Shown here: one piece after another, positions 1 to 64,000 of the stretch
Numbering within the stretch: the first letter of the stretch is position 1
Layout: every line of letters starts with the position of its first letter
Assembly (NCBI RefSeq): GCF_000244895.1
Contig: NZ_CM001441.1
Coordinates: forward strand, 620,001-684,000
DNA length: 64,000 bases
Source: Desulfosporosinus youngiae DSM 17734
GTDB taxonomy: Bacteria; Bacillota; Desulfitobacteriia; Desulfitobacteriales; Desulfitobacteriaceae
Direction of reading: 5' to 3'
Notes under the pieces: model-generated
Database searches by the model: none
Seen by the model: the letters and a program-made list of their open reading frames with translations, nothing else
Told to the model about the DNA's origin: nothing
Made by a program: the position numbers and the translations under genes

Positions 1-2
1 TT

Positions 3-461
3 GAAGATGCTTTAGCTGCTACTCGTGCCGCTGTTGAAGAAGGAATCGTGTCTGGCGGAGGTGCTACTCTGATTGATGCCATTCAGGCTTTAGATAAGCT
101 GGATTTGACAGGTGACGAGGCAACGGGTGTCAATATTGTTCGTCGTGCTCTCGAAGAACCACTTCGTCAAATCGCCAACAATGCCGGATATGAAGGTTCC
201 GTAGTCGTTGGAAAGGTTCGTGAATCCGGTACAAGAGGGATTGGCTTTAATGCCGTAACCGAAGTCTATGAAGACATGATTGCTGCCGGTATTGTTGACC
301 CAGCAAAAGTTACTCGTTCTGCTCTGCAAAATGCAGGCTCCATTGCTGCTATGCTCCTCACCACGGAATGCTTGGTTTCTGACTTGCCGGCTAAAGATGG
401 CGGAGCAGGTGCTATGCCAGGCGGAATGGGTGGCATGGGCGGAATGGGCGGCATGATGTAA
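3..461 (+). CDS. groEL: Chaperonin GroEL, C-terminal part (5' end outside window)
   Basis: This is the last 152 codons of the 60-kDa chaperonin; the reading frame is open from the window edge, so the gene starts upstream. GroEL forms the double-ring ATP-driven folding chamber in the cytoplasm. The sequence contains the typical equatorial-domain run [15 protein letters not shown], the segment [17 protein letters not shown], and ends in the diagnostic Gly-Met-rich tail (repeats of GGM). It is followed by a strong terminator, so it is the last gene of its operon (normally groES-groEL). Identity is certain. Confidence 0.97.
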
Positions 462-572
462 GTCAGCCGTGTAAAGCCCTGATATAAGCGGAACTCGTGT
501 TGCAATGTAGCTATATGCATGCAGGCTGATAGTGATCCTGCAGCGCAAACAATACAATCCTAGATATGACGA

Positions 573-606
573 GGCCCTCTCCTTGATTGGAGGGGGCTTT
601 TTGCTT
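573..606 (+). terminator. Rho-independent terminator after groEL
   Basis: A GC-rich stem (GCCCTCTCC paired with GGAGGGGGC around a short ATT-containing loop) is followed directly by a T-rich tract. It lies about 110 bases after the groEL stop. Confidence 0.85.
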
Positions 607-704
607 TTTCAGAATCTCCTGCTATTTTTTATTTGCGAAAAAGAGGATAGTATATTTTTTTGTTGAATTCTAGTTGAAATACAGAATAAGAGGGAGTGCA
701 ATTC

Positions 705-2444
705 ATGGAGAATACGCCTAAAATATCAGATTCTGCTATCAACTATGGAATTCGGATTAAACTACTGTTAGGATTTTTGGTGCTCCTGCTCCTAACCTTG
801 CTCGTCGGGGGAGTGGGTTATTACGGAGTTTATAAGATCAATCTGGAGGCGGAAGACATTGGCGGACACTGGTTGAAAGCGACAAATTCCCTGTCAAAAG
901 TGGTTGAGGATACAGAAGATACCCGACGTTATCTATTGGCGGGATTTCTGATGCGTTCAGATAGGCAAGCTTTTCAAGAGCATAAAGCTCAGTTCGACAG
1001 TATAAAAGTTAAATGGGAGCAAGATTTTGCCGAGTATGGTCAATATGCAACCTCTGCTGAGGGAAAAGCAAATTATGAGATGATGAAGGAATCCTTTTAT
1101 ATGTATATAGAAGATGCCGAACAAGTCTGGAAATTAACAGAAGAAGGCAAGGATGTTGAGGCTAGGCCTATATTAACAGAAAAAAGCAAAGAGAGTTTTG
1201 ACCAGTTGCTTAAGGATATGGAAGTTCAGATGGAGTTTATGGCCGAAGGCGGAGCCGAAGCAACTAACCATGCTAATGATATGGAGATTTCTGTAATAAG
1301 ACTTCTTATAATTTTTGTTACCCTTTCAATGATTATAGGGATAGCTTTGGCAACTCTATTAGCGCTGCATATTAGCCGGCCGCTTTCCTCAGTGACTAAG
1401 GTGGCTCAGGCTATAGCAAATGGGGACTTATCTGTTAAAATGCCGGATATTAAAAATCGAGATGAAATTGGTGTTCTATCTCAAGCAGTCAGCGAGATGC
1501 TGAATTCACTTCGGATAGTCATTGGTGAAGTATTAACTCAGTCCGAAAGTGTGGCAGCAACCAGTCAGGAATTATCCGCGGCTTCAGAGCAAGCAACTGC
1601 ATCAAGTGAGCAGATTTCCGAGACTATGGGTCAAATTGCCGATGGTTCTTCGAATTCAGCAATATTGATAGGAGATACGGTTAGTGTCATTGAACAGTTG
1701 TCCGCAAATGCCCAAATGGTGGCAGCAAATGCTGAGCTTGTTGGGCAAAGCAGTGAAAAAGCAGCACAGGCCGCTAATTCAGGGGCTCTTCAGGCAGAAA
1801 ATGCTATAAATAAAATTGAAGTAGTTCGGGAAAATTCAGCCCAATCAGCTGAAGTTATTTCCCGGTTAGGGGATCAATCTAAACAGATTGGACAAATTGT
1901 TGATGTGATCAAAGGGATTGCCGACCAAACTAATTTATTAGCTCTAAATGCAGCGATTGAGGCCGCAAGAGCAGGCGATCAAGGCCGGGGATTTGCAGTT
2001 GTCGCAGAAGAGGTACGTAAGCTTGCTGAACAGTCATCTACTGCTACAGTTCAGATCGCGGCTTTAATTGGAAATATTCAGCAAGAGGCGGAACGCGCTG
2101 TCGGAGTAATGGAGAATGGAAAGATTGAAGTAGTCGCCGGAGTCGAAGCGGTTAATCTAGCAGGAAATTCCTTCAAAACCATTGTAGAAGAGGTTAATAA
2201 TGTCGTTAAGCAAATTAAACAGATTACCGAAGCTACACAACAAATGGCTATTGGAACATCTTCGGCGGTTACTTCTGCCGAAAATATTGGTGTAATCGCT
2301 CAGCAGTCTGCTGCCAGTACGCAAGAGGTTGCCGCCGCTTCAGAGGAACAAGCTGCCACAATGGTATCAGTAAGTAAATCTGCTGAAGCTTTGGCTCAAC
2401 TTGGAGATCGTCTGTTGAATGCTGCTGTCAAATTCAAACTTTAG
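705..2444 (+). CDS. Methyl-accepting chemotaxis protein
   Basis: Transmembrane chemoreceptor of about 579 residues signalling to CheA/CheW. Visible parts in order are: a short cytoplasmic N-terminus; a first membrane segment at about residues 18-42 (rich in [11 protein letters not shown]); an extracytoplasmic four-helix-bundle type sensor region to about 190; a second membrane segment at about 195-220; a HAMP linker; and a long coiled-coil signalling domain. The conserved hairpin tip reads [21 protein letters not shown] chose the ATG at 705 because the GTG at 696 lies inside the ribosome binding site (AGAGGGA). Ligand unknown. It stands alone between terminators, as most receptors do. Confidence 0.92.
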
Positions 2445-2555
2445 GAAAAGAATTCGAAACTTAATATTAACGCCAGGCCTCCCGAATTTCTGGTGGAATA
2501 GGGCAAGCTAAGTACACATATAAGTAGGGTAGGAACTCCGCCAGGGGGGCATGAG

Positions 2556-3218
2556 ATGAAGAAAAGAGGAGTATGGTTACTCATCGGAATCAGCATCGTG
2601 CTGATAGGGGTATTTCTAGGACGCTTTTTTTGGCAGCCAGAGCCCACTGATTTAGTCACGCACGGCTTAGAACGACTGAACGCTGCGACCTCTTTTCGCT
2701 ACAGTTTAACCCAGCATCAATGGGTTGAGGGAAAAGATCGCGTACTCACTCAGATTCTAGGAGAAAAGGACGGTGGGAATACTCGAGTCGTGGGCCAGCT
2801 AGTCGGGAGCGAAGTAGAGATGATCAAAATTGGTGATTCTACGTATAGTAAAGATCCGTTTAGTAAAAAGTGGATTCGGTTTGCTAACGCTCCTGCAACC
2901 CAGGAAGTCTTTCTGGCGGAGCTCAATCCCCTATCTTCGCTTCAAATGAAAGAGCTTGGAGAGGTGATGCTTAGCGGTCAAGAGAAAGTAAACGGAGAAA
3001 AAGCCTGGGTATGCCAATTAAAACCTAGTGTACAGAATCAAATGATGGAGGTATTCTGGACAGATTTCGAGTATACACTTTATATTCGAAAGTCGGATAA
3101 AACACTTGTTAAAGCGGCTATAGAAGCGAAAAATAAAGCTAAGTCCGACCCCATGACAATGACACTCGAGTTTAAAGATATTGGGAAAAAAATCGATATT
3201 CAAGCACCTGACATTTGA
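2556..3218 (+). CDS. Hypothetical membrane-anchored extracytoplasmic protein
   Basis: A 220-residue protein not recognised with certainty. Residues 5-26 form one hydrophobic segment after a KKR start, without a lipobox cysteine, so it is probably an N-terminally anchored protein facing outward. The rest is beta-rich, with repeated pattern TxSFRYSLTQ, LVGSEVEMIKIGDSTY and DKTLVKAAIEA, reminiscent of LolA/LppX-like or DUF6612-like lipid or hydrophobe-binding folds; this is inference only. A ribosome binding site AGGGGGG precedes the ATG and a terminator follows, so it is transcribed alone. Confidence 0.7.
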   Translation: MKKRGVWLLIGISIVLIGVFLGRFFWQPEPTDLVTHGLERLNAATSFRYSLTQHQWVEGKDRVLTQILGEKDGGNTRVVGQLVGSEVEMIKIGDSTYSKDPFSKKWIRFANAPATQEVFLAELNPLSSLQMKELGEVMLSGQEKVNGEKAWVCQLKPSVQNQMMEVFWTDFEYTLYIRKSDKTLVKAAIEAKNKAKSDPMTMTLEFKDIGKKIDIQAPDI

Positions 3219-3244
3219 CCACGGAGTTCCATCAGGTTTGAGGA

Positions 3245-3283
3245 ATCAGTATACCTAATAAGGTATACTGATACTTTTTTTTC
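3245..3283 (+). terminator. Rho-independent terminator
   Basis: Inverted repeat ATCAGTATACC / GGTATACTGAT with a short loop followed by ACTTTTTTTT, just after the 2556-3218 gene. Confidence 0.9.
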
Positions 3284-3313
3284 GAATAATATTTATTTAT
3301 ATCTTAAAAGGGT

Positions 3314-3342
3314 TTGCACAATGGACTAGCCTCTGGTATAGT
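3314..3342 (+). promoter_or_regulatory. Sigma-A type promoter for hpt
   Basis: TTGCAC at 3314-3319 and TATAGT at 3337-3342 with exactly 17 bases between them, about 50 bases before the hpt start codon. Confidence 0.7.
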
Positions 3343-3390
3343 TTTGGCATGAGTTTTCCAGAATTACATAGTATAGCGGAGGTGTCCTTA

Positions 3391-3933
3391 ATGGAAGAAT
3401 ATATTGCAAAAGTATTAATATCACGAGAAGAACTGGCAAAACGCGTGGCTGAATTAGGGGCAGAAATAACCAGAGATTATGCTGGAAAGAATCTTTTAGT
3501 TCTTGGGATTTTAAAAGGAGCAGTACCTTTTATGTCGGACCTCATTCGAGAGATTAGACTGCCTCTGGCTTATGACTTTATGGCCTTATCCAGCTATGGA
3601 GCGTCAACTCAGTCTTCCGGAGTAGTCAGGATACTTAAAGATTTAGAGCGGAGCGTCGAAGATGTTCACATTTTGATTACTGAGGATATTGTGGATACCG
3701 GATTAACATTAAACTATCTAATAGCAAACCTAAAGGCTCGCAACCCTCTTAGTGTAAAGGTCGCTACGCTTCTCGACAAAGCTGGACGAAGAAAGGTTGA
3801 AGTCTCTCCGGATTATAATTGCTTTTCAATTCCGGATGAATTTGTGGTTGGGTATGGGCTGGACTTTAATGAGGAATACCGCAATTTGCCTTATATAGGT
3901 GTATTAAAACCGGAAGCTTATAAATCTATTTAA
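3391..3933 (+). CDS. hpt: Hypoxanthine(-guanine) phosphoribosyltransferase
   Basis: Purine salvage enzyme of 180 residues that joins hypoxanthine or guanine to PRPP, giving IMP or GMP. The PRPP-binding loop is visible as ITEDIVDTGLTL and the C-terminal VGYGLDFNEEYRNLPYIG signature of bacterial HPRT is present. The ATG at 3391 is preceded at normal distance by GCGGAGGTG; the upstream in-frame ATG at 3349 has no such site and would add 14 residues unlike the family. guaA follows 27 bases later, so both likely form a guanine-nucleotide unit. Confidence 0.95.
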   Translation: MEEYIAKVLISREELAKRVAELGAEITRDYAGKNLLVLGILKGAVPFMSDLIREIRLPLAYDFMALSSYGASTQSSGVVRILKDLERSVEDVHILITEDIVDTGLTLNYLIANLKARNPLSVKVATLLDKAGRRKVEVSPDYNCFSIPDEFVVGYGLDFNEEYRNLPYIGVLKPEAYKSI

Positions 3934-3960
3934 TTTTATATGGAATGATGGTGAATTAAA

Positions 3961-5493
3961 GTGACACAGGAAGTCGTTTTGGTTTTGGATTTTGGGGGAC
4001 AGTATAATCAACTTATCGCTCGACGTGTACGTGAGGCACATGTGTATTCTGAAATGATTTCCTATAAGACTTCAGTTGAGGAAATTAAGGCCCGCAACCC
4101 TAAGGGAATTATCTTCTCAGGTGGTCCGGCAAGTGTTAATCAGGCTAATGCTCCTAAAGTAGACCCTGAAATCTATAACTTAGGGATTCCGATTTTGGGG
4201 ATATGCTATGGAATGCAGTTGATGACAGTCCAGTTAGGCGGGAGTGTCGAACATCCCGAGGCCAGTGAGTATGGAAAAGCGATGCTCACGGTCGATAAAG
4301 CAACTGATCTCTGGAAGGACTTGGGGGGAGAGCGCCCATGTTGGATGAGTCATGGCGATTCAGTTCAGAGGTTGCCAGAGGGCTTTGCAGTAGCGGCCCA
4401 TACAGGACATACCCCTGTTGCCGCAATGATGGATGAAAAACGGCATTTTTATGGTGTCCAGTTTCATCCGGAAGTAAAGCACACTCCAGATGGGCAGAAG
4501 ATGTTAGAGAAGTTTCTTTATGATATTTGTCATTGTGTTGGAGACTGGACGATGGAGTCCTTTATTGAGTTACAGGTTGCTGAGATACGGTCTAAGGTTG
4601 GAAGTGGGCGTGTCCTCTGTGCCTTGAGCGGCGGAGTAGATTCTTCCGTAGCTGCAGCTTTAGTACACAAAGCCGTTGGGGATCAATTGACCTGTGTCTT
4701 TGTTGATCATGGCTTTATGCGTAAAAATGAAGCAGAACAAGTCAAAAAAGTATTTACAGAACAGTTTCAGCTCAATTTGGTATTTGTAGACGCTCGTGAG
4801 CGTTTCATGAAAAAGATTGAAGGGGTCTCTGACCCTGAAACCAAGCGCAAAGCCATCGGTAACGAGTTTATTCGTGTCTTTGAAACAGAGGCCTCAAAGT
4901 TAGGGCAAGTTGATTTCCTGGTTCAAGGAACACTTTATCCTGATATTGTGGAAAGCGGCACAGAAACTGCAGAAACCATTAAGAGTCATCATAATGTCGG
5001 GGGCTTGCCGGAGGACATGCAATTTGAACTTGTTGAGCCGTTGCGTATGCTGTTTAAAGACGAAGTCCGTGAATTGGGAACTGAACTGGGCATGAGTGAA
5101 GAGATTGTCTGGCGTCAACCATTCCCTGGACCCGGTCTGGCCATCCGCATTCTGGGCGAAATAACCCGTGAGAAGTTAGATATCCTGCGGGAAGCCGATG
5201 CCATTATTATAGATGAAATTCGTCGTTCAGGAATGTATCGTGAATTGTGGCAAAGTTTTGCTGTACTTCCCAGCATTAAGAGTGTTGGTGTCATGGGAGA
5301 TGGTCGGACCTATGAGTATCCCATTATTTTAAGAGCGGTCACCAGCGAAGATGCTATGACGGCAGATTGGGCCAGACTCCCTTATGACCTTCTGCATAAC
5401 ATTTCCTCCAGGGTCGTCAACGAAGTCAAGGGCGTCAATCGTGTGGTTTATGATATTACCTCCAAGCCCCCCGGAACCATTGAGTGGGAATAA
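3961..5493 (+). CDS. guaA: GMP synthase (glutamine-hydrolysing)
   Basis: Converts XMP to GMP using ATP and glutamine; 510 residues, the normal size of the fused enzyme. An N-terminal class I glutamine amidotransferase carries the nucleophile motif GICYGMQ and the FHPEVKHT histidine-glutamate pair. The ATP-pyrophosphatase P-loop is [10 protein letters not shown], and the C-terminal dimerisation domain ends in the universal KPPGTIEWE. It starts with GTG behind a weak ribosome site and is probably cotranscribed with hpt. A strong terminator follows. Confidence 0.98.
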
Positions 5494-5497
5494 AGCG

Positions 5498-5539
5498 AAA
5501 AAGCCTAGAAGCTGTTCATGCGGCTTCTAGGCTTTTTGT
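5498..5539 (+). terminator. Rho-independent terminator after guaA
   Basis: A long stem AAAAAGCCTAGAAGC / GCTTCTAGGCTTTTT starts four bases after the guaA stop; it has T-runs on both strands and may act in both directions. Confidence 0.92.
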
Positions 5540-5686
5540 ATCGGGGGGCCTTCTCTTTTATCTTTTTCGGTAGTGGCCATGGCATATCTCCTTAGGTCAT
5601 CGGCCACCTGTTCTAATATTGAGGGAGGCAGTGCACTCGGATGCGTTTTATGTCGGCCTCAGCTGGGGCCTTCGTGAGAGCGTGAT

Positions 5687-6052
5687 TTAAAGTCCCCTTG
5701 GGATAATTTCTAACCAATAGTTATCCGGATCATTAATGAAATATATGCCCATTTCTTTATTCTCGTAACAGACACACCCCATTTGTTTGTGATGCTCATA
5801 AGCGGCTTCAAAATTGTCAACTCTAAACGCAACATGGAATTCGTTTTCTCCTAAGTCATAAGGCTCAGTTCGCCCATTCAGCCAAGTCAGTTCCAAGCTG
5901 TGTTGAGTAGAACCGTCTCCAAGATAAACGAGGGTAAATTCTGGCCGTTCAGTTCTTTTAACCTCAACTAATCCCAGAGCTTCCTTATAGAATTCAAGGC
6001 TCTTCTGAAGGTTTAAGACATTGATATTGTTATGGTCAAATCGAAATTTCAT
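5687..6052 (-). CDS. Glyoxalase/bleomycin-resistance (VOC) family protein, lactoylglutathione lyase-like
   Basis: A 121-residue single-domain vicinal-oxygen-chelate protein. It begins MKFRFDHNNINVLNLQ and has the glyoxalase I layout: an N-terminal beta-alpha-beta module with SLEFYKEALGLVEV, then FTLVYLGDG and LELTWL, and a C-terminal module with HVAFRVDN and NDPDNYWLEIIP. Candidate metal ligands H7, E58-region, H-of-HVAF and the last E match glyoxalase I. The start is the internal ATG at 6052, with AAGGAG upstream on the minus strand. It is divergent from the neighbouring metallo-beta-lactamase-fold gene with only 90 bases between starts. Exact substrate uncertain. Confidence 0.85.
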   Translation of the reverse strand: MKFRFDHNNINVLNLQKSLEFYKEALGLVEVKRTERPEFTLVYLGDGSTQHSLELTWLNGRTEPYDLGENEFHVAFRVDNFEAAYEHHKQMGCVCYENKEMGIYFINDPDNYWLEIIPRGL

Positions 6053-6142
6053 AAGCTCTCGTGCTCCTTTCATTATGCCGCAATTATTTTTATCCGAAGT
6101 TGCCTGAAAATATTGTATAATCATAATGAGGTGATAACAACC

Positions 6143-6841
6143 ATGAGAAATCCAAACATCAAACTAAGATATTTGTATCACAGTGGGTTTGTGGTAGAAA
6201 CCGGTAAAAACCTGCTCCTTTTTGATTATTATCAAGGCACGATAGAACGCTTAGTTAAAGAGAGTCCCAAAAATATTTTTATCTTTTGTTCGCACAGTCA
6301 TGCGGATCATTTTAATCCAATAATCCTGGAATGGCAAAAGGATAGGGCTGATATTCAATACATCTTTAGCCGTGATATTAGTGTTCCACAAACGGTTGAA
6401 AACATCAACTATCTGTCTCCATACGAGAGCCTTAGAATAAGCAACTTGAAAATAAAGGCCTATAATTCAACAGACTTGGGTGTATCATTTCTAGTCGAAG
6501 ATGAAGGAATCAGACTATTTCATGCCGGGGATTTAAACTGGTGGTACTGGAATAATGATACACCGGAAGGAATGGCGATGGCCGAAAAGGACTTTAAGGA
6601 CGAAGTTCAAAAGATCAAAGGGGAAAGTATTGATATTGCTTTCTTTCCTGTCGATCCTAGACTAGAGCAGAATTATGGTGCAGGAGCAGAGTACTTCATT
6701 CAGGAGCTTAATCCCCGGGTTTTCGTTCCGATGCATTTTGCAGATAGCCTCGAAATCACTAAGCAGTTTAAAGAAAAGGTAAAAGAATACCCCGGTGAAA
6801 TTCTCATACTTTCCCAAAAGGGCCAAGAATTTATACTTTAA
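6143..6841 (+). CDS. Metallo-beta-lactamase-fold hydrolase (UlaG-like)
   Basis: A 232-residue protein with the metal-binding motif CSHSHADHFNP near residue 50, a further GVSFLVED..LFHAGDLNWW segment (His-Asp ligands), and a final PMHFAD histidine, the pattern of the UlaG/YcjY-like branch of the metallo-beta-lactamase superfamily. Members hydrolyse lactones or phosphoesters in the cytoplasm; no signal peptide is present. The start is ATG 6143, with GAGGTGAT seven bases before it. Substrate cannot be deduced from context. Confidence 0.85.
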   Translation: MRNPNIKLRYLYHSGFVVETGKNLLLFDYYQGTIERLVKESPKNIFIFCSHSHADHFNPIILEWQKDRADIQYIFSRDISVPQTVENINYLSPYESLRISNLKIKAYNSTDLGVSFLVEDEGIRLFHAGDLNWWYWNNDTPEGMAMAEKDFKDEVQKIKGESIDIAFFPVDPRLEQNYGAGAEYFIQELNPRVFVPMHFADSLEITKQFKEKVKEYPGEILILSQKGQEFIL

Positions 6842-6999
6842 GAAGACGTTCTCGCTTTATTCGCTGCGGGTATAATTACAAATGTTAAATATTCCATATT
6901 GCGACAAATGATTACCTAATAATGGATAATTTATTCTTGCCATTTCATCATGAAAGCAATAAAATTCTCCTAGAGAATGACATTTCAGGAGGAATCCAA

Positions 7000-7170
7000 T
7001 TGGAAAAGAAACTTTTGAAAAGAATTGAGGTACTACGCAGGAGATTGAATAAATTTGCCTCAAATCGTAGCCTTGTTGATAGCGAAGTTGTTGAAGTAAG
7101 TCAGCAATTAGACAAGTTACTTAACCAATATCAAAAGATCAGCAGCCATCAGCAGTTAAGCTTTTGGTAA
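7000..7170 (+). CDS. Spo0E-like aspartyl-phosphate phosphatase
   Basis: A 56-residue protein of the Spo0E/YisI/YnzD family, which removes phosphate from Spo0A~P and delays sporulation. The signature EVSQQLDKLLNQYQ (family motif SxxLDxLI/LxxY) follows an N-terminal helix with RIEVLRRRLNK, giving the expected antiparallel two-helix hairpin. I place the start at TTG 7000 because a perfect AGGAGG lies seven bases upstream and the resulting length fits the family; the longer in-frame ATG at 6922 has no ribosome site. It implies a spore-forming host. Confidence 0.85.
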   Translation: MEKKLLKRIEVLRRRLNKFASNRSLVDSEVVEVSQQLDKLLNQYQKISSHQQLSFW

Positions 7171-7184
7171 TTTGCGAAATATGT

Positions 7185-7233
7185 AATAGAGATACCTCAA
7201 GAAGGATTTCTTGTTAGGTGTCTCTATTTTTTG
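7185..7233 (+). terminator. Rho-independent terminator
   Basis: Stem ATAGAGATACCT / AGGTGTCTCTAT followed by TTTTTTG, 15 bases after the Spo0E-like gene. Confidence 0.88.
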
Positions 7234-7265
7234 TACATTGGCACCAGCCAAGCAGGGTTTAAAAT

Positions 7266-9887
7266 TTAGGCCTTGTGTGAAGTTCTGCGGATTGCTTTGA
7301 CAATTTCATTAATCAATAAAGGCATAACAGAAAGAGCTAAAACGAAGACCCAATCGTTTAGAGTTAATGGATAAACTTTAAAGACGGAAGCTAAGGCAGG
7401 TATCGTAATGACAATGACTTGGAGTAAGATCCCTAGTAAGATGGAATAAATCAACTTTTTATTGGTAAACAACCCTAGTTGAAAAATCGACTTATCAGGG
7501 TGTCTCATATTCAAAGAATGAAATAGCTGTGAGATGCTCAAGACTACGAAGGCCATTGTTTGGGCATGCATTAAGGAATCAGGGTATATCCTATTGCCTA
7601 TGGCAAAGGCGGCTAAGGTTAAAATTCCAATTAAAGCACCGTTTAATATCAGCCTTATACCGGCACCTTCAGCAAAAAGGGTTGCTTTTGGATCGCGGGG
7701 TTTTTTCTCCATGACTGTGGGATCACCGGAATCGACACCTAAGGAAAGGGCAGGGAGGGTATCTGTCACTAAATTGACCCATAGAATATGAATCGGTCTT
7801 AAAGGTGCAGCCCAGCCTAACAAGATTGCCAGGAAGAGGGCGATAACTTCACCTAAATTACAAGATAATAAAAAGATGATTGATTTTTTAATATTGTTGA
7901 AGATGTTACGGCCTTCTTTAATCGCAGAAACAATGGTTGAAAAGTTATCATCCGTTAAAACAATGTCGGCGGCGCCCTTAGCGACATCGGTTCCCGTGAT
8001 TCCCATGGCCACGCCTATATCCGCAGCTTTTAAAGAGGGTGCGTCGTTTACCCCGTCTCCTGTCATAGAAACTATGTTACCCTTAGATCGGATCGCTTTT
8101 ACAATAGTTACCTTGTGCTCCGGAGAAACCCGGGCAAAGACCGATAAATCCTGGATTTTATCATTTAATTGATCTTGAGTCAGTTTATCTAATTCTGCGC
8201 CTGAGATAACTTCTTCGATGTTTTTAGCGATACCTAGTTCTTTAGCTATGGCAAAAGCAGTGTTTTTATGATCTCCTGTGATCATCACAGTTTTTATACC
8301 GGCTTTTTTACAAAGGGCTATGGAGTCTTTAACTTCTAGTCTAGGCGGATCAATCATTCCTACCAAACCAATAAAGGTTAGATTCTCTTCAACAGAATCA
8401 TTATTTGAAGGGATAGCATCCAGCGGCTTATAGGCAGCGCCTAAGACTCTTAAGGCACCATCGGACATGGAGTTGGAGGCTTCCATAATTTTGTTTTTAA
8501 GTTCTTCGGTTAAGGGAACCGTTTCTCCCTTTAAGTAAGCAGTCGTTGAGATTTTCAGCAAACTGTCTAAGGCACCTTTGGTCATGGCTATGAACCGATT
8601 GTCATGTTCATGGACAGTGGTCATTAATTTTCGATCCGAATCGAAGGGAATTTCGTAAACCCTAGGATAAGTTTTTTCTAAAGTCTCTTTAGTGATCTTA
8701 AGTTTATGACCTGCGTCTAAAAGGGCTATTTCCGTCGGATCTCCTGTTTTAGTGGATTCCGAGTAGGTAGAATCGTTACATAAGACCAAATTCTCAAGAA
8801 GGAGTCTATGAGCATTTTGGGTCAGATCTAAGGAGGCGATCTCTCCTGATCCATTGTCAGCCCAGAAGTTCGTGACGGTCATTTTATTTTGGGTTAAAGT
8901 TCCGGTTTTGTCAGAACAAATAATTGAAACAGAACCTAAGGTTTCTACGGCAGGCAGTTTTCTAACGATGGCATGCTCTTTGATTAAGCGCTGCACACCC
9001 ATAGCAAGGACAATCGTAACAATAGCGGGTAATCCTTCGGGAATTGCTGCAACAGCTAAACTAAGAGCTATTAAAAACATTTCGTAAAGATCCCGATCTT
9101 GTAAAACCCCTACTAAGAACATAAGGACACAAATCCCTATGGCAGCAAAGCCTAAGATCTTACCTAATTCCTCAATCTTCTTCTGCAGAGGAGTTTGCTC
9201 ATCGGCAGACTCCTCAAGCATGGTGGCAATTTTTCCAATCTGAGTATCCATGCCTGTGGCTACGGCAATACCAATTCCGCGACCATAAGTTGCTAAGGTA
9301 GATTTAAAGGCCATATTTTTCTGATCCCCCAGAGGGGTATCTTCAGCGTCAATGACGAGATCGGCTTGTTTGTCTGCGGGAACTGATTCCCCGGTCAGTG
9401 CGGATTCCTCAATTTGCAGATTAGCCGTTTCAATAAGACGAAGGTCACAGGGGATATATCTTCCGGCATCGATGATCACCACATCTCCAGGAACGACTTC
9501 TTGAGATGGAATTTCTTTGGAGATTCCATCCCTTTTGATTAAAGCCTTTGGTGTTGAGAGTTTTTTCAAGGCATCGAGAGCTTTTTCCGCCTTAGATTCT
9601 TGGATGACTCCGACGATAGCATTTATAAGAATCACAATTCCAATAATTACAGCATCGCTTATTTCTCCGATAAATCCCGAGATGAGGGCAGCACCGATTA
9701 GAATGTAAATCATGATATTGTTTAATTGGGAAAGAAAAATTCGAATTAAGGTTTTAGGCTTTTTAGTTACTAACTCGTTTAAACCGTAGGTTTCTCGTCT
9801 CTTTATGACGTCATTCTCGGACAAACCGGTGCTTGAATTCACTTCCAATTCTTTTAGGACATCTTCGGTACTTTGATTGAACCACAT
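7266..9887 (-). CDS. P-type cation-transporting ATPase, Ca2+ (P2A) type
   Basis: An 873-residue P-type ATPase that exports Ca2+ (possibly Mn2+) across the membrane. It has the cation ATPase N-terminal domain, the actuator motif LTGESVPADKQ, PEGLP in transmembrane helix 4, the phosphorylation site SDKTGTLTQNKMT, the hinge TGDGVNDAPSLK, and in helix 6 NLVTDTLPALSLG, whose Asn-Thr-Asp triad is the Ca2+ ligand set of SERCA/PMR1-like pumps. About ten membrane helices are visible. The ATG at 9887 is preferred; the GTG nine bases upstream falls inside the AAGAGGTG ribosome site. Transcribed alone. Confidence 0.92.
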   Translation of the reverse strand: MWFNQSTEDVLKELEVNSSTGLSENDVIKRRETYGLNELVTKKPKTLIRIFLSQLNNIMIYILIGAALISGFIGEISDAVIIGIVILINAIVGVIQESKAEKALDALKKLSTPKALIKRDGISKEIPSQEVVPGDVVIIDAGRYIPCDLRLIETANLQIEESALTGESVPADKQADLVIDAEDTPLGDQKNMAFKSTLATYGRGIGIAVATGMDTQIGKIATMLEESADEQTPLQKKIEELGKILGFAAIGICVLMFLVGVLQDRDLYEMFLIALSLAVAAIPEGLPAIVTIVLAMGVQRLIKEHAIVRKLPAVETLGSVSIICSDKTGTLTQNKMTVTNFWADNGSGEIASLDLTQNAHRLLLENLVLCNDSTYSESTKTGDPTEIALLDAGHKLKITKETLEKTYPRVYEIPFDSDRKLMTTVHEHDNRFIAMTKGALDSLLKISTTAYLKGETVPLTEELKNKIMEASNSMSDGALRVLGAAYKPLDAIPSNNDSVEENLTFIGLVGMIDPPRLEVKDSIALCKKAGIKTVMITGDHKNTAFAIAKELGIAKNIEEVISGAELDKLTQDQLNDKIQDLSVFARVSPEHKVTIVKAIRSKGNIVSMTGDGVNDAPSLKAADIGVAMGITGTDVAKGAADIVLTDDNFSTIVSAIKEGRNIFNNIKKSIIFLLSCNLGEVIALFLAILLGWAAPLRPIHILWVNLVTDTLPALSLGVDSGDPTVMEKKPRDPKATLFAEGAGIRLILNGALIGILTLAAFAIGNRIYPDSLMHAQTMAFVVLSISQLFHSLNMRHPDKSIFQLGLFTNKKLIYSILLGILLQVIVITIPALASVFKVYPLTLNDWVFVLALSVMPLLINEIVKAIRRTSHKA

Positions 9888-10113
9888 TAATATCACCTCT
9901 TGATTAAGTATTCGCAGAAAATAAAAAAAAAGACCTATTTAATTAAGGATTTGCGCGACATTCACCGAAATCCCTTGTTACTTAGATCCTTTATCATATT
10001 ATATGACCTGATTCCTGCAAAATACTATGATCGTCATACAAAAGAATATCAAGCAAATAAGTGCGTTTATTGTTCGGAAGGATTATAATAAACGAGTGGC
10101 AGAGGAGGATGCA

Positions 10114-10941
10114 ATGACTTATATAGTATTTGATTTGGAATTTAATATGTTTTTTAAATTCAATGAATGGGATTATGCTAATCCCGCCCTGAAAAGCGAA
10201 ATTATTCAGATTGGTGCTGTCAAACTAAACGAGCGTTTAGAGAGCATTGGCGAGTTCAATGCCCTTATTAAGCCCGTAATTTATAAGAGGATTAATCCCT
10301 ATGTTAAGAAGAAAACGACAATTAATACTAAGCAGGTCAAACAAGGAACCCCTTTCGTTCAAACAATCGAGAGCTTCAATTCATGGGTAGGAGAGGACTC
10401 TGTATTATGCTCTTGGGGACATGATGATATTTTAGGTTTAAGGGACAATAGCCGGTTTTTTGGTATGCAGTCATTATCCTTTAATAAGTTTATTAATATT
10501 CAGCAAATTTATATGAAATTTAGGGGTCTAAACAAACAACCGAGTTTAGAAAGCGCAGTGGAAGCCCTGGAAATCGAAAAAACATTGCCCTTTCACCATG
10601 CCTTAAGTGATGCCTTTTATACAGCGGAAATCTTCAAGAAAATCTATGATTTTTCTGAGCAGGTGATCATCAATTGGGAAAAGTTACAGATGGAAAGCGA
10701 AGAAAAGGTTAAAGAGCTGAAAGCCTTATTAGATAAAGTGAATATCACATGTCCGCAATGCGGCAGAGTTTTACAAAAAACGAAGGAAGTTACTAAGGTA
10801 AAAAAATATTTTGCGCAGGGATACTGTGACAGTTGTAACCTTCCTATACGACATATGTCGAGGATTACTAACACTAATGGAGAGTATTCGATTGTATCGA
10901 AGAATTCTATATATAAAGCCGAAACTGCAGTCGATTCATAA
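10114..10941 (+). CDS. DEDDh 3'-5' exonuclease with C-terminal zinc-ribbon-like segment
   Basis: A 275-residue protein with an N-terminal exonuclease domain of the DNA polymerase III epsilon/RNase T/KapD type. ExoI is FDLEFN (D and E metal ligands), ExoII lies around SWGHDD, and ExoIII is HHALSDAFYTAEI (His and Asp). Two cysteine pairs, CPQCG and CDSCN about 29 residues apart, form a zinc-ribbon-like C-terminus, which is uncommon for simple KapD proteins. The ATG at 10114 follows AGAGGAGG; the longer frame from 10027 has no ribosome site. The physiological nucleic acid is unknown. Confidence 0.82.
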   Translation: MTYIVFDLEFNMFFKFNEWDYANPALKSEIIQIGAVKLNERLESIGEFNALIKPVIYKRINPYVKKKTTINTKQVKQGTPFVQTIESFNSWVGEDSVLCSWGHDDILGLRDNSRFFGMQSLSFNKFINIQQIYMKFRGLNKQPSLESAVEALEIEKTLPFHHALSDAFYTAEIFKKIYDFSEQVIINWEKLQMESEEKVKELKALLDKVNITCPQCGRVLQKTKEVTKVKKYFAQGYCDSCNLPIRHMSRITNTNGEYSIVSKNSIYKAETAVDS

Positions 10942-11003
10942 AATCTCATATTAAAGAATTTTTATAACAACCTTCGTTAATGTTAATTTTGACAAAATAA
11001 TCC

Positions 11004-11032
11004 TTGTCAAATAAACGTCGATTCTTTATACT
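11004..11032 (+). promoter_or_regulatory. Sigma-A type promoter of the bza operon
   Basis: TTGTCA at 11004-11009 and TATACT at 11027-11032 with a 17-base spacer, placing the transcript start about 20 bases before the cobalamin aptamer. An alternative -35 TTGACA lies at 10989. Confidence 0.65.
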
Positions 11033-11059
11033 ATACTTAGAAAGTTTTAAAAATTTGAT

Positions 11060-11218
11060 AACTGCAGGTGCCTCATTATGAGGAGAATAGGGAAGTCGGT
11101 GTAAGTCCGATGCGGTCCCGCCACTGTAAACGGGGAGCAAGAAGTAAGTATAACCACGGGGTAATTCCCGGAAGGTGCTTTATCGTGTTGATCCGTAAGC
11201 CAGGAGACCTGCCTGTAG
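11060..11218 (+). promoter_or_regulatory. Cobalamin riboswitch aptamer
   Basis: The conserved blocks of the AdoCbl riboswitch occur in order: GGTGCC with AGGAGAATAGGGAA, GTAAGTCCGATGCGGTCC, CGCCACTGTAAACGGGG, and the 3' block AAGCCAGGAGACCTGCCT. It sits in the leader of the bza operon, so high cobalamin should switch off synthesis of the cobamide lower ligand. This context separates the following ThiC paralogs from true thiamin ThiC, which would normally lie behind a TPP riboswitch. Confidence 0.95.
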
Positions 11219-11272
11219 TTAAGCTGAGTCTACCTTGTCGAAGAACCAAGAGTAGCGTGGATGAGATTATGG

Positions 11273-11315
11273 AAAAGTCTCTAGTCACTGTGTGATTAGA
11301 GGCTTTTTTATTTTA
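11273..11315 (+). terminator. Expression-platform terminator of the cobalamin riboswitch
   Basis: AGTCTCTAGTCA pairs with TGATTAGAGGCT and is followed by TTTTTATTTTAT, 63 bases before the first bza gene. A transcriptional attenuation mechanism is inferred. Confidence 0.85.
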
Positions 11316-11378
11316 TCAATTTTTCAGAATGACTTGGCAAGGTAACAAAAACCAAATAAGAAAGGAGAAGTTAATGAA

Positions 11379-12665
11379 GTGACGTTAATGGAAATGGCCC
11401 AAAGGGGTGAAGAAATTCCACTGTTTTTCTTGATAGCTCAAAATGAACGAATGAATGTGCAACTATTGATGGAACGGGTTGCTAAGGGACAGATTGTTAT
11501 TCCTTATAACCGTCATCACGAGCCCGCACATCCTCAAGGGTTCGGACATGGATTAAGTACTAAGGTTAGTGCCAGCATCGGCCTGGCTTCTGACGAGGAT
11601 AGTCTGGAGGAAGAACTAATTAAAGTGGATGAGGCCATCAGGGCGGGAACGAATGCGATTATGGATTTAAGTACAGCCGGAGATATGGACAAGGCAAGGC
11701 GGGAAATTATCAAAAGAGTACCATTGCCTTTAGGCACACTGCCGGTTTATCAGGCCTTTGCTGAAGCGGTTCAGGCTAAGGGTTCAGCCTTAGCGCTTGT
11801 GCCGGAGGATTTTTTCAGGGTTATGGAACGCCAAGCGGCTGATGGAGTAGATTTTATGGCTTTGCATAGTGCTCTTCATTCCGGTTTATTGAAAACGGCT
11901 AAGAATGATCAGAGAGTCCTTAATCTGGTGAGCCGGGGAGGGTCCTTGCTGATGGGCTGGATGCTTTATCATGATCAGGAAAATTTTTTGTATACGATGT
12001 TCGACCGCATACTGGAAATTGCTAAAAAGTACGAAGTGACCTTAAGTTTAGCAGATGCCATGAGACCGGGTGCAGGTGCCGATTCATTATGCCGTTCCCA
12101 AGCCGAAGAACTCGTCATTTTAGGTGAGTTGGTAAAGCGCAGCAGGGAGGCAGGGGTGCAAATCATGATTAAGGGGCCCGGTCACACTCCACCGAATCAA
12201 ATTGCGGCAACCGTTAAATTAGAAAAACAAGTTTGTCAAGGTGCTCCGTATTTTGTGTTCGGTCCGGTATCGACAGATATTGCTCCAGGATATGACGAAA
12301 TTACCGCAGCTATTGGGGGGGCTATGGCTGGAGCTGCCGGAGCGGACATTCTCTGCTATGTCACACCTGCAGAACATATAGGTTATCCGGATGCTCAGGA
12401 TGTCTACCGGGGGGTGGTGGCTTCACGTATTGCTGCTCACGTCGCTGATCTCGCTAAAGGGTACCCGGGAGCTGAAGATTGGGACCTTAAAATGAGTCAA
12501 GCACGGCGGGATCAGAATGTAGAGGCCCAGAAAACCTTAGCTTTAGATCAGGAAAGGCTTACAGATTTCCACTCAAGTGAAAAACCTTTCTGCCATAAAT
12601 GTGAAAAGGACTGTGCTATGGCTGTGGCCGGCGAGTTCTTTCAAGAACTGCCGTGGGAGTGTTAG
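11379..12665 (+). CDS. bzaA: ThiC-like 5-hydroxybenzimidazole synthase component, BzaA-type
   Basis: A 428-residue ThiC paralog. In anaerobes BzaA/BzaB (or BzaF) rearrange the purine intermediate AIR into 5-hydroxybenzimidazole by radical SAM chemistry. ThiC-family landmarks are present: VSRGGSLLMGW, HDQENFLYTMFD, GPVSTDIAPGYDEIT, CYVTPAEH (metal-binding His) and GPGHTP (second metal His). The C-terminal cluster motif reads CHKCEKDC, that is CX2CX3C. It differs from canonical ThiC in having KGPGH for EGPGH and ADAMRPG for GDAIRPG. Start is GTG 11379 behind AAAGGAGAAG; the stop is TAG. It is first in the cobalamin-riboswitch operon. The A label follows gene order, not phylogeny. Confidence 0.88.
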   Translation: MTLMEMAQRGEEIPLFFLIAQNERMNVQLLMERVAKGQIVIPYNRHHEPAHPQGFGHGLSTKVSASIGLASDEDSLEEELIKVDEAIRAGTNAIMDLSTAGDMDKARREIIKRVPLPLGTLPVYQAFAEAVQAKGSALALVPEDFFRVMERQAADGVDFMALHSALHSGLLKTAKNDQRVLNLVSRGGSLLMGWMLYHDQENFLYTMFDRILEIAKKYEVTLSLADAMRPGAGADSLCRSQAEELVILGELVKRSREAGVQIMIKGPGHTPPNQIAATVKLEKQVCQGAPYFVFGPVSTDIAPGYDEITAAIGGAMAGAAGADILCYVTPAEHIGYPDAQDVYRGVVASRIAAHVADLAKGYPGAEDWDLKMSQARRDQNVEAQKTLALDQERLTDFHSSEKPFCHKCEKDCAMAVAGEFFQELPWEC

Positions 12666-12880
12666 CGCGAGGTTCGAAGTTCGATATAGGGGCAGGATGC
12701 ATCGTGCCCAAGCGAATTCGTTCAGTTGAAGCCGGACTCGTGTCTTAGGGAAGTCTATTCCTTCGCCGCTAAGTATTCTCTGCTTGGAAAGGGGTTTCGG
12801 CGAAGCAGACATAGGGAACAGCCATGGAGAGACGTGGAATCTTAACGCGATAAAATTTAATTAAGAATGGAGAGATTGAA
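12666..12880 (+). other. Intergenic leader between the two ThiC paralogs with alternative helices
   Basis: This 215-base gap inside the bza operon has no supported gene. TTCGCCG (12762-12768) can pair with CGGCGAA (12798-12804), while TCTGCTT (12779-12785) can pair with AAGCAGA (12803-12809). The order A-B-A'-B' with two shared bases means either a pseudoknot-like fold or two competing hairpins. No terminator T-run follows. A role in setting the BzaA:BzaB ratio is possible but only inferred. Confidence 0.4.
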
Positions 12881-14179
12881 ATGACCCAACTTATTAAAGC
12901 GAGACAAGGAATTATTACCCCTGAGGTGGAGAGATTAGCAAAGGTTGAAGGGCTTAGGGCGGATGAGTTAGGTGAGAAGGTCGCTCAAGGCCGAGTCGTG
13001 ATTTTAAAGAACAAGCAACGAAAGAACTCGGTTGCAATCGCGATCGGAGAAGGACTTCGCACCAAAGTAAATGCTAACGTCGGAACGTCGCCTGATTGTG
13101 TGGACTTTTCAGATGAGCTTCATAAAATAAAGGTTGCTATAGCGGCTGGTGCGGATGCCATCATGGAATTAAGCATTGGCGGGGATGTGGATGCCTTTCA
13201 CCGTCAGGTGCTGAATACCTTCACATTACCGATTGGCTCCGTGCCAACCTACCAAACAGGAATGGAAAGCATTGCTAAATACGGAAGCGTCGTGGATATG
13301 AAGGTAGAGGATATGTTCGAGATGATTGAACGTCAGGCCGAGCGCGGCATTGATTTTATGGCGATTCATGCTGCCTTAAATATGTCCATTGTTGAACGAT
13401 TAAAAAATCAAGGACGAATCACAGATATTGTAAGTCGCGGCGGAGCTTTTTTAACGGGCTGGATGTTCCACCATGGGCAAGAAAATCCCCTCTATGCTCA
13501 ATTTGATCGTGTACTTGAGATTTGCAAAAAATATGATGTAACCCTTAGTATTGGCGATGCTATTCGCCCTGGTTGTATCGAAGATTCTCTGGACCGCGCC
13601 CAAGTTCAAGGAGTGGTTGTGGCTGGGGAACTAGTGAAACGGGCCCTGGATGCAGGGGTTCAGGTGATGGTCGAAGGTCCGGGGCATGTGCCGGTGGATC
13701 AAATCCCGGCAACCATCTTACTCCAAAAACAACTCTGTCATCATGTCCCTTATTATATCCTCGGAAATTTGGTCACGGATATCGCGCCGGGATATGACCA
13801 TATTACAGGAGCTATCGGGGCTAATGCCGCGGCCATTGCAGGGGCAGACTTCATATGCTATGTCACACCTGCTGAACATCTTAGACTGCCAACGGCTGAA
13901 GATGTGCACGCGGGAGTCATTGCTACGCGCCTGGCCACCCATGCGGCAGATATAGTTAAAGGTGTTAAGGGTGCCCGGGAATGGGATTTAGCCATGGCTA
14001 AGGCCCGTAAAGCCTTAGATTGGGATAAACAGATTGAGCTGTCAATCGACCCTCCAACAGCCCGGAGAATTCGAGGAGAGCGTAACGAGGAGGGGGCAGA
14101 AGCCTGTTCTATGTGTGGTGGTTTTTGTGCCATGAAATTGGTCGGAGAACACCTTGGAAAAACGGGTGGATGCTGCTAG
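12881..14179 (+). CDS. bzaB: ThiC-like 5-hydroxybenzimidazole synthase component, BzaB-type
   Basis: A 432-residue second ThiC paralog, closer to canonical ThiC than its upstream neighbour: VSRGGAFLTGWMFHHGQENPLY, SIGDAIRPG, VEGPGHVP, TDIAPGYDHIT and CYVTPAEHL are intact. The cluster motif is CSMCGGFC (CX2CX3C), one residue shorter than the CX2CX4C of bacterial thiamin ThiC. The protein ends in a Gly-Cys-Cys tail. BzaA and BzaB are known to act together in other anaerobes to form 5-hydroxybenzimidazole from AIR. ATG start behind ATGGAGAG; stop TAG. Confidence 0.88.
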   Translation: MTQLIKARQGIITPEVERLAKVEGLRADELGEKVAQGRVVILKNKQRKNSVAIAIGEGLRTKVNANVGTSPDCVDFSDELHKIKVAIAAGADAIMELSIGGDVDAFHRQVLNTFTLPIGSVPTYQTGMESIAKYGSVVDMKVEDMFEMIERQAERGIDFMAIHAALNMSIVERLKNQGRITDIVSRGGAFLTGWMFHHGQENPLYAQFDRVLEICKKYDVTLSIGDAIRPGCIEDSLDRAQVQGVVVAGELVKRALDAGVQVMVEGPGHVPVDQIPATILLQKQLCHHVPYYILGNLVTDIAPGYDHITGAIGANAAAIAGADFICYVTPAEHLRLPTAEDVHAGVIATRLATHAADIVKGVKGAREWDLAMAKARKALDWDKQIELSIDPPTARRIRGERNEEGAEACSMCGGFCAMKLVGEHLGKTGGCC

Positions 14180-14289
14180 CAATATAAAATCAAAGCTTTT
14201 GTTTACAAATAAACGTAATGCCGGCCGGGTCAGGAGGTTAATAAGACATTCGCGGGCCGAGCCGGCTCTTTTCAAGGAGGTTGAGGCAT

Positions 14290-14796
14290 GTGAACCAAGT
14301 TGGGGTTATCATGGGAAGTGATTCTGATTATGACGTGATGGAGGAAGCCTTGGAAGTTCTTAGTCAATATGAAGTTTCTTTTGAAGTTATCATTTCTTCC
14401 CCCCAAAGGGCACTGAAACGAACGGTCGATTGGGTGAAAGGGTTTGAAACCCAGGGCGGAAAACTCATTATCGCGGCAGCCGGTTTAGCTGCTCATCTGC
14501 CGGGAGTTGTAGCAGGGGCCACGATTTTACCTGTGATTGGTGTTCCGATGAAGAGCGGTGCCTTGGAAGGAATCGACGCCCTTTACTCCATCGTTCAAAT
14601 GCCCCCGGGAATTCCTGTAGCGACCGTTGGCATCGGTGCCGCCAGAAATGCAGCCTTGCTTGCAGTACAGATTCTGATGAGTCAGGATAGTGCTTTGAGT
14701 TTCAGGCTGAAAGACTATCGGACGACAATGCTGCAGGATATTGAGGCGAAAGACGAAGCGCTGCAAAAGCAGTTAAGTGAAGGGGATTGTGCCTGA
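14290..14796 (+). CDS. PurE paralog lacking the catalytic histidine, bza-operon associated
   Basis: A 168-residue homolog of N5-CAIR mutase/AIR carboxylase PurE. It keeps the phosphate-binding GSDSD, the AAAGLAAHLPGVVAGAT loop and YSIVQMPPGIPVATVGIGAA. The invariant SAHR motif, which holds the catalytic His (E. coli His45), reads SPQR here (codons TCC-CCC-CAA-AGG), and PMHSG is PMKSG. The purine-operon PurE 5 kb downstream retains SAHR and PMHSG and is otherwise very similar, so this is a diverged duplicate. Position inside an AIR-consuming bza operon suggests a role in binding, supplying or channelling AIR; function unproven. GTG 14290 is chosen because AAGGAGG ends nine bases earlier. Confidence 0.85.
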   Translation: MNQVGVIMGSDSDYDVMEEALEVLSQYEVSFEVIISSPQRALKRTVDWVKGFETQGGKLIIAAAGLAAHLPGVVAGATILPVIGVPMKSGALEGIDALYSIVQMPPGIPVATVGIGAARNAALLAVQILMSQDSALSFRLKDYRTTMLQDIEAKDEALQKQLSEGDCA

Positions 14797-14832
14797 CCAG
14801 TCATCTAAATAGTCTGTAGGGAGAGGAACAAG

Positions 14833-16431
14833 ATGGAATTGCAAAGGTTCTTTTGTGGTGAGAGCCCAATGACTTGTTCACAGTTATTTCAGTATAATCC
14901 TCAGGAGGCAGGGCCTCAGTATTTGGAAAATATGGCGACTGGGTACTGGTTTTCTGAGGTGTTGTTTGCGGCGGTTGAGCTGAAGGTTTTTAATCTGATT
15001 GATTCTGAAGGCAGGACAGCTCTTGAAATCGCTGAAGCCCTGGATATGGATCATTCCGGTCTGGACCGTTTTCTTCAGGCCCTCGGGGCCCTGGGGCTAG
15101 TGGTTAGGGATGCGGACTATTATTTTAATACCAGACTTGCCAGTGACTATCTTGTAGCTGGTAAGGGCGGCTACCAAGGCGAATCTATTCTTTGGCGCAA
15201 AAGACTGAGGTCAGGGTGGCAGGACCTTAGCAAATGTCTGAAGGCGGGCGGCAGAGTTGATTTCCCCCTTGAGGACGAGAGTCCGGAGCGATCAGCACAG
15301 CGGATTCGCCGCTACATTAAGGCTATGGATAATGTGGCAAGAACGAAAGTAGAGGAGATTCTGCCTTTTTTTGAGGGACTTGATCTGCAGGGAAAAATAC
15401 TTGATGTAGGAACAGGTTCCGGGTCGATTGCCGGCGGCTTTCTGGAGCGTTTTCCATCTCTGACAGCCACTTTAATGGATCTTAAGCAAGTGCTCGACTA
15501 TACCCGGGAACTGATGGCCGGGAAGGGGCTTGAGGGACGGGTTTCCTACATACCCGCTAATATTTTGGAACCCTGGACTGTCGTCCGGGAAGGGTTTGAC
15601 TTAGTTATTCTCTCAAATATTATTCACGCTTACTCAGAAGAGGAAATTCCGCTGCTCCTCGACCGGGCAGCAAATTGTCTTAAACCAGGAGGGGTTTTGG
15701 TTGTTCATGATTTCTTTCCCGAACACTTTTCGGCTAAAGCTGCATTGCTTGATTTGAATATGTTTATCAATACCTACAATGGCAGAACCTTTTCCGAGAC
15801 TTGGGTCAGGCAACAATTGTCCATGTCAAAACTGTACACAACCGAGCTGATTCCTCTGGAATCTGATACGGCTCTTATCTTCGCAGCGAAAGAGGAGAAG
15901 ACGCTGGCCAGTCTCCGACTGGATGGATTAACTCGTTTAATGGCCGGCATTAAAGCAATGGGATTTGCCCGGGTTCGTCCTATAAATACAGAAACTATTC
16001 ATGTGGCAGACTGGACGGATTTACGCTGTCAGTATGGCTGCGAGAGATATGGACAGGGACATTGCCCGCCCAATAGTCCTACTCCACAAAAAACCAGGGA
16101 GGTTCTCAAGGGTTTTTCTTATGCACTGTTATTAGAGGGAGAACCTTTAGGTGAAAGGTTTCAGAGAAAGGTTTTGGAAGCTGAAAGAGAGGCGTTTTTG
16201 GCGGGATATCACAAAGCCTTTGCCTATTGGGCGGGGCCGTGCGCTCTATGTGTCTCTTGCGCTGTAAGTGCTGCTGATGGGGAATGCCGCAATACACGGG
16301 ATGCCAGGCCCTCTATGGAGGGAGCGGGCATCGATGTCTATGAGACCGTCCGGCGGGCGGGACTTGAACTTCGGATTTTGCGCGACAAGGGCCAGTTTGT
16401 CAGGTATTTTGCCCTGTTGCTATTGGAGTGA
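14833..16431 (+). CDS. bzaC: SAM-dependent O-methyltransferase fused to DUF2284 metal-binding domain, BzaC-type
   Basis: A 532-residue two-part protein. Residues about 25-110 are a winged-helix dimerisation region and about 110-350 a class I methyltransferase (ILDVGTGSGSIAGGF, SNIIHAYSEEE, LKPGGVLVVHDF), as in plant-type/hydroxyneurosporene O-methyltransferases. BzaC methylates 5-hydroxybenzimidazole on oxygen to give 5-methoxybenzimidazole. Residues about 360-532 resemble DUF2284, with cysteine clusters CQYGCERYGQGHCPP and CALCVSCAVSAADGEC suited to a metal or iron-sulfur site. I cannot say whether other BzaC proteins carry this extension. ATG behind GGGAGAGG. Confidence 0.83.
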   Translation: MELQRFFCGESPMTCSQLFQYNPQEAGPQYLENMATGYWFSEVLFAAVELKVFNLIDSEGRTALEIAEALDMDHSGLDRFLQALGALGLVVRDADYYFNTRLASDYLVAGKGGYQGESILWRKRLRSGWQDLSKCLKAGGRVDFPLEDESPERSAQRIRRYIKAMDNVARTKVEEILPFFEGLDLQGKILDVGTGSGSIAGGFLERFPSLTATLMDLKQVLDYTRELMAGKGLEGRVSYIPANILEPWTVVREGFDLVILSNIIHAYSEEEIPLLLDRAANCLKPGGVLVVHDFFPEHFSAKAALLDLNMFINTYNGRTFSETWVRQQLSMSKLYTTELIPLESDTALIFAAKEEKTLASLRLDGLTRLMAGIKAMGFARVRPINTETIHVADWTDLRCQYGCERYGQGHCPPNSPTPQKTREVLKGFSYALLLEGEPLGERFQRKVLEAEREAFLAGYHKAFAYWAGPCALCVSCAVSAADGECRNTRDARPSMEGAGIDVYETVRRAGLELRILRDKGQFVRYFALLLLE

Positions 16432-16437
16432 ATTAAT

Positions 16438-17766
16438 GTGCGTATCTTGATGATCCAAACCCCTTCCGTCGAAGATTTTTCTCAGGAAAGAGTCTATCCG
16501 ATCGGGATTGTCCTTCTGGCCAGTCGCCTTCAAGGGTATGATCATGAAGTCAGTATCTTGGATATGAACCTGGAGAGAGATCCTTATGGAGCGCTGAAGG
16601 AGAAGCTGCTGACATTTCAACCGGAGGGGATTGGTTTATCCCTACGTAATATTGACCCTTTGGGCAATAAAACCAGCTCACTTGTTTCGCCCTTTATTGT
16701 TACGGTTCAGTTGATTGCTGCCGTTCTGCCTCAAGCGTGGTTGATTGCGGGCGGAACCGGCTTTTCTCTCTTTCCGGAACGGCTGATGATGGAGATACCT
16801 GAGTTAGATTACGGAATCGTGGGAGAAGCAGAGATGACATTTCCTGCGCTTCTCCGCTCACTGGACAATCCGCCGTCTTTGCCCGGGCTATGCCGGCGAG
16901 AGGGCCTGAAGGTGCATGTTTCACCGCCTGGGGCTGATTTTGATATGTCGGACTATGTTCCCGCGAATAGGCTGTTACTGGATCCTGTGCTCTACCAAGG
17001 GATTAATAATTACGTTCCCACAATTGGAATAGAAGCCAAACGAGGATGTGCGCTTAACTGTGCTTATTGTGTCTATCCCCGGCTTCAAGGGAGGAGATTG
17101 CGGTGCCGGCCGGCCGGGGCTGTCGTGGATGAAATAGAAGTTCTGCACAAGGATTATGGGATAAAAAGCTTCCATTTTACCGATCCTGTCCTGAACATTC
17201 CCCAGGGTCACCTGGAGGGAATCTGTGAGGAGATACTGCGCAGAAAACTCAGGATTCGCTGGGACGGATTTATGCGGGAAGACCAGCTTAATGAAAAAAA
17301 TGTCGCTTTGTTTGAACGGGCTGGGTGTGAATGTTTTTCCTTTTCCCCCGACGGTTTATGTCAGGAATCCTTGGATAGTCTAAATAAAAACCTTAGTGAG
17401 GCTCAGATTTTGAAAGCGGCAAGCCTTGTTGCCCAAACAGACACGGTAAGCGTCTATCATTTTATGGTCAATGTGCCTGGGGAGACGGAAAAGACCTGTG
17501 AAAAAAGTCTGCGGTTTGTCGAACGGCTTTACGAATTGCACAGCCGGAAAAGGAATTTGGGAACCATCATTTTAAATAATATTCGTATTCTGCCAGGCAC
17601 AGCGATCGAAAGGATGGCCAGGACACAAGGGGTCATTGACGCTGAAACGGATCTGCTCTATCCGACCTATTACAACCCGAAGCCGTTTAATACCTTAAGA
17701 TATAAGTTGGAAACACTTCAGCAGTGCAGAAATGTATTTATGTGGCAGGAGGTGAAGGTAAAATGA
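16438..17766 (+). CDS. bzaD: B12-binding radical SAM methyltransferase, BzaD-type
   Basis: A 442-residue class B radical SAM protein. The N-terminal half is a cobalamin-binding Rossmann domain (MRILMIQTPS start, GLSLRNIDPLG, LIAGGTGFSLFP, YGIVGEAE), and the middle has the radical SAM cysteines CALNCAYC after EAKRG. BzaD is proposed to C-methylate methoxybenzimidazole to 5-methoxy-6-methylbenzimidazole. The assignment to BzaD rests on operon order. GTG start directly after bzaC; its stop overlaps the next start (ATGA). The enzyme itself would need a cobamide, so the operon has an autocatalytic flavour. Confidence 0.8.
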   Translation: MRILMIQTPSVEDFSQERVYPIGIVLLASRLQGYDHEVSILDMNLERDPYGALKEKLLTFQPEGIGLSLRNIDPLGNKTSSLVSPFIVTVQLIAAVLPQAWLIAGGTGFSLFPERLMMEIPELDYGIVGEAEMTFPALLRSLDNPPSLPGLCRREGLKVHVSPPGADFDMSDYVPANRLLLDPVLYQGINNYVPTIGIEAKRGCALNCAYCVYPRLQGRRLRCRPAGAVVDEIEVLHKDYGIKSFHFTDPVLNIPQGHLEGICEEILRRKLRIRWDGFMREDQLNEKNVALFERAGCECFSFSPDGLCQESLDSLNKNLSEAQILKAASLVAQTDTVSVYHFMVNVPGETEKTCEKSLRFVERLYELHSRKRNLGTIILNNIRILPGTAIERMARTQGVIDAETDLLYPTYYNPKPFNTLRYKLETLQQCRNVFMWQEVKVK

Positions 17767-19259
17767 AGATTCTATTATTAGAGCATCCACGAAAGGTTTG
17801 TCAGGAGCGATGTAATGATATCGCCAACACTCCCCTGGCCTCTTGTCTTCATTCAGGATATGCCGCCGGTATGCTCAGAAGTGAAGGGCATAACGTTGAA
17901 ATTATTGAAGGTTTCCTGGATGGGCTGGATTACCAAGCAATAGAACGCAGGGTGAAAGCTCAGAAACCGGACATCCTGGGAGTTCATATGGTCTACCATT
18001 GGCAGACGGACACGGCCTTGTACGATTTTCTGCACATGGTTAAAGTTGAGCAACTATCCTCCTATATTACGGCTTACGGATATTATCCGACCACCGACTT
18101 TGCAGAGATCTTAAAGCAGTGTCAGGATATTGATTCAGTGATCCTGGGCGAACCGGAGCTCACCTTTGCTAAGGTTGCCAACGCTGTAACGAACCAAGCC
18201 AGCCTTGAAAATCTTCCCGGTCTCGCCCGGAGGGATAAGTGGGGAGAGATCGTTTTCCAACGCAGCGAACTGGTGGCTGATCTGGACGCGCTTCCGTTTC
18301 CTGTGCGAACGGAAGCATTGTTCCGATTGCCCGAGGTAAACCTGCAGGGGAGTAGGGGATGCTATGGAGGATGTACTTTTTGCTACATTAATCCGTTTTA
18401 CGGTCAAGGGTCTAAATGGCGTGGGCGAAGTCCGGAAAATATCATCGCGGAGATCGATGACTTAATGGCTAAACATAGAATAAAGGATTTCTATTTTACT
18501 GATCCGAACTTTTTCGGTCCGGGTGAAAGAGGTCAGCAACGAGCCATGCGCTTGGCTGCTCTTCTTAAATCCAGGAACCTTAGGTTTGGCATCGAGGCCC
18601 GGGTTAACGATATTCATGACGAAACCATAAGTGCGCTTGTTGCAGCAGGGCTGCGCCATATTCTCATAGGGCTGGAGAGCGGCAGTGACCGTTCCTTGAA
18701 GCGGATCAATAAGATGACGACGGTTGCTCAGAATGAGAGGGCTATCCGGACCCTTCGGCAATACGGGATCGAACCTAATGTTGGGTTTATTATGTTTGAG
18801 CCGGACTCATCGTTAGAGGATATTCGGGTCAATTTTGAATTTCTGAAGCGCAATGACTTGCTGAAGAATCTGGCGATTACTGCTAACCTGCTCTATCATC
18901 ACCTGATTGTTTTAAAGGGAACGAAAGCTCACCGGGATCTCCAGGAGGCTGGGCGTCTGAAGGTTCAAGGCTCGGCTTATGAAAGCACCGTCGCTTTGAC
19001 GGATCCTAAAGTTGAGGTTTTAGCCCTGATCATGAGGAGAATTACGAACTTCCTTTTCGACCGGATGAATGGGATATGGGGTGGGAAGGTTCCGGAACCT
19101 GAAAATGCTCAGGAACGATATGCAACGATCAATGGTTTGTTGGTCAACCTATTTGAGAGTACTTTAGAGATGTTGGAAGTTGGGGGAAGGTTTACGGAAG
19201 AACAAATAGAGACTTTGCTTAAAAGCAATGAAAAAGAGATAGACAGTATTTTGTTATAA
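17763..19259 (+). CDS. bzaE: B12-binding radical SAM protein, BzaE-type
   Basis: A 498-residue class B radical SAM protein with an N-terminal cobalamin-binding domain (LGVHMVYHWQTD, VILGEPELTF) and radical SAM motif CYGGCTFC after LQGSRG. In operons with bzaABCDE the last enzyme is proposed to convert the methoxy-methyl intermediate to 5,6-dimethylbenzimidazole, so this genome is predicted to be able to make DMB. ATG 17763 follows AGGAGGTG and overlaps the bzaD stop by four bases. No cobT lies in this operon, unlike the Eubacterium limosum arrangement. Confidence 0.8.
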   Translation: MKILLLEHPRKVCQERCNDIANTPLASCLHSGYAAGMLRSEGHNVEIIEGFLDGLDYQAIERRVKAQKPDILGVHMVYHWQTDTALYDFLHMVKVEQLSSYITAYGYYPTTDFAEILKQCQDIDSVILGEPELTFAKVANAVTNQASLENLPGLARRDKWGEIVFQRSELVADLDALPFPVRTEALFRLPEVNLQGSRGCYGGCTFCYINPFYGQGSKWRGRSPENIIAEIDDLMAKHRIKDFYFTDPNFFGPGERGQQRAMRLAALLKSRNLRFGIEARVNDIHDETISALVAAGLRHILIGLESGSDRSLKRINKMTTVAQNERAIRTLRQYGIEPNVGFIMFEPDSSLEDIRVNFEFLKRNDLLKNLAITANLLYHHLIVLKGTKAHRDLQEAGRLKVQGSAYESTVALTDPKVEVLALIMRRITNFLFDRMNGIWGGKVPEPENAQERYATINGLLVNLFESTLEMLEVGGRFTEEQIETLLKSNEKEIDSILL

Positions 19260-19347
19260 GAATATAGCCCGCCTCGCAGTGAACTCCTGATAGCTTGTTT
19301 ATAGTCGAACGTTTTTATAATAATATTTATTAATGTTCGATTTTCTA

Positions 19348-19376
19348 TTGACCTGGAAAGCACCTTCTTGTAAAAT
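19348..19376 (+). promoter_or_regulatory. Sigma-A type promoter of the purine operon leader
   Basis: TTGACC at 19348-19353 and TAAAAT at 19371-19376 with a 17-base spacer, about 26 bases before the guanine aptamer. Confidence 0.7.
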
Positions 19377-19401
19377 AAGCTATCGGATAAATTCATAAGG
19401 A

Positions 19402-19470
19402 GTTCATATAACTGCGGAGATATGGTCCGCGAGTTTCTACCAGACTGCCGTAAATGGTCTGACTATGAGC
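19402..19470 (+). promoter_or_regulatory. Guanine-class purine riboswitch aptamer
   Basis: The full purine aptamer is visible: P1 GTTCATA / TATGAGC; P2 GCGGA / TCCGC around GATATGG; the joining AGTTTCTACC; and P3 AGAC / GTCT with loop TGCCGTAAATG. The 3' junction is GACTATG, so the specificity base is C, which indicates guanine rather than adenine. It controls purE-purD and lies only five bases before the PRPP aptamer. Confidence 0.93.
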
Positions 19471-19475
19471 GAAAG

Positions 19476-19755
19476 TGTACCTAGGGCAACTAAGGCGAAT
19501 CGCCGCCGGTCCCTTCTCTCGCCGTCCTTGGCTGACAGGGACACCCGGCCGTCTATGGCCGTTGGCAGAAGACCGGTGCCGGCTAAGTTTCTTGGCACTT
19601 GTGCTTAGAAAGTATAAATTTGCGTTATACTTTCTAAGCACAAGTACAGTTAAGGCGGCCGCCTACGGCTTGGCTCCGGCCAAGTTTTCTTTGTCCGAGT
19701 GGTACAGGTTTGATTGCGAGATCAAATTACACCGAAGGGATAAAAGCCCAGGCGG
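19476..19755 (+). promoter_or_regulatory. PRPP riboswitch (ykkC subtype) with an unusually long insertion
   Basis: Conserved ykkC-family blocks are TGTACCTAGGGCAACTAAGG at 19476 and GTCCGAGTGGTACAGG ending near 19708, closing P1 as TGTACC (19476-19481) with GGTACA (19701-19706). They are followed by ACACCGAAGGGATAAAAGCC and CAGGCGGGTAGG. This subtype in front of purine genes senses PRPP. Normally the P1 halves are about 60-100 bases apart; here they are 220 apart and enclose extra hairpins and a perfect 21-bp inverted repeat. The tandem with the guanine aptamer would permit transcription only when PRPP is high and guanine low (known for other Firmicutes). Confidence 0.8.
19597..19645. repeat. 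Perfect 21-bp inverted repeat inside the PRPP aptamer (repeat copy A)
   Basis: Arms 19597-19617 and 19625-19645 are exact complements (ACTTGTGCTTAGAAAG then TATAA) around a seven-base loop ATTTGCG. The inner part AGAAAGTATAAA and, 40 bases later, GCCAAGTTTTCTTT recur in copy C near 30.4 kb, marking this as a member of a dispersed repeat family probably inserted into the riboswitch. Confidence 0.7.
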
Positions 19756-19812
19756 GTAGGTTTCACTCTGTTTTTTAAGGGGAGTGAATTCTGCCCAGGC
19801 CTGGGTTTTCTT
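19742..19812 (+). terminator. Expression-platform hairpin of the tandem purine riboswitch
   Basis: AAAAGCCCAGGC (19742-19753) pairs with GCCTGGGTTTT (19799-19809, one bulged G), enclosing an inner stem TTCACTC / GAGTGAA. The 5' arm is the conserved AAAAGCCC end of the PRPP aptamer, so ligand binding would compete with formation of this hairpin. Confidence 0.7.
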
Positions 19813-19846
19813 ATACTGTCGAACGTATAAGCTTGCGTTATATGCT

Positions 19847-19882
19847 GCAAGAAGCTTTAACCCGTGCGAAGACAGTGTCTTC
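19847..19882 (+). repeat. Dispersed repeat copy B
   Basis: This 36-base block (GCAAGAAGCTTTAACCCGTG onward to GTGTCTTC) matches the reverse complement of 30386-30421 at 35 of 36 positions. It lies in the 150-base stretch between the purine attenuator and purE. Confidence 0.75.
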
Positions 19883-19964
19883 ATCTAAGTATAGGTGAAA
19901 CTAAAGAGGCCGCCTGCGCCTGCAGCTTTCCCGCTGAGTTAATATGAAAGAGAGGCGAATATTT

Positions 19965-20474
19965 TTGAGCCAAATTGGAGTTATTATGGGTAGTGATTCG
20001 GATTTAAAGGTTATGGAGGACGCAATCAAGATCCTTCGTCAATTTGACCTTGATTACGACGTGAAAATTTCTTCCGCTCATAGAGCATTGGAACGAACTG
20101 TAGACTGGGTAAAGGGATTTGAGGCCCAAGGTGGTAAGCTCATTATTGCTGCAGCAGGGTTGGCGGCCCACTTGCCAGGTGTAGTGGCAGGTGCTACAAC
20201 GTTACCAGTAATTGGCGTACCGATGCATAGTGGGGCTTTAGAAGGGGTTGACGCTCTTTACTCCATCGTGCAAATGCCCCCGGGAATCCCAGTAGCGACC
20301 GTAGGCATTGGAGCGGCCCGTAATGCAGCTTTGCTTGCGGTCCAGATTCTGGCCATTCAGGATCAAGCTTTAAGTGATAAGGTTAAAAACTATCGTGCCC
20401 AAATGCTGAAAGATCTCGAAGCCAAGGATGAAGCATTGCAAGTAAGAATAAGAGAAGAGGGGACCCGGACATGA
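19965..20474 (+). CDS. purE: Phosphoribosylaminoimidazole carboxylase/N5-CAIR mutase PurE
   Basis: The purine-pathway PurE, 169 residues. The catalytic motif SAHRALER is intact, with GSDSD, AAHLPG and the YSIVQMPPGIPVATVGIG block. It forms CAIR from AIR, directly with CO2 or from N5-CAIR. No purK is present in this operon, so direct CO2 use (class II-like behaviour) is possible. I prefer TTG 19965 (M-S-Q-I-G start, AGAGG nine bases upstream) over ATG 19944, which lacks a ribosome site; the paralog at 14.3 kb starts at the equivalent place. It overlaps purB by four bases. Confidence 0.93.
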   Translation: MSQIGVIMGSDSDLKVMEDAIKILRQFDLDYDVKISSAHRALERTVDWVKGFEAQGGKLIIAAAGLAAHLPGVVAGATTLPVIGVPMHSGALEGVDALYSIVQMPPGIPVATVGIGAARNAALLAVQILAIQDQALSDKVKNYRAQMLKDLEAKDEALQVRIREEGTRT

Positions 20475-21766
20475 TTGAACGCTATACCCTTCCCGAAATG
20501 GGAGGAATTTGGACCGATGAACATCGCCTTGCCTTATGGCTGAAAATTGAAATTGCGGCTTGCGAGGGATGGGCCAAGCTCGGAAAGATTCCGAATGAGG
20601 CTGTTGATGTCATTCGGAAGAAGGCTTCTTTTTCATGGGAAAGGGTACAAGAGATCGAACAAGTGACTCAACATGATGTATTAGCTTTCTTAACCAATGT
20701 TGCAGAGAATGTGGGAGATGAAGCAAAGCATATTCATCTTGGCCTTACTTCGTCCGATATTCTTGATACAGCCCTATCCCTGCAGTTGGTTGAAGCCTCT
20801 GATATCCTGCTGACTAAATTGGAGGGATTGGCAGCGGTCCTGGGCCGCAGAGCACTTGAACATAAGGATACCCTGATGATGGGGCGAACCCATGGGATTC
20901 ACGCTGAACCAATCACCTTAGGGCTCAAGTTTGCTTTGTGGTTCGATGAAATCAGACGCCAGAAGAAGCGCTTAGACTTCGCTCGTGAGGAGATAAGGGT
21001 TGGAAAAATTTCCGGTGCAGTGGGGACCTTTGCCAATGTAGACCCCCAAGTTGAAGCCCATGTTTGCCAAGTGCTTGACTTACAGCCGGCTCTGATTTCA
21101 ACTCAGATACTTCAACGAGACCGCCATGCCTTCTTTATGACGACTCTGGCGGGGATTGCCAGTTCGCTGGATAAAATGGCAACTGAGCTTCGCAACTTAC
21201 AGCGAACGGATGTGCATGAGGTGGAAGAGGCCTTTGCTAAGGGTCAGAAGGGATCTTCAGCAATGCCGCATAAGAAGAACCCTATTACACCGGAACGTAT
21301 TTGTGGAATGGCCCGGGTGATTCGAGCGAATGCTCAAGTAGCACTGGAAAATGTTGTTTTATGGCACGAGCGGGATATCTCACATTCTTCTGCGGAACGA
21401 ATGATCTTGCCGGATAGTACCATAGCTTTAGATTACATACTACATAAGATGATTCAGCTCATAGACCGTCTGGAAGTGTTCCCGGAGCAAATGAAGCTGA
21501 ACATCGACAAGGGATTCGGTTTGATTTTTTCTCAGCGCGTTATGCTGGCTCTTGTCGATAAAGGTGTCAGCCGAGAAACTGCTTATGCCTTAGTGCAGCG
21601 CAATGCCATGGAGGCTTGGAATACAAAAGAGCAATTTCAGAACCTGATAACCAGAGATTCCAGTATTCGAGACCATTTAGATGAAAAAGAAATCAGTGAT
21701 CTCTTTGATTATGCTTATCATACGAAGCACGTAGAAGATATTTTTAAGCGTTTAGGACTAGTCTGA
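20471..21766 (+). CDS. purB: Adenylosuccinate lyase
   Basis: A 431-residue fumarase/aspartase-superfamily lyase acting twice in purine synthesis (SAICAR to AICAR, adenylosuccinate to AMP). The signature loop GSSAMPHKKNPITPE is exact, with TSSDILDTA and GRTHGIHAEP supplying catalytic and substrate-binding residues. Translationally coupled to purE by ATGA overlap. It is followed by an unusual 480-base untranslated stretch before purC. Confidence 0.97.
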   Translation: MIERYTLPEMGGIWTDEHRLALWLKIEIAACEGWAKLGKIPNEAVDVIRKKASFSWERVQEIEQVTQHDVLAFLTNVAENVGDEAKHIHLGLTSSDILDTALSLQLVEASDILLTKLEGLAAVLGRRALEHKDTLMMGRTHGIHAEPITLGLKFALWFDEIRRQKKRLDFAREEIRVGKISGAVGTFANVDPQVEAHVCQVLDLQPALISTQILQRDRHAFFMTTLAGIASSLDKMATELRNLQRTDVHEVEEAFAKGQKGSSAMPHKKNPITPERICGMARVIRANAQVALENVVLWHERDISHSSAERMILPDSTIALDYILHKMIQLIDRLEVFPEQMKLNIDKGFGLIFSQRVMLALVDKGVSRETAYALVQRNAMEAWNTKEQFQNLITRDSSIRDHLDEKEISDLFDYAYHTKHVEDIFKRLGLV

Positions 21767-21801
21767 AAAACACCTCGAAAACATTCAAAGAATCTGTAGA
21801 C

Positions 21802-22182
21802 CTGCCCGACCCAAACGCACTCCTGTTTTCATCATCTGCTGGTGCTGCGACAGCGGCATGGCAGGCTACCCTGAAAAATTAAAGACCCTAAAGACATGCA
21901 GAAGAATCCCCAGACCCGTAAGCAGGGCAGCTTCGTCCACAGAAGCGAACCCATTGCATGGAGAGGCGATAAAAGCCCACAAGCCGGTGCGGGGAGACGG
22001 AGCCACGGGTTCACATCAGGTATTACCCTGAGGTTTGGCGGAGTCCCGCACCGGCGAGTGGGCGAGCCTCGGAATGCTGCGGTGAACGGATGTGGACGAA
22101 GCTGCCCGACCCGGAAGCACTCACATTTTCATCCTTTGATGGTGCCGTGGCAGCAGCATGGAGGGCTACTCTAAAAATCAAT
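21802..22182. other. Complex repeat/structured element between purB and purC
   Basis: The 480-base gap 21767-22246 has no credible gene. It holds two direct copies of a 79-base block (21802-21880 and 22102-22180) exactly 300 bases apart and about 75 percent identical without gaps, beginning CTGCCCGACCC. Between them is a long nested hairpin: GGGCAGCTTCGTCCACA (21925-21941) with its exact complement (22091-22107), and inside it GCCCAC..GCCGGTGCGGG (21975-21993) with CCCGCACCGGC..GTGGGC (22045-22063). It may be an intergenic mobile repeat or a structured RNA; no known Rfam class is recognised. Confidence 0.65.
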
Positions 22183-22246
22183 TAAAGGCAGAAATGAGTT
22201 TTGTGATAGTAATGAATTTAGACTGAATTGAAAGGGGAAAAAACTG

Positions 22247-22966
22247 ATGGAAAAATTAGAGTTACGCTATGAGGGAAAAGCTAAGAGAGTATATGACACT
22301 GATCAAAAAGAGTATTTCTGGGTAGCTTATAAAGATGATGCTACCGCCTTTAATGGCGAGAAAAAGGGACAAATTGTGGATAAGGGACAGGTCAATAACC
22401 AGCTGTCGGCACTTTTCTTTGAGGAACTGGAAAAAACGGGTATCCCGACTCACTTTGTCCGACTGTTAAGTGATCGGGATATGCTTGTGCACCGTCTGGA
22501 CATGATTCCCCTTGAAGTGGTTGTGCGCAACATTGTAGCTGGAAGTCTGTCCAAACGACTGGGAGTGGAAGAAGGCTTTGTGCTCCCCCGGCCGGTAGTG
22601 GAATTGTATTACAAAGACGATGCCCTGGGCGACCCGTTGGTTAATGAATCTCATGTTGAGGCAATGGGCTGGGCGAATATGGATGCTGTCCGTGAAATAC
22701 AAGCCTTAGGCTTAAAAGTTAATTCAGTATTACAAACCATCTTGGTAAAGGCTGGTATTGAGTTAATTGACTTCAAATTAGAGTTTGGAATACTTGACGG
22801 AAAGGTTTATTTAGGAGATGAAATTTCTCCGGATACTTGCCGCTATTGGGATATTGAAACTCGCGAAAAGCTGGACAAAGATCGCTTTCGCCGGGATCTA
22901 GGCGGGGTTGAAGAAGCTTATCAAGAAGTCTATCGCAGAGTAAAGGCAGTCTTATCCCAGGCCTAA
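22247..22966 (+). CDS. purC: SAICAR synthase
   Basis: A 239-residue ATP-dependent ligase joining aspartate to CAIR. Family landmarks are [12 protein letters not shown] at the N-terminus, [28 protein letters not shown] and [16 protein letters not shown] preceded by AAAGGGGA. Purine operon gene; the long structured gap upstream may influence its dosage relative to purEB. Confidence 0.97.
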
Positions 22967-23103
22967 GCAAGTGATTTCAGTCACCATAGAAAATAGTTTA
23001 TTCACTCAGCTTAAACATTGCGGTGAAGTACCGTTACTTGCCTGAACGCACGCGAATGTACATTGCCGCAAGCTCGGAACTAAGGGAGAAAGAGGGACCG
23101 AAT

Positions 23104-24522
23104 ATGTTCGAATACGGAGATGACAAACCAAAAGAGGAATGCGGCGTCTTTGGAATTTATGCTCCCGATCAGGAGGTCGCCCGTCTAACTTACTACGGAC
23201 TTTACGCTTTACAGCACCGTGGGCAGGAAAGTGCCGGGATCGCGGCATCGGATGGTCGAAGCATTACCTTGCATAAAGGAATGGGATTAGTATCAGAAGT
23301 ATTTTCAGATAGTATTATGCAAGGGTTGAAGGGGAAAATGGCCATTGGGCATGTTCGTTATTCTACAACCGGATCAAGCCTGCTCGCAAATGCCCAGCCT
23401 TTGGTGGTACACTATCAAACAGGCATGATGGCCTTAGCTCATAATGGAAACTTGACAAATGCTGCTGACCTTCGAGAGGAATTGGGGAAAAAAGGAGCTG
23501 TCTTTCAAACAACGGTTGATACCGAAGCAATTATTAACCTGATTTCCCGGTATCGCCGGGATTCCTTCGAAGATGCTTTGGTTAAAACTATGATGGATCT
23601 TCGTGGTGCGTATGCCTTGGTTATCTTGGCGGAGGATAAGCTTTTTGGAATAAGGGATCCCCATGGTGTCCGTCCCTTATGTATTGGCAAGATAGGTCGT
23701 TATTATTGTCTGGCTTCAGAAAGTTGTGCTTTGGATACTATCGGAGCAGAGTTCGTAAGAGATGTGGAACCGGGCGAAATTGTGGTCATCGATGAAGAAG
23801 GACTGCATTCCCGACGGGGATTAAGCAAAACTAAGCGTGCCGCCTGTGCCTTTGAATATATCTATTTTGCGCGCCCGGATAGTACCATGGATCAGCTGAA
23901 TATAGCTGAGAGCCGGCGCAAGATGGGGGTTGAACTGGCCCATGAATGTCCGATTGATGCCGATCTTGTAATTGCAGTCCCTGACTCCGGGACTGCTTCG
24001 GCCTTAGGATATGCGACTACCTTGGGAATACCCTTTGGAGAAGGGCTTATTAAAAATCGTTATGTTGGAAGAACCTTTATTCAACCCACTCAAGCCATGA
24101 GAGAAGTCGCGGTTCGTCTTAAGCTCAATGCCAATGCCAGTGTTCTGAAAGGTAAACGGGTCGTGATGATTGATGATTCGATCGTTCGAGGAACGACGAG
24201 TTCCAAGCTGGTTGATATGGTCAAGAAAGCAGGCGCCAAGGAAGTACATTTCTTAATTAGTTCTCCTCCCGTCGCCTATCCATGTTTCTATGGAATTGAT
24301 ACCGCTGAACGGGAGAAACTTATTGCTAATCAATTGGATGCCGAGGGAATTCGGGAGTATGTGGGGGCAGACTCATTGCACTATATCTCTGAAGAGGGAT
24401 TGCTTCGGGCACTGGGTACCGAAGAGGTTTGCCTGGCTTGCTTTAATGGGGCTTACCCTATCTCAGTTTCAGACTTAAACCGGGGTAAGAATAATTTTGA
24501 ATCTCATAATTCTTGCGGATAG
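23104..24522 (+). CDS. purF: Amidophosphoribosyltransferase
   Basis: First committed purine enzyme, converting PRPP and glutamine to phosphoribosylamine; 472 residues. With ATG 23104 (AGAGGGA upstream) the short propeptide MFEYGDDKPKEE precedes the catalytic Cys in CGVFGIY, as in the Bacillus type that is processed. C-terminal PRPP loop VVMIDDSIVRGTTS is present. Cysteines in CAFEYIYF, YPCFYGID and EVCLACF match the four ligands of the 4Fe-4S cluster in the Bacillus-type enzyme, which makes it oxygen sensitive. The longer frame from 23023 lacks support. Confidence 0.96.
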   Translation: MFEYGDDKPKEECGVFGIYAPDQEVARLTYYGLYALQHRGQESAGIAASDGRSITLHKGMGLVSEVFSDSIMQGLKGKMAIGHVRYSTTGSSLLANAQPLVVHYQTGMMALAHNGNLTNAADLREELGKKGAVFQTTVDTEAIINLISRYRRDSFEDALVKTMMDLRGAYALVILAEDKLFGIRDPHGVRPLCIGKIGRYYCLASESCALDTIGAEFVRDVEPGEIVVIDEEGLHSRRGLSKTKRAACAFEYIYFARPDSTMDQLNIAESRRKMGVELAHECPIDADLVIAVPDSGTASALGYATTLGIPFGEGLIKNRYVGRTFIQPTQAMREVAVRLKLNANASVLKGKRVVMIDDSIVRGTTSSKLVDMVKKAGAKEVHFLISSPPVAYPCFYGIDTAEREKLIANQLDAEGIREYVGADSLHYISEEGLLRALGTEEVCLACFNGAYPISVSDLNRGKNNFESHNSCG

Positions 24523-24607
24523 GTTTTGGGGCAGTTATTTATTGAGAAGGTAGAGCGGATTTTCAAGAATAATCCGGATGGATAGAACTGTGAGGAGGAA
24601 AACAACG

Positions 24608-25654
24608 TTGGGATACTCATACCGGGATGCGGGTGTTGACATTCAAGCAGGGAATGAAGTGGTGGAACGTATCAAGCCGGCTGTAGCTCGGACTCTTCGG
24701 CCAGAGGTGCTCGGCGGACTTGGAGGGTTTGGCGGACTATTTAAATTGGATTTGAGCAAATATCCAAACCCTGTTCTTGTTTCCGGAACAGATGGGGTTG
24801 GAACTAAGCTGCGCCTGGCTTTTCAAATGAATCGTCACGATAGCATCGGACAGGATGCCGTAGCTATGTGTGTCAATGATATCTTAGTACAAGGGGCGGA
24901 ACCTTTGTATTTTCTCGATTACCTGGCGGTTGGCAAGGTAGAGCCAAAACGGCTGGCGGAGGTCGTAGGTGGGGTTGCCAGAGGGTGTGAAATGGCAGGC
25001 TGTGCTCTCATCGGAGGCGAGACAGCAGAGATGCCGGGATTTTATGCAGAAGATGAGTACGATATTGCAGGATTTTCGGTGGGAGTTGTCAATGAAGATC
25101 GGCTGATTGATGGCTCAAAGATTCAAGCTGGAGATATCCTGATTGGCTTGCCCTCATCGGGACTCCATAGTAATGGATATTCCTTAGCCCGCAAAGTCTT
25201 TGAAACCTATTCCTTGGATGAGCAGTTCCCGGAATTAGGTGAACCGCTCGGGGAGGCATTGCTTCGCCCGACGCGCATTTATGTCAAGCCGATCCTGTCG
25301 CTTCTTCCCGGAGGGGAGATTCTCGGGATGGCCCATATCACCGGGGGAGGATTAACCGATAACATCCCCCGGGTATTACCCAAGGGTTTGGGAATACGGA
25401 TTGATACATCCAGCTGGGAACGCCCTCCAATTTTCGCTTTGCTCCAACGTCTGGGAGATGTGGCCTGGTCAGAAATGTATCGAACCTTTAACATGGGAAT
25501 TGGATTTGTCCTTATTGTTCACCCGGAGGATAAGGATTCTGTGTGCCAAAAACTCGATGATTTGGGTGAGCGAAGCTATATTATGGGGAGTGTTGTAACG
25601 GGAGAAGGGGTGGCTTATGAGGACGGCAATTCTGGCATCGGGTCGTGGAAGTAA
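24608..25654 (+). CDS. purM: Phosphoribosylformylglycinamidine cyclo-ligase (AIR synthase)
   Basis: Makes AIR, the shared precursor for purines, thiamin pyrimidine and the benzimidazole of the neighbouring bza operon; 348 residues. Motifs: [52 protein letters not shown]. The start is TTG 24608, nine bases after GAGGAGG; the upstream ATG at 24578 overlaps that site. Its last 38 bases overlap purN. Confidence 0.96.
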
Positions 25655-26219
25655 TCTTCAAGCCTTGATAGAAGCTCAGCGAAGTGCCAAGCTCCCAATT
25701 GAAATCGTGGCTGCAGGATCGGATCAGTTCGGTGCCGGTGCACTCAAGCGGGCGAAGGAGGCAGGAATTCCAACCCGGGTTTTTCATATCAGCGATTATC
25801 CGGATCGCCAGGCCCAGGAGCAAGATATCTTGATTTGGATGAGAGAGAATCAAGTAGAGCTGTTACTCTTAGCAGGGTATATGAGGGTTTTAGGTTCCCA
25901 GTTTATGCGTCAAGCTTGGTTTCCGATTCTCAATATCCATCCCTCACTGCTGCCTGCTTTTCCCGGTCTCCATGCTCAGCGTCAGGCCCTTGAGTATGGG
26001 GTCAAAATAAGTGGATGCACGGTCCATTTTGTTGATGAAGGCTTGGATAGCGGCCCGATTATTTTACAGGAAGCGGTACCTGTTTTAGCGGAGGATACGG
26101 AAGAGGGTTTGTCTCAAAGAATTTTAGCGGTGGAACATCGTCTTTATACAGAGGCCGTACGCCTGGTAGCTTTAGGGAAGGTAAACCGTATTGGGCGTCG
26201 AGTACAGATTTTGCAATAG
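25617..26219 (+). CDS. purN: Phosphoribosylglycinamide formyltransferase
   Basis: A 200-residue folate-dependent GAR transformylase. The N-terminal [12 protein letters not shown] loop and the catalytic signature [16 protein letters not shown] with [13 protein letters not shown] are present. It overlaps the end of purM by 38 bases (translational coupling) and ends with TAG. Confidence 0.96.
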
Positions 26220-26230
26220 GAGGAATTAGG

Positions 26231-27775
26231 ATGAAACGAAGAGCTATAATAAGCGTTTCAGACAAAACGGGAATTGTTGCTTTTGCTCGTGAGCTGGTTG
26301 ATTTGGGCTTTGAATTAATTTCCACCGGGGGCACATACAAAGTACTGGATGAAGCCAATATTTCAGTGAAATATGTAAGTGAGGTTACGGGATTTCCCGA
26401 GGTTTTAGATGGCCGGGTGAAAACGCTTCACCCATTAATTCATGGCGGAATTTTAGCGAGGGACAGTGTGGATCATTTGCAGCAAATGGAGCAAAACGGA
26501 ATTCTCTATATTGACTTGGTTGTGGTCAACCTTTATCCGTTCCGGGAGACCATAGCCAAGCCTGGAGTGAGCTTTGAAGAAGCCATAGAAAATATTGACG
26601 TTGGCGGCCCCACAATGGTTCGCGCCGCAGCCAAAAATCACGGGCGGGTTACGGTATTGGTGAACCCGGAATCCTATGAAGAAGTATTAAGCGTGCTGCG
26701 CGAAATGGGTAATGTTCCTGCGGGTATGCGTAAGCGGCTGGCAGCTGAAGCCTTTGCTCATACTGCAGAATATGACCGCCTGATTGCGGGTTATTTAGAA
26801 CGGCAGATTGGACCGTCCGATGAATTCCCGGAGACACTTCGTATTTCGGCCCGCAAAGTCCAAGAGCTGCGTTATGGTGAGAATCCACAACAGAAGGCAG
26901 CCTTCTATATCAATGCCGACGCTGGAGCAGGAACTCTTGCTAATGGCAAGCAACTCCAAGGGAAGGAATTATCGTACAATAATTGGATTGATATGAATGC
27001 GGCTTGGAAGCTTGTGCGTGAGTTTGAATCCTGTGCAGCGGTGATCATCAAGCATACCAATCCTTGTGGAGTGGCTAAAGGTACGACTCCGCTTGAGGCC
27101 TATGAAACTGCCTTCAATGCAGATCCCGTTTCTGCTTTCGGGGGAATTATTGCTTTTAACCGTGTAGTAGATACGGCATGTGCCGAAGCCCTTAAAGATC
27201 GCTTTTATGAGGTTATTGCTGCACCGGAATTTAGTCCCGAGGCTCGGGAGATTCTTAGTGCTAAAGCTAATCTCCGGCTTTTTGTGGTTGGCAGAGGGGA
27301 TGCCGGAAAAACAAAACTCGGGTATGTCACCAGGAGTGTTGAAGGCGGATATCTTGTTCAAGAGGTGGATCAAGGGACAACCCCTGTCAGCGCATGGGAG
27401 GTTGTGACCGAACAAAAACCTACGGAAGAGGATCTGGCTGCCCTTGATTTTGCTTGGCGAATTGTGAAGCATGTTAAATCAAACGCTATCGTGGTAACAG
27501 ATCATAGACGTACACTGGGTGTCGGAGCAGGGCAAATGAATCGGGTAGGTTCCGTAAAGATAGCCCTGGATCAGGCCGGCGATCATGCTAAAGGGGCATA
27601 TTTAGCTTCAGATGCTTTCTTTCCCTTCCCAGATTCAATTGAAGAAGCTGCAAAGGCGGGAATTCGAGCCATCGTTCAGCCGGGAGGATCTCTCAAAGAT
27701 CCTGCGGTCATCGAAGCAGCTAATCGCTTAAATATTATTATGGTCTTTACGCATCGCCGGCACTTCCAGCATTAA
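26231..27775 (+). CDS. purH: Bifunctional AICAR transformylase/IMP cyclohydrolase
   Basis: A 514-residue enzyme catalysing the last two steps to IMP. N-terminal cyclohydrolase domain: SVSDKTGIVAFA, STGGTYKVL, GRVKTLHPLIHGGIL. C-terminal transformylase domain: RYGENPQQKAAFY, IIKHTNPCGVA, and SDAFFPFPDSIEEAAKAGI. ATG sits behind AGGAGGAATT, 11 bases after purN. Confidence 0.98.
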   Translation: MKRRAIISVSDKTGIVAFARELVDLGFELISTGGTYKVLDEANISVKYVSEVTGFPEVLDGRVKTLHPLIHGGILARDSVDHLQQMEQNGILYIDLVVVNLYPFRETIAKPGVSFEEAIENIDVGGPTMVRAAAKNHGRVTVLVNPESYEEVLSVLREMGNVPAGMRKRLAAEAFAHTAEYDRLIAGYLERQIGPSDEFPETLRISARKVQELRYGENPQQKAAFYINADAGAGTLANGKQLQGKELSYNNWIDMNAAWKLVREFESCAAVIIKHTNPCGVAKGTTPLEAYETAFNADPVSAFGGIIAFNRVVDTACAEALKDRFYEVIAAPEFSPEAREILSAKANLRLFVVGRGDAGKTKLGYVTRSVEGGYLVQEVDQGTTPVSAWEVVTEQKPTEEDLAALDFAWRIVKHVKSNAIVVTDHRRTLGVGAGQMNRVGSVKIALDQAGDHAKGAYLASDAFFPFPDSIEEAAKAGIRAIVQPGGSLKDPAVIEAANRLNIIMVFTHRRHFQH

Positions 27776-27839
27776 GAGCTTGAATTGGAGTGTCATTGGG
27801 TGTGTGGAGGTCTATATAATTGAGAGATGAGGTGAGACA

Positions 27840-29120
27840 GTGGGTAAACATCGGGTGTTAATCGTAGGCAGCGGCGGGCGGGAACACGCTTTGGCCTGGA
27901 AGCTGGCCCAAAGCCCGGAACTTGAACGTTTATTTGTGGCCCCCGGGAATGCAGGGACTGCGCTGTGGAATGTCCCGATTCCTGGTCGGGACATCGCTGG
28001 ATTAGTGGAGTTTGCGCTCAAAGAAAAAATCGATCTGACTCTTGTCGGGCCGGAAGACCCCTTGAGTTTAGGAATTGTCGATGTTTTTCAGGAGGCCGGT
28101 CTGCGGATCTTCGGGCCTGCTCAGGCGGCAGCTCAATTGGAAGGAAGTAAATCCTTTGCTAAAACGATTATGGAAAGTGCAAGGATTCCAACAGCAGAGT
28201 GCCAAGTCTTTGAGAATCCGAATCAGGCGAAAGAGTATATTAATACCATTGGAGCACCCTGTGTTTTAAAGGCTGATGGTCTAGCCGCGGGTAAGGGTGT
28301 TATCGTGGCGATGGACTTGGAAACCGCCCTCCAGGCAGTCGATGAAATCATGGAAGGTGGTTTTGGTTCCGCGGGTAAAAAGCTGCTTATTGAAGAATTT
28401 CTGGAAGGTCAAGAAGTTAGTTTGCTGTGTTTTTCGGATGGAGAAACAGCTTTGCCGATGGTTCCGGTTCAGGACCATAAACGGGCCTTAGATGGGGACC
28501 AGGGGCTCAACACTGGAGGAATGGGTACTTATAGCCCGCCTCCGATTTGGACGACTGAACTTGAAGCAACCGTCATGCGTGACTTCGTCAGTCCAACCTT
28601 GCAGGTTATGAAAGCAAGAGGAACTCCCTTTGTAGGAGTGCTTTTTCTGGGCTTAATGTTAACCGAACGGGGTCCTAAACTTCTGGAATACAATGTTCGG
28701 TTTGGCGATCCCGAAACACAAGTAGTGATGAAACGGCTGAAATCGGATCTCTTGCCAATTCTTTGGGCCTGCACTGAGGGAAGTCTGGATCAGAGCCATT
28801 TGGATTGGAAAGAGGAGGTCGCAGTTTGTGTTGTGATGGCTGCTCAAGGTTATCCATCGGCTTACACAAAAGGGGTCCCGATCCGATTGCCAGTGGAGAC
28901 GGATAATAATGCGGTCATCTTCCATGCCGGAACGGGATTTAGCGAGGGGCAGCTTCTCAGCACCGGCGGTCGGGTATTAGGGATAACCGCTGAAGGACGC
29001 TCTCTTCAAGAAGCTAGGGAAAGGGCTTATGCTCTCGTCAATAAAATCGATTTTCCTAAGGCCCATTTTCGCCGGGATATTGGAATAAAAGGACTTGAGG
29101 AGCCAAAATTACCACTATAA
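27840..29120 (+). CDS. purD: Phosphoribosylamine-glycine ligase
   Basis: A 426-residue ATP-grasp ligase forming GAR. Landmarks: VLIVGSGGREHALAWKL, GPEDPLSLGIVD, LKADGLAAGKGV, and NTGGMGTYSPP with EYNVRFGDPETQ for ATP and metal binding. GTG start behind GATGAGGTGAG. Last gene of the purine operon, followed by a terminator. Confidence 0.97.
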   Translation: MGKHRVLIVGSGGREHALAWKLAQSPELERLFVAPGNAGTALWNVPIPGRDIAGLVEFALKEKIDLTLVGPEDPLSLGIVDVFQEAGLRIFGPAQAAAQLEGSKSFAKTIMESARIPTAECQVFENPNQAKEYINTIGAPCVLKADGLAAGKGVIVAMDLETALQAVDEIMEGGFGSAGKKLLIEEFLEGQEVSLLCFSDGETALPMVPVQDHKRALDGDQGLNTGGMGTYSPPPIWTTELEATVMRDFVSPTLQVMKARGTPFVGVLFLGLMLTERGPKLLEYNVRFGDPETQVVMKRLKSDLLPILWACTEGSLDQSHLDWKEEVAVCVVMAAQGYPSAYTKGVPIRLPVETDNNAVIFHAGTGFSEGQLLSTGGRVLGITAEGRSLQEARERAYALVNKIDFPKAHFRRDIGIKGLEEPKLPL

Positions 29121-29252
29121 GGTTTAACATATTCTTCACACAAAGTTCATGGGAATGTAACAGAGATACTCTATAATGAGTTTAATAAATAATTACCCGT
29201 TATTTTAGCGGTTAATATAAATACTTCTTCTTATTTTTCTTCCCCTTCTCTT

Positions 29253-29286
29253 TGCCCCTCCTTGTATAGGGAGGGGATTTTTTGTC
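29253..29286 (+). terminator. Rho-independent terminator of the purine operon
   Basis: CCCCTCC / GGGAGGGG stem followed by ATTTTTTTG, 130 bases after the purD stop. Confidence 0.88.
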
Positions 29287-29343
29287 CCATCGTTTCTTAC
29301 GGAAATCCCTCTGAACCGCGAGTTTTTGAAAATTTATAGGATA

Positions 29344-29392
29344 AAGAACGAGGGGCATAACGAACGTTAGTTTCGCTATGCCCCTCGTTCTT
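29344..29392. terminator. Perfect 16-bp inverted repeat, probable bidirectional terminator
   Basis: AAGAACGAGGGGCATA (29344-29359) and its exact complement (29377-29392) flank a 17-base loop; GCTTTT follows on the plus strand. It separates the purine operon from a convergent small gene on the minus strand. Confidence 0.6.
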
Positions 29393-29410
29393 GCTTTTAG
29401 GAGTCAATCC

Positions 29411-29584
29411 CTAATGGTCAACACGGGGTAGTATTTTGCTGGGAGCGGTATTCAGACATCTGGGACAGACATAAACAGGACTCTTAGCAGCCGGGATTAT
29501 ATTGAGCTTTAAGGTTTGAGCTGTGTACTGAATCCACTTGCTTAAGTGATCCATGCTCTGGCAGTTGGGACAACACAATAACAC
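29411..29584 (-). CDS. Small zinc-ribbon-like protein (57 residues)
   Basis: A short open frame on the minus strand encodes 57 residues starting VLLCCPNCQS, with a second pair VYVCPRC 32 residues later. Two CPxC knuckles that far apart are typical of a single zinc ribbon. It starts with GTG about ten bases after TGGAGGAAG and ends with TAG. Function unknown; could be a nucleic-acid-binding or adaptor protein. It is convergent with the purine operon. Confidence 0.6.
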   Translation of the reverse strand: MLLCCPNCQSMDHLSKWIQYTAQTLKLNIIPAAKSPVYVCPRCLNTAPSKILPRVDH

Positions 29585-29760
29585 TATTCTTTCACTTCCT
29601 CCAGAGGTAGTCTATGAACAATAGGAGAGAAGTGTTACAACACCCGTGCAGCGTTTCGGTGAAGTATCTCCTGACTTTAGTTTAATTAAGGTTGTGACCT
29701 CATGGATTCTGCCGCCATATAATAAAGGCAGGATTCTTTAAATAGAGGGTGGGATGAATA

Positions 29761-30315
29761 GTGTTTAACTACCACAAGCGTTTGTTTTATCCAATCCATG
29801 TTGAACGTCAAGATCCAGCGTTCGCCCACGTGTTGATAGACCATTATACCGGGACCGACAGTGAGTTATTCTCAGCAATACAGTACCTTAACCAGCGGTC
29901 AAATATCTCAAATCGGCATGTTCGGGAATTACTGGGGATAATCGCTGCGGAAGAATTAGGGCACATGGAATTAATTTCAGTAGCGATCAAAAAACTGGGG
30001 GGGCCACCGCTAACCCTTGACAATGGGCAAGGTACTCCATGGAGTATCAATCATATTGACCAGAGTCTTGACGTTATTAATATGCTCCAGGTTGATATTC
30101 AAGCGGAAACCAGAGTAGGCCGTTTGTACCAGAAGCATTTAGAAATGACCAATGACCTAAACATGAAGAAAATGATTAAGTTTCTGATTAATAGGGGAGA
30201 AGTACATAAACGCTTGTTGAAAAAGGCCCAGAGGCTAATTCGTGAAAATGGTTCACCTGAGGAATTTAATGAGTTAATTTACGACTATAAAATGAGTTTG
30301 CAGGTATTAAAGTAA
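29761..30315 (+). CDS. Manganese-catalase-family protein, CotJC-like
   Basis: A 184-residue four-helix diiron/dimanganese-type protein. Metal-ligand pattern is visible in DSELFSAIQY, IAAEELGHMELIS (ExxH) and a later QAETRVGRLYQKH and NRGEVHKR (E..H). It is shorter than true Mn catalase and matches the size of the spore-coat protein CotJC family. It starts at GTG 29761 with GAGGGTGG upstream. It supports the spore-forming assignment. Confidence 0.8.
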   Translation: MFNYHKRLFYPIHVERQDPAFAHVLIDHYTGTDSELFSAIQYLNQRSNISNRHVRELLGIIAAEELGHMELISVAIKKLGGPPLTLDNGQGTPWSINHIDQSLDVINMLQVDIQAETRVGRLYQKHLEMTNDLNMKKMIKFLINRGEVHKRLLKKAQRLIRENGSPEEFNELIYDYKMSLQVLK

Positions 30316-30385
30316 TTATGCATAAGCAGTCGCTGAACCTTGTTTCGAAAAATTTATTGATATAAAGAAAACTTGGCTGGCGCCC

Positions 30386-30421
30386 GAAGACACTGTCTTC
30401 GCACGGGTTAAACCTTCTTGC
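30386..30421 (-). repeat. Dispersed repeat copy C
   Basis: Reverse complement of this block matches 19847-19882 at 35 of 36 positions. Flanks on the minus strand (AGAAAGTATAAAATTTCG before, GCCAAGTTTTCTTT after) match the element inside the PRPP riboswitch near 19.6 kb. It lies in the gap between the CotJC-like gene and the convergent CC-motif gene. Confidence 0.75.
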
Positions 30422-30458
30422 AGTATAATAACGAAATTTTATACTTTCTGGTAGTATT

Positions 30459-30488
30459 AAAAAAAGTCGGCCGAAATGGCCGACTTTA
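30459..30488 (-). terminator. Terminator of the CC-motif gene
   Basis: On the minus strand AAAGTCGGCC / GGCCGACTTT with a five-base loop runs into TTTTTTAA; the stem begins within the stop codon of the gene. Confidence 0.88.
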
Positions 30489-30806
30489 GTATCGAATTAT
30501 CCAATCAGAAATCATTAAGCGTTCGGAAAAACCTTGCTTTTGAGTATCAATAGTTAATTCGGATTTCCGGATCAAATCACGATCATAATAGACCGTTATT
30601 CCTTCAACATTAAATTCATAAAAATTTTCAAGTTTACGTGGGCTTCCTTTGCGCACAGCCGGTGGAGTAGAGAGAGGGATACAGCATTGTGTGACTACCA
30701 CGCGTTTTATGTAAAGCTTATTTTTTTTGGCTTTCTGGAGGAAGTTCATTGCCTTCTGTGTAATGTTTATATTCATAGTCATCATTTTTTCAAGGTTTGG
30801 CTCCAA
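30486..30806 (-). CDS. CC/Se-motif family protein (HesB/IscA-like)
   Basis: A 106-residue protein with the central motif VVTQCCIPLSTPP and the following beta-rich KLENFYEFNVEGITVYYDRDL. This resembles the CC/Se family, in which the Cys-Cys pair may be Cys-selenocysteine in some anaerobes; here both codons are TG(T/C)-type cysteines with no UGA. The N-terminal INITQKAMNFLQKA is HesB-like. TTG at 30806 (AGGAGGTG nine bases upstream) is the best start; the ATG at 30836 lies before that site. Function unknown, possibly selenium or metal handling. Confidence 0.65.
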   Translation of the reverse strand: MEPNLEKMMTMNINITQKAMNFLQKAKKNKLYIKRVVVTQCCIPLSTPPAVRKGSPRKLENFYEFNVEGITVYYDRDLIRKSELTIDTQKQGFSERLMISDWIIRY

Positions 30807-30893
30807 CGGTGGATTCACCTCCTCAACGTTACACATTTAACCTTATTCTAACATTTCTGATTTTGGTTGCAAGGGATTGGGGGAATAGAATTC

Positions 30894-31622
30894 TCAGTTT
30901 GAAAGAGGAATAATAGTTTGTTTATTTTCCATATAACTCTTTAAAGAAATATGGAGTTCCTGCTTGGCATTTATGGAGGCAAAGAAAACATCTTCGACAG
31001 TTTTAATATTATGATTTGATAACTGCTGCAAGAGCCAATCCTTTGATAGATCGAGTTTCATTAGCACATTTCCATAGATCTCCCCATCGACTATGACAGG
31101 ATAAGATAAGGAAGTACTTTTTTTGATTAAATTCATATCCTCTAGAGTAACGGAGGTTTTACTATCCTGCCTTAAGACAGATAGTCTGCCATTCGCCTCA
31201 ACTATTCCTAGCCGTACTTCTTTAATGTCAAAGATATCCTTTTCTCGTAACATGTGAAGAACATTGTCAATGGAATAACGAATTCTCTTAAGATTATTAA
31301 CGATAAATTGTCCATCCTGAATAACAATAGTCGGATCGAAGGTAATTAAATGTCCGAATTTACGGTGCTTAAGCATCAATTTAGTAATAACTTTTTGAAA
31401 CAATCCGATGATAATGATTGCAACTCCGGTATGTATGTGAGAAATTTTTGGATCAGCAAGATCTGCTCCTGTTATTGCTCCTAAGGTAATTATGATCAAA
31501 AAGTCGAAAACAGGAAGCTCGCCTATGGCACGCTTTCCCATGTATAAGGTGACTACCAATAATAAGGGTATAATCGTGAAGATTCTGCCAGTGACAATGA
31601 GAAGTTCCTTAATTAATTCCAT
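30894..31622 (-). CDS. DUF421 (YetF/YcaP) family membrane protein
   Basis: A 242-residue protein with three N-terminal membrane segments (RIFTIIPLLLVVTLYMGKRAIGELPVFDFLI is the family hallmark region), then a cytoplasmic DUF421 domain with HLITFDPTIVIQDGQ, LREKDIFDIKEVRLGIVEANG and YPVIVDGEIYGNVL. Bacillus YetF-like proteins are inner-membrane proteins of unsettled role, some linked to spores. Single gene. Confidence 0.85.
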   Translation of the reverse strand: MELIKELLIVTGRIFTIIPLLLVVTLYMGKRAIGELPVFDFLIIITLGAITGADLADPKISHIHTGVAIIIIGLFQKVITKLMLKHRKFGHLITFDPTIVIQDGQFIVNNLKRIRYSIDNVLHMLREKDIFDIKEVRLGIVEANGRLSVLRQDSKTSVTLEDMNLIKKSTSLSYPVIVDGEIYGNVLMKLDLSKDWLLQQLSNHNIKTVEDVFFASINAKQELHISLKSYMENKQTIIPLSN

Positions 31623-31653
31623 ATTAACCTCCGGTTTTTCCCAGGATCATTAA

Positions 31654-31679
31654 ACCACCCACTTTTGTAAGTGGGTGGT
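31654..31679 (-). terminator. Short hairpin between minus-strand genes
   Basis: ACCACCCACTT / AAGTGGGTGGT with a four-base loop; on the minus strand it is followed by TTTAAT. Likely terminates the 31728-32420 gene, though the T-run is weak. Confidence 0.55.
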
Positions 31680-31727
31680 GTTCAATATTCCCGGAATGGT
31701 TTATTTCCATGTGTAATTTCCTCATGA

Positions 31728-32420
31728 TTATAACGTCTTCTTTAATTTACTATCCCAAAAACGATTAGCGACTAGTCGAACACAAAAGGGATGGTTTCCC
31801 CAAATGTCCGGGTTATCGAGAGACAACATAAGGGCATAGGCTTGGCGGCAAGTCGAAATTAGAGGATAATTTTTAGTGATATAGGCAAGAACAGATAGGA
31901 TGGCTTCTCGCCGTTCGGGGCGAAACAAGTTTTGGATATAGCGGCGGCTGTGTGGAGTTAGGCGAAAACGAGTCAAATCAAAGGAGAGGGGCTTAATTTC
32001 GCTCTCGGAAAAGGAGACCACCTCTAATTCGGGAAGATCTGCCAAACTATCAGATGTTTGCAGGAATCGTACGAGGTGTTCTTGAATTTCAAGAGCCGGA
32101 AAAGAGACAATTCCAGGGGTTGAGGCCAAAATACGGATGCGCAAGAGGTTAGAGTGAATTATTTTTTCGTTTTTCATAAAAAGGGAATGCTGGGAAATAT
32201 ATTGGATGAGGGAACCGAGTGCCTCATTACCTTCTAAAGCTTGTTGTTCCCAAGAGGGTAATAAATAAAGGATGTCGTCTGCCAGGGGCGGATTGGGTTG
32301 CTCAAAAAGTTGGTATTCAATAATTTTGCTCACTGACTCCTGAGTTGGATTAGCAAGTAAGATGTGTCGCAGTCCGGGGTGGATTGCAATTGACGCATTT
32401 TTTTTATCTGAGTGACTCAT
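31728..32420 (-). CDS. Hypothetical cytoplasmic protein
   Basis: A 230-residue protein I do not recognise. It has no membrane segment or cysteine cluster. It is helix-rich, with acidic N-terminal half (ESVSKIIEYQLFEQ, ADDILYLLPSWEQQALEG) and a basic C-terminal half (RRYIQNLFRPERREAILSVLAYI, CRQAYALMLSLDNPDIWG). ATG behind GGAGGAGG. It is divergent from the DtxR-type regulator gene with 188 bases between starts; that spacing allows shared control but nothing proves it. Confidence 0.6.
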   Translation of the reverse strand: MSHSDKKNASIAIHPGLRHILLANPTQESVSKIIEYQLFEQPNPPLADDILYLLPSWEQQALEGNEALGSLIQYISQHSLFMKNEKIIHSNLLRIRILASTPGIVSFPALEIQEHLVRFLQTSDSLADLPELEVVSFSESEIKPLSFDLTRFRLTPHSRRYIQNLFRPERREAILSVLAYITKNYPLISTCRQAYALMLSLDNPDIWGNHPFCVRLVANRFWDSKLKKTL

Positions 32421-32608
32421 CGAAGGTGCCTCCTCCGCAGCTTAAATCCTTAATTCTGTCTGTCTTGTTAGTTTATGTTATTTATTTGGTTCTATCCTCT
32501 AAATTTACAGGTACACTGTCTCCCCGTTTCCCTAAACTTGGTGATTAAGTTGGAAAGTTCTGAGACCTGTCGCATAAATATAAGACAAAGCGTTGAAAAG
32601 GAGTAGCG

Positions 32609-33040
32609 ATGGGAATACTCACCCCCAGTTTAGAAGATTATCTGGAAGAGCTATATCGTTTTTCTCTATCCGCAGATACCGTGCGGGTAACTGACCTCAG
32701 TATTAAACTTGGGGTCTCTTTGCCATCGGTAACGAAAGCTCTGCGCAAACTAAAAAGCGGTCAGTATATTTACTATCAACGCTATGGGGAGATTACTCTC
32801 ACAGACAAAGGGAAGAAGCTTGGGGATTTCCTGGTTAAACGCAACCAGCTATTACAGGAATTTCTGATGCTTATTAATACCGACTGTGATATTGCAGCCG
32901 AGGCTGAGGCGATGGAACATTACCTTTCGGAAGCTACTATCCGCTCGATCCAAGCTATTGTCACATTCCTCAACCAAAACCCGGAATGGCATAAGGTTTT
33001 ACTGGAACACATTGCGTCTTCCAGCAAAACCGATGTGTAA
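32609..33040 (+). CDS. DtxR/MntR-family metal-dependent transcriptional regulator
   Basis: A 143-residue repressor with an N-terminal winged helix (SLEDYLEELYRF, VRVTDLSIKLGVSLPSVTKALRKLKSGQYIYYQRYGEITLTDKG) and a dimerisation/metal domain with HxxE-like elements (EAMEHYLSEATI). It lacks the SH3-like third domain, so it is of MntR size. It converges on the feo operon with only 12 bases between stops, and a DtxR-like palindrome lies in the feo promoter, suggesting iron-responsive control of feo. Confidence 0.88.
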   Translation: MGILTPSLEDYLEELYRFSLSADTVRVTDLSIKLGVSLPSVTKALRKLKSGQYIYYQRYGEITLTDKGKKLGDFLVKRNQLLQEFLMLINTDCDIAAEAEAMEHYLSEATIRSIQAIVTFLNQNPEWHKVLLEHIASSSKTDV

Positions 33041-33052
33041 TCTGCTTATAGA

Positions 33053-34453
33053 TTAAACCAGGCCTAAGAGGCGAACTGCTTGAGTGAGAATAAAACAAGC
33101 GCTAAATCCAACCAGAGTCGGAATCAGGAAAGAGAGAAAGGTCCATTTCTTGCTGCCCGTTTCTTTATAAGTGGTAAGTAAGGTGGTAGCGCAGGGCCAA
33201 TGAAGCAGAGAAAACAGCATAACGTTGATCGCGGTCAGCCAAGTCCAGCCGTTATTTACCAAAATAGTTCTCAACTCTTCTACACTAGCAAAGTCTTGCA
33301 GATTGCCTGTAGCGAGATAACTCATTATGAGAATCGGTAAGACAATTTCGTTGGCTGGCAGACCCAGAATGAAAGCCATCAAGATAAACCCATCCAGGCC
33401 AATTAACTGCGCAAAGGGATTCAGGGTCTGAGCTACAGTGGTCAGAATGTTTTGATCTCCAATAGGGACGTTAGCGAGAATCCAGATCACGGCGCCGGCC
33501 GGGGCGGCCATTATAATTGCCCGTCTCAGAACAAAGATGGTCCGGTCAATGATAGACCGATAAATAACTGCTCCAATCTGAGGGCGGCGATAAGAGGGCA
33601 ATTCTAAAACCATAGAGGAAGGTTCGCCTTTTAACAGGGTGTTTGACAAAAGAAAAGAAATAAGCAAGGTGACTGTGATCCCCAGCAGAATTAGCCCGGT
33701 GATGACCAAGGCGTTGATTAATCCTGAATAAGAAGCTATGGCTCCACCGATAAAAATCGATGTCACAATAATTAACGTTGGAAAGCGGCCGTTGCAGGGA
33801 ACAAAATTATTGGTTAAAATTGCAATTAAGCGTTCGCGGGGAGAGTCGATAATGCGGCAGGAAGTTACGCCTGCTGCATTACACCCAAATCCCATACACA
33901 TTGTTAAACTCTGTTTGCCGCAAGCTTTAGCCCTTTTGAAAATATGATCCATATTAAAGGCAATACGGGGAAGAAATCCTGAGTCTTCTAAGAGAGTAAA
34001 TAAAGGAAAGAAGATAGCCATAGGAGGTAACATTACTGAGACAACCCAAGCTAATGTACGATAAACCCCAAGGACAAGAACTCCGTGGACCCAATCCGGT
34101 GCACCGGACCATTGGAACCAGAGAGTCAATTGATCTTGGAAGATAAAAAGCTGTGAGGCCAGGAATTGGGAAGGTATATTAGCCCCTTCTATCGTTATCC
34201 AAAAGATGACCGCTAATAAAAGTAACATGAGCGGATAGCCAAACCACTGTGAAGTGACAAGGTCGTCAAGTTTTTGATCGAAGTTTATGCGGTTGTTCGC
34301 TTTCTTTAAAATGACTTGTTTAGTAATCTGCTCTGCGTTACCAAAGATATCGGCGACGATTTGATCACTTAAGGAGTTGAGAGTGGAACCCTTTACGCAT
34401 TCAGCCTCACCGCAAATGTCACTTAAACTTCTCGGCGGAATCATAGAGCACAT
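33053..34453 (-). CDS. feoB: FeoB membrane permease part (split FeoB)
   Basis: A 466-residue protein corresponding to the C-terminal permease of ferrous iron transporter FeoB. It has about eight membrane helices and two Gate-type repeats; conserved segments include CMGFGCNAAGVTSCRIIDSPRERLIAILTNNF with PCNGRFP, and GLPANEIVLPILIMSYL. The N-terminal 70 residues include the end of the helical linker (QIVADIFGNAEQITKQV). The GTPase lies in the preceding gene and the two frames overlap by 13 bases; ATG 34453 has its own GGGAGGA site, so both are translated separately. Confidence 0.9.
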   Translation of the reverse strand: MCSMIPPRSLSDICGEAECVKGSTLNSLSDQIVADIFGNAEQITKQVILKKANNRINFDQKLDDLVTSQWFGYPLMLLLLAVIFWITIEGANIPSQFLASQLFIFQDQLTLWFQWSGAPDWVHGVLVLGVYRTLAWVVSVMLPPMAIFFPLFTLLEDSGFLPRIAFNMDHIFKRAKACGKQSLTMCMGFGCNAAGVTSCRIIDSPRERLIAILTNNFVPCNGRFPTLIIVTSIFIGGAIASYSGLINALVITGLILLGITVTLLISFLLSNTLLKGEPSSMVLELPSYRRPQIGAVIYRSIIDRTIFVLRRAIIMAAPAGAVIWILANVPIGDQNILTTVAQTLNPFAQLIGLDGFILMAFILGLPANEIVLPILIMSYLATGNLQDFASVEELRTILVNNGWTWLTAINVMLFSLLHWPCATTLLTTYKETGSKKWTFLSFLIPTLVGFSACFILTQAVRLLGLV

Positions 34454-35229
34454 TTAGATTCCTCCCAACTATGGACTGAAGGTTGGTCATTCGCTAGAAA
34501 ACCGTTTAAACTCTTTAAAAAGCTGCCATCTCCATCCAACAGCCTTAGGGCAATCCAGCGGGGAGGTAAGGCATTGTTTATGGCGATGTCTTCTACTAAA
34601 GGCAGCAGTTCGTTTATGGCAGTTTCGACATCCTTGGAGTAGATGATTTGACGGGGATTAGTTTTTAAGGACCCGGTTGCAACTTCAAATATTTTCCTGC
34701 GAAGTTCAGTAAGCCCTTCGCCTTGACGGGCGGCAGCGGCGATAACCGGTACACCTAACTCCCGCTCTAATGAGGGAATATCAATCACTAAGTTTTTTTT
34801 GCCGGCTTCATCCATGAGATTCAGGCAGACAACGACTTTCGGGGTTATTTCAAAAACTTGTAAAGCCAAGTTAAGATTTCTTTCTAAACAAGTTGCATCT
34901 AAGACAACGACAGTTACATCAGGGTTGGCAAAACACAGAAAATCTCTGGCGATTTGTTCCTCTACACTTTTTGCTAATAGTGAATAAGTACCCGGCAAGT
35001 CAACTATTAAAAAGGATTTTTGTTGATATCGAAAGCTCCCTTGGGCGTTATCAACCGTTTTGCCGGGCCAATTGCCAGTATGTTGATGTAGCCCGGTTAG
35101 AGCATTAAATATTGTGCTTTTTCCTACATTTGGATTCCCGGCCAAAGCTATACTTAATTGATCGTTTGCCAAAGAAATGCCAAAATAGTTTTGCCACAAT
35201 ATACTTTTTTTCTCTGCAGACAGAATCAT
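34441..35229 (-). CDS. feoB: FeoB GTPase part (split FeoB)
   Basis: A 262-residue cytosolic G protein equal to the N-terminal domain of FeoB. G1 GNPNVGKSTIFNALTG, switch region GNWPGKTVD, G3 DLPGTYSL, G4 NLMD and G5-like AAARQGEG are all present, followed by part of the helical GDI-like domain. It drives or gates Fe2+ uptake with the separate permease. ATG 35229 overlaps the feoA stop (ATGA), with AGAGGA before it. Domains intact on both sides of the break argue for a natural gene split rather than a frameshift. Confidence 0.9.
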   Translation of the reverse strand: MILSAEKKSILWQNYFGISLANDQLSIALAGNPNVGKSTIFNALTGLHQHTGNWPGKTVDNAQGSFRYQQKSFLIVDLPGTYSLLAKSVEEQIARDFLCFANPDVTVVVLDATCLERNLNLALQVFEITPKVVVCLNLMDEAGKKNLVIDIPSLERELGVPVIAAAARQGEGLTELRRKIFEVATGSLKTNPRQIIYSKDVETAINELLPLVEDIAINNALPPRWIALRLLDGDGSFLKSLNGFLANDQPSVHSWEESKCAL

Positions 35230-35492
35230 ACACATTCCTCTCCATTCGATATCTTTCTCACGAGAATTTGGGTAGCATCTTCATTTCTCAAGGCAATAAG
35301 TGTTTCCCTAACCAGATAAGCGGTCGGATCACCGGAAGGACCTCGTCGAATACATCGAATTAATGTTCCAGGGACGATTCCCAAGTCGAGAATTCGGCGC
35401 CGTAAAAGTCCGCTTAATTCCAAGGAAACTATCTGACAGACAGAACCCGGAGATAAGTCGGTTAAAGAATCGATTCTTTCTGCACCCCTCAA
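35226..35492 (-). CDS. feoA: FeoA family protein
   Basis: An 88-residue SH3-like partner of FeoB. Family elements SLTDLSPGSVCQIVSLEL, LLRRRILDLGIVPGTLIRCIRRGPSGDPTAYLVRETLIALRNEDA are clear; the DLGIVPG turn is diagnostic. It starts with TTG behind AAGGGGG and is first in feoA-feoB(N)-feoB(C). Confidence 0.92.
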   Translation of the reverse strand: MRGAERIDSLTDLSPGSVCQIVSLELSGLLRRRILDLGIVPGTLIRCIRRGPSGDPTAYLVRETLIALRNEDATQILVRKISNGEECV

Positions 35493-35541
35493 ATTATGTA
35501 CCCCCTTTTCGTTGCAGGCTAACTGTTTTCTAATTCCATAG

Positions 35542-35557
35542 GTTAGCCGCGGCTAAC
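35542..35557. promoter_or_regulatory. Candidate DtxR-type operator upstream of feoA
   Basis: Perfect 16-bp palindrome GTTAGCCGCGGCTAAC, about 50 bases before the feoA start; its half-site matches the TTAGGTTAGCCTAACC type of DtxR/IdeR box, and a further half-site AGGCTAAC lies at 35517-35524. The DtxR-family gene next to the operon is the likely binder. Confidence 0.55.
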
Positions 35558-35633
35558 TTTTAGTGAAAGTTTATTTTGAATAGATTATGTAGAGGAGTTT
35601 TTTTTGTTCCCATCAGGCTCGTACTTTTTAAAA

Positions 35634-35671
35634 GCCCCAAGATGCAAGGGACGTCCCTTGCATCTTGGGGC
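35634..35671. repeat. Perfect 38-bp palindrome between feoA and the ABC exporter gene
   Basis: GCCCCAAGATGCAAGGGAC is followed immediately by its exact complement, with no loop bases. A second pair CATCAGG / CCTGATG flanks it at about 15 and 8 bases. There is no T-run. It lies upstream of the exporter start, so it could be a cruciform, an attenuator or a protein site. Confidence 0.7.
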
Positions 35672-35741
35672 CTTAATTCCTGATGAAAGTAACTATGATA
35701 TAATAAAGGGGTTAGCTGGGCAAAGCTTAGGAGTTGATACT

Positions 35742-37550
35742 ATGAAACAAGGGATCAGCAGGCAAGGGATCGGCCGGTTGAGATTCGCAAATGAAGAGAT
35801 TCAGATGCCTAAAGTGACCAAAAAGATGCTTGCAAGAATCATGAGCTATTTTTGGCCCGAGCGGATGAAAATGCTTTTGGTCATGGGGATAATTGTTGTC
35901 ATCGCGATCTTGGGGCTTGTACCCCCGATACTTATCAAAAATATTATCGACAATGCTTTACCACAAAAGGATATGGTTCTTTTAAGCTGGTTGATCTTAG
36001 TTTCCATTGGAACCACGGTGATATTAGGGCTTTTGCAGGTGGCACAGTCCTATCTTAGTATTTGGATTTCTAAGCATATCATTTTGAACATGAAAAATCA
36101 GATGTATGCTCATTTACAGAATATGTCCTTGAATTTCTATACTGCCGCTAAGCCTGGCGAAATCATCACCAGAATAACGAGTGATATCGATGGAATTCAA
36201 GATATATTCAATACCACATTAGTGAATGCCTTAACAAGTGTTGTTGTGCTTATCTCCACTGCCATTGTATTAATATCAATGAACTGGAAGCTGGCTATTG
36301 TCGGCATGATTATACTCCCAACCTTTATTATCCCTACCAGAAAAGTAGGCAAGCTAAGATGGAAAATCGCAACCCGGAGTCAAGAGAAAATCAGCGACCT
36401 TAACCAGATTATCCAAGAAAGCTTTAGCATTAGCGGAGTGCTGCTCACCAAGATATTCACTAAGGAAAAGGATGAATTGGCTAAATTTGAACAAACCAAT
36501 CATGAGGTTATTAGTCTGCAAATTAAGGAATCCCTTGTCGGCCGATGGTTTAGAATGACGATAACCACATTTATTGCTATTGGTCCGATGCTTATTTACT
36601 TTTATGGAGGGTATTTATTCATCAAGGGTGAAATATCCATTGGGAGCATAATTGCCTTTGTAGCCTTGTTGGGAAGGCTTTATTTACCTGTTTCACAACT
36701 ATCCAATATCCATATAGATGTCATTAGATCCTTGGCTTTATTTCAGAGAATTTTTGAGTACTTAGATCAGAAGCAGGAGATAAAAGATACACCTGACGCT
36801 ACCAGTTTGGAAGTAATCAAGGGTAAAGTTTCTTTTGAAAAGGTGTATTTCTCATATAACAGCAAGGTTAAAGTCTTAGAAGATATAAGTTTTTCTGTGA
36901 ACCCAGGTATGATGGTCGCCTTGGTTGGATCGAGCGGCGTAGGAAAGACGACGATTACCAATCTGATTCCAAGATTGTATGAGGTGAACAAAGGGAGCAT
37001 CAAAATCGATGATAGAGATATTAGGGATGTAACCTTGGCCTCACTGAGGAATCAAATTGGAATCGTTATGCAAGAACCTTATCTTTTTAATGATACCATC
37101 GAAGAAAACCTAAAATACGGAAAGAAACATGCAACAGAACAAGAGATGATTGAGGCTTGTAAAGCAGCCTATATCCATGATTTCATTATGACACTGCCTG
37201 ATAACTATAAAACCATCGTAGGAAATAGAGGTATCAAGTTATCAGGCGGAGAAAAACAAAGAGTGTCGATTGCCCGGGTCATCTTGAAAGGTCCGAGAAT
37301 TATTATTCTGGATGAGGCCACATCCTCTTTAGATTCCGTATCGGAAATGTATATTCAAAAGGCGATGGTACCGTTGTTAAAAGGTAGGACAAGTTTTGTC
37401 ATAGCCCACAGATTGGCAACCGTTTTAGCTGCGGATCGAATTTTTGTTATTAAAAATGGAACAGTAGCCGAATCCGGGACCCATAAGGAATTGCTCAAGA
37501 AAGAGGGCCTTTATCGACAAATCTATGATACACAGTTCAAAGGGAAGTAA
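35742..37550 (+). CDS. ABC exporter, fused permease and ATPase (multidrug/lipid type)
   Basis: A 602-residue half-transporter with six membrane helices in the first 320 residues (ABC_membrane type I exporter fold) and a C-terminal ATPase. Walker A is VGSSGVGKTTI, the signature LSGGEKQRVSIARV, Walker B IIILDEATSSLDS, and the switch histidine AHRL. Homodimer expected; substrate unknown. I choose ATG 35742 with AGGAG upstream; the longer frame from 35604 would translate through the 38-bp palindrome. The thioesterase gene follows after 17 bases. Confidence 0.88.
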   Translation: MKQGISRQGIGRLRFANEEIQMPKVTKKMLARIMSYFWPERMKMLLVMGIIVVIAILGLVPPILIKNIIDNALPQKDMVLLSWLILVSIGTTVILGLLQVAQSYLSIWISKHIILNMKNQMYAHLQNMSLNFYTAAKPGEIITRITSDIDGIQDIFNTTLVNALTSVVVLISTAIVLISMNWKLAIVGMIILPTFIIPTRKVGKLRWKIATRSQEKISDLNQIIQESFSISGVLLTKIFTKEKDELAKFEQTNHEVISLQIKESLVGRWFRMTITTFIAIGPMLIYFYGGYLFIKGEISIGSIIAFVALLGRLYLPVSQLSNIHIDVIRSLALFQRIFEYLDQKQEIKDTPDATSLEVIKGKVSFEKVYFSYNSKVKVLEDISFSVNPGMMVALVGSSGVGKTTITNLIPRLYEVNKGSIKIDDRDIRDVTLASLRNQIGIVMQEPYLFNDTIEENLKYGKKHATEQEMIEACKAAYIHDFIMTLPDNYKTIVGNRGIKLSGGEKQRVSIARVILKGPRIIILDEATSSLDSVSEMYIQKAMVPLLKGRTSFVIAHRLATVLAADRIFVIKNGTVAESGTHKELLKKEGLYRQIYDTQFKGK

Positions 37551-37567
37551 AGAAGGTGGATTTAAAC

Positions 37568-38335
37568 ATGGAAAATCGGAAGTACAAAATAGGATTTGAA
37601 GTTCATTATCATGAAGTAGACCCCTCTGAGAGAGCTACGCCCTTGACCATACTTCATTACTTAGAGGATGCCGCAATTTCTCATTCGGAGTCAGTGGGAC
37701 AAGGGATTGAACGATTAAAAGCGCAAAAGCAAGCCTGGATTCTGAATGAGTGGAACCTGCAGATGGACCGTTACCCTGTATTGGGGGAAAAGGTCATGAT
37801 CGAAACCTGGTCTGCCGGGTTTGATCGGTTTTATGGCACTAGGGATTTCTTAATTATAGACAAGAATGACAAGGTTATCGGCCGAGCAACCTCTGTCTGG
37901 ATCTTTTATAATACGGAACGTAAACGTCCTTCAAGAATTCCAGCGGATTTTCTGGAAGTGTATGGAATAGATCTGAGACGGGCGCTCAATGAACCTTTGA
38001 GTAAATGCCAGCTGGAAGAAGGAGACCAAAAAGGAGAGAATGAACAACTATTTACAGTCAGGCGCAGCGACATTGATACCAACGGGCATGTCAATAATGC
38101 CAACTATCTGCAGTGGATGTTAGAAGTCGTTCCTGAGGATATCTACCTTAATTATCACCTTGCCGCCTTAGAAATTACCTACAAGAAAGCGGTTACGTAT
38201 GGATCAAGTATTTTATCAAAATGCGTTTTTCCTAATCAAAGGGTAAAGACTTCAGTATGTAGACATGCTATACTGGAAGATAATAGTTTTCATCATGAAC
38301 TTGCAACAGCCAAAACAGTTTGGACACCCCAGTAA
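37568..38335 (+). CDS. Acyl-ACP thioesterase (FatA/FatB family)
   Basis: A 255-residue double-hotdog thioesterase releasing fatty acids from acyl carrier protein. N-terminal hotdog: YHEVDPSERATPLTILHYLEDAA and WILNEWNLQMDRYP; C-terminal hotdog: RRSDIDTNGHVNNANYLQWM with the catalytic Asn-His-type motif NGHVNNANY. ATG 37568 is placed by GAAGGTGG eight bases before. Cotranscription with the exporter is likely and hints at a lipid-related substrate, which is inference. Confidence 0.88.
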   Translation: MENRKYKIGFEVHYHEVDPSERATPLTILHYLEDAAISHSESVGQGIERLKAQKQAWILNEWNLQMDRYPVLGEKVMIETWSAGFDRFYGTRDFLIIDKNDKVIGRATSVWIFYNTERKRPSRIPADFLEVYGIDLRRALNEPLSKCQLEEGDQKGENEQLFTVRRSDIDTNGHVNNANYLQWMLEVVPEDIYLNYHLAALEITYKKAVTYGSSILSKCVFPNQRVKTSVCRHAILEDNSFHHELATAKTVWTPQ

Positions 38336-38339
38336 ATAT

Positions 38340-38370
38340 AAAGGGTTAGCGAATGCTAACCCTTTTATTT
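38340..38370 (+). terminator. Rho-independent terminator
   Basis: AAAGGGTTAGC / GCTAACCCTTT with a GAAT loop followed by TATTT, directly after the thioesterase gene. Confidence 0.88.
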
Positions 38371-38550
38371 AAAAGGAACTATAGGTAGATAATTTTAGCT
38401 TAAGGCCTTGGTTATTTTCGAGATATTGATTGTCTTGTTGATATATTTCTTAAGAATGTATAAAGAGAGCCCGTTGACTTGGTGCTATTATCCAAGGATA
38501 ACTGAATTATGATTTAAGGTTAAGAAATTTTAATGAAAAGAGGTAAACGT

Positions 38551-39009
38551 ATGCGCAGAGTGGATAAAGAGATCACTGATCAGAATTTGATGGAGGAGAT
38601 CCTAAAGAAGGCTCAGGTGTGCCGATTGGCTGTTTCCTATAGAGATATGCCCTATATTATTCCTATGAATTTTGGTTACGCCGATCGGGTATTGTATTTT
38701 CATTCTGCCCAAGAGGGCCTTAAACTCTTGATCCTTCGAGAAAATCCTCAGGCAAGTTTTGAAGTTGAGATTGATACACAATTGGTTCCCAGTGAGCAGG
38801 GATGTAATTGGACAATGCGCTATCAGAGTGTAGTTGGTTTTGGAGAGGTTGAATTCATCAATGGCTTGGCAGAAAAACGTGAGGGAATGAAACATATCCT
38901 ACAGCAATATTCAGATAATATAACCTTTCCTAATGACGCAGCACTAGAGGAGGTAACTCTCTTCAAGTTGAAAATAAATACCATGACAGGTAAAAAATCC
39001 GGGTATTAA
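38551..39009 (+). CDS. Pyridoxamine 5'-phosphate oxidase-fold (NimA-like) flavoprotein
   Basis: A 152-residue split-barrel FMN-binding protein of the NimA/nitroimidazole-resistance branch: CRLAVSYRDMPYIIPMNFGYADRVLYFHSA is the usual opening, then a barrel with YQSVVGFGEVEFI. Such proteins often reduce small nitro compounds or are of unknown role. ATG 38551 chosen for the AGAGGT site six bases upstream. Single gene. Confidence 0.8.
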   Translation: MRRVDKEITDQNLMEEILKKAQVCRLAVSYRDMPYIIPMNFGYADRVLYFHSAQEGLKLLILRENPQASFEVEIDTQLVPSEQGCNWTMRYQSVVGFGEVEFINGLAEKREGMKHILQQYSDNITFPNDAALEEVTLFKLKINTMTGKKSGY

Positions 39010-39098
39010 TCAAAGATTTTGAGAATATAGCTTAATAGATGAAGCTAATCCAATTTATTATTTATAATTATTAACTTTAGGAAGGAATAAAAGAGATA

Positions 39099-39107
39099 TT
39101 TGTCGAA
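39099..39107 (+). promoter_or_regulatory. Spo0A box
   Basis: TTTGTCGAA is an exact match to the 0A-box consensus TTTGTCRAA, 98 bases before the start of an orphan PAS histidine kinase. It implies control of that kinase by Spo0A~P. Confidence 0.5.
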
Positions 39108-39204
39108 TGTAAGCGTATCATGAGTTAGTGAATTGTGTTACAATATATATAATAGATCAGTTCCATGGACATGCCCTGAATAAAATAGAAGAGTGGTATG
39201 AAAA

Positions 39205-41130
39205 ATGTCGAAAACAGAAATCATGGAATTAAAACATAGAGTTGCTTTTCTGGAAGCAACTTTAGCAGATGTTCGCGAGGATAACGAAATATGGGAAACG
39301 ATTTTTCTTGAAAATAGTTGGGGTATGGCAGTTGCTGATGCGATGAGCGGTAAATTGCTGAAAGTCAATCCCTACTATGCAAAAATGCACGGTTATGAAC
39401 CGTACGAGCTGATAGGAAAATCAATGTATGATGTGCTTTGTGCTTCGGGACATCGGAACGATTGCTGCAAAAATAGTCCTAAAATACGGAATGATCGTTA
39501 TGAATATAATTCAGTGCATGTAAGAAAAGATGGAAGTCGTTTTCCTGTACGTATTAATAATCATGAAATAACTGTGAAGGAACGGCGCCTGCGTATTGTC
39601 TCTACATGGGATATTACAGAGGTTGAACTTAAAGAAAAGGAATTGACCCAGTATCGGGAGAGTTTAGAGCAATTGGTTAAATTTCGCACGGATGAGCTGG
39701 AAAAAACAAATGAGCGGCTACGAAGTGAGATCCTCCAAAAGGAATCTATCGAAAACGAATTAGCCAAAGCAAATCAAGAAATGATTGATACCCTTGAAGG
39801 TATGGGGGATTGCTTTGAAGCTGTAAATACCCAATGGATTATAACGTATGCCAATAGGGCCATGGTCAAGGCGCTCGAAGCAAATGGTTTGGATGGAAAT
39901 ATAGTAGGGTCTGATTATCGGGAGACTTATAAACTAGGGAGTAAGACGATTAATGATGCTTGTCTTAAAGTTATGCATGATGGTGTGCCGGTGCGGTTCG
40001 AGACCTACGCCCTAATTATGGAGCAGTGGGTGGAAGTCAGTATTTATCCAACAGAGAGCGGAATTTCGATTTTTCTTCGAAATATCGAGGAAAGGAAGAA
40101 AATCGAAAAGGCGGTGGAGGAAGAGCATCATCGTTTATATTCGTTATTTAATAGCTTTCCTGGTCTAATCTATCTCCAAGAAGAAAACAATAGAATACGT
40201 TTCGCGAACAATAGCTTTCAAGCAAAGTTTGGTCCATGTATAGATCAACTCTGCCATGAAGTGATAGCAGGGTTACCAATGCCGTGCCCTGATTGCATGT
40301 CTTCAATGGTTCTTAGGAGTCTTACAGCCGTATGGAAAGAGATGGTTTTTGACAATCGTATTTATGAGGTATATTCTCAGCCTTTCATTGATGCCGATGG
40401 ATCAAAGTTAGTTTTCAAGGTACTTATTGATATTACTGACAGAAGGCGTGCTGATCGCGAATTGGCGCGTTTAGAGAGACTTAATATGATAGGCGAAATG
40501 GCGGCGGGTATCGCTCACGAGGTAAGGAATCCACTGACGGCAGTTCGGGGGTTTCTTCAATTGCTCCAATCCAAGGTCGAGACTGTGGCTTATCATGACT
40601 TTTATCAATTGATGACGGATGAATTAGATCGAGCTAATCTGATCCTATCAGACTTCCTGAGTTTAGCGAAAGATAAATCCATTGATTTTAAATTGATCAA
40701 TATTACAAGAATAGTCACATCGTTAACTCCGCTTTTAACGGCTGATGCAATCAATCAAGATAAAAAAATAGCGTTTGAGTTTGATGAAGTTGCTGATATA
40801 CGTGGGAATGGAAATGAGCTTCGACAGTTGATTTTGAACTTGGCGAGAAATGGATTTGAAGCGATGCAAGCGGGTGCGGCTTTAACCATTCGAACTTATG
40901 CCTTGAGAAACGATATAATTCTTGAAGTCTGTGATCAAGGCAGAGGAGTTGATCCGGATATACTCGAAAATCTAGGGACTCCGTTTCTAACAACCAAAGA
41001 ACGAGGGACCGGATTAGGGATCGCAATATGCCAGAGTATTGTTGCACGCCATAAAGCGTCAATTAGTTTTGACTCAGATCATACAGGGACAACAGTTACA
41101 GTTAGGTTTCCGTCGAGTGAGAATCTATAA
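39205..41130 (+). CDS. Cytoplasmic PAS-domain sensor histidine kinase
   Basis: A 641-residue kinase with no membrane segment. An N-terminal coiled coil leads to a PAS domain (about 30-145, GKLLKVNPYYAKMHGYEPYELIGKS), a second coiled coil, a second PAS region (about 205-300) and a third (about 310-400), then HisKA (IGEMAAGIAHEVRNPLTAVRGF, phospho-His) and HATPase (LILNLARNGFEAM, GTGLGIAICQSIV). There is no adjacent response regulator. The architecture and the upstream 0A box fit an orphan sporulation-type kinase feeding Spo0A. Confidence 0.87.
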   Translation: MSKTEIMELKHRVAFLEATLADVREDNEIWETIFLENSWGMAVADAMSGKLLKVNPYYAKMHGYEPYELIGKSMYDVLCASGHRNDCCKNSPKIRNDRYEYNSVHVRKDGSRFPVRINNHEITVKERRLRIVSTWDITEVELKEKELTQYRESLEQLVKFRTDELEKTNERLRSEILQKESIENELAKANQEMIDTLEGMGDCFEAVNTQWIITYANRAMVKALEANGLDGNIVGSDYRETYKLGSKTINDACLKVMHDGVPVRFETYALIMEQWVEVSIYPTESGISIFLRNIEERKKIEKAVEEEHHRLYSLFNSFPGLIYLQEENNRIRFANNSFQAKFGPCIDQLCHEVIAGLPMPCPDCMSSMVLRSLTAVWKEMVFDNRIYEVYSQPFIDADGSKLVFKVLIDITDRRRADRELARLERLNMIGEMAAGIAHEVRNPLTAVRGFLQLLQSKVETVAYHDFYQLMTDELDRANLILSDFLSLAKDKSIDFKLINITRIVTSLTPLLTADAINQDKKIAFEFDEVADIRGNGNELRQLILNLARNGFEAMQAGAALTIRTYALRNDIILEVCDQGRGVDPDILENLGTPFLTTKERGTGLGIAICQSIVARHKASISFDSDHTGTTVTVRFPSSENL

Positions 41131-41268
41131 TTTGCATGATAATTTACCCTTTGGTTTTATTTAATAGACGCACTGCATTGGGGTTCCTTGTGAAAAATCC
41201 AGCAATTGCACGGCTTTCGAGGACTTTATGGTTGAAGGCCAGTCCAGCATGGCCAGGATGACAAGGGA

Positions 41269-41310
41269 ACGGGGTTCATGATAGCATTTCAATGCTATCA
41301 TGAACCCCGT
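41269..41310. terminator. Long hairpin between convergent genes
   Basis: ACGGGGTTCATGATAGCATT and its complement form a near-perfect 19-20 bp stem with a minimal loop, followed by CCTTTTGTC on the plus strand. It lies between the kinase gene and metQ and probably terminates both. Confidence 0.65.
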
Positions 41311-41335
41311 CCTTTTGTCACGTTCTAATTTATTT

Positions 41336-42160
41336 TTAGAATGCCGGAACAATCGAGCCTTGATATTTTTCTTCGATGAACGTTTTAACCTCTGGTGAAG
41401 TTAGAGCTTTAGCTAGCTTTTGTAGAGCGGGATCGTCTTTACGAGTGTCCTTGACAACTAGAATATTAGCATAAGGAGAGTCTTTGTCTTCCATAATAAT
41501 GGAATCATTGATTGGGTTAAGTCCGCCTTCAATGGCGAAATTTGTATTGATTACTGCGGCATTAACTTTAGGATCTTCAAGCACTCTTGGAAGCTGAGGA
41601 GCGTCGAGGGGAGTAATTTTAAGTTGCTTGAGGTTAGTCTTAATATCATTAACGGTTCCTTTGATGCCTACTCCATCGTTTAATTGAATGACGCCGGCTT
41701 TGGCCAGGAGGGCAAGGGCGCGGCCGCTGTTAGAAGGATCATTGGGAATGACTATGGTATCTCCATTTTTGAGGTCTTCCAGTTTCGTGATTTTTTTAGA
41801 GTAAACCCCCATTGGTTCGATGTGGACATTAGCAATGGAAACATTCTTCAGGGAGTGATCTTGGTTAAAGGAGTCCAGGTAAGGAGTATGTTGGAAGAAG
41901 TTAGCGTCGATATCACCTGTATCCAAGTCCAAGTTTGGGCGGACGTAATCAGTGTAATTCACGATTTGAAGGTCAACGCCTTCTTTGAGAAGAGCAGGTT
42001 TAATGTGTTCCAGGATTTCAGCATGAGGGATTGGGGTTGCCCCAACTTTAAGTACGGTGCCAGAGGACTTGTCGGAGCCACAGCCGGAAAGCACGAGGGA
42101 AAGAGAGACGAAAACAGTGAGCAAAAGGGCAAAACAGCGATGATTCTTGATTCTTGACAT
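41336..42160 (-). CDS. metQ: Methionine ABC transporter substrate-binding lipoprotein
   Basis: A 274-residue lipoprotein with a signal peptide and lipobox LVLSGC (lipidated Cys27). The NLPA-family sequence follows: VGATPIPHAEILEHIKP, VNYTDYVRPNLDLDTGDIDANFFQHTPYLD, PNDPSNSGRALALLAKAG, AVINTNFAIEGGLNP. It binds methionine outside the membrane and delivers it to MetI/MetN. Last gene of metN-metI-metQ on the minus strand; ATG behind AGGAGGAAG. Confidence 0.95.
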   Translation of the reverse strand: MSRIKNHRCFALLLTVFVSLSLVLSGCGSDKSSGTVLKVGATPIPHAEILEHIKPALLKEGVDLQIVNYTDYVRPNLDLDTGDIDANFFQHTPYLDSFNQDHSLKNVSIANVHIEPMGVYSKKITKLEDLKNGDTIVIPNDPSNSGRALALLAKAGVIQLNDGVGIKGTVNDIKTNLKQLKITPLDAPQLPRVLEDPKVNAAVINTNFAIEGGLNPINDSIIMEDKDSPYANILVVKDTRKDDPALQKLAKALTSPEVKTFIEEKYQGSIVPAF

Positions 42161-42252
42161 AATTTCTTCCTCCTATTTGTTTCATTTCTTTTGGACAGGG
42201 TTGCCTTTTCTAGGATGCAGGTAAAGCGTGGGACGGGTTCATAACTGAGGAT

Positions 42253-42939
42253 TTAATGAGTAAGCTTGCGTGCCAGTGTGGTTCCCAGAGATTGTATGAT
42301 CTGAACAATCACGACAAGAATGACGACGGTGATGATCATAATATCGGTTCGGAAACGGTTGTAACCATATTGGATGGCCAAGTCTCCTAACCCACCCCCG
42401 CCAACAGCACCGGCCATAGCGGTGTAGCCGATGACACTGATTGTCGTGATGGCAACGCCTAGAATCAGTGAAGCTTTTGCTTCAGGAAGAAGAACTTTTT
42501 GGATGATTTGTTGGGGGGAAGCTCCCATTGATAAAGCCGCTTCAATGACGCCGTAAGGAACTTCTTTGAGAGAACTTTCCACGACTCTGGCCACAAAGGG
42601 AGCAGCTGAGATGACGAGAGGAACAATAGCTGCAGTTGTACCGATCGATGAGCCAATAATGGATTTAGTGAATGGGATTAAGGCTACCAATAGGATGATG
42701 AACGGAGCGGAACGCAAGATGTTGATGACGGTGCCTAAAGTCCGCTCGACCCATGGATTGGGCATGATGTGCCCGGGAGAAGTAATGACCAAAATAATGC
42801 CTAAAGGAAGTCCCAGCAGGTAAGCCAGTACCGTGGAAGCGAGTACCATATAGAGGGTTTCGCCGGTTGCCGGTATGACAAGCCGGAATGAATCAATCCA
42901 AAAAGTCGCCTGAAAAAGCAGGGATGAATCAAAGCCCAC
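42253..42939 (-). CDS. metI: Methionine ABC transporter permease
   Basis: A 228-residue membrane permease with about five helices and the binding-protein-dependent transport loop EAALSMGASPQQIIQKVLLPEA (EAA motif). GTG start behind TGGAGGTGATT; it overlaps the end of metN by 11 bases. Part of the SAM-riboswitch-controlled metNIQ operon. Confidence 0.95.
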   Translation of the reverse strand: MGFDSSLLFQATFWIDSFRLVIPATGETLYMVLASTVLAYLLGLPLGIILVITSPGHIMPNPWVERTLGTVINILRSAPFIILLVALIPFTKSIIGSSIGTTAAIVPLVISAAPFVARVVESSLKEVPYGVIEAALSMGASPQQIIQKVLLPEAKASLILGVAITTISVIGYTAMAGAVGGGGLGDLAIQYGYNRFRTDIMIITVVILVVIVQIIQSLGTTLARKLTH

Positions 42940-43954
42940 GATGAATCACCTCCACATTTAATTTGCGAGATTCCAAGTAGCGATGGGCTGTTTTGATTTG
43001 TTCGGGGTTTCCGAGAAGTTCGATGGTAAGTGTACCAAATAATGTGGACCTCAAGTGGTCGATGCTTCCATAGAGAATATTGGCCCGGACATCGCAAGAA
43101 CGCAGTAAGTCAGTGATGATTGGATCTGAGGCCCGTGAACCGAGAAATTGTATGCGAACAATTTCCGAATCTTTGTGAGTTGCAAGCTCCTGTAAAAGGT
43201 CGGCTGGAAGTTCGTTCGGAAAAACAGTTGAGATAAACTGGCGGGCGATATCTGACTGAGGTTTAATAAAAACAGATTCGACAGGACCGTTTTCAACAAT
43301 GTGTGCGGCATGAATAACCGCAACATCCGTGCAGATTTCTTTGACTACTTTCATTTCATGGGTAATCATCACAATCGTTAAACCAAGTTTCTGGTTGATA
43401 TCCCGCAAAAGATTGAGAATAGAAAGGGTGGTCTGCGGATCTAAGGCTGAGGTGGCTTCGTCACATAAGAGGACTTGTGGCTTGGTGGCGAGTGCCCGGG
43501 CAATTCCAACCCGTTGTTTTTGGCCGCCGCTTAATTGCGCAGGATAAACAGACGCTTTATCTTCGAGACCAACTAAATGGAGTAATTCTTTGACCCGTAC
43601 CGAGATTTCCTTCTTAGACACTCCGGCGATTTCCAGGGGGAAGGCAATGTTTTCCTCTACGGTCCGTGATAGAAGAAGATAAAAATGTTGAAAGATCATG
43701 CCAATATTCTGACGCGCATGACGCAGTTCCTTGCCGGAAAGCTGTGTCAGGTCTTGGCCGGCGACAATGATGTGACCACTCGTTGGTTTCTCGAGAAGGT
43801 TTAAGCAGCGCACTAATGTGCTTTTTCCTGCACCGCTCAATCCAATAATCCCGTAGATGGACCCCTGCGAAATGTTCAAGGATACATTATCAAGGGCAAT
43901 GACGTTCCCTTGACGAGAAGAATATTGCTTTACTAATTGTTTAATCTGAATCAA
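42929..43954 (-). CDS. metN: Methionine ABC transporter ATPase
   Basis: A 341-residue ATPase: Walker A GLSGAGKSTLVR, signature LSGGQKQRVGIARAL, Walker B VLLCDEATSALDP, and the C-terminal NIL regulatory domain (VRIQFLGSRASDPIITDLLRS), which binds methionine and inhibits transport in the family. TTG start with AAAGGAG upstream. First gene after the SAM riboswitch. Confidence 0.96.
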   Translation of the reverse strand: MIQIKQLVKQYSSRQGNVIALDNVSLNISQGSIYGIIGLSGAGKSTLVRCLNLLEKPTSGHIIVAGQDLTQLSGKELRHARQNIGMIFQHFYLLLSRTVEENIAFPLEIAGVSKKEISVRVKELLHLVGLEDKASVYPAQLSGGQKQRVGIARALATKPQVLLCDEATSALDPQTTLSILNLLRDINQKLGLTIVMITHEMKVVKEICTDVAVIHAAHIVENGPVESVFIKPQSDIARQFISTVFPNELPADLLQELATHKDSEIVRIQFLGSRASDPIITDLLRSCDVRANILYGSIDHLRSTLFGTLTIELLGNPEQIKTAHRYLESRKLNVEVIHRGL

Positions 43955-44002
43955 AGGTTATTGCTCCTTTGCATAATTAATTTATGCCCAGCGGTTTTAT
44001 AC

Positions 44003-44035
44003 ACAACAAAACTCCGCGAAGAAAACCCGCGGAGT
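44003..44035 (-). terminator. Expression-platform terminator of the SAM riboswitch
   Basis: On the minus strand ACTCCGCGGG / TCGCGGAGT with a short loop runs into TTTTGTTGTG, 50 bases before metN. Confidence 0.88.
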
Positions 44036-44049
44036 ACCATTCGGTTTTC

Positions 44050-44149
44050 CTCTTATCTCCCAGATTTCTCTGCAGGAGTTAGCACCGTGCAAAAATGCCG
44101 GTTGCCGGGCTTCATCGGGCCAGTCCCTCCACCTACTCTGAATAAGAGT
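44050..44149 (-). promoter_or_regulatory. SAM-I (S-box) riboswitch aptamer
   Basis: Read on the minus strand, the S-box core is plain: P1 CTCTTATTC, AGAGTAGGTGGAGGGACTGG, CCCGATGAAGCCCGGCAACC, then GGTGCTAACTCCTGCAGA and the closing GAGATAAGAG. High SAM should terminate transcription before metNIQ. Confidence 0.96.
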
Positions 44150-44271
44150 CTACTATGAGGTTTTACTGTGTCTAAGAATTACTAAAGCTATCCATAGTTT
44201 AGCATAGGGAAGATAGGGTTGGCAAGAGATAAAATTTATACGGGTTTAATTTATACTTGAACTAAAAAAGC

Positions 44272-44300
44272 TTGACAATAACACAACACTTTAATAGATT
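44272..44300 (+). promoter_or_regulatory. Sigma-A type promoter for yerC-hisZ
   Basis: TTGACA at 44272-44277 and TAGATT at 44295-44300 with a 17-base spacer, about 45 bases before the yerC start. Confidence 0.6.
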
Positions 44301-44345
44301 AAAGGGAGACAGTGACCTTGTTCAATTATTTGGGAGGGGAAAGCC

Positions 44346-44678
44346 ATGTCAAGCGATGAGCGTTTACAAAATCCCTTAAATGATGCCCTAGTAGAAGCCG
44401 TTTTATTGCTTAAGAGCAAAGAAGAGTGTTATCGGTTCTTTGAAGATATCGCGACAGTTGCTGAAATCAAGGCTTTGGCTCAGCGTTTGGAAGTCGCTAA
44501 GATGCTGCAAAGGAACGAGACCTATACCGCAATTACGGAAAGAACCGGAGTAAGTACTGCAACGATCAGTCGTGTGAAGCGCTGCTTGAATTTCGGAGCA
44601 GATGGTTATCAGCTTATCTTACGGCGTTTAAAGGAGCAGAACGCACAGAAAAATGACGGTCATGAAGGAGAAGCATAA
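44346..44678 (+). CDS. YerC/YecD family TrpR-related protein
   Basis: A 110-residue DNA-binding protein with a Trp-repressor-like fold: EECYRFFEDIATVAEIKALAQRLEVAKML and the helix-turn-helix TAITERTGVSTATISRVKRCL. In Firmicutes this family is often next to his genes, as here: hisZ starts on the base after its stop codon. A role in regulating histidine genes is plausible but inferred. ATG behind GGGAGGGG. Confidence 0.88.
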   Translation: MSSDERLQNPLNDALVEAVLLLKSKEECYRFFEDIATVAEIKALAQRLEVAKMLQRNETYTAITERTGVSTATISRVKRCLNFGADGYQLILRRLKEQNAQKNDGHEGEA

Positions 44679-45842
44679 ATGTTGAGAACGAATTTAGGGT
44701 TGCGTATACCAAAGGGCATGCGGGATCTATTACCTGAGGAAATCGCTGTTCAAGAGGAGTTAGAGGAAAAAGTTCTGGCCCTTTTCCGGCAGTGGTCTTA
44801 TCAGAAAGTATTGACTCCAACCTTGGAATATTCGGCTTGTGTTCAGCCGGATGTTGACCAGGACGATTTGCTGTACAAGTTTTTTGACCGTGAAGGGCAT
44901 ATATTAACCTTACGCCCCGAACTGACGATACCGATCGCCCGTCTTGTCGGTACACGTATGAGGGGGGGAGAATTTCCCCTGCGCTTATGTTATGGTGCAG
45001 ATGTCTATCGAAATACCAATGTCAGGCACAGAGAGTTCCGACAATTGGGTGTAGAACTGGTGGGTTCTGACCAGGAACTGGCAGACGCTGAAGTGATTGC
45101 CCTTGCTGTAGAAGCTATCGCAGGTTTGGGCCTGGAAAATTATCAATTTAATCTGGGACATATGGGGATTTTTTCGGGACTCATGCTGGAAGCCGGAGTG
45201 GATGAGGGGATACAGGCCAAATTAGAAGAAGTATTAGCTCGTAAGGACATGGTGGGCGTGGAAAGCTGTGTCAGACAAAGTGGATTACCGGGACGGGTTC
45301 AGGAGCTACTGCTTCGGTTACCCCATTTTCACGGGGGAGAGGAAATTCTGGATGAAGTCCTCGGTTGGAGTGAGAGACCCGCAATTCGGGCAGCAGTCGA
45401 AAGTCTAAGGAGAATTTATCAGTATTTAAATGATTTTGGTGTTCAGGAGAATGTGTCCTTAGATCTGGGAATACTTCGGGGTTTTTCATATTATACTGGG
45501 GTGATTTTTGAAGGGTATGTTCCGGGAATAGGTTTTCCGGTCGTTGAGGGCGGACGTTATGATGCCTTATATGCCGACTTTGGTATCCCTCAGCCGGCAA
45601 CCGGGTTTGCGATACATTTAGGCAATCTCTTGGAACAATTTCCGCTGCCAAATGTCGAGGGAGCAGATGTCTTAGTTTATGGATCCGATGCGAAGCAGGT
45701 CATTCGCCGGAGCCAGGCTTTGAGGGCCTTGGGGAAACGGGTAGAGATGTCTCTCGGAGTTTTAGGCAATGATGAGGCAGGGAAAATAGCGCGGCAAAAG
45801 AATATTGCTCAGGTTTTATGTGTTGATGGAGAAAGTTTGTGA
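44679..45842 (+). CDS. hisZ: ATP phosphoribosyltransferase regulatory subunit
   Basis: A 387-residue histidyl-tRNA-synthetase-like paralog needed for activity of the short HisG. Class II core elements remain: GMRDLLPEEIAVQEELE, DLLYKFFDREGHILTLRPELTIPIARL, LCYGADVYRN, REFRQLGVELVG, and YYTGVIFEGY. There is no anticodon-binding domain. The short-form hisG (226 residues) that requires it lies 12.3 kb downstream behind the pyrrolysine block, so the his genes appear split. Confidence 0.93.
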   Translation: MLRTNLGLRIPKGMRDLLPEEIAVQEELEEKVLALFRQWSYQKVLTPTLEYSACVQPDVDQDDLLYKFFDREGHILTLRPELTIPIARLVGTRMRGGEFPLRLCYGADVYRNTNVRHREFRQLGVELVGSDQELADAEVIALAVEAIAGLGLENYQFNLGHMGIFSGLMLEAGVDEGIQAKLEEVLARKDMVGVESCVRQSGLPGRVQELLLRLPHFHGGEEILDEVLGWSERPAIRAAVESLRRIYQYLNDFGVQENVSLDLGILRGFSYYTGVIFEGYVPGIGFPVVEGGRYDALYADFGIPQPATGFAIHLGNLLEQFPLPNVEGADVLVYGSDAKQVIRRSQALRALGKRVEMSLGVLGNDEAGKIARQKNIAQVLCVDGESL

Positions 45843-45943
45843 AGACAAATAATTTGAAATAATTGGATGAGTTCAGCACTTTTTTAGGCTGGAATATTAT
45901 ATAATGACATATTGGAGATACATCTGGATAAGGGGTGTAAAAA

Positions 45944-47023
45944 TTGCGTAAACTTGCGGTACTTACAGGCGGGGGAGATTGTCCGGGGCTCAATGCGGTG
46001 ATTCGGGCAATTGCTAAGAGTGCACATGGATATGGACTCGAAGTGCTTGGAATCAGAGATGGTTTTCGTGGAGCGGTAGAAGGGGATTTTGTGCCCCTTT
46101 CTCTGCGGGAGGTTTCGGGTATTTTACCACGTGGCGGCACGATTTTAGGAACAACGAATCGAGATAACCCTTTTGCTTATCAAACAAAACTAAATGGGGT
46201 AACTCAACCGGTGGATCGCTCAGATGATGTCATCCGGAATTTACAAGAGCAGGGTGTGGATGCCTTGCTGGCAATTGGGGGAGACGGAAGTCTGAAGATC
46301 GCCCTTGAGTTTGCCAATAAAGGGCTTAAAGTGATCGGAATTCCCAAGACGATTGACAATGATTTAATGGCTACGGATCAAACCTTTGGTTTCCAAACGG
46401 CGGTAGCTACGGCCCAAGAAGCCTTAGACCGTTTACATACCACCGCGGAATCCCATCACCGGGTTATGATTCTTGAAGTCATGGGGCGCTATGCGGGCTG
46501 GATTGCTTTGTATGCCGGGGTAGCAGGAGGAGCGGATGTTATCCTGATTCCCGAAATTCCTTATAATCTAAACCGGGTTGCGCTGTGCATTCAACAACGG
46601 GCCAGACAAGGAAAGAAATTCAGCATTATTGTCGCGGCAGAGGGAGCGAAACCACTGGGCGGGGAAATGGTTGTCGAGCGCATGATGGAGGGGCGAGTTG
46701 ACCCGATTAAACTGGGGGGGATTGGCGCCAAAATAGGTCGTGATCTTGAAGAACATCATGGGATGGAAACTCGGGTGACGGTGCTCGGACATCTTCAACG
46801 GGGTGGTTCCCCCAATGCCTATGATCGTGTACTTTCTACACGTTACGGAACGTCGGCAGTTGACGCTGCACTTGAGGAGGAATTCGGAATCATGGTCGCT
46901 CTTCAGGGCAGAGAGATTGTACGGGTCCCTCTTCGTGAAGCGGTTGATCAAATTAAACTTGTGCCCTTGAATGATCCGTTGTTGTTAGCGGCGCGCACTC
47001 TTGGCATGGAGTTTGGCGATTAG
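45944..47023 (+). CDS. pfkA: 6-phosphofructokinase (group III-like)
   Basis: A 359-residue phosphofructokinase. It has GGGDCPGLNAVIRA at the N-terminus, IGGDGSLKIA, PKTIDNDLMATDQTFGF, EVMGRYAGWIAL and GHLQRGGSPNAYDR. The Gly in GGDGS indicates ATP as donor, while the Lys in PKTIDND is the residue of PPi-type enzymes. This mixture is typical of the longer group III kinases. TTG start behind AAGGGGTG; stop TAG. Glycolytic role; location beside hisZ has no obvious functional meaning. Confidence 0.92.
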   Translation: MRKLAVLTGGGDCPGLNAVIRAIAKSAHGYGLEVLGIRDGFRGAVEGDFVPLSLREVSGILPRGGTILGTTNRDNPFAYQTKLNGVTQPVDRSDDVIRNLQEQGVDALLAIGGDGSLKIALEFANKGLKVIGIPKTIDNDLMATDQTFGFQTAVATAQEALDRLHTTAESHHRVMILEVMGRYAGWIALYAGVAGGADVILIPEIPYNLNRVALCIQQRARQGKKFSIIVAAEGAKPLGGEMVVERMMEGRVDPIKLGGIGAKIGRDLEEHHGMETRVTVLGHLQRGGSPNAYDRVLSTRYGTSAVDAALEEEFGIMVALQGREIVRVPLREAVDQIKLVPLNDPLLLAARTLGMEFGD

Positions 47024-47051
47024 TTCTAAAAAGGATAGGGAGGCTTGAACG

Positions 47052-47534
47052 ATGGAGGGCAAATTATCTGCAGCGGAGTTTGAGAGTTTCCTTGATGAGA
47101 CTTGCGACGCTTTACGTGGAGACCGGGAGGCTGTGGGATTTAAGGAGTATGTGATAGCCATCGTTTTTTTAAAACGTTTGAACGACCGATTTAATATGGA
47201 ACGAGAGGTTCGGCGCAATAAACTTATGGCCAAGGGCTTATCTCAAAATGAAATAGAAGAGGATTTGGAAAAAAGAGAATCTTATCGTTTGTTTGTACCG
47301 AAGATGGCACGGTGGGACATAATAAAACAGGAAAATCAAGATTTAAGGGCTTACTTAACGAAGGCTTTTGCAGAGATTGACGATAAGAATCGGGGTTGCC
47401 TGGGAGTCTTAAAAACTATTGATTTTAATAAGACCTCAGAAACAGGCGAAATGTACATTACTAATGCAGATCTGGCAGAATTAATCAAGCGTTTTGAAGA
47501 ATTGGTGTTGACGGATGATCACTTAGGCTTCTAA
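47052..47534 (+). pseudogene. HsdM N-terminal domain fragment (type I restriction-modification)
   Basis: A 160-residue frame matching only the N-terminal helical domain of type I DNA methyltransferase HsdM: a DALRGDREAVGFKEYVIAIVFLKRLNDRF opening, VPKMARWDIIKQ, and a final ADLAELIKRFEEL. The normal continuation into the SAM-binding catalytic domain (GGEFYTP, NPPF) is absent and no hsdS or hsdR lies nearby. The start has GGGAGG upstream and the frame is intact, so it could be expressed as a stand-alone fragment. It marks the left edge of the pyl/mtt block and may be a relic of an earlier insertion. Confidence 0.7.
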
Positions 47535-47577
47535 AACTATGGAGAACTGCTGATCAAGCTGGTTTCATAACACAAGC

Positions 47578-47606
47578 TTGCACAAAATTGGAATTAGTGG
47601 TAATCT
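47578..47606 (+). promoter_or_regulatory. Sigma-A type promoter of the pyrrolysine tRNA
   Basis: TTGCAC at 47578-47583 and TAATCT at 47601-47606 with a 17-base spacer; the tRNA begins 12 bases after the -10 element. Confidence 0.65.
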
Positions 47607-47617
47607 AAAAACGACAT

Positions 47618-47689
47618 GGGGGGTAGATCGAATAGATCACACGGACTCTAAATTCGTGCAGACGGGTGAAACTCCCGTACTCCTCGCCA
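47618..47689 (+). tRNA. pylT: tRNA-Pyl (anticodon CUA)
   Basis: A 72-base tRNA with encoded CCA. Anticodon loop CTCTAAA gives anticodon CTA, reading the amber codon. Hallmarks of tRNA-Pyl are a six-pair anticodon stem (CACGGA / TTCGTG), a very small D-arm (GATC / GATC) and a T-arm ACGGG / CCCGT. It resembles the Desulfitobacterium hafniense tRNA closely, with GU pairs in the acceptor stem. The synthetase gene pylSc starts 37 bases later. It inserts pyrrolysine at the TAG of mttB. Confidence 0.96.
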
Positions 47690-47726
47690 TTTTTATGTCT
47701 AAGTGTTTTGACAGGAGGTTCATCTC

Positions 47727-48566
47727 TTGAGTATTTCATGGTCGACGGTTCAATTGCAACGCTTAAAAGAACTTAACGCATCTTCTGAACAACTGGATAT
47801 GAACTTTACTGAAACATCAAGCCGCGACCGCGCATTCCAAGATGTCGAACATAGCTTAGTTAAGCATGGGAAATCACAGCTTAAAAAATTACGTGATGAG
47901 AAGCGCCGGCCGGCCTTACTTGAGCTTGAAGACGGATTGGCGGAGGCATTACGCCGGCAAGGATTCGTTCAGGTGGTTACACCGACAATTATTTCCAAGA
48001 CTTCATTAGCGAAAATGACGATTTCAGACGATCACCCGCTATTCTCACAAGTCTTTTGGTTAGATGCCAAACGCTGCCTGCGGCCGATGCTGGCACCGAA
48101 TCTTTATACTCTGTGGAGAGATCTCGCACGCCTTTGGGATAAACCGATTCGTATATTTGAAATCGGAACCTGCTATCGGAAAGAGTCACAGGGTGCGCAG
48201 CATCTGAATGAATTTACGATGCTTAACCTGACAGAACTAGGTACTCCCCTTGAAGAGCGGCATCAACGGCTGGAAGAAATGGCCCGCTGGGTTATGGAGG
48301 CAGCAGGAATTGAAGGGTATGGGCTTCTTACCGAATCCTCTGTGGTCTATGGAGATACTGTAGATGTAATGAAAGGTGAGCTCGAGCTGGGATCAGGTGC
48401 TATGGGGCCTCATTTTTTGGACGAGAAGTGGGGGATTTTTGATCCTTGGGTCGGCATAGGTTTTGGACTGGAAAGGCTTCTTATGATTCGGGAAGGTACA
48501 CAGAATGTTCAGAGCATGGCCAGAAGCTTAACCTATCTGGATGGGGTTAGGTTAAATATAAAATAA
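47727..48566 (+). CDS. pylSc: Pyrrolysyl-tRNA synthetase catalytic subunit
   Basis: A 279-residue class II synthetase lacking the N-terminal tRNA-binding domain, which is encoded separately at 57.6 kb as in Desulfitobacterium. Motif 2/3 and pocket elements are PMLAPNLYTLWRDL, FEIGTCYRKESQGAQHLNEFTMLNL, SSVVYGDTVDVM and GIGFGLERLLMI. It charges tRNA-Pyl with pyrrolysine. TTG start eight bases after a perfect AGGAGG. It shares the tRNA transcript. Confidence 0.96.
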   Translation: MSISWSTVQLQRLKELNASSEQLDMNFTETSSRDRAFQDVEHSLVKHGKSQLKKLRDEKRRPALLELEDGLAEALRRQGFVQVVTPTIISKTSLAKMTISDDHPLFSQVFWLDAKRCLRPMLAPNLYTLWRDLARLWDKPIRIFEIGTCYRKESQGAQHLNEFTMLNLTELGTPLEERHQRLEEMARWVMEAAGIEGYGLLTESSVVYGDTVDVMKGELELGSGAMGPHFLDEKWGIFDPWVGIGFGLERLLMIREGTQNVQSMARSLTYLDGVRLNIK

Positions 48567-48605
48567 CTGCGGGAAAATCCTAAGTTAGTTTCATATGATT
48601 AAAAC

Positions 48606-48648
48606 GAAAGCTATGACTACATCAGTGAAAGTCATAGCTTTGTTAATT
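48606..48648 (+). terminator. Terminator-like hairpin after pylSc
   Basis: AAAGCTATGACT / AGTCATAGCTTT with a ten-base loop followed by GTTAATT, 40 bases after the pylSc stop. Confidence 0.65.
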
Positions 48649-48660
48649 ATGTAAATTTAC

Positions 48661-48699
48661 GGTGTAACTGTTTTTTTCTGTGAAAAAAACAGTTACACC
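48661..48699. promoter_or_regulatory. Candidate upstream activator site of the mtt sigma-54 promoter
   Basis: Perfect palindrome with 18-bp arms, GGTGTAACTGTTTTTTTC / its complement, and a TGT spacer; its centre lies 149 bases before the -24 element of the sigma-54 promoter at 48828. A matching palindrome stands at the same distance before the second sigma-54 promoter (54137-54175). A simple terminator role is less likely because of this shared geometry. Confidence 0.65.
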
Positions 48700-48706
48700 T
48701 ATTTTA

Positions 48707-48770
48707 TAAGAGGCTATCCCCCGAACTGTCACCATGAATTTACAGTTCAGGGGATGGCCTCTTATTTTAA
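48707..48770 (+). terminator. Strong hairpin between activator site and mtt promoter
   Basis: AAGAGGCTATCCCC..GAACTGT pairs with ACAGTTC.GGGGATGGCCTCTT and is followed by ATTTTAAT. It would insulate the mtt operon from pylSc transcription. Confidence 0.7.
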
Positions 48771-48827
48771 TCGCAGCTAAACATAGAAATCCCTTCAGAT
48801 ATCTGGTTTTTCTGAATTTTTATGAAC

Positions 48828-48845
48828 TTGGCATTAAACTTGCAC
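48828..48845 (+). promoter_or_regulatory. Sigma-54 promoter of mttC-mttB
   Basis: TTGGCATTAAACTTGCAC: TGGCA (48829-48833) and TTGCA (48840-48844) have the exact -24/-12 spacing of the sigma-54 consensus TGGCACG-N4-TTGCW. It lies 111 bases before mttC; a sigma-54 activator gene is encoded within the cluster. Confidence 0.8.
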
Positions 48846-48955
48846 ATTCTTAACAGTGTGATCAAAGTGTAAAAGAAGAAGGAGGAATAAAAGCACTTTC
48901 TATTAAGTCAGAAAAACTACAGGGTTAAAAGCAAACGACAAGGAGGTAATAGTTT

Positions 48956-49591
48956 ATGGCCGGCTATGAAGATTTATCGAAAGCAGTATTAAAGGGTGAT
49001 GATGATCAGGTAAAATCTCTAACTAAAAGTTTAATTGATAGCGGAAACGATCTTTTGGAAATTATCAATCAGGGTCTGATTGCTGGGATGGACATAGTTG
49101 GAGCACGCTTTAAAAAGGGGGAAATGTTCGTTCCCGAAGTACTCATGGCAGCTAGAGCGATGTCAGAAGGTATTAATTTAGTTAAACCCCTTATGGCTGA
49201 AACGGATATCCCTACAATAGGTAAAGTGCTGGTTGGCACAGTTAAAGGTGACCTTCATGATATCGGAAAGAACCTGTTAGCTATGATGATGGAGGGTGCC
49301 GGCTTTACAGTCGTTAATTTAGGCGTCGATATTTCACCGGAACAGTTTGTAGAAGCCGCAAAGGAACAAAAAGCTGATATGATCGCTATGTCCGCACTGC
49401 TGACCACTACTATGGTATCAATGAGAGACACCATAGAACTATTTAAAGAAGAGGGTATAAGGGATAAGGTGCGCATTATTATTGGGGGAGCTCCGATTTC
49501 TCAGGAATATGCGGATGAAATTGGTGCCGATGGTTTTGCACCTGATGCCGCTACTGCCTGCGATCTTGCTAAAGGCCTGCTTGCTAAGTAA
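48956..49591 (+). CDS. mttC: Corrinoid methyl-carrier protein, MttC-type
   Basis: A 211-residue corrinoid protein. N-terminal helical cap (about 1-90) is followed by a B12-binding Rossmann domain with GTVKGDLHDIGKNLLAMMMEGAGF (DxHxxG supplies the cobalt-ligating His), SALLTTTM and GGAPISQEYADEIGADGF. It accepts a methyl group from the MttB-bound substrate and passes it to the methyl-THF methyltransferase encoded at 54.6 kb. ATG behind CAAGGAGGT; it is the first gene behind the sigma-54 promoter. Confidence 0.93.
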   Translation: MAGYEDLSKAVLKGDDDQVKSLTKSLIDSGNDLLEIINQGLIAGMDIVGARFKKGEMFVPEVLMAARAMSEGINLVKPLMAETDIPTIGKVLVGTVKGDLHDIGKNLLAMMMEGAGFTVVNLGVDISPEQFVEAAKEQKADMIAMSALLTTTMVSMRDTIELFKEEGIRDKVRIIIGGAPISQEYADEIGADGFAPDAATACDLAKGLLAK

Positions 49592-49651
49592 TTATCTATT
49601 CAATCAGGACTTGGTGTAAAAATAAATAATCTAAGAAAGGTGGAGTAAACG

Positions 49652-51124
49652 GTGACCATAAGAAATCCTTGGTCTAATAATCCTCAAAAGCATGGCTTTA
49701 GTCTAAGTATGTTCACAGATAATGAATTAAGACAAATTCACTATTCAACGCTGGAAGTCCTCTGGCAGGAAGGGGTGCATATCACTTCTAAAGAGGCCCT
49801 GGATCTTTTCCAGGATGCCGGAGCTATGGTAGACCGCAGTGAATCTGTTGTACGTATTCCTGCACACCTGGTAGAAGATGCCATCAGGTCTGCTCCGAGC
49901 ACCATTACCCTTGCCGGTCGTAATCCAAAGAACGATTGTGTATTGGAGGGCAGCCGGGTAAGCTTCACCACCTTTGGTGCCGGAGTAAAAATTGTTGACC
50001 CCGTAACAGGCGTTTTAAGAAACACAACCAAGGCTGACGTTGCCGGAACAGCCTTAGTTGCCGATTATCTGGATGGAGTCGACGTTTATTCACATGCGGT
50101 TTCAGCCAGAGACTGCCCTAAAGTATCCGTCGATTTACATGAAGCAGAAGCTTTTTTGAGCAATACAAGTAAACATGCTATGCACATTGACCTTACCTCA
50201 GGCGATCATGCCAAAAAATATCTTGAAATGGGTGCAATTATTGCCGGCGGTTGGGATAATCTCAGGAAGCGGCCTGTTTTATCAGCTCTAACCTGCCCGC
50301 AAAGTCCGCTCCAGCTTCATAAAGAGTGCTGTGACATTATCATGGAATTTGCCCGGGCAGGTGTACCGTGCAATATATTGTCAATGGCTATGTCCGGAGC
50401 TACCACACCGGTAACCATTGCCGGTACCCTGGTTGTGCACAATGCCGAAGTTCTCGCAGGGATTACCTTATCCCAGCTCGCCTGCAAGGGTGCGCCGGTA
50501 ATGTATGGTAGTTCTACTACGACCTTTGACCTGCAATATGCTACAGCTCCAGTGGGTTCGCCGGAGCTTGGAATGTGCAGCGCGGGTGTGGCGGCTCTGG
50601 CTCAGTTCTACTTACTTCCCAGCTTCACAGCGGGGACATAGGCAGACAGCAAATTATCCGATGCCCAGGCAGGATATGAAAAAACCATGACGGCTCTGTT
50701 GCCGGCCTTGGCAGGAGTTAACCTGATTTATGGAATGGGAATGCTGGAGTTAGGGGTAACCTTCAGCTATGCCCAACTACTCATCGATAACGAAATAGCA
50801 GAGATGGTAAAACGAGTGGTTCGTGGTGTGGAAATTAACGATGAAACCTTGGCGGTTGATCTGATCAAGCGAGTAGGCGGAGGTAGTGGTAAACACTACT
50901 TGTTGGAAAAACATACTATGGAGTATGTTAAGAAAGAGCAATCCAGAGCAAATCTGTTTGACCGGAAAATGCGCCAAATTTGGGAAGCAGAGACCGGGGG
51001 CAAAGATGCCGGAGAGCGCGCCGCTGAAAGGGCACGGGAAATTCTGAACGAATACAAACCCGAACCGTTGGATAAGGAAGTACAGCAAAAACTCAGAAAT
51101 ATCATCGAAGAGCTAGAAAAATAA
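49652..51124 (+). CDS. mttB: Trimethylamine-type methyltransferase MttB with in-frame amber codon (pyrrolysine)
   Basis: A 490-residue protein if the TAG at 50639-50641 is read as pyrrolysine (residue 330; family position about 334). Both halves are in one frame with no other stop and match MttB on each side: FTAGT before the codon and ADSKLSDAQAGYEKT after it. MttB moves a methyl group from a quaternary or tertiary amine to the corrinoid protein MttC. Presence of the amber codon separates it from glycine-betaine-type non-Pyl MtgB. GTG start behind AAAGGTGGAG. The linked tRNA-Pyl and pylSc make readthrough credible. Confidence 0.94.
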
Positions 51125-51240
51125 TCGTTATTAAAACCTCATAAAACCCCAATGTGAGGCATTTTCGAAAGAGAAACAGTGATTGGTTTACTGGATAAGT
51201 GGTAGGTGCCATCTTGTTTAGTAATAAAACACTGCCAGAG

Positions 51241-51277
51241 AAAACGGAGGAGATGTAGGTGCATTTCCTCCGTTTTA
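51241..51277 (+). terminator. Hairpin between mttB and the permease gene
   Basis: AAAACGGAGGA / TCCTCCGTTTT with a 15-base loop, then AAT. It could end or attenuate the mttCB transcript before the permease gene. Confidence 0.7.
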
Positions 51278-51341
51278 ATCGTCTTTTAATGGTCTGTTGT
51301 CAGATGGGTTTCTAAAAACGTTTGTCAGGAGGAGATATTTA

Positions 51342-52583
51342 ATGGTTATATTCGGTAAAGTAATGATTTTTATTATCATGGCCTGTTGTTTAGCGGGAGC
51401 TGTTGCGTCAGCTGTCAAAGAGGATTCTGAATTAGGGCAGTCATTTATCAATGGCCTAGAAACCATAGGGACTATTTTTCTGCCTATTGCGGGAATTATG
51501 ATCTCGATTCCCTATTTAACCATCTTTATTGAGAAGGTTTTTGGTTCGATCTATAGTTTTATCGGTGCGGATCTGGCTATAGCGGCAACGACTTTTATCC
51601 CCAGTGATATAGGGGGATATGTTTTGGCCGAGGTTCTCGCCCAATCACCTGAAACTTGGATCATGGCCATGGTGGTAGGCATTATGGCCGCGCCAACAAT
51701 TTTGTATAATATTCCCATTGGCTTAGCCATGTTAGAAAAAGAGGATCACCAATATTTAGCTTTAGGTATGATGTCCGGAATGCTGGCAGTTCCTTTTGGG
51801 GTTCTTGTCACTTGTATGATCCTCTTTTTTTCCCATACTCCGGTTCGGGAAGCTATTTCCACGAATGCAGATGCTACGTATGTATTGACCTTTGGATTAG
51901 TTACTATTTTTATTAACCTTCTGCCTTTAATTATCATCTGTGTCTTATTCGCTTTGGGGCTGAAGCTGATACCTAAAAAGATGATTAAAGGCTTTATGAT
52001 CTATGGAAAGATACTAATGTCAGCCTTAAAACTGGTAGTAGCTTTTGCGATCATAGAATATTTCACCGGAGTATTTTCCAAGGTTTTAGGCGGATGGGGT
52101 TTTGATCCATTTATTGCGGATGAGGAAGAAACCTTCAGGGCCTTGGAAATCACGGGTATTATCGGAATTATGCTGGCGGGAGCATTTCCCATGGTCTATC
52201 TGCTGAAAAAGTATTTGCAGACGCCTTTAACAAAAATAGGGACAAAATTAGGGCTGACTTTCTCCGGCAGTGCCGGACTCTTAGCTGCCTCTGCCAACGT
52301 TTTAGCGATGTTTGCCACAATTAAAGATATGCCTCCCCAGGATAAGGTTAAGTGCATTGCCTACAGCGTTTGTGCAGGTTATCTTTTGGGAGATTATTTG
52401 TCCTTCACCGCTAATTTCCAGCCAACCTTAATCGTGCCTGTTTTCACCGGGCAATTATGTGGGGGGATTATGGGCATTTTTATAGCTGATAAGTTATCAG
52501 TCCCCCAAGCCATCAAACTTGCCGAAGAACATAAAGAAAAGTCCAATACGGGAAATAAAAAGGAATACAGTCCAGGACTGTAA
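51342..52583 (+). CDS. EutH-like ethanolamine/amine permease
   Basis: A 413-residue membrane protein with about eleven hydrophobic segments and EutH-family sequence: PIAGIMISIPYLTIFIEKVFG, TTFIPSDIGGYVLAEVLA, AAPTILYNIPIGLAMLE, CAGYLLGDYLSFTANFQP. EutH brings ethanolamine into cells, but no other eut gene is present. Position between mttB and the sigma-54 activator suggests import of the methylated amine used by MttB. ATG 51342 is eight bases after AGGAGG. Its stop directly abuts the stop of the convergent activator gene. Confidence 0.85.
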   Translation: MVIFGKVMIFIIMACCLAGAVASAVKEDSELGQSFINGLETIGTIFLPIAGIMISIPYLTIFIEKVFGSIYSFIGADLAIAATTFIPSDIGGYVLAEVLAQSPETWIMAMVVGIMAAPTILYNIPIGLAMLEKEDHQYLALGMMSGMLAVPFGVLVTCMILFFSHTPVREAISTNADATYVLTFGLVTIFINLLPLIIICVLFALGLKLIPKKMIKGFMIYGKILMSALKLVVAFAIIEYFTGVFSKVLGGWGFDPFIADEEETFRALEITGIIGIMLAGAFPMVYLLKKYLQTPLTKIGTKLGLTFSGSAGLLAASANVLAMFATIKDMPPQDKVKCIAYSVCAGYLLGDYLSFTANFQPTLIVPVFTGQLCGGIMGIFIADKLSVPQAIKLAEEHKEKSNTGNKKEYSPGL

Positions 52584-54065
52584 TTATTTGTTCGTAATTC
52601 CCAGGGCTTTAAGTTTATAGTGTAAGTTTTGCCTGGATATACCCAATACTTTGGCTGATCTGCTTATATTCCCTTTATTACGCATAAGGGTGCTTTTGAT
52701 GATATTTTTTTCGGTTTCCAACAAAGCATCCTGAAGTGTTCCATTATGAATTGCCGTATGTTGACCTTGAAAGTTATCCGTGTTTTGAAGATCTTTATTA
52801 AGAAGAAAAAGTCTTTCGCCAAAATATTCAGGTACATGGTGCAGCTTTAACATCTTCTCTTTGTTATGAACAAAATTCATAGCACCTTCAACAAAGTTTT
52901 CTAATTCCCGAACATTACCTGGCCAGTCATATTGTTCAAAGAAACGAATCAATTCCTCAGAAATATCATTAACAAACAGCCCGAATTCATGATTGCATTT
53001 TCTGATAAAATGCCTGGCCAAAACCTCAATATCTTCTTTTCTTTCCCTCAGGGGAGGAATATTCAGAGTAATGGTAGCCAAACGGAAGTATAAGTCGGAT
53101 CGAATAATTTGCTCTTTAACGGCCTCAACCGGGTCTATATTTGTAGCACTTATGACTCTGCAATGAAGTGGCATCTGGACTTTGCTTCCGAGCCTCCGTA
53201 CTGATTTTTCCTGGAGTACTCTTAGCAGTTTGGACTGCAGGGAAAAGGACATGGAATTAATTTCATCTAAGAAAATAGTTCCTTCTTCTGCTTGTTCAAA
53301 TAGGCCGGGCGTATCTGTAGCACCAGTAAAAGCGCCTTTAACCGTTCCGAAGAGCAGGCTTTCTAAAAGTGTATCTGGAATAGCCGCACAATTTACAGGG
53401 ATAAAGGGACCTTCCGAATACAAACTGGCATTATGAATCCCCTGAGCAAATAGTTCTTTGCCCGTGCCGGTTTCCCCCACGATTAATACTGGGGAGTTGC
53501 GGCAAGCTATCCTGCGTGCGTCTGCCGTAATCCGTTTCATCTTGCTGTTTATGCCTATTATATCGTCGAGCAGATACATTGCTCCATCGTGATGACTAAG
53601 TTCTTCTTTGATGAATTTTTTCTGCATCTCTAAAGTAATTGCGATAAAGTCACCGATCTGATTCATATTGCGAAAGATAACGTAAACTGCTGTGATTTGC
53701 CCCTTGTAATAAAAGGGATATGCACTAAAAATCATATTGGTTTTTCTTCCATCATTTAAGTTATACCAATAAGGTTGGTCAATCAAAGGTTTCCCCGTTT
53801 TTAGAATTTTCTTGGTTACTTCCTCCGAAAAGTAGTAGGGCTGTGCAAAGACATCCTCTTCCTTTCTCCCTAAAAGATCTTTTCTATCAAGACCCTCCAT
53901 TTTTTCTGATTCGGTATTATACAGAATGATTTCATCTTTTTCATTAACTACATAGACAGATTCATGAATCCTATCAATAACAGTTTTGAGCAATTCGTTC
54001 TCTTTCTTTAATTCTTCATTTTCCTTTTGAAGTTCTTCGATCATGATATCAACTGTCTTATTCAT
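52584..54065 (-). CDS. Sigma-54-dependent transcriptional activator (PAS-AAA-HTH)
   Basis: A 493-residue NtrC-type activator. An N-terminal coiled coil (EELQKENEELKKENELLK) leads to a PAS domain (about 30-140, HESVYVVNEKDEIILYNTESEKMEGLDR), the AAA+ domain (Walker A GETGTGKE, GAFTGA loop that touches sigma-54, IFLDEINSM) and a Fis-type helix-turn-helix (SRSAKVLGISRQNLHYKLKALGI). The PAS domain probably senses an amine or redox signal. ATG 54065 follows GGAGGA; the ATG at 54080 overlaps that site. It likely activates the two sigma-54 promoters flanking it. Confidence 0.93.
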   Translation of the reverse strand: MNKTVDIMIEELQKENEELKKENELLKTVIDRIHESVYVVNEKDEIILYNTESEKMEGLDRKDLLGRKEEDVFAQPYYFSEEVTKKILKTGKPLIDQPYWYNLNDGRKTNMIFSAYPFYYKGQITAVYVIFRNMNQIGDFIAITLEMQKKFIKEELSHHDGAMYLLDDIIGINSKMKRITADARRIACRNSPVLIVGETGTGKELFAQGIHNASLYSEGPFIPVNCAAIPDTLLESLLFGTVKGAFTGATDTPGLFEQAEEGTIFLDEINSMSFSLQSKLLRVLQEKSVRRLGSKVQMPLHCRVISATNIDPVEAVKEQIIRSDLYFRLATITLNIPPLRERKEDIEVLARHFIRKCNHEFGLFVNDISEELIRFFEQYDWPGNVRELENFVEGAMNFVHNKEKMLKLHHVPEYFGERLFLLNKDLQNTDNFQGQHTAIHNGTLQDALLETEKNIIKSTLMRNKGNISRSAKVLGISRQNLHYKLKALGITNK

Positions 54066-54136
54066 TGAAAAATCCTCCAAAGCAAAAGTTTTGAGATGGC
54101 CGCTTTTCTCGCAGAGGCGGAGTCTGGCAGATCTGA

Positions 54137-54175
54137 ACTGTAATTATTTTTTTCATAGAAAAATTAGATTACATC
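54137..54175. promoter_or_regulatory. Candidate upstream activator site of the second sigma-54 promoter
   Basis: ACTGTAATTATTTTTTTC, spacer ATA, then GAAAAATTAGATTACATC. It aligns with the site at 48661-48699 (14 of 18 and 12 of 18 identical) and its centre is 148 bases before the -24 element at 54304. A further small palindrome AACTGTTACAGTT lies at 54210-54222. The rest of the 510-base divergent gap 54066-54575 holds the promoter and a leader without a supported gene. Confidence 0.6.
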
Positions 54176-54302
54176 TACTGTAGAGGTAAATATTAACCAA
54201 TTGTAAATAAACTGTTACAGTTATGGGTTAAATTTGTTTTGTTCATATTAAAACGATATTGAAATCTCTAGTCTAGTATAGTTTTTAATGTCATTCTATA
54301 AA

Positions 54303-54320
54303 TTGGCATAAAACTTGCTT
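54303..54320 (+). promoter_or_regulatory. Sigma-54 promoter of the methyl-THF methyltransferase gene
   Basis: TTGGCATAAAACTTGCTT: TGGCA (54304-54308) and TTGC (54315-54318) with canonical spacing, almost identical to the mtt promoter at 48828. It lies 256 bases before the gene. Confidence 0.78.
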
Positions 54321-54575
54321 ATTAAATTATATATTGATTTCGACATTTGAACAAGACTAAATATTCCGATTATTCAGCGTAGTTTCGACTCTTTTGCCAG
54401 TTATTTCAATAAATGATTAAAGTTAAATGAAAAGGAGGAGAATACTCAATATTTACGTCGAAATTTGATTAATGGTAAAAGATTGCACAAGTCGAAAAGA
54501 AAAAAGAAGAAAGTCGATCTTGTAGAGGATATGGGAAGTGGGACAGTGGGGATAAATATTTAGGGGGCGAATGAG

Positions 54576-55373
54576 ATGATAATTGTAGGAGAACTCATTA
54601 ATGCGAGCAGAAAGGCAATTGGTGAAGCTATTCGGGCACAAGATGCAGAGGCAGTTAAAAAAGTCGCAGTTGACCAACGAGAAGCAGGTGCCAACTTTAT
54701 TGATGTGAATGCTGGAATCTTCGTGGGGAAAGAAGCGGAATACCTCCAGTGGCTGGTAAAAACGGTTCAAGAGGCTACGGACGCGCCTTGTTGCATCGAT
54801 AGTCCGGATCCAAATGCGATCCATGCGGCGCTATCGGTACATAAAGGGACGGCCATGATTAACTCCATATCTTTGGAAAAGAGCCGGTTTGATTCCTTGG
54901 TTCCTGTCGTAGCCGGGACTGATCTCAAGGTTATTGCCCTTTGCATGAGTGATGAAGGGATGCCCGAGACCACCGACCAACGACTCAAAATTGCTGATCG
55001 TCTGATCAATGGATTAGTGCAAAACAATGTCCCAATCGATAATATTTACGTCGATCCTCTGGTGCAGCCTGTCGCGACCAATAAGGATTTTGGCATAGAA
55101 TTTCTCAATGCCATTGAGGCCATTTCCAAGCAATTCAAGGGTGTTCACACTATGTGCGGATTATCAAACATTTCCTATGGATTACCGAACCGTAAATTTA
55201 TCAATCAAGCCTTTGCAATTATGGCCATTGCTAAAGGTCTGGATGGATTAATTATCAATCCGTTAGATAAAAGAATGCTGGCAGGTCTCGTCACGGCCGA
55301 AACCTTATTTGGACGTGACAACTTCTGTATGAACTATCTTAACGCCTACCGTTCACAATTGTTTGAATTCTAA
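54576..55373 (+). CDS. Methyltetrahydrofolate:corrinoid protein methyltransferase (MtgA-like)
   Basis: A 265-residue TIM-barrel pterin-binding methyltransferase: MIIVGELINASRKAI, ANFIDVNAG, CIDSPDPNAIHAAL, MINSISLEKSR, VDPLVQPVATN and CGLSNISYGLPNR are the family landmarks. It would move the methyl group from methyl-MttC to THF, feeding the Wood-Ljungdahl pathway, so methylamine can serve as carbon or electron source. ATG after TAGGGGGCGA. Own sigma-54 promoter. Confidence 0.9.
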   Translation: MIIVGELINASRKAIGEAIRAQDAEAVKKVAVDQREAGANFIDVNAGIFVGKEAEYLQWLVKTVQEATDAPCCIDSPDPNAIHAALSVHKGTAMINSISLEKSRFDSLVPVVAGTDLKVIALCMSDEGMPETTDQRLKIADRLINGLVQNNVPIDNIYVDPLVQPVATNKDFGIEFLNAIEAISKQFKGVHTMCGLSNISYGLPNRKFINQAFAIMAIAKGLDGLIINPLDKRMLAGLVTAETLFGRDNFCMNYLNAYRSQLFEF

Positions 55374-55428
55374 AAAGACAAACAGTTCACTCAAGCCCAA
55401 AAGGCTGAGATGAGTAAAACCCTAGAAA

Positions 55429-55466
55429 ACCAACAAAGGAACGTTGATCGTTCCTTTGTTGGTTCA
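55429..55466 (+). terminator. Hairpin between methyltransferase and pylB
   Basis: AACCAACAAAGGAACG and its exact complement flank a five-base loop. It lies 55 bases after the methyltransferase stop; pylB may therefore have its own promoter, which I cannot place with confidence. Confidence 0.7.
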
Positions 55467-55563
55467 TATTAGAATTAAACAAAAAGTCGTCACCGATCTC
55501 GAAAGTAAATGAGACAAAAACATAATGAGTATAATCCATCAGACGAAGCAAGGGGGCAGCTAT

Positions 55564-56679
55564 ATGCAGGATCTTAAAATAGACGGGATTCTCGACAAGG
55601 CGAGACAAGAAAATTCCCTTAGCCGTGAGGAAATTCTGAGATTATTAGATATAACCTCAGAAAAGGAATTAGGGGAAGTTTCACAAGCTGCAAGGGAGCT
55701 TCGCGGACGATATTTTCAGAATAAAGTATTTCTTTATGGCTTCGTATATTTTTCGACATACTGTCGTAACGATTGCACCTTTTGTCTCTACCGAAAATCC
55801 AACCGAAATTATCCTCGTTATAGAAAAAACAGTGAAGAAATTATGACGACCGCTCACTGTTTGGTGAATTCCGGAGTGCATCTTTTAGACCTGACCATGG
55901 GCGAGGACCCCCTGTATTATCATTCAATCCATGGATTCAATGATCTTTTAAAAATGGTTAAAGTGCTAAAAGGAGAAACCCAAACCCCGATAATGATTTC
56001 ACCTGGGATCGTTTCTCCGGAAGTTCTTTGGAAATTCAAAGAAGCCGGTGCCGACTGGTATGCATGTTACCAGGAAACCCACAATAAGACGCTTTATAAT
56101 CAATTACGCATCGAGCAGAGTTATGAGGAACGGATGAATCGGAAGATCCTGGCAAAAGAAATGGGATACTTAATCGAAGAAGGATTGCTAACCGGAGTCG
56201 GTGATACCAATGAAGATATCGCAGACTCTATTCTGACTATGGCAAGCATCGGAGCGGACCAAGTTCGGGTCATGAGCTTTGTTCCTCAGGAAAATACACC
56301 CCTGGCAAATTGGAAAACCAATTCTCACTTTCGGGAGTTGTTGATCATTGCTGTCATGCGTTTGGTCATGCCCGAGCGTTTGATTCCCGCGTCTCTGGAT
56401 GTGGATGGTTTAAAGGGGTTGGAACAGCGGCTGAATTCCGGAGCCAACGTCATCACATCAATTATTCCACCTTCAGCAGGTATGGCCGGAGTATCTCAAA
56501 GTACTCTGGATATCGATGACGGAAACCGGTCGATCGAGAAGGTGCTCCCTGTTCTGAAGGCCAACAGGTTAGAAGCTGCAACAACTGAAGAATATCAAGC
56601 CTGGGTGAACGTCCGTAAAACCCACAGTATTCCTCCGGAGAAAGAAATCCCTATCCTCAGAGCTTACATAAGGAGCTGA
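55564..56679 (+). CDS. pylB: 3-methylornithine synthase (radical SAM)
   Basis: A 371-residue radical SAM enzyme that converts lysine to 3-methylornithine, the first step of pyrrolysine synthesis. The cluster motif CRNDCTFC (CX3CX2C) lies near residue 62 after YGFVYFST. PylB elements are LLDLTMGEDPLYY, MISPGIVSPEVL, GVGDTNEDIADSI, and PASLDVDGLKGLEQRLNSGANVITSIIPP. ATG 55564 follows AAGGGGG; the earlier in-frame ATG lacks a site. Six bases separate it from pylD, so no pylC lies between them. Confidence 0.93.
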   Translation: MQDLKIDGILDKARQENSLSREEILRLLDITSEKELGEVSQAARELRGRYFQNKVFLYGFVYFSTYCRNDCTFCLYRKSNRNYPRYRKNSEEIMTTAHCLVNSGVHLLDLTMGEDPLYYHSIHGFNDLLKMVKVLKGETQTPIMISPGIVSPEVLWKFKEAGADWYACYQETHNKTLYNQLRIEQSYEERMNRKILAKEMGYLIEEGLLTGVGDTNEDIADSILTMASIGADQVRVMSFVPQENTPLANWKTNSHFRELLIIAVMRLVMPERLIPASLDVDGLKGLEQRLNSGANVITSIIPPSAGMAGVSQSTLDIDDGNRSIEKVLPVLKANRLEAATTEEYQAWVNVRKTHSIPPEKEIPILRAYIRS

Positions 56680-56685
56680 ATTGCT

Positions 56686-57543
56686 ATGACTCGCCTAAAG
56701 GAGAGGGACATCGATTTAATCGCACAGCAAATAAAAGAGTACAACGAAGAGTTGGTGAGAAAGACCGGTCATACACTTTCCGAAATCGCCGCGCATGCTA
56801 TTGGTATGCACTATACAGACGTTCCTAATCCAGGGCCTGTTGCGGTGTTGCCCATGACCTGCGGACAGGGAGTGATCGGCGGGTTTTCTGAAACTGTCGC
56901 AGGGATATTAAGTTTCCTTGGAATGAGTACCTTTGTTCCTGCCTTCCCGGATGTTAAAGGTTTTGCTGAAACCTTGGAGCGTAAGGCAGAAATCGTCTTT
57001 ATGGCTGATGATGACCGCTTTATCGCAGCGCACCTGAAGACAGGGTATTGCTCAGATAATAGCCGGGCAACCGGGAAGGGATATGCAGCAGCTCTCGATT
57101 ACTTGACAGGAGGGCTTAAGGACCGGAGTGTGCTGATATTGGGCGCGGGTCCGGTGGGACGCTCTGCAGCCGTTTCTGTTCTCGGCTTCGGAGGAAAAAT
57201 CGCTGTTTATGACAAGGACTCAAAAGTCAGTGAAAAACTGGCTCAGGACATTTTAAGTCAGAGCGGACAATATGTTCACCTTGAGAAGGACTTTGATTCG
57301 GCTATAAAAAGTCATCGGGCAATCGTGGATGCATGCCCCGAAGCGGAGTTTATAACCCGGGACTATCTTTATTCTGATACTTTTATTTCAGCCCCGGGAG
57401 TACCCTTAGGTGTCCATTCCGATGCCCTAGACCAAATCTCCTCACGTTTGATTCATGATCCGCTTCAATTGGGAGTAGCGACTATGCTTTATGAGCTTTT
57501 AAATCGAATAGAGGCTAAAAGGAACTTATCGAATTCTATATAG
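56686..57543 (+). CDS. pylD: Pyrrolysine biosynthesis dehydrogenase
   Basis: A 285-residue NAD-dependent enzyme that oxidises lysyl-3-methylornithine so the pyrroline ring can close. The C-terminal Rossmann domain has VLILGAGPVGRSAAVSVLGFGGKIAVYD; the N-terminal half has GPVAVLPMTCGQGVIGGFSETVAGI and VFMADDDRFIAAH, typical PylD. ATG behind AAGGAGCTG. It ends with TAG, which is notable in a pyrrolysine-decoding organism; further TAG codons follow in frame at 57616 and 57628. Confidence 0.92.
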   Translation: MTRLKERDIDLIAQQIKEYNEELVRKTGHTLSEIAAHAIGMHYTDVPNPGPVAVLPMTCGQGVIGGFSETVAGILSFLGMSTFVPAFPDVKGFAETLERKAEIVFMADDDRFIAAHLKTGYCSDNSRATGKGYAAALDYLTGGLKDRSVLILGAGPVGRSAAVSVLGFGGKIAVYDKDSKVSEKLAQDILSQSGQYVHLEKDFDSAIKSHRAIVDACPEAEFITRDYLYSDTFISAPGVPLGVHSDALDQISSRLIHDPLQLGVATMLYELLNRIEAKRNLSNSI

Positions 57544-57566
57544 TATTTTAAGGAGGTGGGGATCAA

Positions 57567-57893
57567 GTGTCTCAAGCAGCCCTTAAAGAAAAGAAGCGGT
57601 ATTATCGCAAAAATGTAGATTTCTGTAATTTAGTAGAGAAAATTAAACTATGGCCCTCTCGCAGCGGCAAATTGCATGGAATCAAGTCTTTGACTCGAAG
57701 AGGGGATATGGCGGAGATTGTAACCCACTGCAACCGGCGTTTTATTATCTATAATTCGAGGCACGGCCGAGCTGCCCGCTGGATGAGGAATAAATGGTTT
57801 ATAAGTGTCTGTCCCATATGTAAGGTTCCGGAATGGAAGCTCCAGAAGTATTCATCGACAGTGATGAATCAACATTATGGAGCGCATCTATAA
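57567..57893 (+). CDS. pylSn: Pyrrolysyl-tRNA synthetase N-terminal tRNA-binding subunit
   Basis: A 108-residue basic protein equal to the N-terminal domain of archaeal PylS, encoded separately in bacteria. It holds KKRYYRKNVDFCNLVEKIKLWPSRSG, FIIYNSRHGRAARWMRNKWF and two Cys in CPICK, which with His residues form the zinc site. It grips the compact tRNA-Pyl and helps PylSc. GTG behind AAGGAGGTGG, the last pyl gene. Confidence 0.93.
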   Translation: MSQAALKEKKRYYRKNVDFCNLVEKIKLWPSRSGKLHGIKSLTRRGDMAEIVTHCNRRFIIYNSRHGRAARWMRNKWFISVCPICKVPEWKLQKYSSTVMNQHYGAHL

Positions 57894-57938
57894 TTTAATG
57901 AAAATTGCCTGGAATGTGTAGGGTAGAAAATAATAAAG

Positions 57939-57979
57939 AGCTGCTGCGAATTTTTCTAAGTTCGGCAGCAGTTTTTTTT
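57939..57979 (+). terminator. Rho-independent terminator of the pyl operon
   Basis: GCTGCTGCGAA / TTCGGCAGCAG with a nine-base loop and a run of eight T. Confidence 0.92.
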
Positions 57980-58176
57980 ATGGGGAAACTAAGATAAATG
58001 GTTATTTGAAAAGTCTGAGGATTAAAACTAATTTTAATTTGCCTTAAAGGGTTGCCAGAGTAAAAGGACATTGATATAATTAATATATTAGCACTTTAAT
58101 TAACTAAAGTACTAAATAAATAAACGATTGAGTTCTTAGTTCTTAGTTCTTGGGATAGTAGAGAGGGGATGCCCGG

Positions 58177-58857
58177 GTGGATAAAGATTTTTTAACGATT
58201 GCGTTGCCTAAGGGAAAGTTGTTGACTGACTCGATTCAATTGTTGGGCCGAGTGGGGATAGAATGCAGTCATGTTAATGAAGATTCGCGGAAGCTCTTCT
58301 ATGATCTTCCGAATAGTAAGGCAAAAATTATTATTTGCCGGCCGACAGATATTCCGACTTATGTAGAATATGGGGCTGCAGATCTGGGATTTGTGGGGAA
58401 GGACACCTTGCTGGAAGAAAACAAGGATGTGGCTGAATTGCTGGACCTCAAATTTGGGTATTGCCGTTTTGTGGTGGCGATGTTGGAAGCGAGTGTTCCT
58501 CCTAAACTTCCCAGTGGAGAGTACGACTTAAGCGGGCTGAACCATCAACGGGTAGCTACGAAGTTTCCCCGGGTGACTGAGCGCTTTTTTAGCGGAATTG
58601 GAATGCAGGTTACACCTATTAAGCTGCATGGAAATATGGAGCTGGCTCCCTGTGTCAACCTGGCAGAAATGATTGTCGATATTGTTTCTACCGGAAAAAC
58701 GCTGAGAGAAAACCATTTGGTCGAGGTAGCTCCCATTCTCGAAGCCACTACCCGTTTAATTGCAAATCGTGTAGCCTACCGCATGAAATACGAACGGATA
58801 CGGGATTTAGTTGAAGGCCTGCGCGAACATTCACGAGCAGAGGCTTCGGCAAATTAG
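58177..58857 (+). CDS. hisG: ATP phosphoribosyltransferase, short form
   Basis: A 226-residue HisG of the short type that needs HisZ. Catalyses the first step of histidine synthesis from ATP and PRPP. Motifs: [55 protein letters not shown], and [16 protein letters not shown] start behind AGAGAGGGG. It ends with TAG, which is in the same frame as hisD with no further stop between, so amber readthrough would fuse the two proteins. Confidence 0.95.
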
Positions 58858-58905
58858 TACGATTACCCCCGGATATTGAGGAACAAATTGGAGGATGAAG
58901 GATTT

Positions 58906-60207
58906 ATGAAGGTTGAGAAGCTAAAAGAGCTTGATTTAAAACGTCTTACCCGGAAATCCTATGGAGACGATCAAATTTTAGAACAACGTGTTACGGAAAT
59001 ACTCAAGCGTGTTCAGGAGGATGGAGAAGAAGCAATCTATCAATTAACCGAGGAATTTGATCACGTTAACCTGCGTCAAAGCGGCTTGCGTGTCACAGAT
59101 GAGGAGATTCAAGAGGCCTATCAAGAGGTAAGTGAGGATTTCTTGCAGGCTTTGCGGACTGCTAAAGCAAATATTTTAAGGTATCATGAGAAGCAGAAAC
59201 GAACCTCATGGCTGGAACCGGATGCGGATGGGAGCCTGCTGGGACAACTGCTGCTTCCGCTCAAGCGCGTGGGGATTTATGTTCCTGGCGGAACAGCATC
59301 GTATCCATCCTCGGTATTGATGAACGCCTTACCTGCGGTTGTAGCCGGAGTCAAAGAAATCGTGATGGTCAGTCCCCCTGGAATGGATGGCACGCTTCTG
59401 CCGGAGGTTTTGGTGGCGGCGGCTGAAGCCGGGGTGAGTGAAGTGTATAAAGTAGGAGGGGCTCAGGGGATTGCGGCCTTAGCCTATGGGACGGAAACTA
59501 TCGTCCAGGTGGATAAGATAACCGGACCGGGAAATATTTACGTGACCTTAGCCAAAAAGCAAGTTTTTGGAACGGTAGATATTGATATGCTGGCCGGACC
59601 GAGTGAAATTCTAATCTTAGTGGATGAGAGCGGAGATCCGGAAGAGTTGGCGGCGGATTTACTCTCTCAGGCCGAGCACGATCGTTTAGCCTCAGCGATC
59701 CTGGTCTCACCCTCTCAGGAACTCCTTGAACAGACCATGGTTGCTGTGGAGAGGCAGCTTGCGGATTTGCCCCGTGCCGAGATTGCCAGAGCGTCCTGGG
59801 AAACCTATGGGGCAGCGATCCTTGTCTCAGATCTCCAAGAGGGAATGGATTTGGCCAACCAAATTGCCCCGGAGCATTTTGAACTCGTCGTGCAAGACCC
59901 GTATTCCTGGTTGGGGCAAGTCCGCAATGTCGGTGCAGTCTTTCTGGGGCGGTATTCTCCCGAACCGGTCGGAGATTATTTTGCCGGGCCGAATCATGTC
60001 TTACCTACCGGAGGATCGGCACGTTTTTATTCCCCCCTTAATGTGGATATGTTCATGAAAAAGGTTAGTGTCATCGGTTATTCGGAAGCAGCTCTGAAAA
60101 GAGATGCCCGGCAGATCGCTTTACTCGCCCGCAGTGAGGGTTTAGAAGCACATGCCCGCGCTGTGGAAGTACGGTTTAGGGGCAGAGAAGAGGCAAAGAA
60201 GATTTAA
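58906..60207 (+). CDS. hisD: Histidinol dehydrogenase
   Basis: A 433-residue Zn-dependent enzyme performing the last two steps of histidine synthesis. Signature elements are YVPGGTASYPSSVLMNALPA, VGGAQGIAALAYGTETI, KITGPGNIYVT, AGPSEILIL, SQAEHDRLASAILV (Zn ligands) and AGPNHVLPTGGSARFYSPL. ATG 58906 is chosen; the TTG at 58876 in the same frame would add ten residues but lies before the GGAGGATG site. Confidence 0.96.
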   Translation: MKVEKLKELDLKRLTRKSYGDDQILEQRVTEILKRVQEDGEEAIYQLTEEFDHVNLRQSGLRVTDEEIQEAYQEVSEDFLQALRTAKANILRYHEKQKRTSWLEPDADGSLLGQLLLPLKRVGIYVPGGTASYPSSVLMNALPAVVAGVKEIVMVSPPGMDGTLLPEVLVAAAEAGVSEVYKVGGAQGIAALAYGTETIVQVDKITGPGNIYVTLAKKQVFGTVDIDMLAGPSEILILVDESGDPEELAADLLSQAEHDRLASAILVSPSQELLEQTMVAVERQLADLPRAEIARASWETYGAAILVSDLQEGMDLANQIAPEHFELVVQDPYSWLGQVRNVGAVFLGRYSPEPVGDYFAGPNHVLPTGGSARFYSPLNVDMFMKKVSVIGYSEAALKRDARQIALLARSEGLEAHARAVEVRFRGREEAKKI

Positions 60208-60238
60208 TCCAAGGTCACACAAGGGAGATGTAGTTATT

Positions 60239-61324
60239 ATGGAAAGAAAATCGGCTAATCCTGAAGGATTGGTTCGTCCTGCAGTCCGTCAGCTGGTTCC
60301 TTACGAAACAAAATATATGCCTGAGTGCATTAAGCTGGATGCCAATGAAAACCCTTTTCCGTGGCCCGCAAAAATGAGGGAAACCCTGGTTGCCGAAAAA
60401 CTGGCATTTAACCGCTATCCGGATGGAATGGGACAGGACCTTAAGACGCGGATTGCTAAGTATACGGCAACCTCTCCGGAAGGAATTCTGATCGGCAACG
60501 GATCGGATGAGTTGATCCAAATGATCTTACTTACGTTCGGCGGTGCGGGAAAATCCTTGATTATCCATCCTCCGACATTTGGCATGTATCAGATCTATGC
60601 TCAATTGACGGAAACTACAGTTGTGGAGGTGCCCTTGTTAAATGGCCTTGACCTGGACACGGAGCAAATGTTAAGGGCATCTCAAGCTCCGGAGGCTCAG
60701 CTGGTCATTATTTGCAATCCCAACAATCCCACCGGATCGCTGTTTCCGAGGGAGGAGATTCTCCGGCTCGTGGGGGAAAGCGGCAAAATTGTCGTGGTAG
60801 ATGAGGCCTATGCTGAATTTTCAGGAGAAACGCTGATTCCTGAGATCAAAAATTATCCTAACCTGGTGATTATGCGGACATTTTCTAAGGCCTTTGGAAT
60901 GGCCGGCCTTCGCGTAGGGTATTTGCTGGGGCAACCGGGAACTATCTCCTTAATCAATCGAGTACGGCCCCCCTTCAATGTCAACTCGTTCAGCCAGAGA
61001 GCGGGAATCCTGGCCTTGGATTATTTAAATGAATACCAAGAGCAAATTCAGCAGATTAAGGCAGAAACCCAAAAGCTGCAGGCTGCCTTAAATGGGGTGC
61101 CAAATCTAAGGGTTTACCCGACGCGGGCGAATTTTATCCTCTTTAAACCGGAAGACCCCGACCGGTGGGCGTCGGAATTGTTAAGGCGGGGTTTTCTGGT
61201 TCGGAACATGGGCGTGCTTCCTGCGCTTGGCAAATGCCTGCGTATCAGTGCGGGGCTGCCGGAGGAAAATGAAGGGTTTATTCGAGCCGTTCGAGAGATT
61301 AGCGCAGCTGCACTTAGCCTATGA
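60239..61324 (+). CDS. hisC: Histidinol-phosphate aminotransferase
   Basis: A 361-residue PLP aminotransferase: LDANENPFPWP opening, GNGSDELIQMI, ICNPNNPTGSLF, VVDEAYAEFSGE and the PLP-lysine segment MRTFSKAFGMAGLRVGY. ATG 60239 follows AAGGGAGATG. The frame opens further upstream within hisD, but that part is hisD in another frame. Confidence 0.95.
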   Translation: MERKSANPEGLVRPAVRQLVPYETKYMPECIKLDANENPFPWPAKMRETLVAEKLAFNRYPDGMGQDLKTRIAKYTATSPEGILIGNGSDELIQMILLTFGGAGKSLIIHPPTFGMYQIYAQLTETTVVEVPLLNGLDLDTEQMLRASQAPEAQLVIICNPNNPTGSLFPREEILRLVGESGKIVVVDEAYAEFSGETLIPEIKNYPNLVIMRTFSKAFGMAGLRVGYLLGQPGTISLINRVRPPFNVNSFSQRAGILALDYLNEYQEQIQQIKAETQKLQAALNGVPNLRVYPTRANFILFKPEDPDRWASELLRRGFLVRNMGVLPALGKCLRISAGLPEENEGFIRAVREISAAALSL

Positions 61325-61345
61325 GGAAGTCGAGAGGAGAAAATT

Positions 61346-61930
61346 ATGAGAGAAGCCTATATTGAACGGAAAACTAAGGAAACAGAAATCCGTGTACGCT
61401 TGAACCTGGATGGAACAGGAGAGGCTCAAGTTAAGACCGGGCTTGGGTTCTTTGATCATATGCTGACAGCGTTTGCCCGCTTTGCCTATCTTGATCTCAT
61501 CCTTGAGGCCAGTGGGGATCTGGAGGTGGATGCCCACCATACGATTGAGGATTGTGGGATCGTAATGGGGCAAGCAGTGCGGGAAGCTTGCGGGGATAAA
61601 GCAGGGATTGAACGAATTGGGGAGGCTCTGGTTCCTATGGACGAGGCTCTAGTGCAAGTGGCTCTGGATATATCAAATCGTCCTTATCTGGTTTGGGATG
61701 TGGAGTGTCCGGATGGTATGGTTGGCGGGTTTCCAGTGGAGATGGCGGAGGAGTTTTTCAGGGCGTTAGCAGTACAGAGCGGGCTTACCCTGCATGTGAG
61801 AAAATTTTCAGGAAAAAACCGACATCATATTCTGGAAGCTGCCTTTAAAGGAGTGGGGAGAGCCCTTGGTCTGGCTCTGCGCCGGAACACTCGGTATAGT
61901 GGCATCCTTTCAACCAAAGGAGTTTTATAA
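61346..61930 (+). CDS. hisB: Imidazoleglycerol-phosphate dehydratase
   Basis: A 194-residue monofunctional HisB with the two half-repeats containing FFDHMLTAFARFAYLDLILEASGDLEVDAHHTIEDCGI and HVRKFSGKNRHHILEAAFKG, whose HHxxE motifs bind Mn. No histidinol phosphatase domain. ATG behind GAGAGGAG; hisH starts on the base after its stop. Confidence 0.97.
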   Translation: MREAYIERKTKETEIRVRLNLDGTGEAQVKTGLGFFDHMLTAFARFAYLDLILEASGDLEVDAHHTIEDCGIVMGQAVREACGDKAGIERIGEALVPMDEALVQVALDISNRPYLVWDVECPDGMVGGFPVEMAEEFFRALAVQSGLTLHVRKFSGKNRHHILEAAFKGVGRALGLALRRNTRYSGILSTKGVL

Positions 61931-62560
61931 ATGATAGGAATTGTCGATTATGGACGGGGAAACTTGAGAAGTGTGGAAAAGGCTTTGGAAAAGGTCGGTT
62001 TTGAAGCAACGATTATGGCATCCCCAACGGAACTGAACTTAGTGAATGGACTTATACTCCCAGGAGTTGGGGCGTTTGCCGATGCGATGCAGGCCTTAAG
62101 ACAAGGGGGATGGATTGAGCCGCTCATCCGTTTCGCTCGCTCAGGGCGGCCCTTTTTGGGAATCTGTTTAGGGATGCAGATTCTCTTTGAAGTTGGAGAA
62201 GAACACGGCGAGCACGCCGGATTAGGACTGTTAGCCGGTCGGGTGGTCAAATTTCCACCGGGCAGAAAGGTTCCGCATATGGGCTGGAATAGTTTGCAGC
62301 TGGAGCAGCCTTCGTATTTATTGGAAGGGATTCCTAATGAGTCCTACTTTTATTTTGTTCATTCCTATTATGCGGAGCCTGGCGAGAAGAGGGATGTCGC
62401 CGCGACCAGTGACTATGGGGTTGTTTTCCCCGCGGTTGTAAGCAAGGACAATGTCTGGGGGGCGCAATTTCATCCGGAAAAATCAAGTCCCTGGGGTCTC
62501 AAACTTCTGACGAATTTTGGAAAGTGGGTGAATGAAAATGCTGCTCTTTCCGGCCATTGA
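61931..62560 (+). CDS. hisH: Imidazole glycerol phosphate synthase, glutaminase subunit
   Basis: A 209-residue class I glutamine amidotransferase supplying ammonia to HisF. Nucleophile motif FLGICLGMQILFE, catalytic FHPEKSS, and oxyanion loop LPGVGAFADAM. ATG directly follows the hisB stop; its 3' end overlaps hisA by 23 bases. Confidence 0.97.
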   Translation: MIGIVDYGRGNLRSVEKALEKVGFEATIMASPTELNLVNGLILPGVGAFADAMQALRQGGWIEPLIRFARSGRPFLGICLGMQILFEVGEEHGEHAGLGLLAGRVVKFPPGRKVPHMGWNSLQLEQPSYLLEGIPNESYFYFVHSYYAEPGEKRDVAATSDYGVVFPAVVSKDNVWGAQFHPEKSSPWGLKLLTNFGKWVNENAALSGH

Positions 62561-63299
62561 TCTAAAAGAGGGGAAAGCGGTGCGCCTTTTACAGGGGAGG
62601 ATGGAGGATTCTACGGTTTACGCAGATAACCCTGTTGAAGTTGCTCAAGACTTTGAGAAACAAGGAGCCGAGTATTTACATATGGTTGATCTGAATGGCG
62701 CCTTTTCCGGAAAGCCTATGAACGATGAAGCCATACGGAGGATTGTCGGCAGTGTTTCGCTGAAAATTCAGGTAGGCGGTGGAATCCGCACGATGGAGCA
62801 GATTACAGAGTTATTAGAGTTAGGGGTTGAACGGGTTATTCTAGGCACGATCGCCGTTAAAAATCCGGAATTGGTTGCCGAGGCGGCACGCCGATATGGG
62901 AAACGAGTCATCGTGGGGATTGATGCCAAGGACGGCTTGGTCGCCGTTCAAGGATGGGCTGAAACGACAGAAATGCGGGCTGTCGATTTAGGAAAGGCTA
63001 TGAAAGCCGTGGGAATTCAAAGTGTGGTCTTCACAGATATCTCACGCGACGGAATGCTCCAGGGACCTAATCTGGAGAGTACCGTACAGATGGCTCAGGA
63101 AACCGGCCTGTCTGTGATCGCCTCAGGCGGGATTTCTACGTTAGCTGATCTGAGAAACCTGCAGGCCGAAGTGCTTAAAGGAGTTGCTATTGAAGGCGCT
63201 ATTACCGGAAAAGCGCTCTATAGCGGGGCCTTTACCCTGGGGGAAGCCTTGGAGGCTGCTCGTGGAAAAGCGTTAATCTCAGAAGCAAAAGAAGGTTAA
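62538..63299 (+). CDS. hisA: ProFAR isomerase
   Basis: A 253-residue (beta-alpha)8 isomerase: FPAIDLKEGKAVRLLQG with the first catalytic Asp, QVGGGIRTMEQI, VGIDAKDGLVAVQGW and VFTDISRDGMLQGPN with the second catalytic Asp, ASGGISTLADL. Two ATGs are possible; 62538 is preferred because GGGTGA lies at proper distance and family members begin at this Met-Leu. Confidence 0.96.
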   Translation: MLLFPAIDLKEGKAVRLLQGRMEDSTVYADNPVEVAQDFEKQGAEYLHMVDLNGAFSGKPMNDEAIRRIVGSVSLKIQVGGGIRTMEQITELLELGVERVILGTIAVKNPELVAEAARRYGKRVIVGIDAKDGLVAVQGWAETTEMRAVDLGKAMKAVGIQSVVFTDISRDGMLQGPNLESTVQMAQETGLSVIASGGISTLADLRNLQAEVLKGVAIEGAITGKALYSGAFTLGEALEAARGKALISEAKEG

Positions 63300-63313
63300 G
63301 GAGGGAATGAGAC

Positions 63314-64000
63314 ATGTTAAGTAAGCGGATCATTCCCTGTTTAGATGTCCATGATGGGCGTGTGGTCAAGGGAACCAATTTTGTGCAGTTACGTGACGCG
63401 GGAGACCCAGTGGAACTCGCGGCCCTCTACGACCAAGAAGGCGCGGATGAGTTAATTTTCCTGGATATAACCGCTTCATCTGATAACCGGGAAACTATGG
63501 TTGACGTAGTGCGCCGAACCGCTGAGCAGGTTTTTATTCCTTTCACAATCGGAGGCGGATTGCGGACTATTGAGGATATCCGCCGCATGCTCAGAGCGGG
63601 AGCGGATAAAATTGCGCTGAACACGTCGGCGGTTCAGACTCCCAGGCTTATTCAGGAAGGAGCACATGCCTTTGGAAGTCAATGTATTGTAGTAGCTATT
63701 GATGCGCGAAGTACGGCAGCGGGTCAATGGGAAGTGTATATTCATGGTGGAAGAACGGCGACCGGCAAGGATGTTTTAGAATGGGCCGCGGAAGTGGAAG
63801 CTCTCGGCGCGGGAGAGATTCTTTTAACTTCCATGGATCGCGACGGGACCAAGATTGGCTACGAATTAGAATTGACCAGGGCTGTGAGTCGAGCCGTATC
63901 CCTGCCCGTCATAGCGAGCGGTGGGGTAGGAACCTTAGAACATCTCGCGGAAGGGCTAACTGTTGGGGAAGCAGACGCTGTCCTGGCCGCTTCGATCTTT
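63314..64000 (+). CDS. hisF: Imidazole glycerol phosphate synthase, cyclase subunit (3' end outside window)
   Basis: The first 229 codons of HisF, open to the window edge; normal length is about 252. It begins [20 protein letters not shown] with the catalytic Asp and contains [46 protein letters not shown] and [14 protein letters not shown] with the second Asp. ATG behind AAGGAGGGAA, 14 bases after hisA. Confidence 0.96.

Follow-up and report, generated by a model that had tools for sequence, protein, structure and literature searches.

A PurE paralog without its catalytic histidine in the riboswitch-preceded bza operon of Desulfosporosinus

Organization of the bza and purine loci

The window analysed was a stretch of 64 000 nucleotides from Desulfosporosinus youngiae DSM 17734; coordinates below refer to it and to its + strand. 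The bza operon is preceded by a cobalamin riboswitch aptamer (11049–11230; Rfam RF00174, 123.5 bits, E = 3.5e-31). The ThiC-like gene that follows (11379–12665; PF01964, 532.7 bits) was named bzaA from its place beside bzaB (12881–14179; TIGR04386, 733.6 bits for a cut-off of 700). We take BzaA and BzaB to form the 5-hydroxybenzimidazole (HBI) synthase. Further downstream lie bzaC (14833–16431), coding for an O-methyltransferase fused to a DUF2284 domain (PF08100, PF00891 and PF10050), and two genes for B12-binding radical SAM proteins, bzaD (16438–17766; TIGR04385, 770.5 bits for a cut-off of 450) and bzaE (17763–19259; assigned from PF04055, PF02310 and its place in the operon).

An open reading frame for a PurE homolog had been placed between bzaB and bzaC in the initial annotation, and this was confirmed by the frame itself and by the profile matches of the flanking genes. 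This gene, purE2 (14290–14796), starts with a GTG codon at 14290, 9 bases downstream of an AAGGAGG motif, and codes for 168 amino acids up to a stop codon ending at 14796. No terminator-like site was found on the + strand between bzaB and purE2. The paralog occupies the same place in 11 genomes, 3′ of bzaB and 5′ of bzaC (or of a purF paralog, see below), and the cobalamin riboswitch was found 5′ of bzaA in the window and in 7/7 relatives checked. Because of this conserved place and shared control, purE2 was considered as a component of the bza operon.

PurE2 was assigned to the PurE family by profile (AIRC, 189.7 bits; TIGR01162, 180.8 bits for a cut-off of 149.6). Its structure was predicted with a pLDDT of 89.2 and a pTM of 0.83, and the top structural matches of the model were PurE structures (Foldseek, TM about 0.86). 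Among these matches was 2NSH, described as 'E. coli PurE H45Q mutant complexed with nitro-AIR'. LarB, the AIRC-like protein of nickel-pincer cofactor synthesis, was ruled out by its profile (46.5 bits for a cut-off of 175).

The ordinary PurE gene with a SAHR motif, said beforehand to lie 5 kb downstream, was found 5.65 kb away, start to start. This gene, purE1 (19944–20474; AIRC, 206.7 bits), is the first of the purine operon and is directly followed by purB (20471). It is preceded by a purine riboswitch aptamer (19384–19485; Rfam RF00167, 81.5 bits), also found in all 5 relatives whose locus includes purE1. Promoter-like sites, which are consensus matches only, lie 5′ of both riboswitches (the one of the bza operon at 11004–11032). 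From the known behaviour of the two riboswitch classes, a lack of cobamides is expected to switch on production of PurE2, and a lack of purines that of PurE1.

The genome codes for two PurE and, separately, for two LarB-like AIRC proteins, and no PurK was found in it above the cut-off. PurE1 looks like a class I enzyme by its AAHLPG motif and probably carboxylates AIR directly. Since no PurK was found, AIR has to enter the purine pathway through PurE1 itself, and the AIR branch point is exactly where a dead PurE subunit would act. Replacement of PurE1 by PurE2 was ruled out, as the window genome and the examined genomes with PurE2 retain a His-bearing PurE1.

Substitution of the catalytic histidine

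The histidine of the SAHR motif is universal in PurE of classes I and II, where it acts as a general base (PMC9376930). Its replacement by Asn, Gln or Trp inactivates E. coli PurE, and the His-to-Gln change leaves only traces of activity in the Acetobacter aceti enzyme (PMC9376930). This catalytic histidine of functional PurE is missing from PurE2. As noted in the initial annotation, the motif reads SPQR: a CAA codon (14404–14406) specifies Gln39 in place of the residue corresponding to His45 of E. coli PurE. The phosphate and substrate motifs said to be kept (GSDSD, AAHLPG and SIVQMPPGIP) are indeed invariant columns of the alignment.

A collection of 107 distinct PurE sequences was assembled, 96 with His and 11 with Gln at this position. 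All 11 Gln-bearing sequences are bza-operon copies, from eleven Desulfosporosinus genomes. The proposal that loss of the histidine tracks linkage to bza therefore held in this sample (11/11 bza-linked copies, 0/96 other PurE), and from this distribution Gln39 is not a chance change. A Gln-specific DNA pattern, whose sensitivity was checked in the family only, had purE2 as its sole match among 398 genomes of the phylum. Of the 46 genomes of the family, 43 were matched by the corresponding His pattern, among them all 27 good ones. A wide occurrence of SPQR in stand-alone PurE, raised in advance as an objection, was encountered neither among the 96 sequences nor in the scan of the 398 genomes.

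When the PurE2 sequences (n = 11) were compared with PurE1 of the genus (n = 25), near-complete consistent differences were present at two positions only. H39Q is fixed (Gln in 11/11 PurE2 and 0/25 PurE1). K34I is near-fixed: Ile, whose codon is at 14389–14391 in the window, is found in 11/11 PurE2 and 1/25 PurE1, the 24 others having Lys. The initial annotation had also given weight to the change of PMHSG to PMKSG. This weight was withdrawn and the Lys was ruled out as a functional change, as the position varies freely in both groups (occupied by S, N, H or R among His-bearing PurE1 and by S, N or K among PurE2).

The PurE histidine is the proton donor or acceptor in both directions of the reaction (PMC9376930). 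Decarboxylation of CAIR by PurE2, suggested earlier, is therefore not supported: in two PurE enzymes, little or no activity is left after the His-to-Gln change (PMC9376930). By analogy with these mutants of homologs, PurE2 has most likely lost catalysis and kept a site for an AIR-type ligand.

Selection and distribution of PurE2 and of bza-linked PurF

In the phylogeny, all PurE2 sequences group as a single clade within the genus (support 100/98; recovered in 98% of bootstrap trees). The median pairwise dN/dS is 0.097 for PurE2 versus 0.064 for PurE1. In the six genomes having both operons, values of 0.097, 0.086 and 0.057 were obtained for PurE2, BzaD and BzaB respectively. These ratios indicate a constrained protein under purifying selection rather than an obvious relic, and the regulation and selection of PurE2 fit a dedicated role in the bza pathway. 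For the PurE1/PurE2 pair of the window, less than 6% of the nonsynonymous sites differ over residues 40–120, and synonymous sites are near saturation (dS 1.8, pS 0.68). With such synonymous values, a very recent duplication or a gene conversion was not favoured. Between strains, the median dS of the bza genes (bzaB, purE2 and bzaD) is about 0.8–0.9, versus about 1.4–1.6 for purB and purE1 in the same genomes, a lower value hinting that the bza operon may have been exchanged within the genus.

In Desulfosporosinus, 16 loci with a bza operon of this type were examined for retention of PurE2; they are related, and some come from metagenome-assembled genomes (MAGs). PurE2 is present in 11 of the 12 loci with whole-looking bzaA, bzaB and bzaD. 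It is absent from four loci with broken or missing bza genes: G022 (frameshift in bzaA, possibly a sequencing error), the MAG G026 (breaks in bzaB and bzaD), and D. lacus and a palsa MAG (bzaC-E lost). The exception is G019, in which bzaA-E look whole and both PurE2 and the PurF paralog are deleted remnants. The association of PurE2 with whole bza genes thus appears as a trend across related loci, and PurE2 was dispensable at least once. In G012 and G035, PurE2 is kept, bzaC is shortened and bzaE was not found. The bzaC products of these two genomes (L154:5855-6892 for G012; L153:7234-8247 for G035) match only about 65% of the window protein. With bzaC shortened, no bzaE found and purE2 kept, the final lower ligand of both may differ from that of the window strain.

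PurE-like genes were found in bza operons across Desulfosporosinus (11 genomes) and not outside the genus, where none of 38 bza-type regions has a PurE copy; two more such regions, L152 and L157, have none either. Given these absences and the remnant in G019, PurE2 was ruled out as a general bza gene. Extra PurE genes unlike those of the genus itself were observed at G020:C59:42516 (L007), G029:C21:5010 (L006) and G022:C149 (L161). An identical 80-base stretch shared by those of G020 and G029 suggests contaminant contigs or a recent transfer.

A paralog of PurF, PurF2, which derives from the PurF of Desulfosporosinus itself, is encoded just 5′ of bzaC in the bza operons of G015, G016, G022 and G032 (L145:11574-12977, L147:6019-7422, L143:11731-13098 and L144:6367-7755). 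Remnants are present in G019 and G030 (L146 and L148), and the window strain has no PurF2. By comparison with 41 other PurF, PurF2 has Gln for Arg366 of the PRPP loop and His for Tyr258, the original residues being present in 41/41, and Pro for Thr92 and His for Gly326, originals present in 39/41. In G016, Arg89 of the glutamine site is lost too. The dN/dS is 0.12–0.17 for PurF2 versus 0.03–0.06 for PurF1. In G008, G191, G115, G128, G166 and G231, bzaAB have a second PurF gene beside them, and its PRPP motif is intact. Apparently intact second PurF genes co-directional with bzaAB were observed at L200, L204, L220, L223, L225, L229 and L239, in other genera of the phylum and in Desulfosporosinus G008. 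A cobalamin riboswitch was detected at 5/5 scanned loci with an intact bza-linked second PurF. By sequence, two kinds of bza-linked PurF exist, one with altered sites (in Desulfosporosinus) and one apparently intact. The occurrence of bza-linked PurF in Desulfosporosinus and in other genera argues for AIR supply being a trait under selection in bza operons, and the cases in other genera suggest that this supply has been tuned to cobamide synthesis on more than one occasion.

Possible roles of PurE2 and relation to known systems

AIR is common to purine, thiamine and anaerobic benzimidazole synthesis. In the literature searched, no paper was found that says how anaerobes divide it among these pathways. 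In PurE2, the inactive PurE mutant of the textbooks exists as a natural copy kept by selection and set under B12 control beside an AIR-consuming synthase, which makes AIR partition directly testable.

The best explanation, held tentatively and somewhat short of an even chance, is that PurE2 is a catalytically dead PurE which keeps its fold and its AIR/CAIR site and which, made when cobamides are scarce, spares AIR for BzaA/BzaB. Low cobamide would switch on the bza operon and hence production of PurE2. PurE2 subunits would then enter octamers together with PurE1 and so lower the number of working sites per octamer, and/or AIR would be held in the dead sites of PurE2. Less AIR would be carboxylated to CAIR and more would be left for the HBI synthase. 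Our own data contribute the His-to-Gln change, its single origin, purifying selection, linkage to bza and the separate riboswitches of the two copies. From published work on homologs, the inactivation of PurE by His-to-Gln, the crystallization of H45Q with nitro-AIR and the use of AIR by a BzaF-type synthase are consistent with such a role. The sequences hint at mixed PurE1/PurE2 octamers, and this version is favoured because of the near-identity of both proteins outside the two sites and because no PurK was found. Against AIR sparing, cobamide synthesis needs little AIR, so that a big brake on purines seems costly, and a dead subunit could simply dilute activity with little effect. Furthermore, G019 has whole bzaA-E and only remnants of purE2, and PurE2 is missing from the bza operons of other genera.

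The AIR-sparing role could be part of a wider scheme, which we consider rather unlikely as a whole. The neighbouring purine genes purE and purF would have been recruited into the B12-controlled bza operon, with catalytic residues altered in both. Combined with the active purine enzymes, their non-catalytic subunits would divert AIR towards cobamide synthesis when B12 is in demand. This would be a bacterial switch of the prozyme type, set where the purine, B12 and thiamine pathways branch.

Other roles were weighed against the same data. PurE2 might leave PurE1 untouched and, as a homo-octamer, store AIR and pass it to BzaA/BzaB. The kept ligand-site motifs, the crystallization of a His-to-Gln PurE with nitro-AIR and the position of purE2 directly 3′ of bzaB would suit such a carrier. 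It is nevertheless unlikely, as the 38 bza-type regions of other genera lack any PurE, and the surfaces of PurE2 differ little from those of PurE1, offering no evident new contact area for a partner. A sensor of AIR or CAIR level, or a regulatory subunit acting on BzaA/B or as a prozyme-like activator of PurE1, would account for the strong constraint over the whole PurE2 fold, and dead paralogs that activate or regulate partners are documented (PMC3663545, PMC5201418). This role appears improbable, since PurE1 of the genus is normal by motif and relatives without PurE2 manage on PurE1 alone.

A changed reaction or substrate, for instance some remaining decarboxylation of CAIR or a benzimidazole ribotide as ligand, might be read from the trace activity of the A. 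aceti mutant (PMC9376930) and from Lys34Ile, the second near-fixed change, which lies beside the active-site loop. It was judged quite improbable: the histidine alone is placed to move the C4 proton (PMC9376930), Gln is unable to serve as acid or base, and a BzaF-type synthase requires no PurE. Finally, PurE2 could be a slowly decaying relic of an insertion of purE and purF into the bza operon, as in several strains PurF2 has altered catalytic sites, is truncated or has disappeared, and only a deleted remnant of PurE2 is left in G019. This is the least probable of the roles weighed, and very unlikely: PurE2 is full length without stop codons in 11 genomes, its dN/dS is about 0.10 at a dS of about 0.8, and the same single catalytic change is present throughout, when decay would scatter changes.

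PurE, bza operons and dead paralogs are each known; no description of the three together turned up in the literature searched. PurE2 resembles ordinary PurE (N5-CAIR mutase/AIR carboxylase; PF00731, TIGR01162) in its fold and in its phosphate and substrate motifs, with 76% identity to PurE1. Ordinary PurE has the catalytic His, whereas every bza-linked copy has Gln; PurE2 also lacks a purine-operon setting and has a cobalamin instead of a purine riboswitch. The laboratory H45Q mutant of E. coli PurE (PDB 2NSH, 2NSJ) carries the same substitution at the same position, and the 2NSH sequence was checked to read SAQR. Unlike this mutant, PurE2 is natural and selected, occurs beside an active PurE and has Lys34Ile as a further change.

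The order bzaA-B-C-D-E is that of known bzaABCDE operons of anaerobic benzimidazole synthesis, in which AIR is the substrate of the ThiC-like synthase (PMC6461909, PMC11117688); BzaF likewise converts AIR to 5-hydroxybenzimidazole (PMC11117688). The operons differ by the PurE copy, missing from the regions surveyed outside Desulfosporosinus. In the literature searched, which takes in a minority of subscription papers, PurE and PurF paralogs of bza operons were nowhere mentioned.

The prozymes of trypanosomatids (DHS, AdoMetDC) are dead duplicates of a metabolic enzyme kept beside an active copy (PMC3663545, PMC5201418), as PurE2 would be, and DHS is a precedent with a purified dead paralog (PMC3663545). 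Selection on PurE2 and its coexistence with a His-bearing PurE1 were observed here, and its inactivity is expected from mutants of homologs. Prozymes were shown by biochemistry to activate their partner, whereas PurE2 is known from sequence and belongs to a bacterial operon under B12 control.

Follow-up and report, generated by a model that had tools for sequence, protein, structure and literature searches.

Remnant of a probably deleted pylC in a pyrrolysine operon of Desulfosporosinus youngiae, with two intact pylC genes elsewhere on the chromosome

PylC joins L-lysine and 3-methylornithine, the second step in the synthesis of pyrrolysine, the 22nd amino acid. The same two substrates are given for the enzyme in a study (PMC3941956) whose passages on pyl genes describe an isolated extra pylC accompanied by pylT beside two clusters in Methanomassiliicoccus luminyensis, an arrangement that resembles the one reported here for Desulfosporosinus youngiae DSM 17734. 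The M. luminyensis copies are presented as a lineage-specific duplication, and those passages describe no cluster losing pylC (PMC3941956); in D. youngiae, unlike in M. luminyensis, the PylC that was very probably lost and the surviving ones belong to different clades, and a scar is visible. Scattered pyl genes are likewise described for Ca. Methanomethylophilus alvus, in which pylB lies about 0.7 Mb from pylTSCD; however, according to the same passages, its genes are single-copy and there is no redundancy (PMC3941956). Archaea with two PylRS/tRNAPyl pairs, treated in another report (PMC9071458), resemble D. youngiae in that a single genome carries two or more pyl systems and genes have disappeared or changed place following duplication, but they possess two synthetases, whereas D. 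youngiae has one pylSc together with three copies each of pylSn, pylB and pylD. An extra isolated pylC and gene loss after duplication are already known, and the merit of the present case lies in a visible scar together with a series of decaying sets; a literature search on PylC, pyrrolysine and Desulfosporosinus returned, judged by title or abstract opening, no paper on such a loss.

The window, meaning the whole stretch of DNA analysed (64,000 nucleotides, positions 620001-684000), is part of a single contig of 5,660,978 bases that constitutes the whole genome. Its pyl locus (Table 1) includes the only match above cut-off in the genome to the model of the catalytic synthetase part (TIGR02367), and an mttB gene in which the two open reading frames on either side of the TAG match positions 1-313 and 330-469 of TIGR02369, the gene being read through the TAG. 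The mttC-type gene preceding it equals in length the 211-aa gene of locus L094 of a relative, G021. A gene for a EutH-type (ethanolamine) transporter (51297-52580) also lies within this trimethylamine/pyl locus, with a similar open reading frame in G021, and is followed, before pylB, by a sigma-54-type regulator gene and then a methyltransferase gene.

Table 1. Features of the pyl locus in the window (positions count from the first base of the window).
Feature	Position	Strand	Basis and remarks
pylT, tRNA-Pyl, CUA anticodon	47618..47689	+	ARAGORN; one of two genome copies
pylSc, catalytic part of pyrrolysyl-tRNA synthetase	47727..48566	+	TIGR02367, 412.7 bits; in-frame translation
mttC-type corrinoid protein gene	48956..49591	+	named by similarity and position
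mttB, trimethylamine methyltransferase	49652..51124	+	in-frame TAG at 50639-50641, the pyrrolysine codon
pylB, 3-methylornithine synthase	55525..56679	+	NCBIfam TIGR03910, 542 bits (cut-off 348); stop TGA 56677-56679
Putative pylC remnant (39 bases from the 3' end of the lost gene), with the pylD ribosome-binding site	56647..56685	+	comparison with G009, contig C30
Gap from pylB stop to pylD start, six bases ATTGCT	56680..56685	+	read from the sequence
pylD, pyrrolysine synthase (3-methylornithyl-lysine dehydrogenase)	56686..57543	+	NCBIfam TIGR03911, 341 bits (cut-off 150); start ATG 56686
pylSn, small part of pyrrolysyl-tRNA synthetase	57567..57893	+	TIGR03912, 137 bits; one of three genome copies

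An earlier note on this DNA had placed pylB and pylD six bases apart and had found no PylC-type ligase encoded in the window. Both observations hold: the coordinates give a gap of that length; a search of the whole genome with the PylC model TIGR03909 (cut-off 248 bits) gave nine matches, none of them within 620001-684000; and a six-frame profile search of the window built on 38 PylC proteins, with filters off, gave a best E of 1.5, which also rules out pylC as an overlooked reading frame there. With pylC absent, the cluster in the window falls short of a complete bacterial pyrrolysine system. The gap in the pathway that the note implied, on the other hand, does not exist at the level of the genome, since the full-genome search for pylC, which had been named beforehand as the check able to overturn it, found two normal genes on the same chromosome, each more than 200 bits above the family cut-off. 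Overall, the note's reading is partly supported; the apparent hole in the pathway is closed, and a single operon should not be read as the whole pathway.

One of the two genes, hereafter the stand-alone pylC, lies at 2,897,559-2,898,665 (479.1 bits) and the other at 1,670,205-1,671,308 (463.5 bits), both being open frames without stops. Their products align over nearly the full length with the solved PylC 4ffl (E 4e-54 and 2e-56; alignments to 4ffl_A, residues 3-372 to 4-360), and, of 78 near-invariant columns (those conserved in no fewer than 94% of 36 further PylCs), 77 are kept by the stand-alone protein (one V to I) and all 78 by the 1.67-Mb protein. Counting matches above the model cut-offs, the genome holds three copies each of pylB, pylD and pylSn, two of pylC and one of pylSc, and a whole-genome pattern search found exactly two pylT; all parts of a complete pyrrolysine system (pylT, pylSc, pylSn, pylB, pylC, pylD and a TAG-containing methylamine methyltransferase) are therein. 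The set at 1.67 Mb (1,669,117-1,672,553) is a complete pylB-C-D-Sn with all four genes intact, and, as read from the open reading frames, a run of microcompartment-type genes lies downstream of it. A third set, at 4.388-4.390 Mb (L024), is pylB-D-Sn without pylC and is located in a methyltransferase locus with a second gene that reads as mttB-like and interrupted by TAG. Of the three pylSn, the two outside the window (1.67 and 4.39 Mb) have no adjacent synthetase partner of their own, the genome having a single pylSc. Upstream of the stand-alone pylC are the second pylT, at 2.896 Mb and one base different from that of the window, and an AraC-type regulator gene.

The history of the window operon is indicated by a relative in the genus, G009, whose contig C30 (L091) carries an operon of this type that is intact and has pylC in place. 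Protein identities between the two operons are 87% for PylB, 90% for PylD and 95% for PylSn, and the DNA aligns at 89.9% identity on both flanks with 1,157 bases of G009 skipped; as pylC is in place in this matching operon, about 1.16 kb appears to have been deleted from the window. At the junction, the 39 bases listed as the remnant in Table 1 agree with the end of G009 pylC at 35 positions, a score reached by 13 of 200,000 random placements in 20 kb of the window, the site included, which is about what is expected from redrawing the site itself. In G009 the pylC frame (L091:9898-11112) meets no stop codon ahead of pylD and reads past the pylD start, so that part of the remnant also holds the pylD start signal; the stretch upstream of that signal is short, at 21 bases, of which 17 match, and one of the 19,979 offsets in 20 kb, the site among them, reaches this value. 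When the window was compared with G009 PylC by tblastn, the best PylC-like stretch (56646-56714; 65% over 23 residues, E 3e-5) was this same scar, extending partly into pylD where the G009 pylC frame overruns it, and weaker matches (28119-28490, with E from 5e-4 to 0.013) probably reflect the PurD named in the earlier note. Moreover, about the last 11 residues of the window PylB (EIPILRAYIRS) are encoded by the 3' end of pylC, out of frame. The pylB-pylD junction thus carries pylC sequence, as would be left in an operon from which pylC was deleted.

Phylogenetic trees separate this operon from the pylC genes that survive in the genome. In the PylB tree, the window copy groups with those of G009, G021 (L094), G011, G031 and G032 (100/98), and in the PylD tree with those of G009, G031 and G032 (100/100). 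The PylCs of these last three genomes form one clade, here called alpha (100/100). The stand-alone PylC clusters with its counterparts from G021 and G011 (100/100), within beta, a second clade of 20 members (100/99) that includes the PylC of the 1.67-Mb set. G031 and G032, which belong to the same family and are probably Desulfitobacterium, have the alpha-type operons closest to that of the window among those from other genera; these have the alpha pylB, pylD and pylSn in the order seen in the window, and differ from it in that pylC is still present (B-C-D-Sn). Window PylB and PylD are thus of the alpha type, whereas the two PylCs that survive are beta; the PylC lost would be the alpha one, with its role in the window pathway most likely taken over in trans by a beta enzyme.

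We therefore consider it very probable that the window operon was once pylB-C-D-Sn, that it underwent a pylC deletion of about 1.16 kb, and that PylC is supplied in trans from either of the intact distant genes. Such a deletion would have taken out pylC between its start region and roughly the last 39 bases, sparing pylB and the pylD start signal, and 3-methylornithyl-lysine would still be made with PylC from the 1.67-Mb set or from the stand-alone gene. With alpha PylB and PylD and only beta PylCs available, the pathway would be a mosaic, which would be tolerated because the substrates of PylC (L-lysine and 3-methylornithine) are small and diffusible, so that its gene can work from any place in the genome.

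A different role for the locus would follow if its pylB-pylD pair were a decaying relic, the 1.67-Mb set carrying out all synthesis and the window locus mattering only for pylT, pylSc and mttB. The intact pylB, pylC, pylD and pylSn of that set agree with this, as does the fact that pylC is already gone from the window. However, pylB, pylD and pylSn of the window are intact, with dN/dS of 0.21, 0.18 and 0.04 against G009 (pairwise averages, which include the time before the deletion), and the locus harbours the only pylSc and one of the two pylT, next to the TAG-containing mttB; we regard a relic as unlikely. On the same kind of pairwise average, the stand-alone pylC gives 0.17 against G021 and 0.24 against G011, and these values indicate that it and the window pylB and pylD are all under constraint.

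A survey of the genus bears on the direction of the change. Among 29 genomes, counting matches above cut-off, PylB was found in 21, PylC in 20 and PylD in 19. There are 35 pylB copies, 25 of which stand in pylB-C-D (in L124 with the pylC match in two pieces) and three in pylB-D without pylC (the window, L024 and L095); the rest lie beside a broken pylC and pylD (one, L120), in B-C-Sn (one, L093), in B-Sn (two, L094 and L096), alone (one, L117) or at contig ends (two, L102 and L129). The 125-bp pylB-pylD gap of the third set (L024) encodes a PylC C-terminus (41 residues, 59% identical), and in G007 the corresponding gap, which belongs to a more distantly related pyl type, contains the 3' end of that type's pylC, as compared with the intact L100; together with the window junction, all three pylB-pylD pairs of the genus that are without pylC have a remnant of it. 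In G018, the only pylB above cut-off adjoins a broken pylC and pylD, and intact pylD and pylC are on another contig. Across 82 genomes of the class, PylD was above cut-off in 28 and PylC in 30, and each of the 28 genomes with PylD also has PylC.

These data make it highly improbable that pylC was never part of the window operon, with B-D-Sn being original and G009 having gained the gene by insertion. Gene order in the family is indeed fluid, as illustrated by pylB-pylSn in G021 and G011 and by the pylD-pylC-pylSn of G018 apart from pylB, but G031 and G032, outside the genus, have B-C-D-Sn with a PylC in the G009 clade, most pylB copies of the genus are in the B-C-D order, and pylC 3' sequence is present in every pair that is without the gene.

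For the missing pylC, the earlier note had offered a copy elsewhere, a replacement ligase or dependence on supplied precursor. The first has proved correct, and neither of the others is needed with two intact pylC in the chromosome. A strain relying on supplied 3-methylornithine or pyrrolysine is scarcely credible and was rejected: no point in its favour was found, and intact pylB, pylC and pylD, hence all three steps, are encoded in the genome. Substitution by another ATP-grasp enzyme has next to no probability, as the PylC model gave, beyond the two true PylCs that make it unnecessary, only seven weak ATP-grasp matches of 19-45 bits, all far under the cut-off.

Returning to the deleted operon and its presumed helpers, the stand-alone pylC appears to have parted from the window locus at a tRNA gene. 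Its counterpart lies directly before pylT in G021 and G011, and in G021 pylSc then follows. From pylT onward the window shows 89% DNA identity to G021, whereas the stretch of G021 before pylT matches the 2.90-Mb locus and not the window, which places a breakpoint at pylT or in its immediate vicinity; a pylT is present on either side, with the one-base difference noted above. Further, upstream of the stand-alone pylC there are short stretches that match the terminal part of the broken pylD of the relatives. We infer the course of the separation from these comparisons.

The driver of these losses would be redundancy: with up to three pyl sets per genome, single genes may decay while one good copy of each stays, as suggested by the pattern across the 29 genomes. 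A fuller picture, which we advance tentatively and at slightly less than even likelihood, is that of a mosaic pathway in which alpha PylB and PylD, encoded beside the only pylSc, work with a trans-acting beta PylC whose stand-alone gene broke away at the tRNA gene from the locus with pylT and pylSc, leaving a pylT copy on each side, in a genus that readily sheds pylC from redundant sets, each deletion sparing pylB and the pylD start signal. Across the genus, pyl genes are distributed among multiple sets in partial decay, which can make up for one another's losses; the loss of pylC seen here is in itself an unremarkable biological event that has left a clean fossil of the deletion. Scars of this kind allow gene loss under redundancy to be followed as a testable series in a natural system of genetic-code expansion.

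Other features of the pyl genes in the genus were observed. The AraC-type regulator encoded before the stand-alone pylC (L022:8552-9370) is a shortened PocR-AraC protein, the full form of which has 418 residues in L094; the regulators of D. youngiae (G000, 273 residues) and of G011 (335 residues; L096:8941-9948) are missing different stretches of the front half. Since the PocR sensor part has been lost from the former (273 against 418 residues), regulation of the stand-alone pylC may be altered. G009 contains three distinct pyl systems, on contigs C30, C28 and C23 (L091, L114, L115 and L138), each with pylT, pylB, pylC, pylD, pylSn and its own pylSc (407, 375 and 307 bits). A third, divergent pyl type that has a tRNA-Pyl sequence of its own was recognized in L095, L097, L100, L109, L111, L113, L115 and L133, scoring in the genus about 455 bits for PylB, 375 for PylC and 160 for PylD; it occurs without a matching pylSc in G004, G006, G007 and G012, the G006 copy lying near a contig end.
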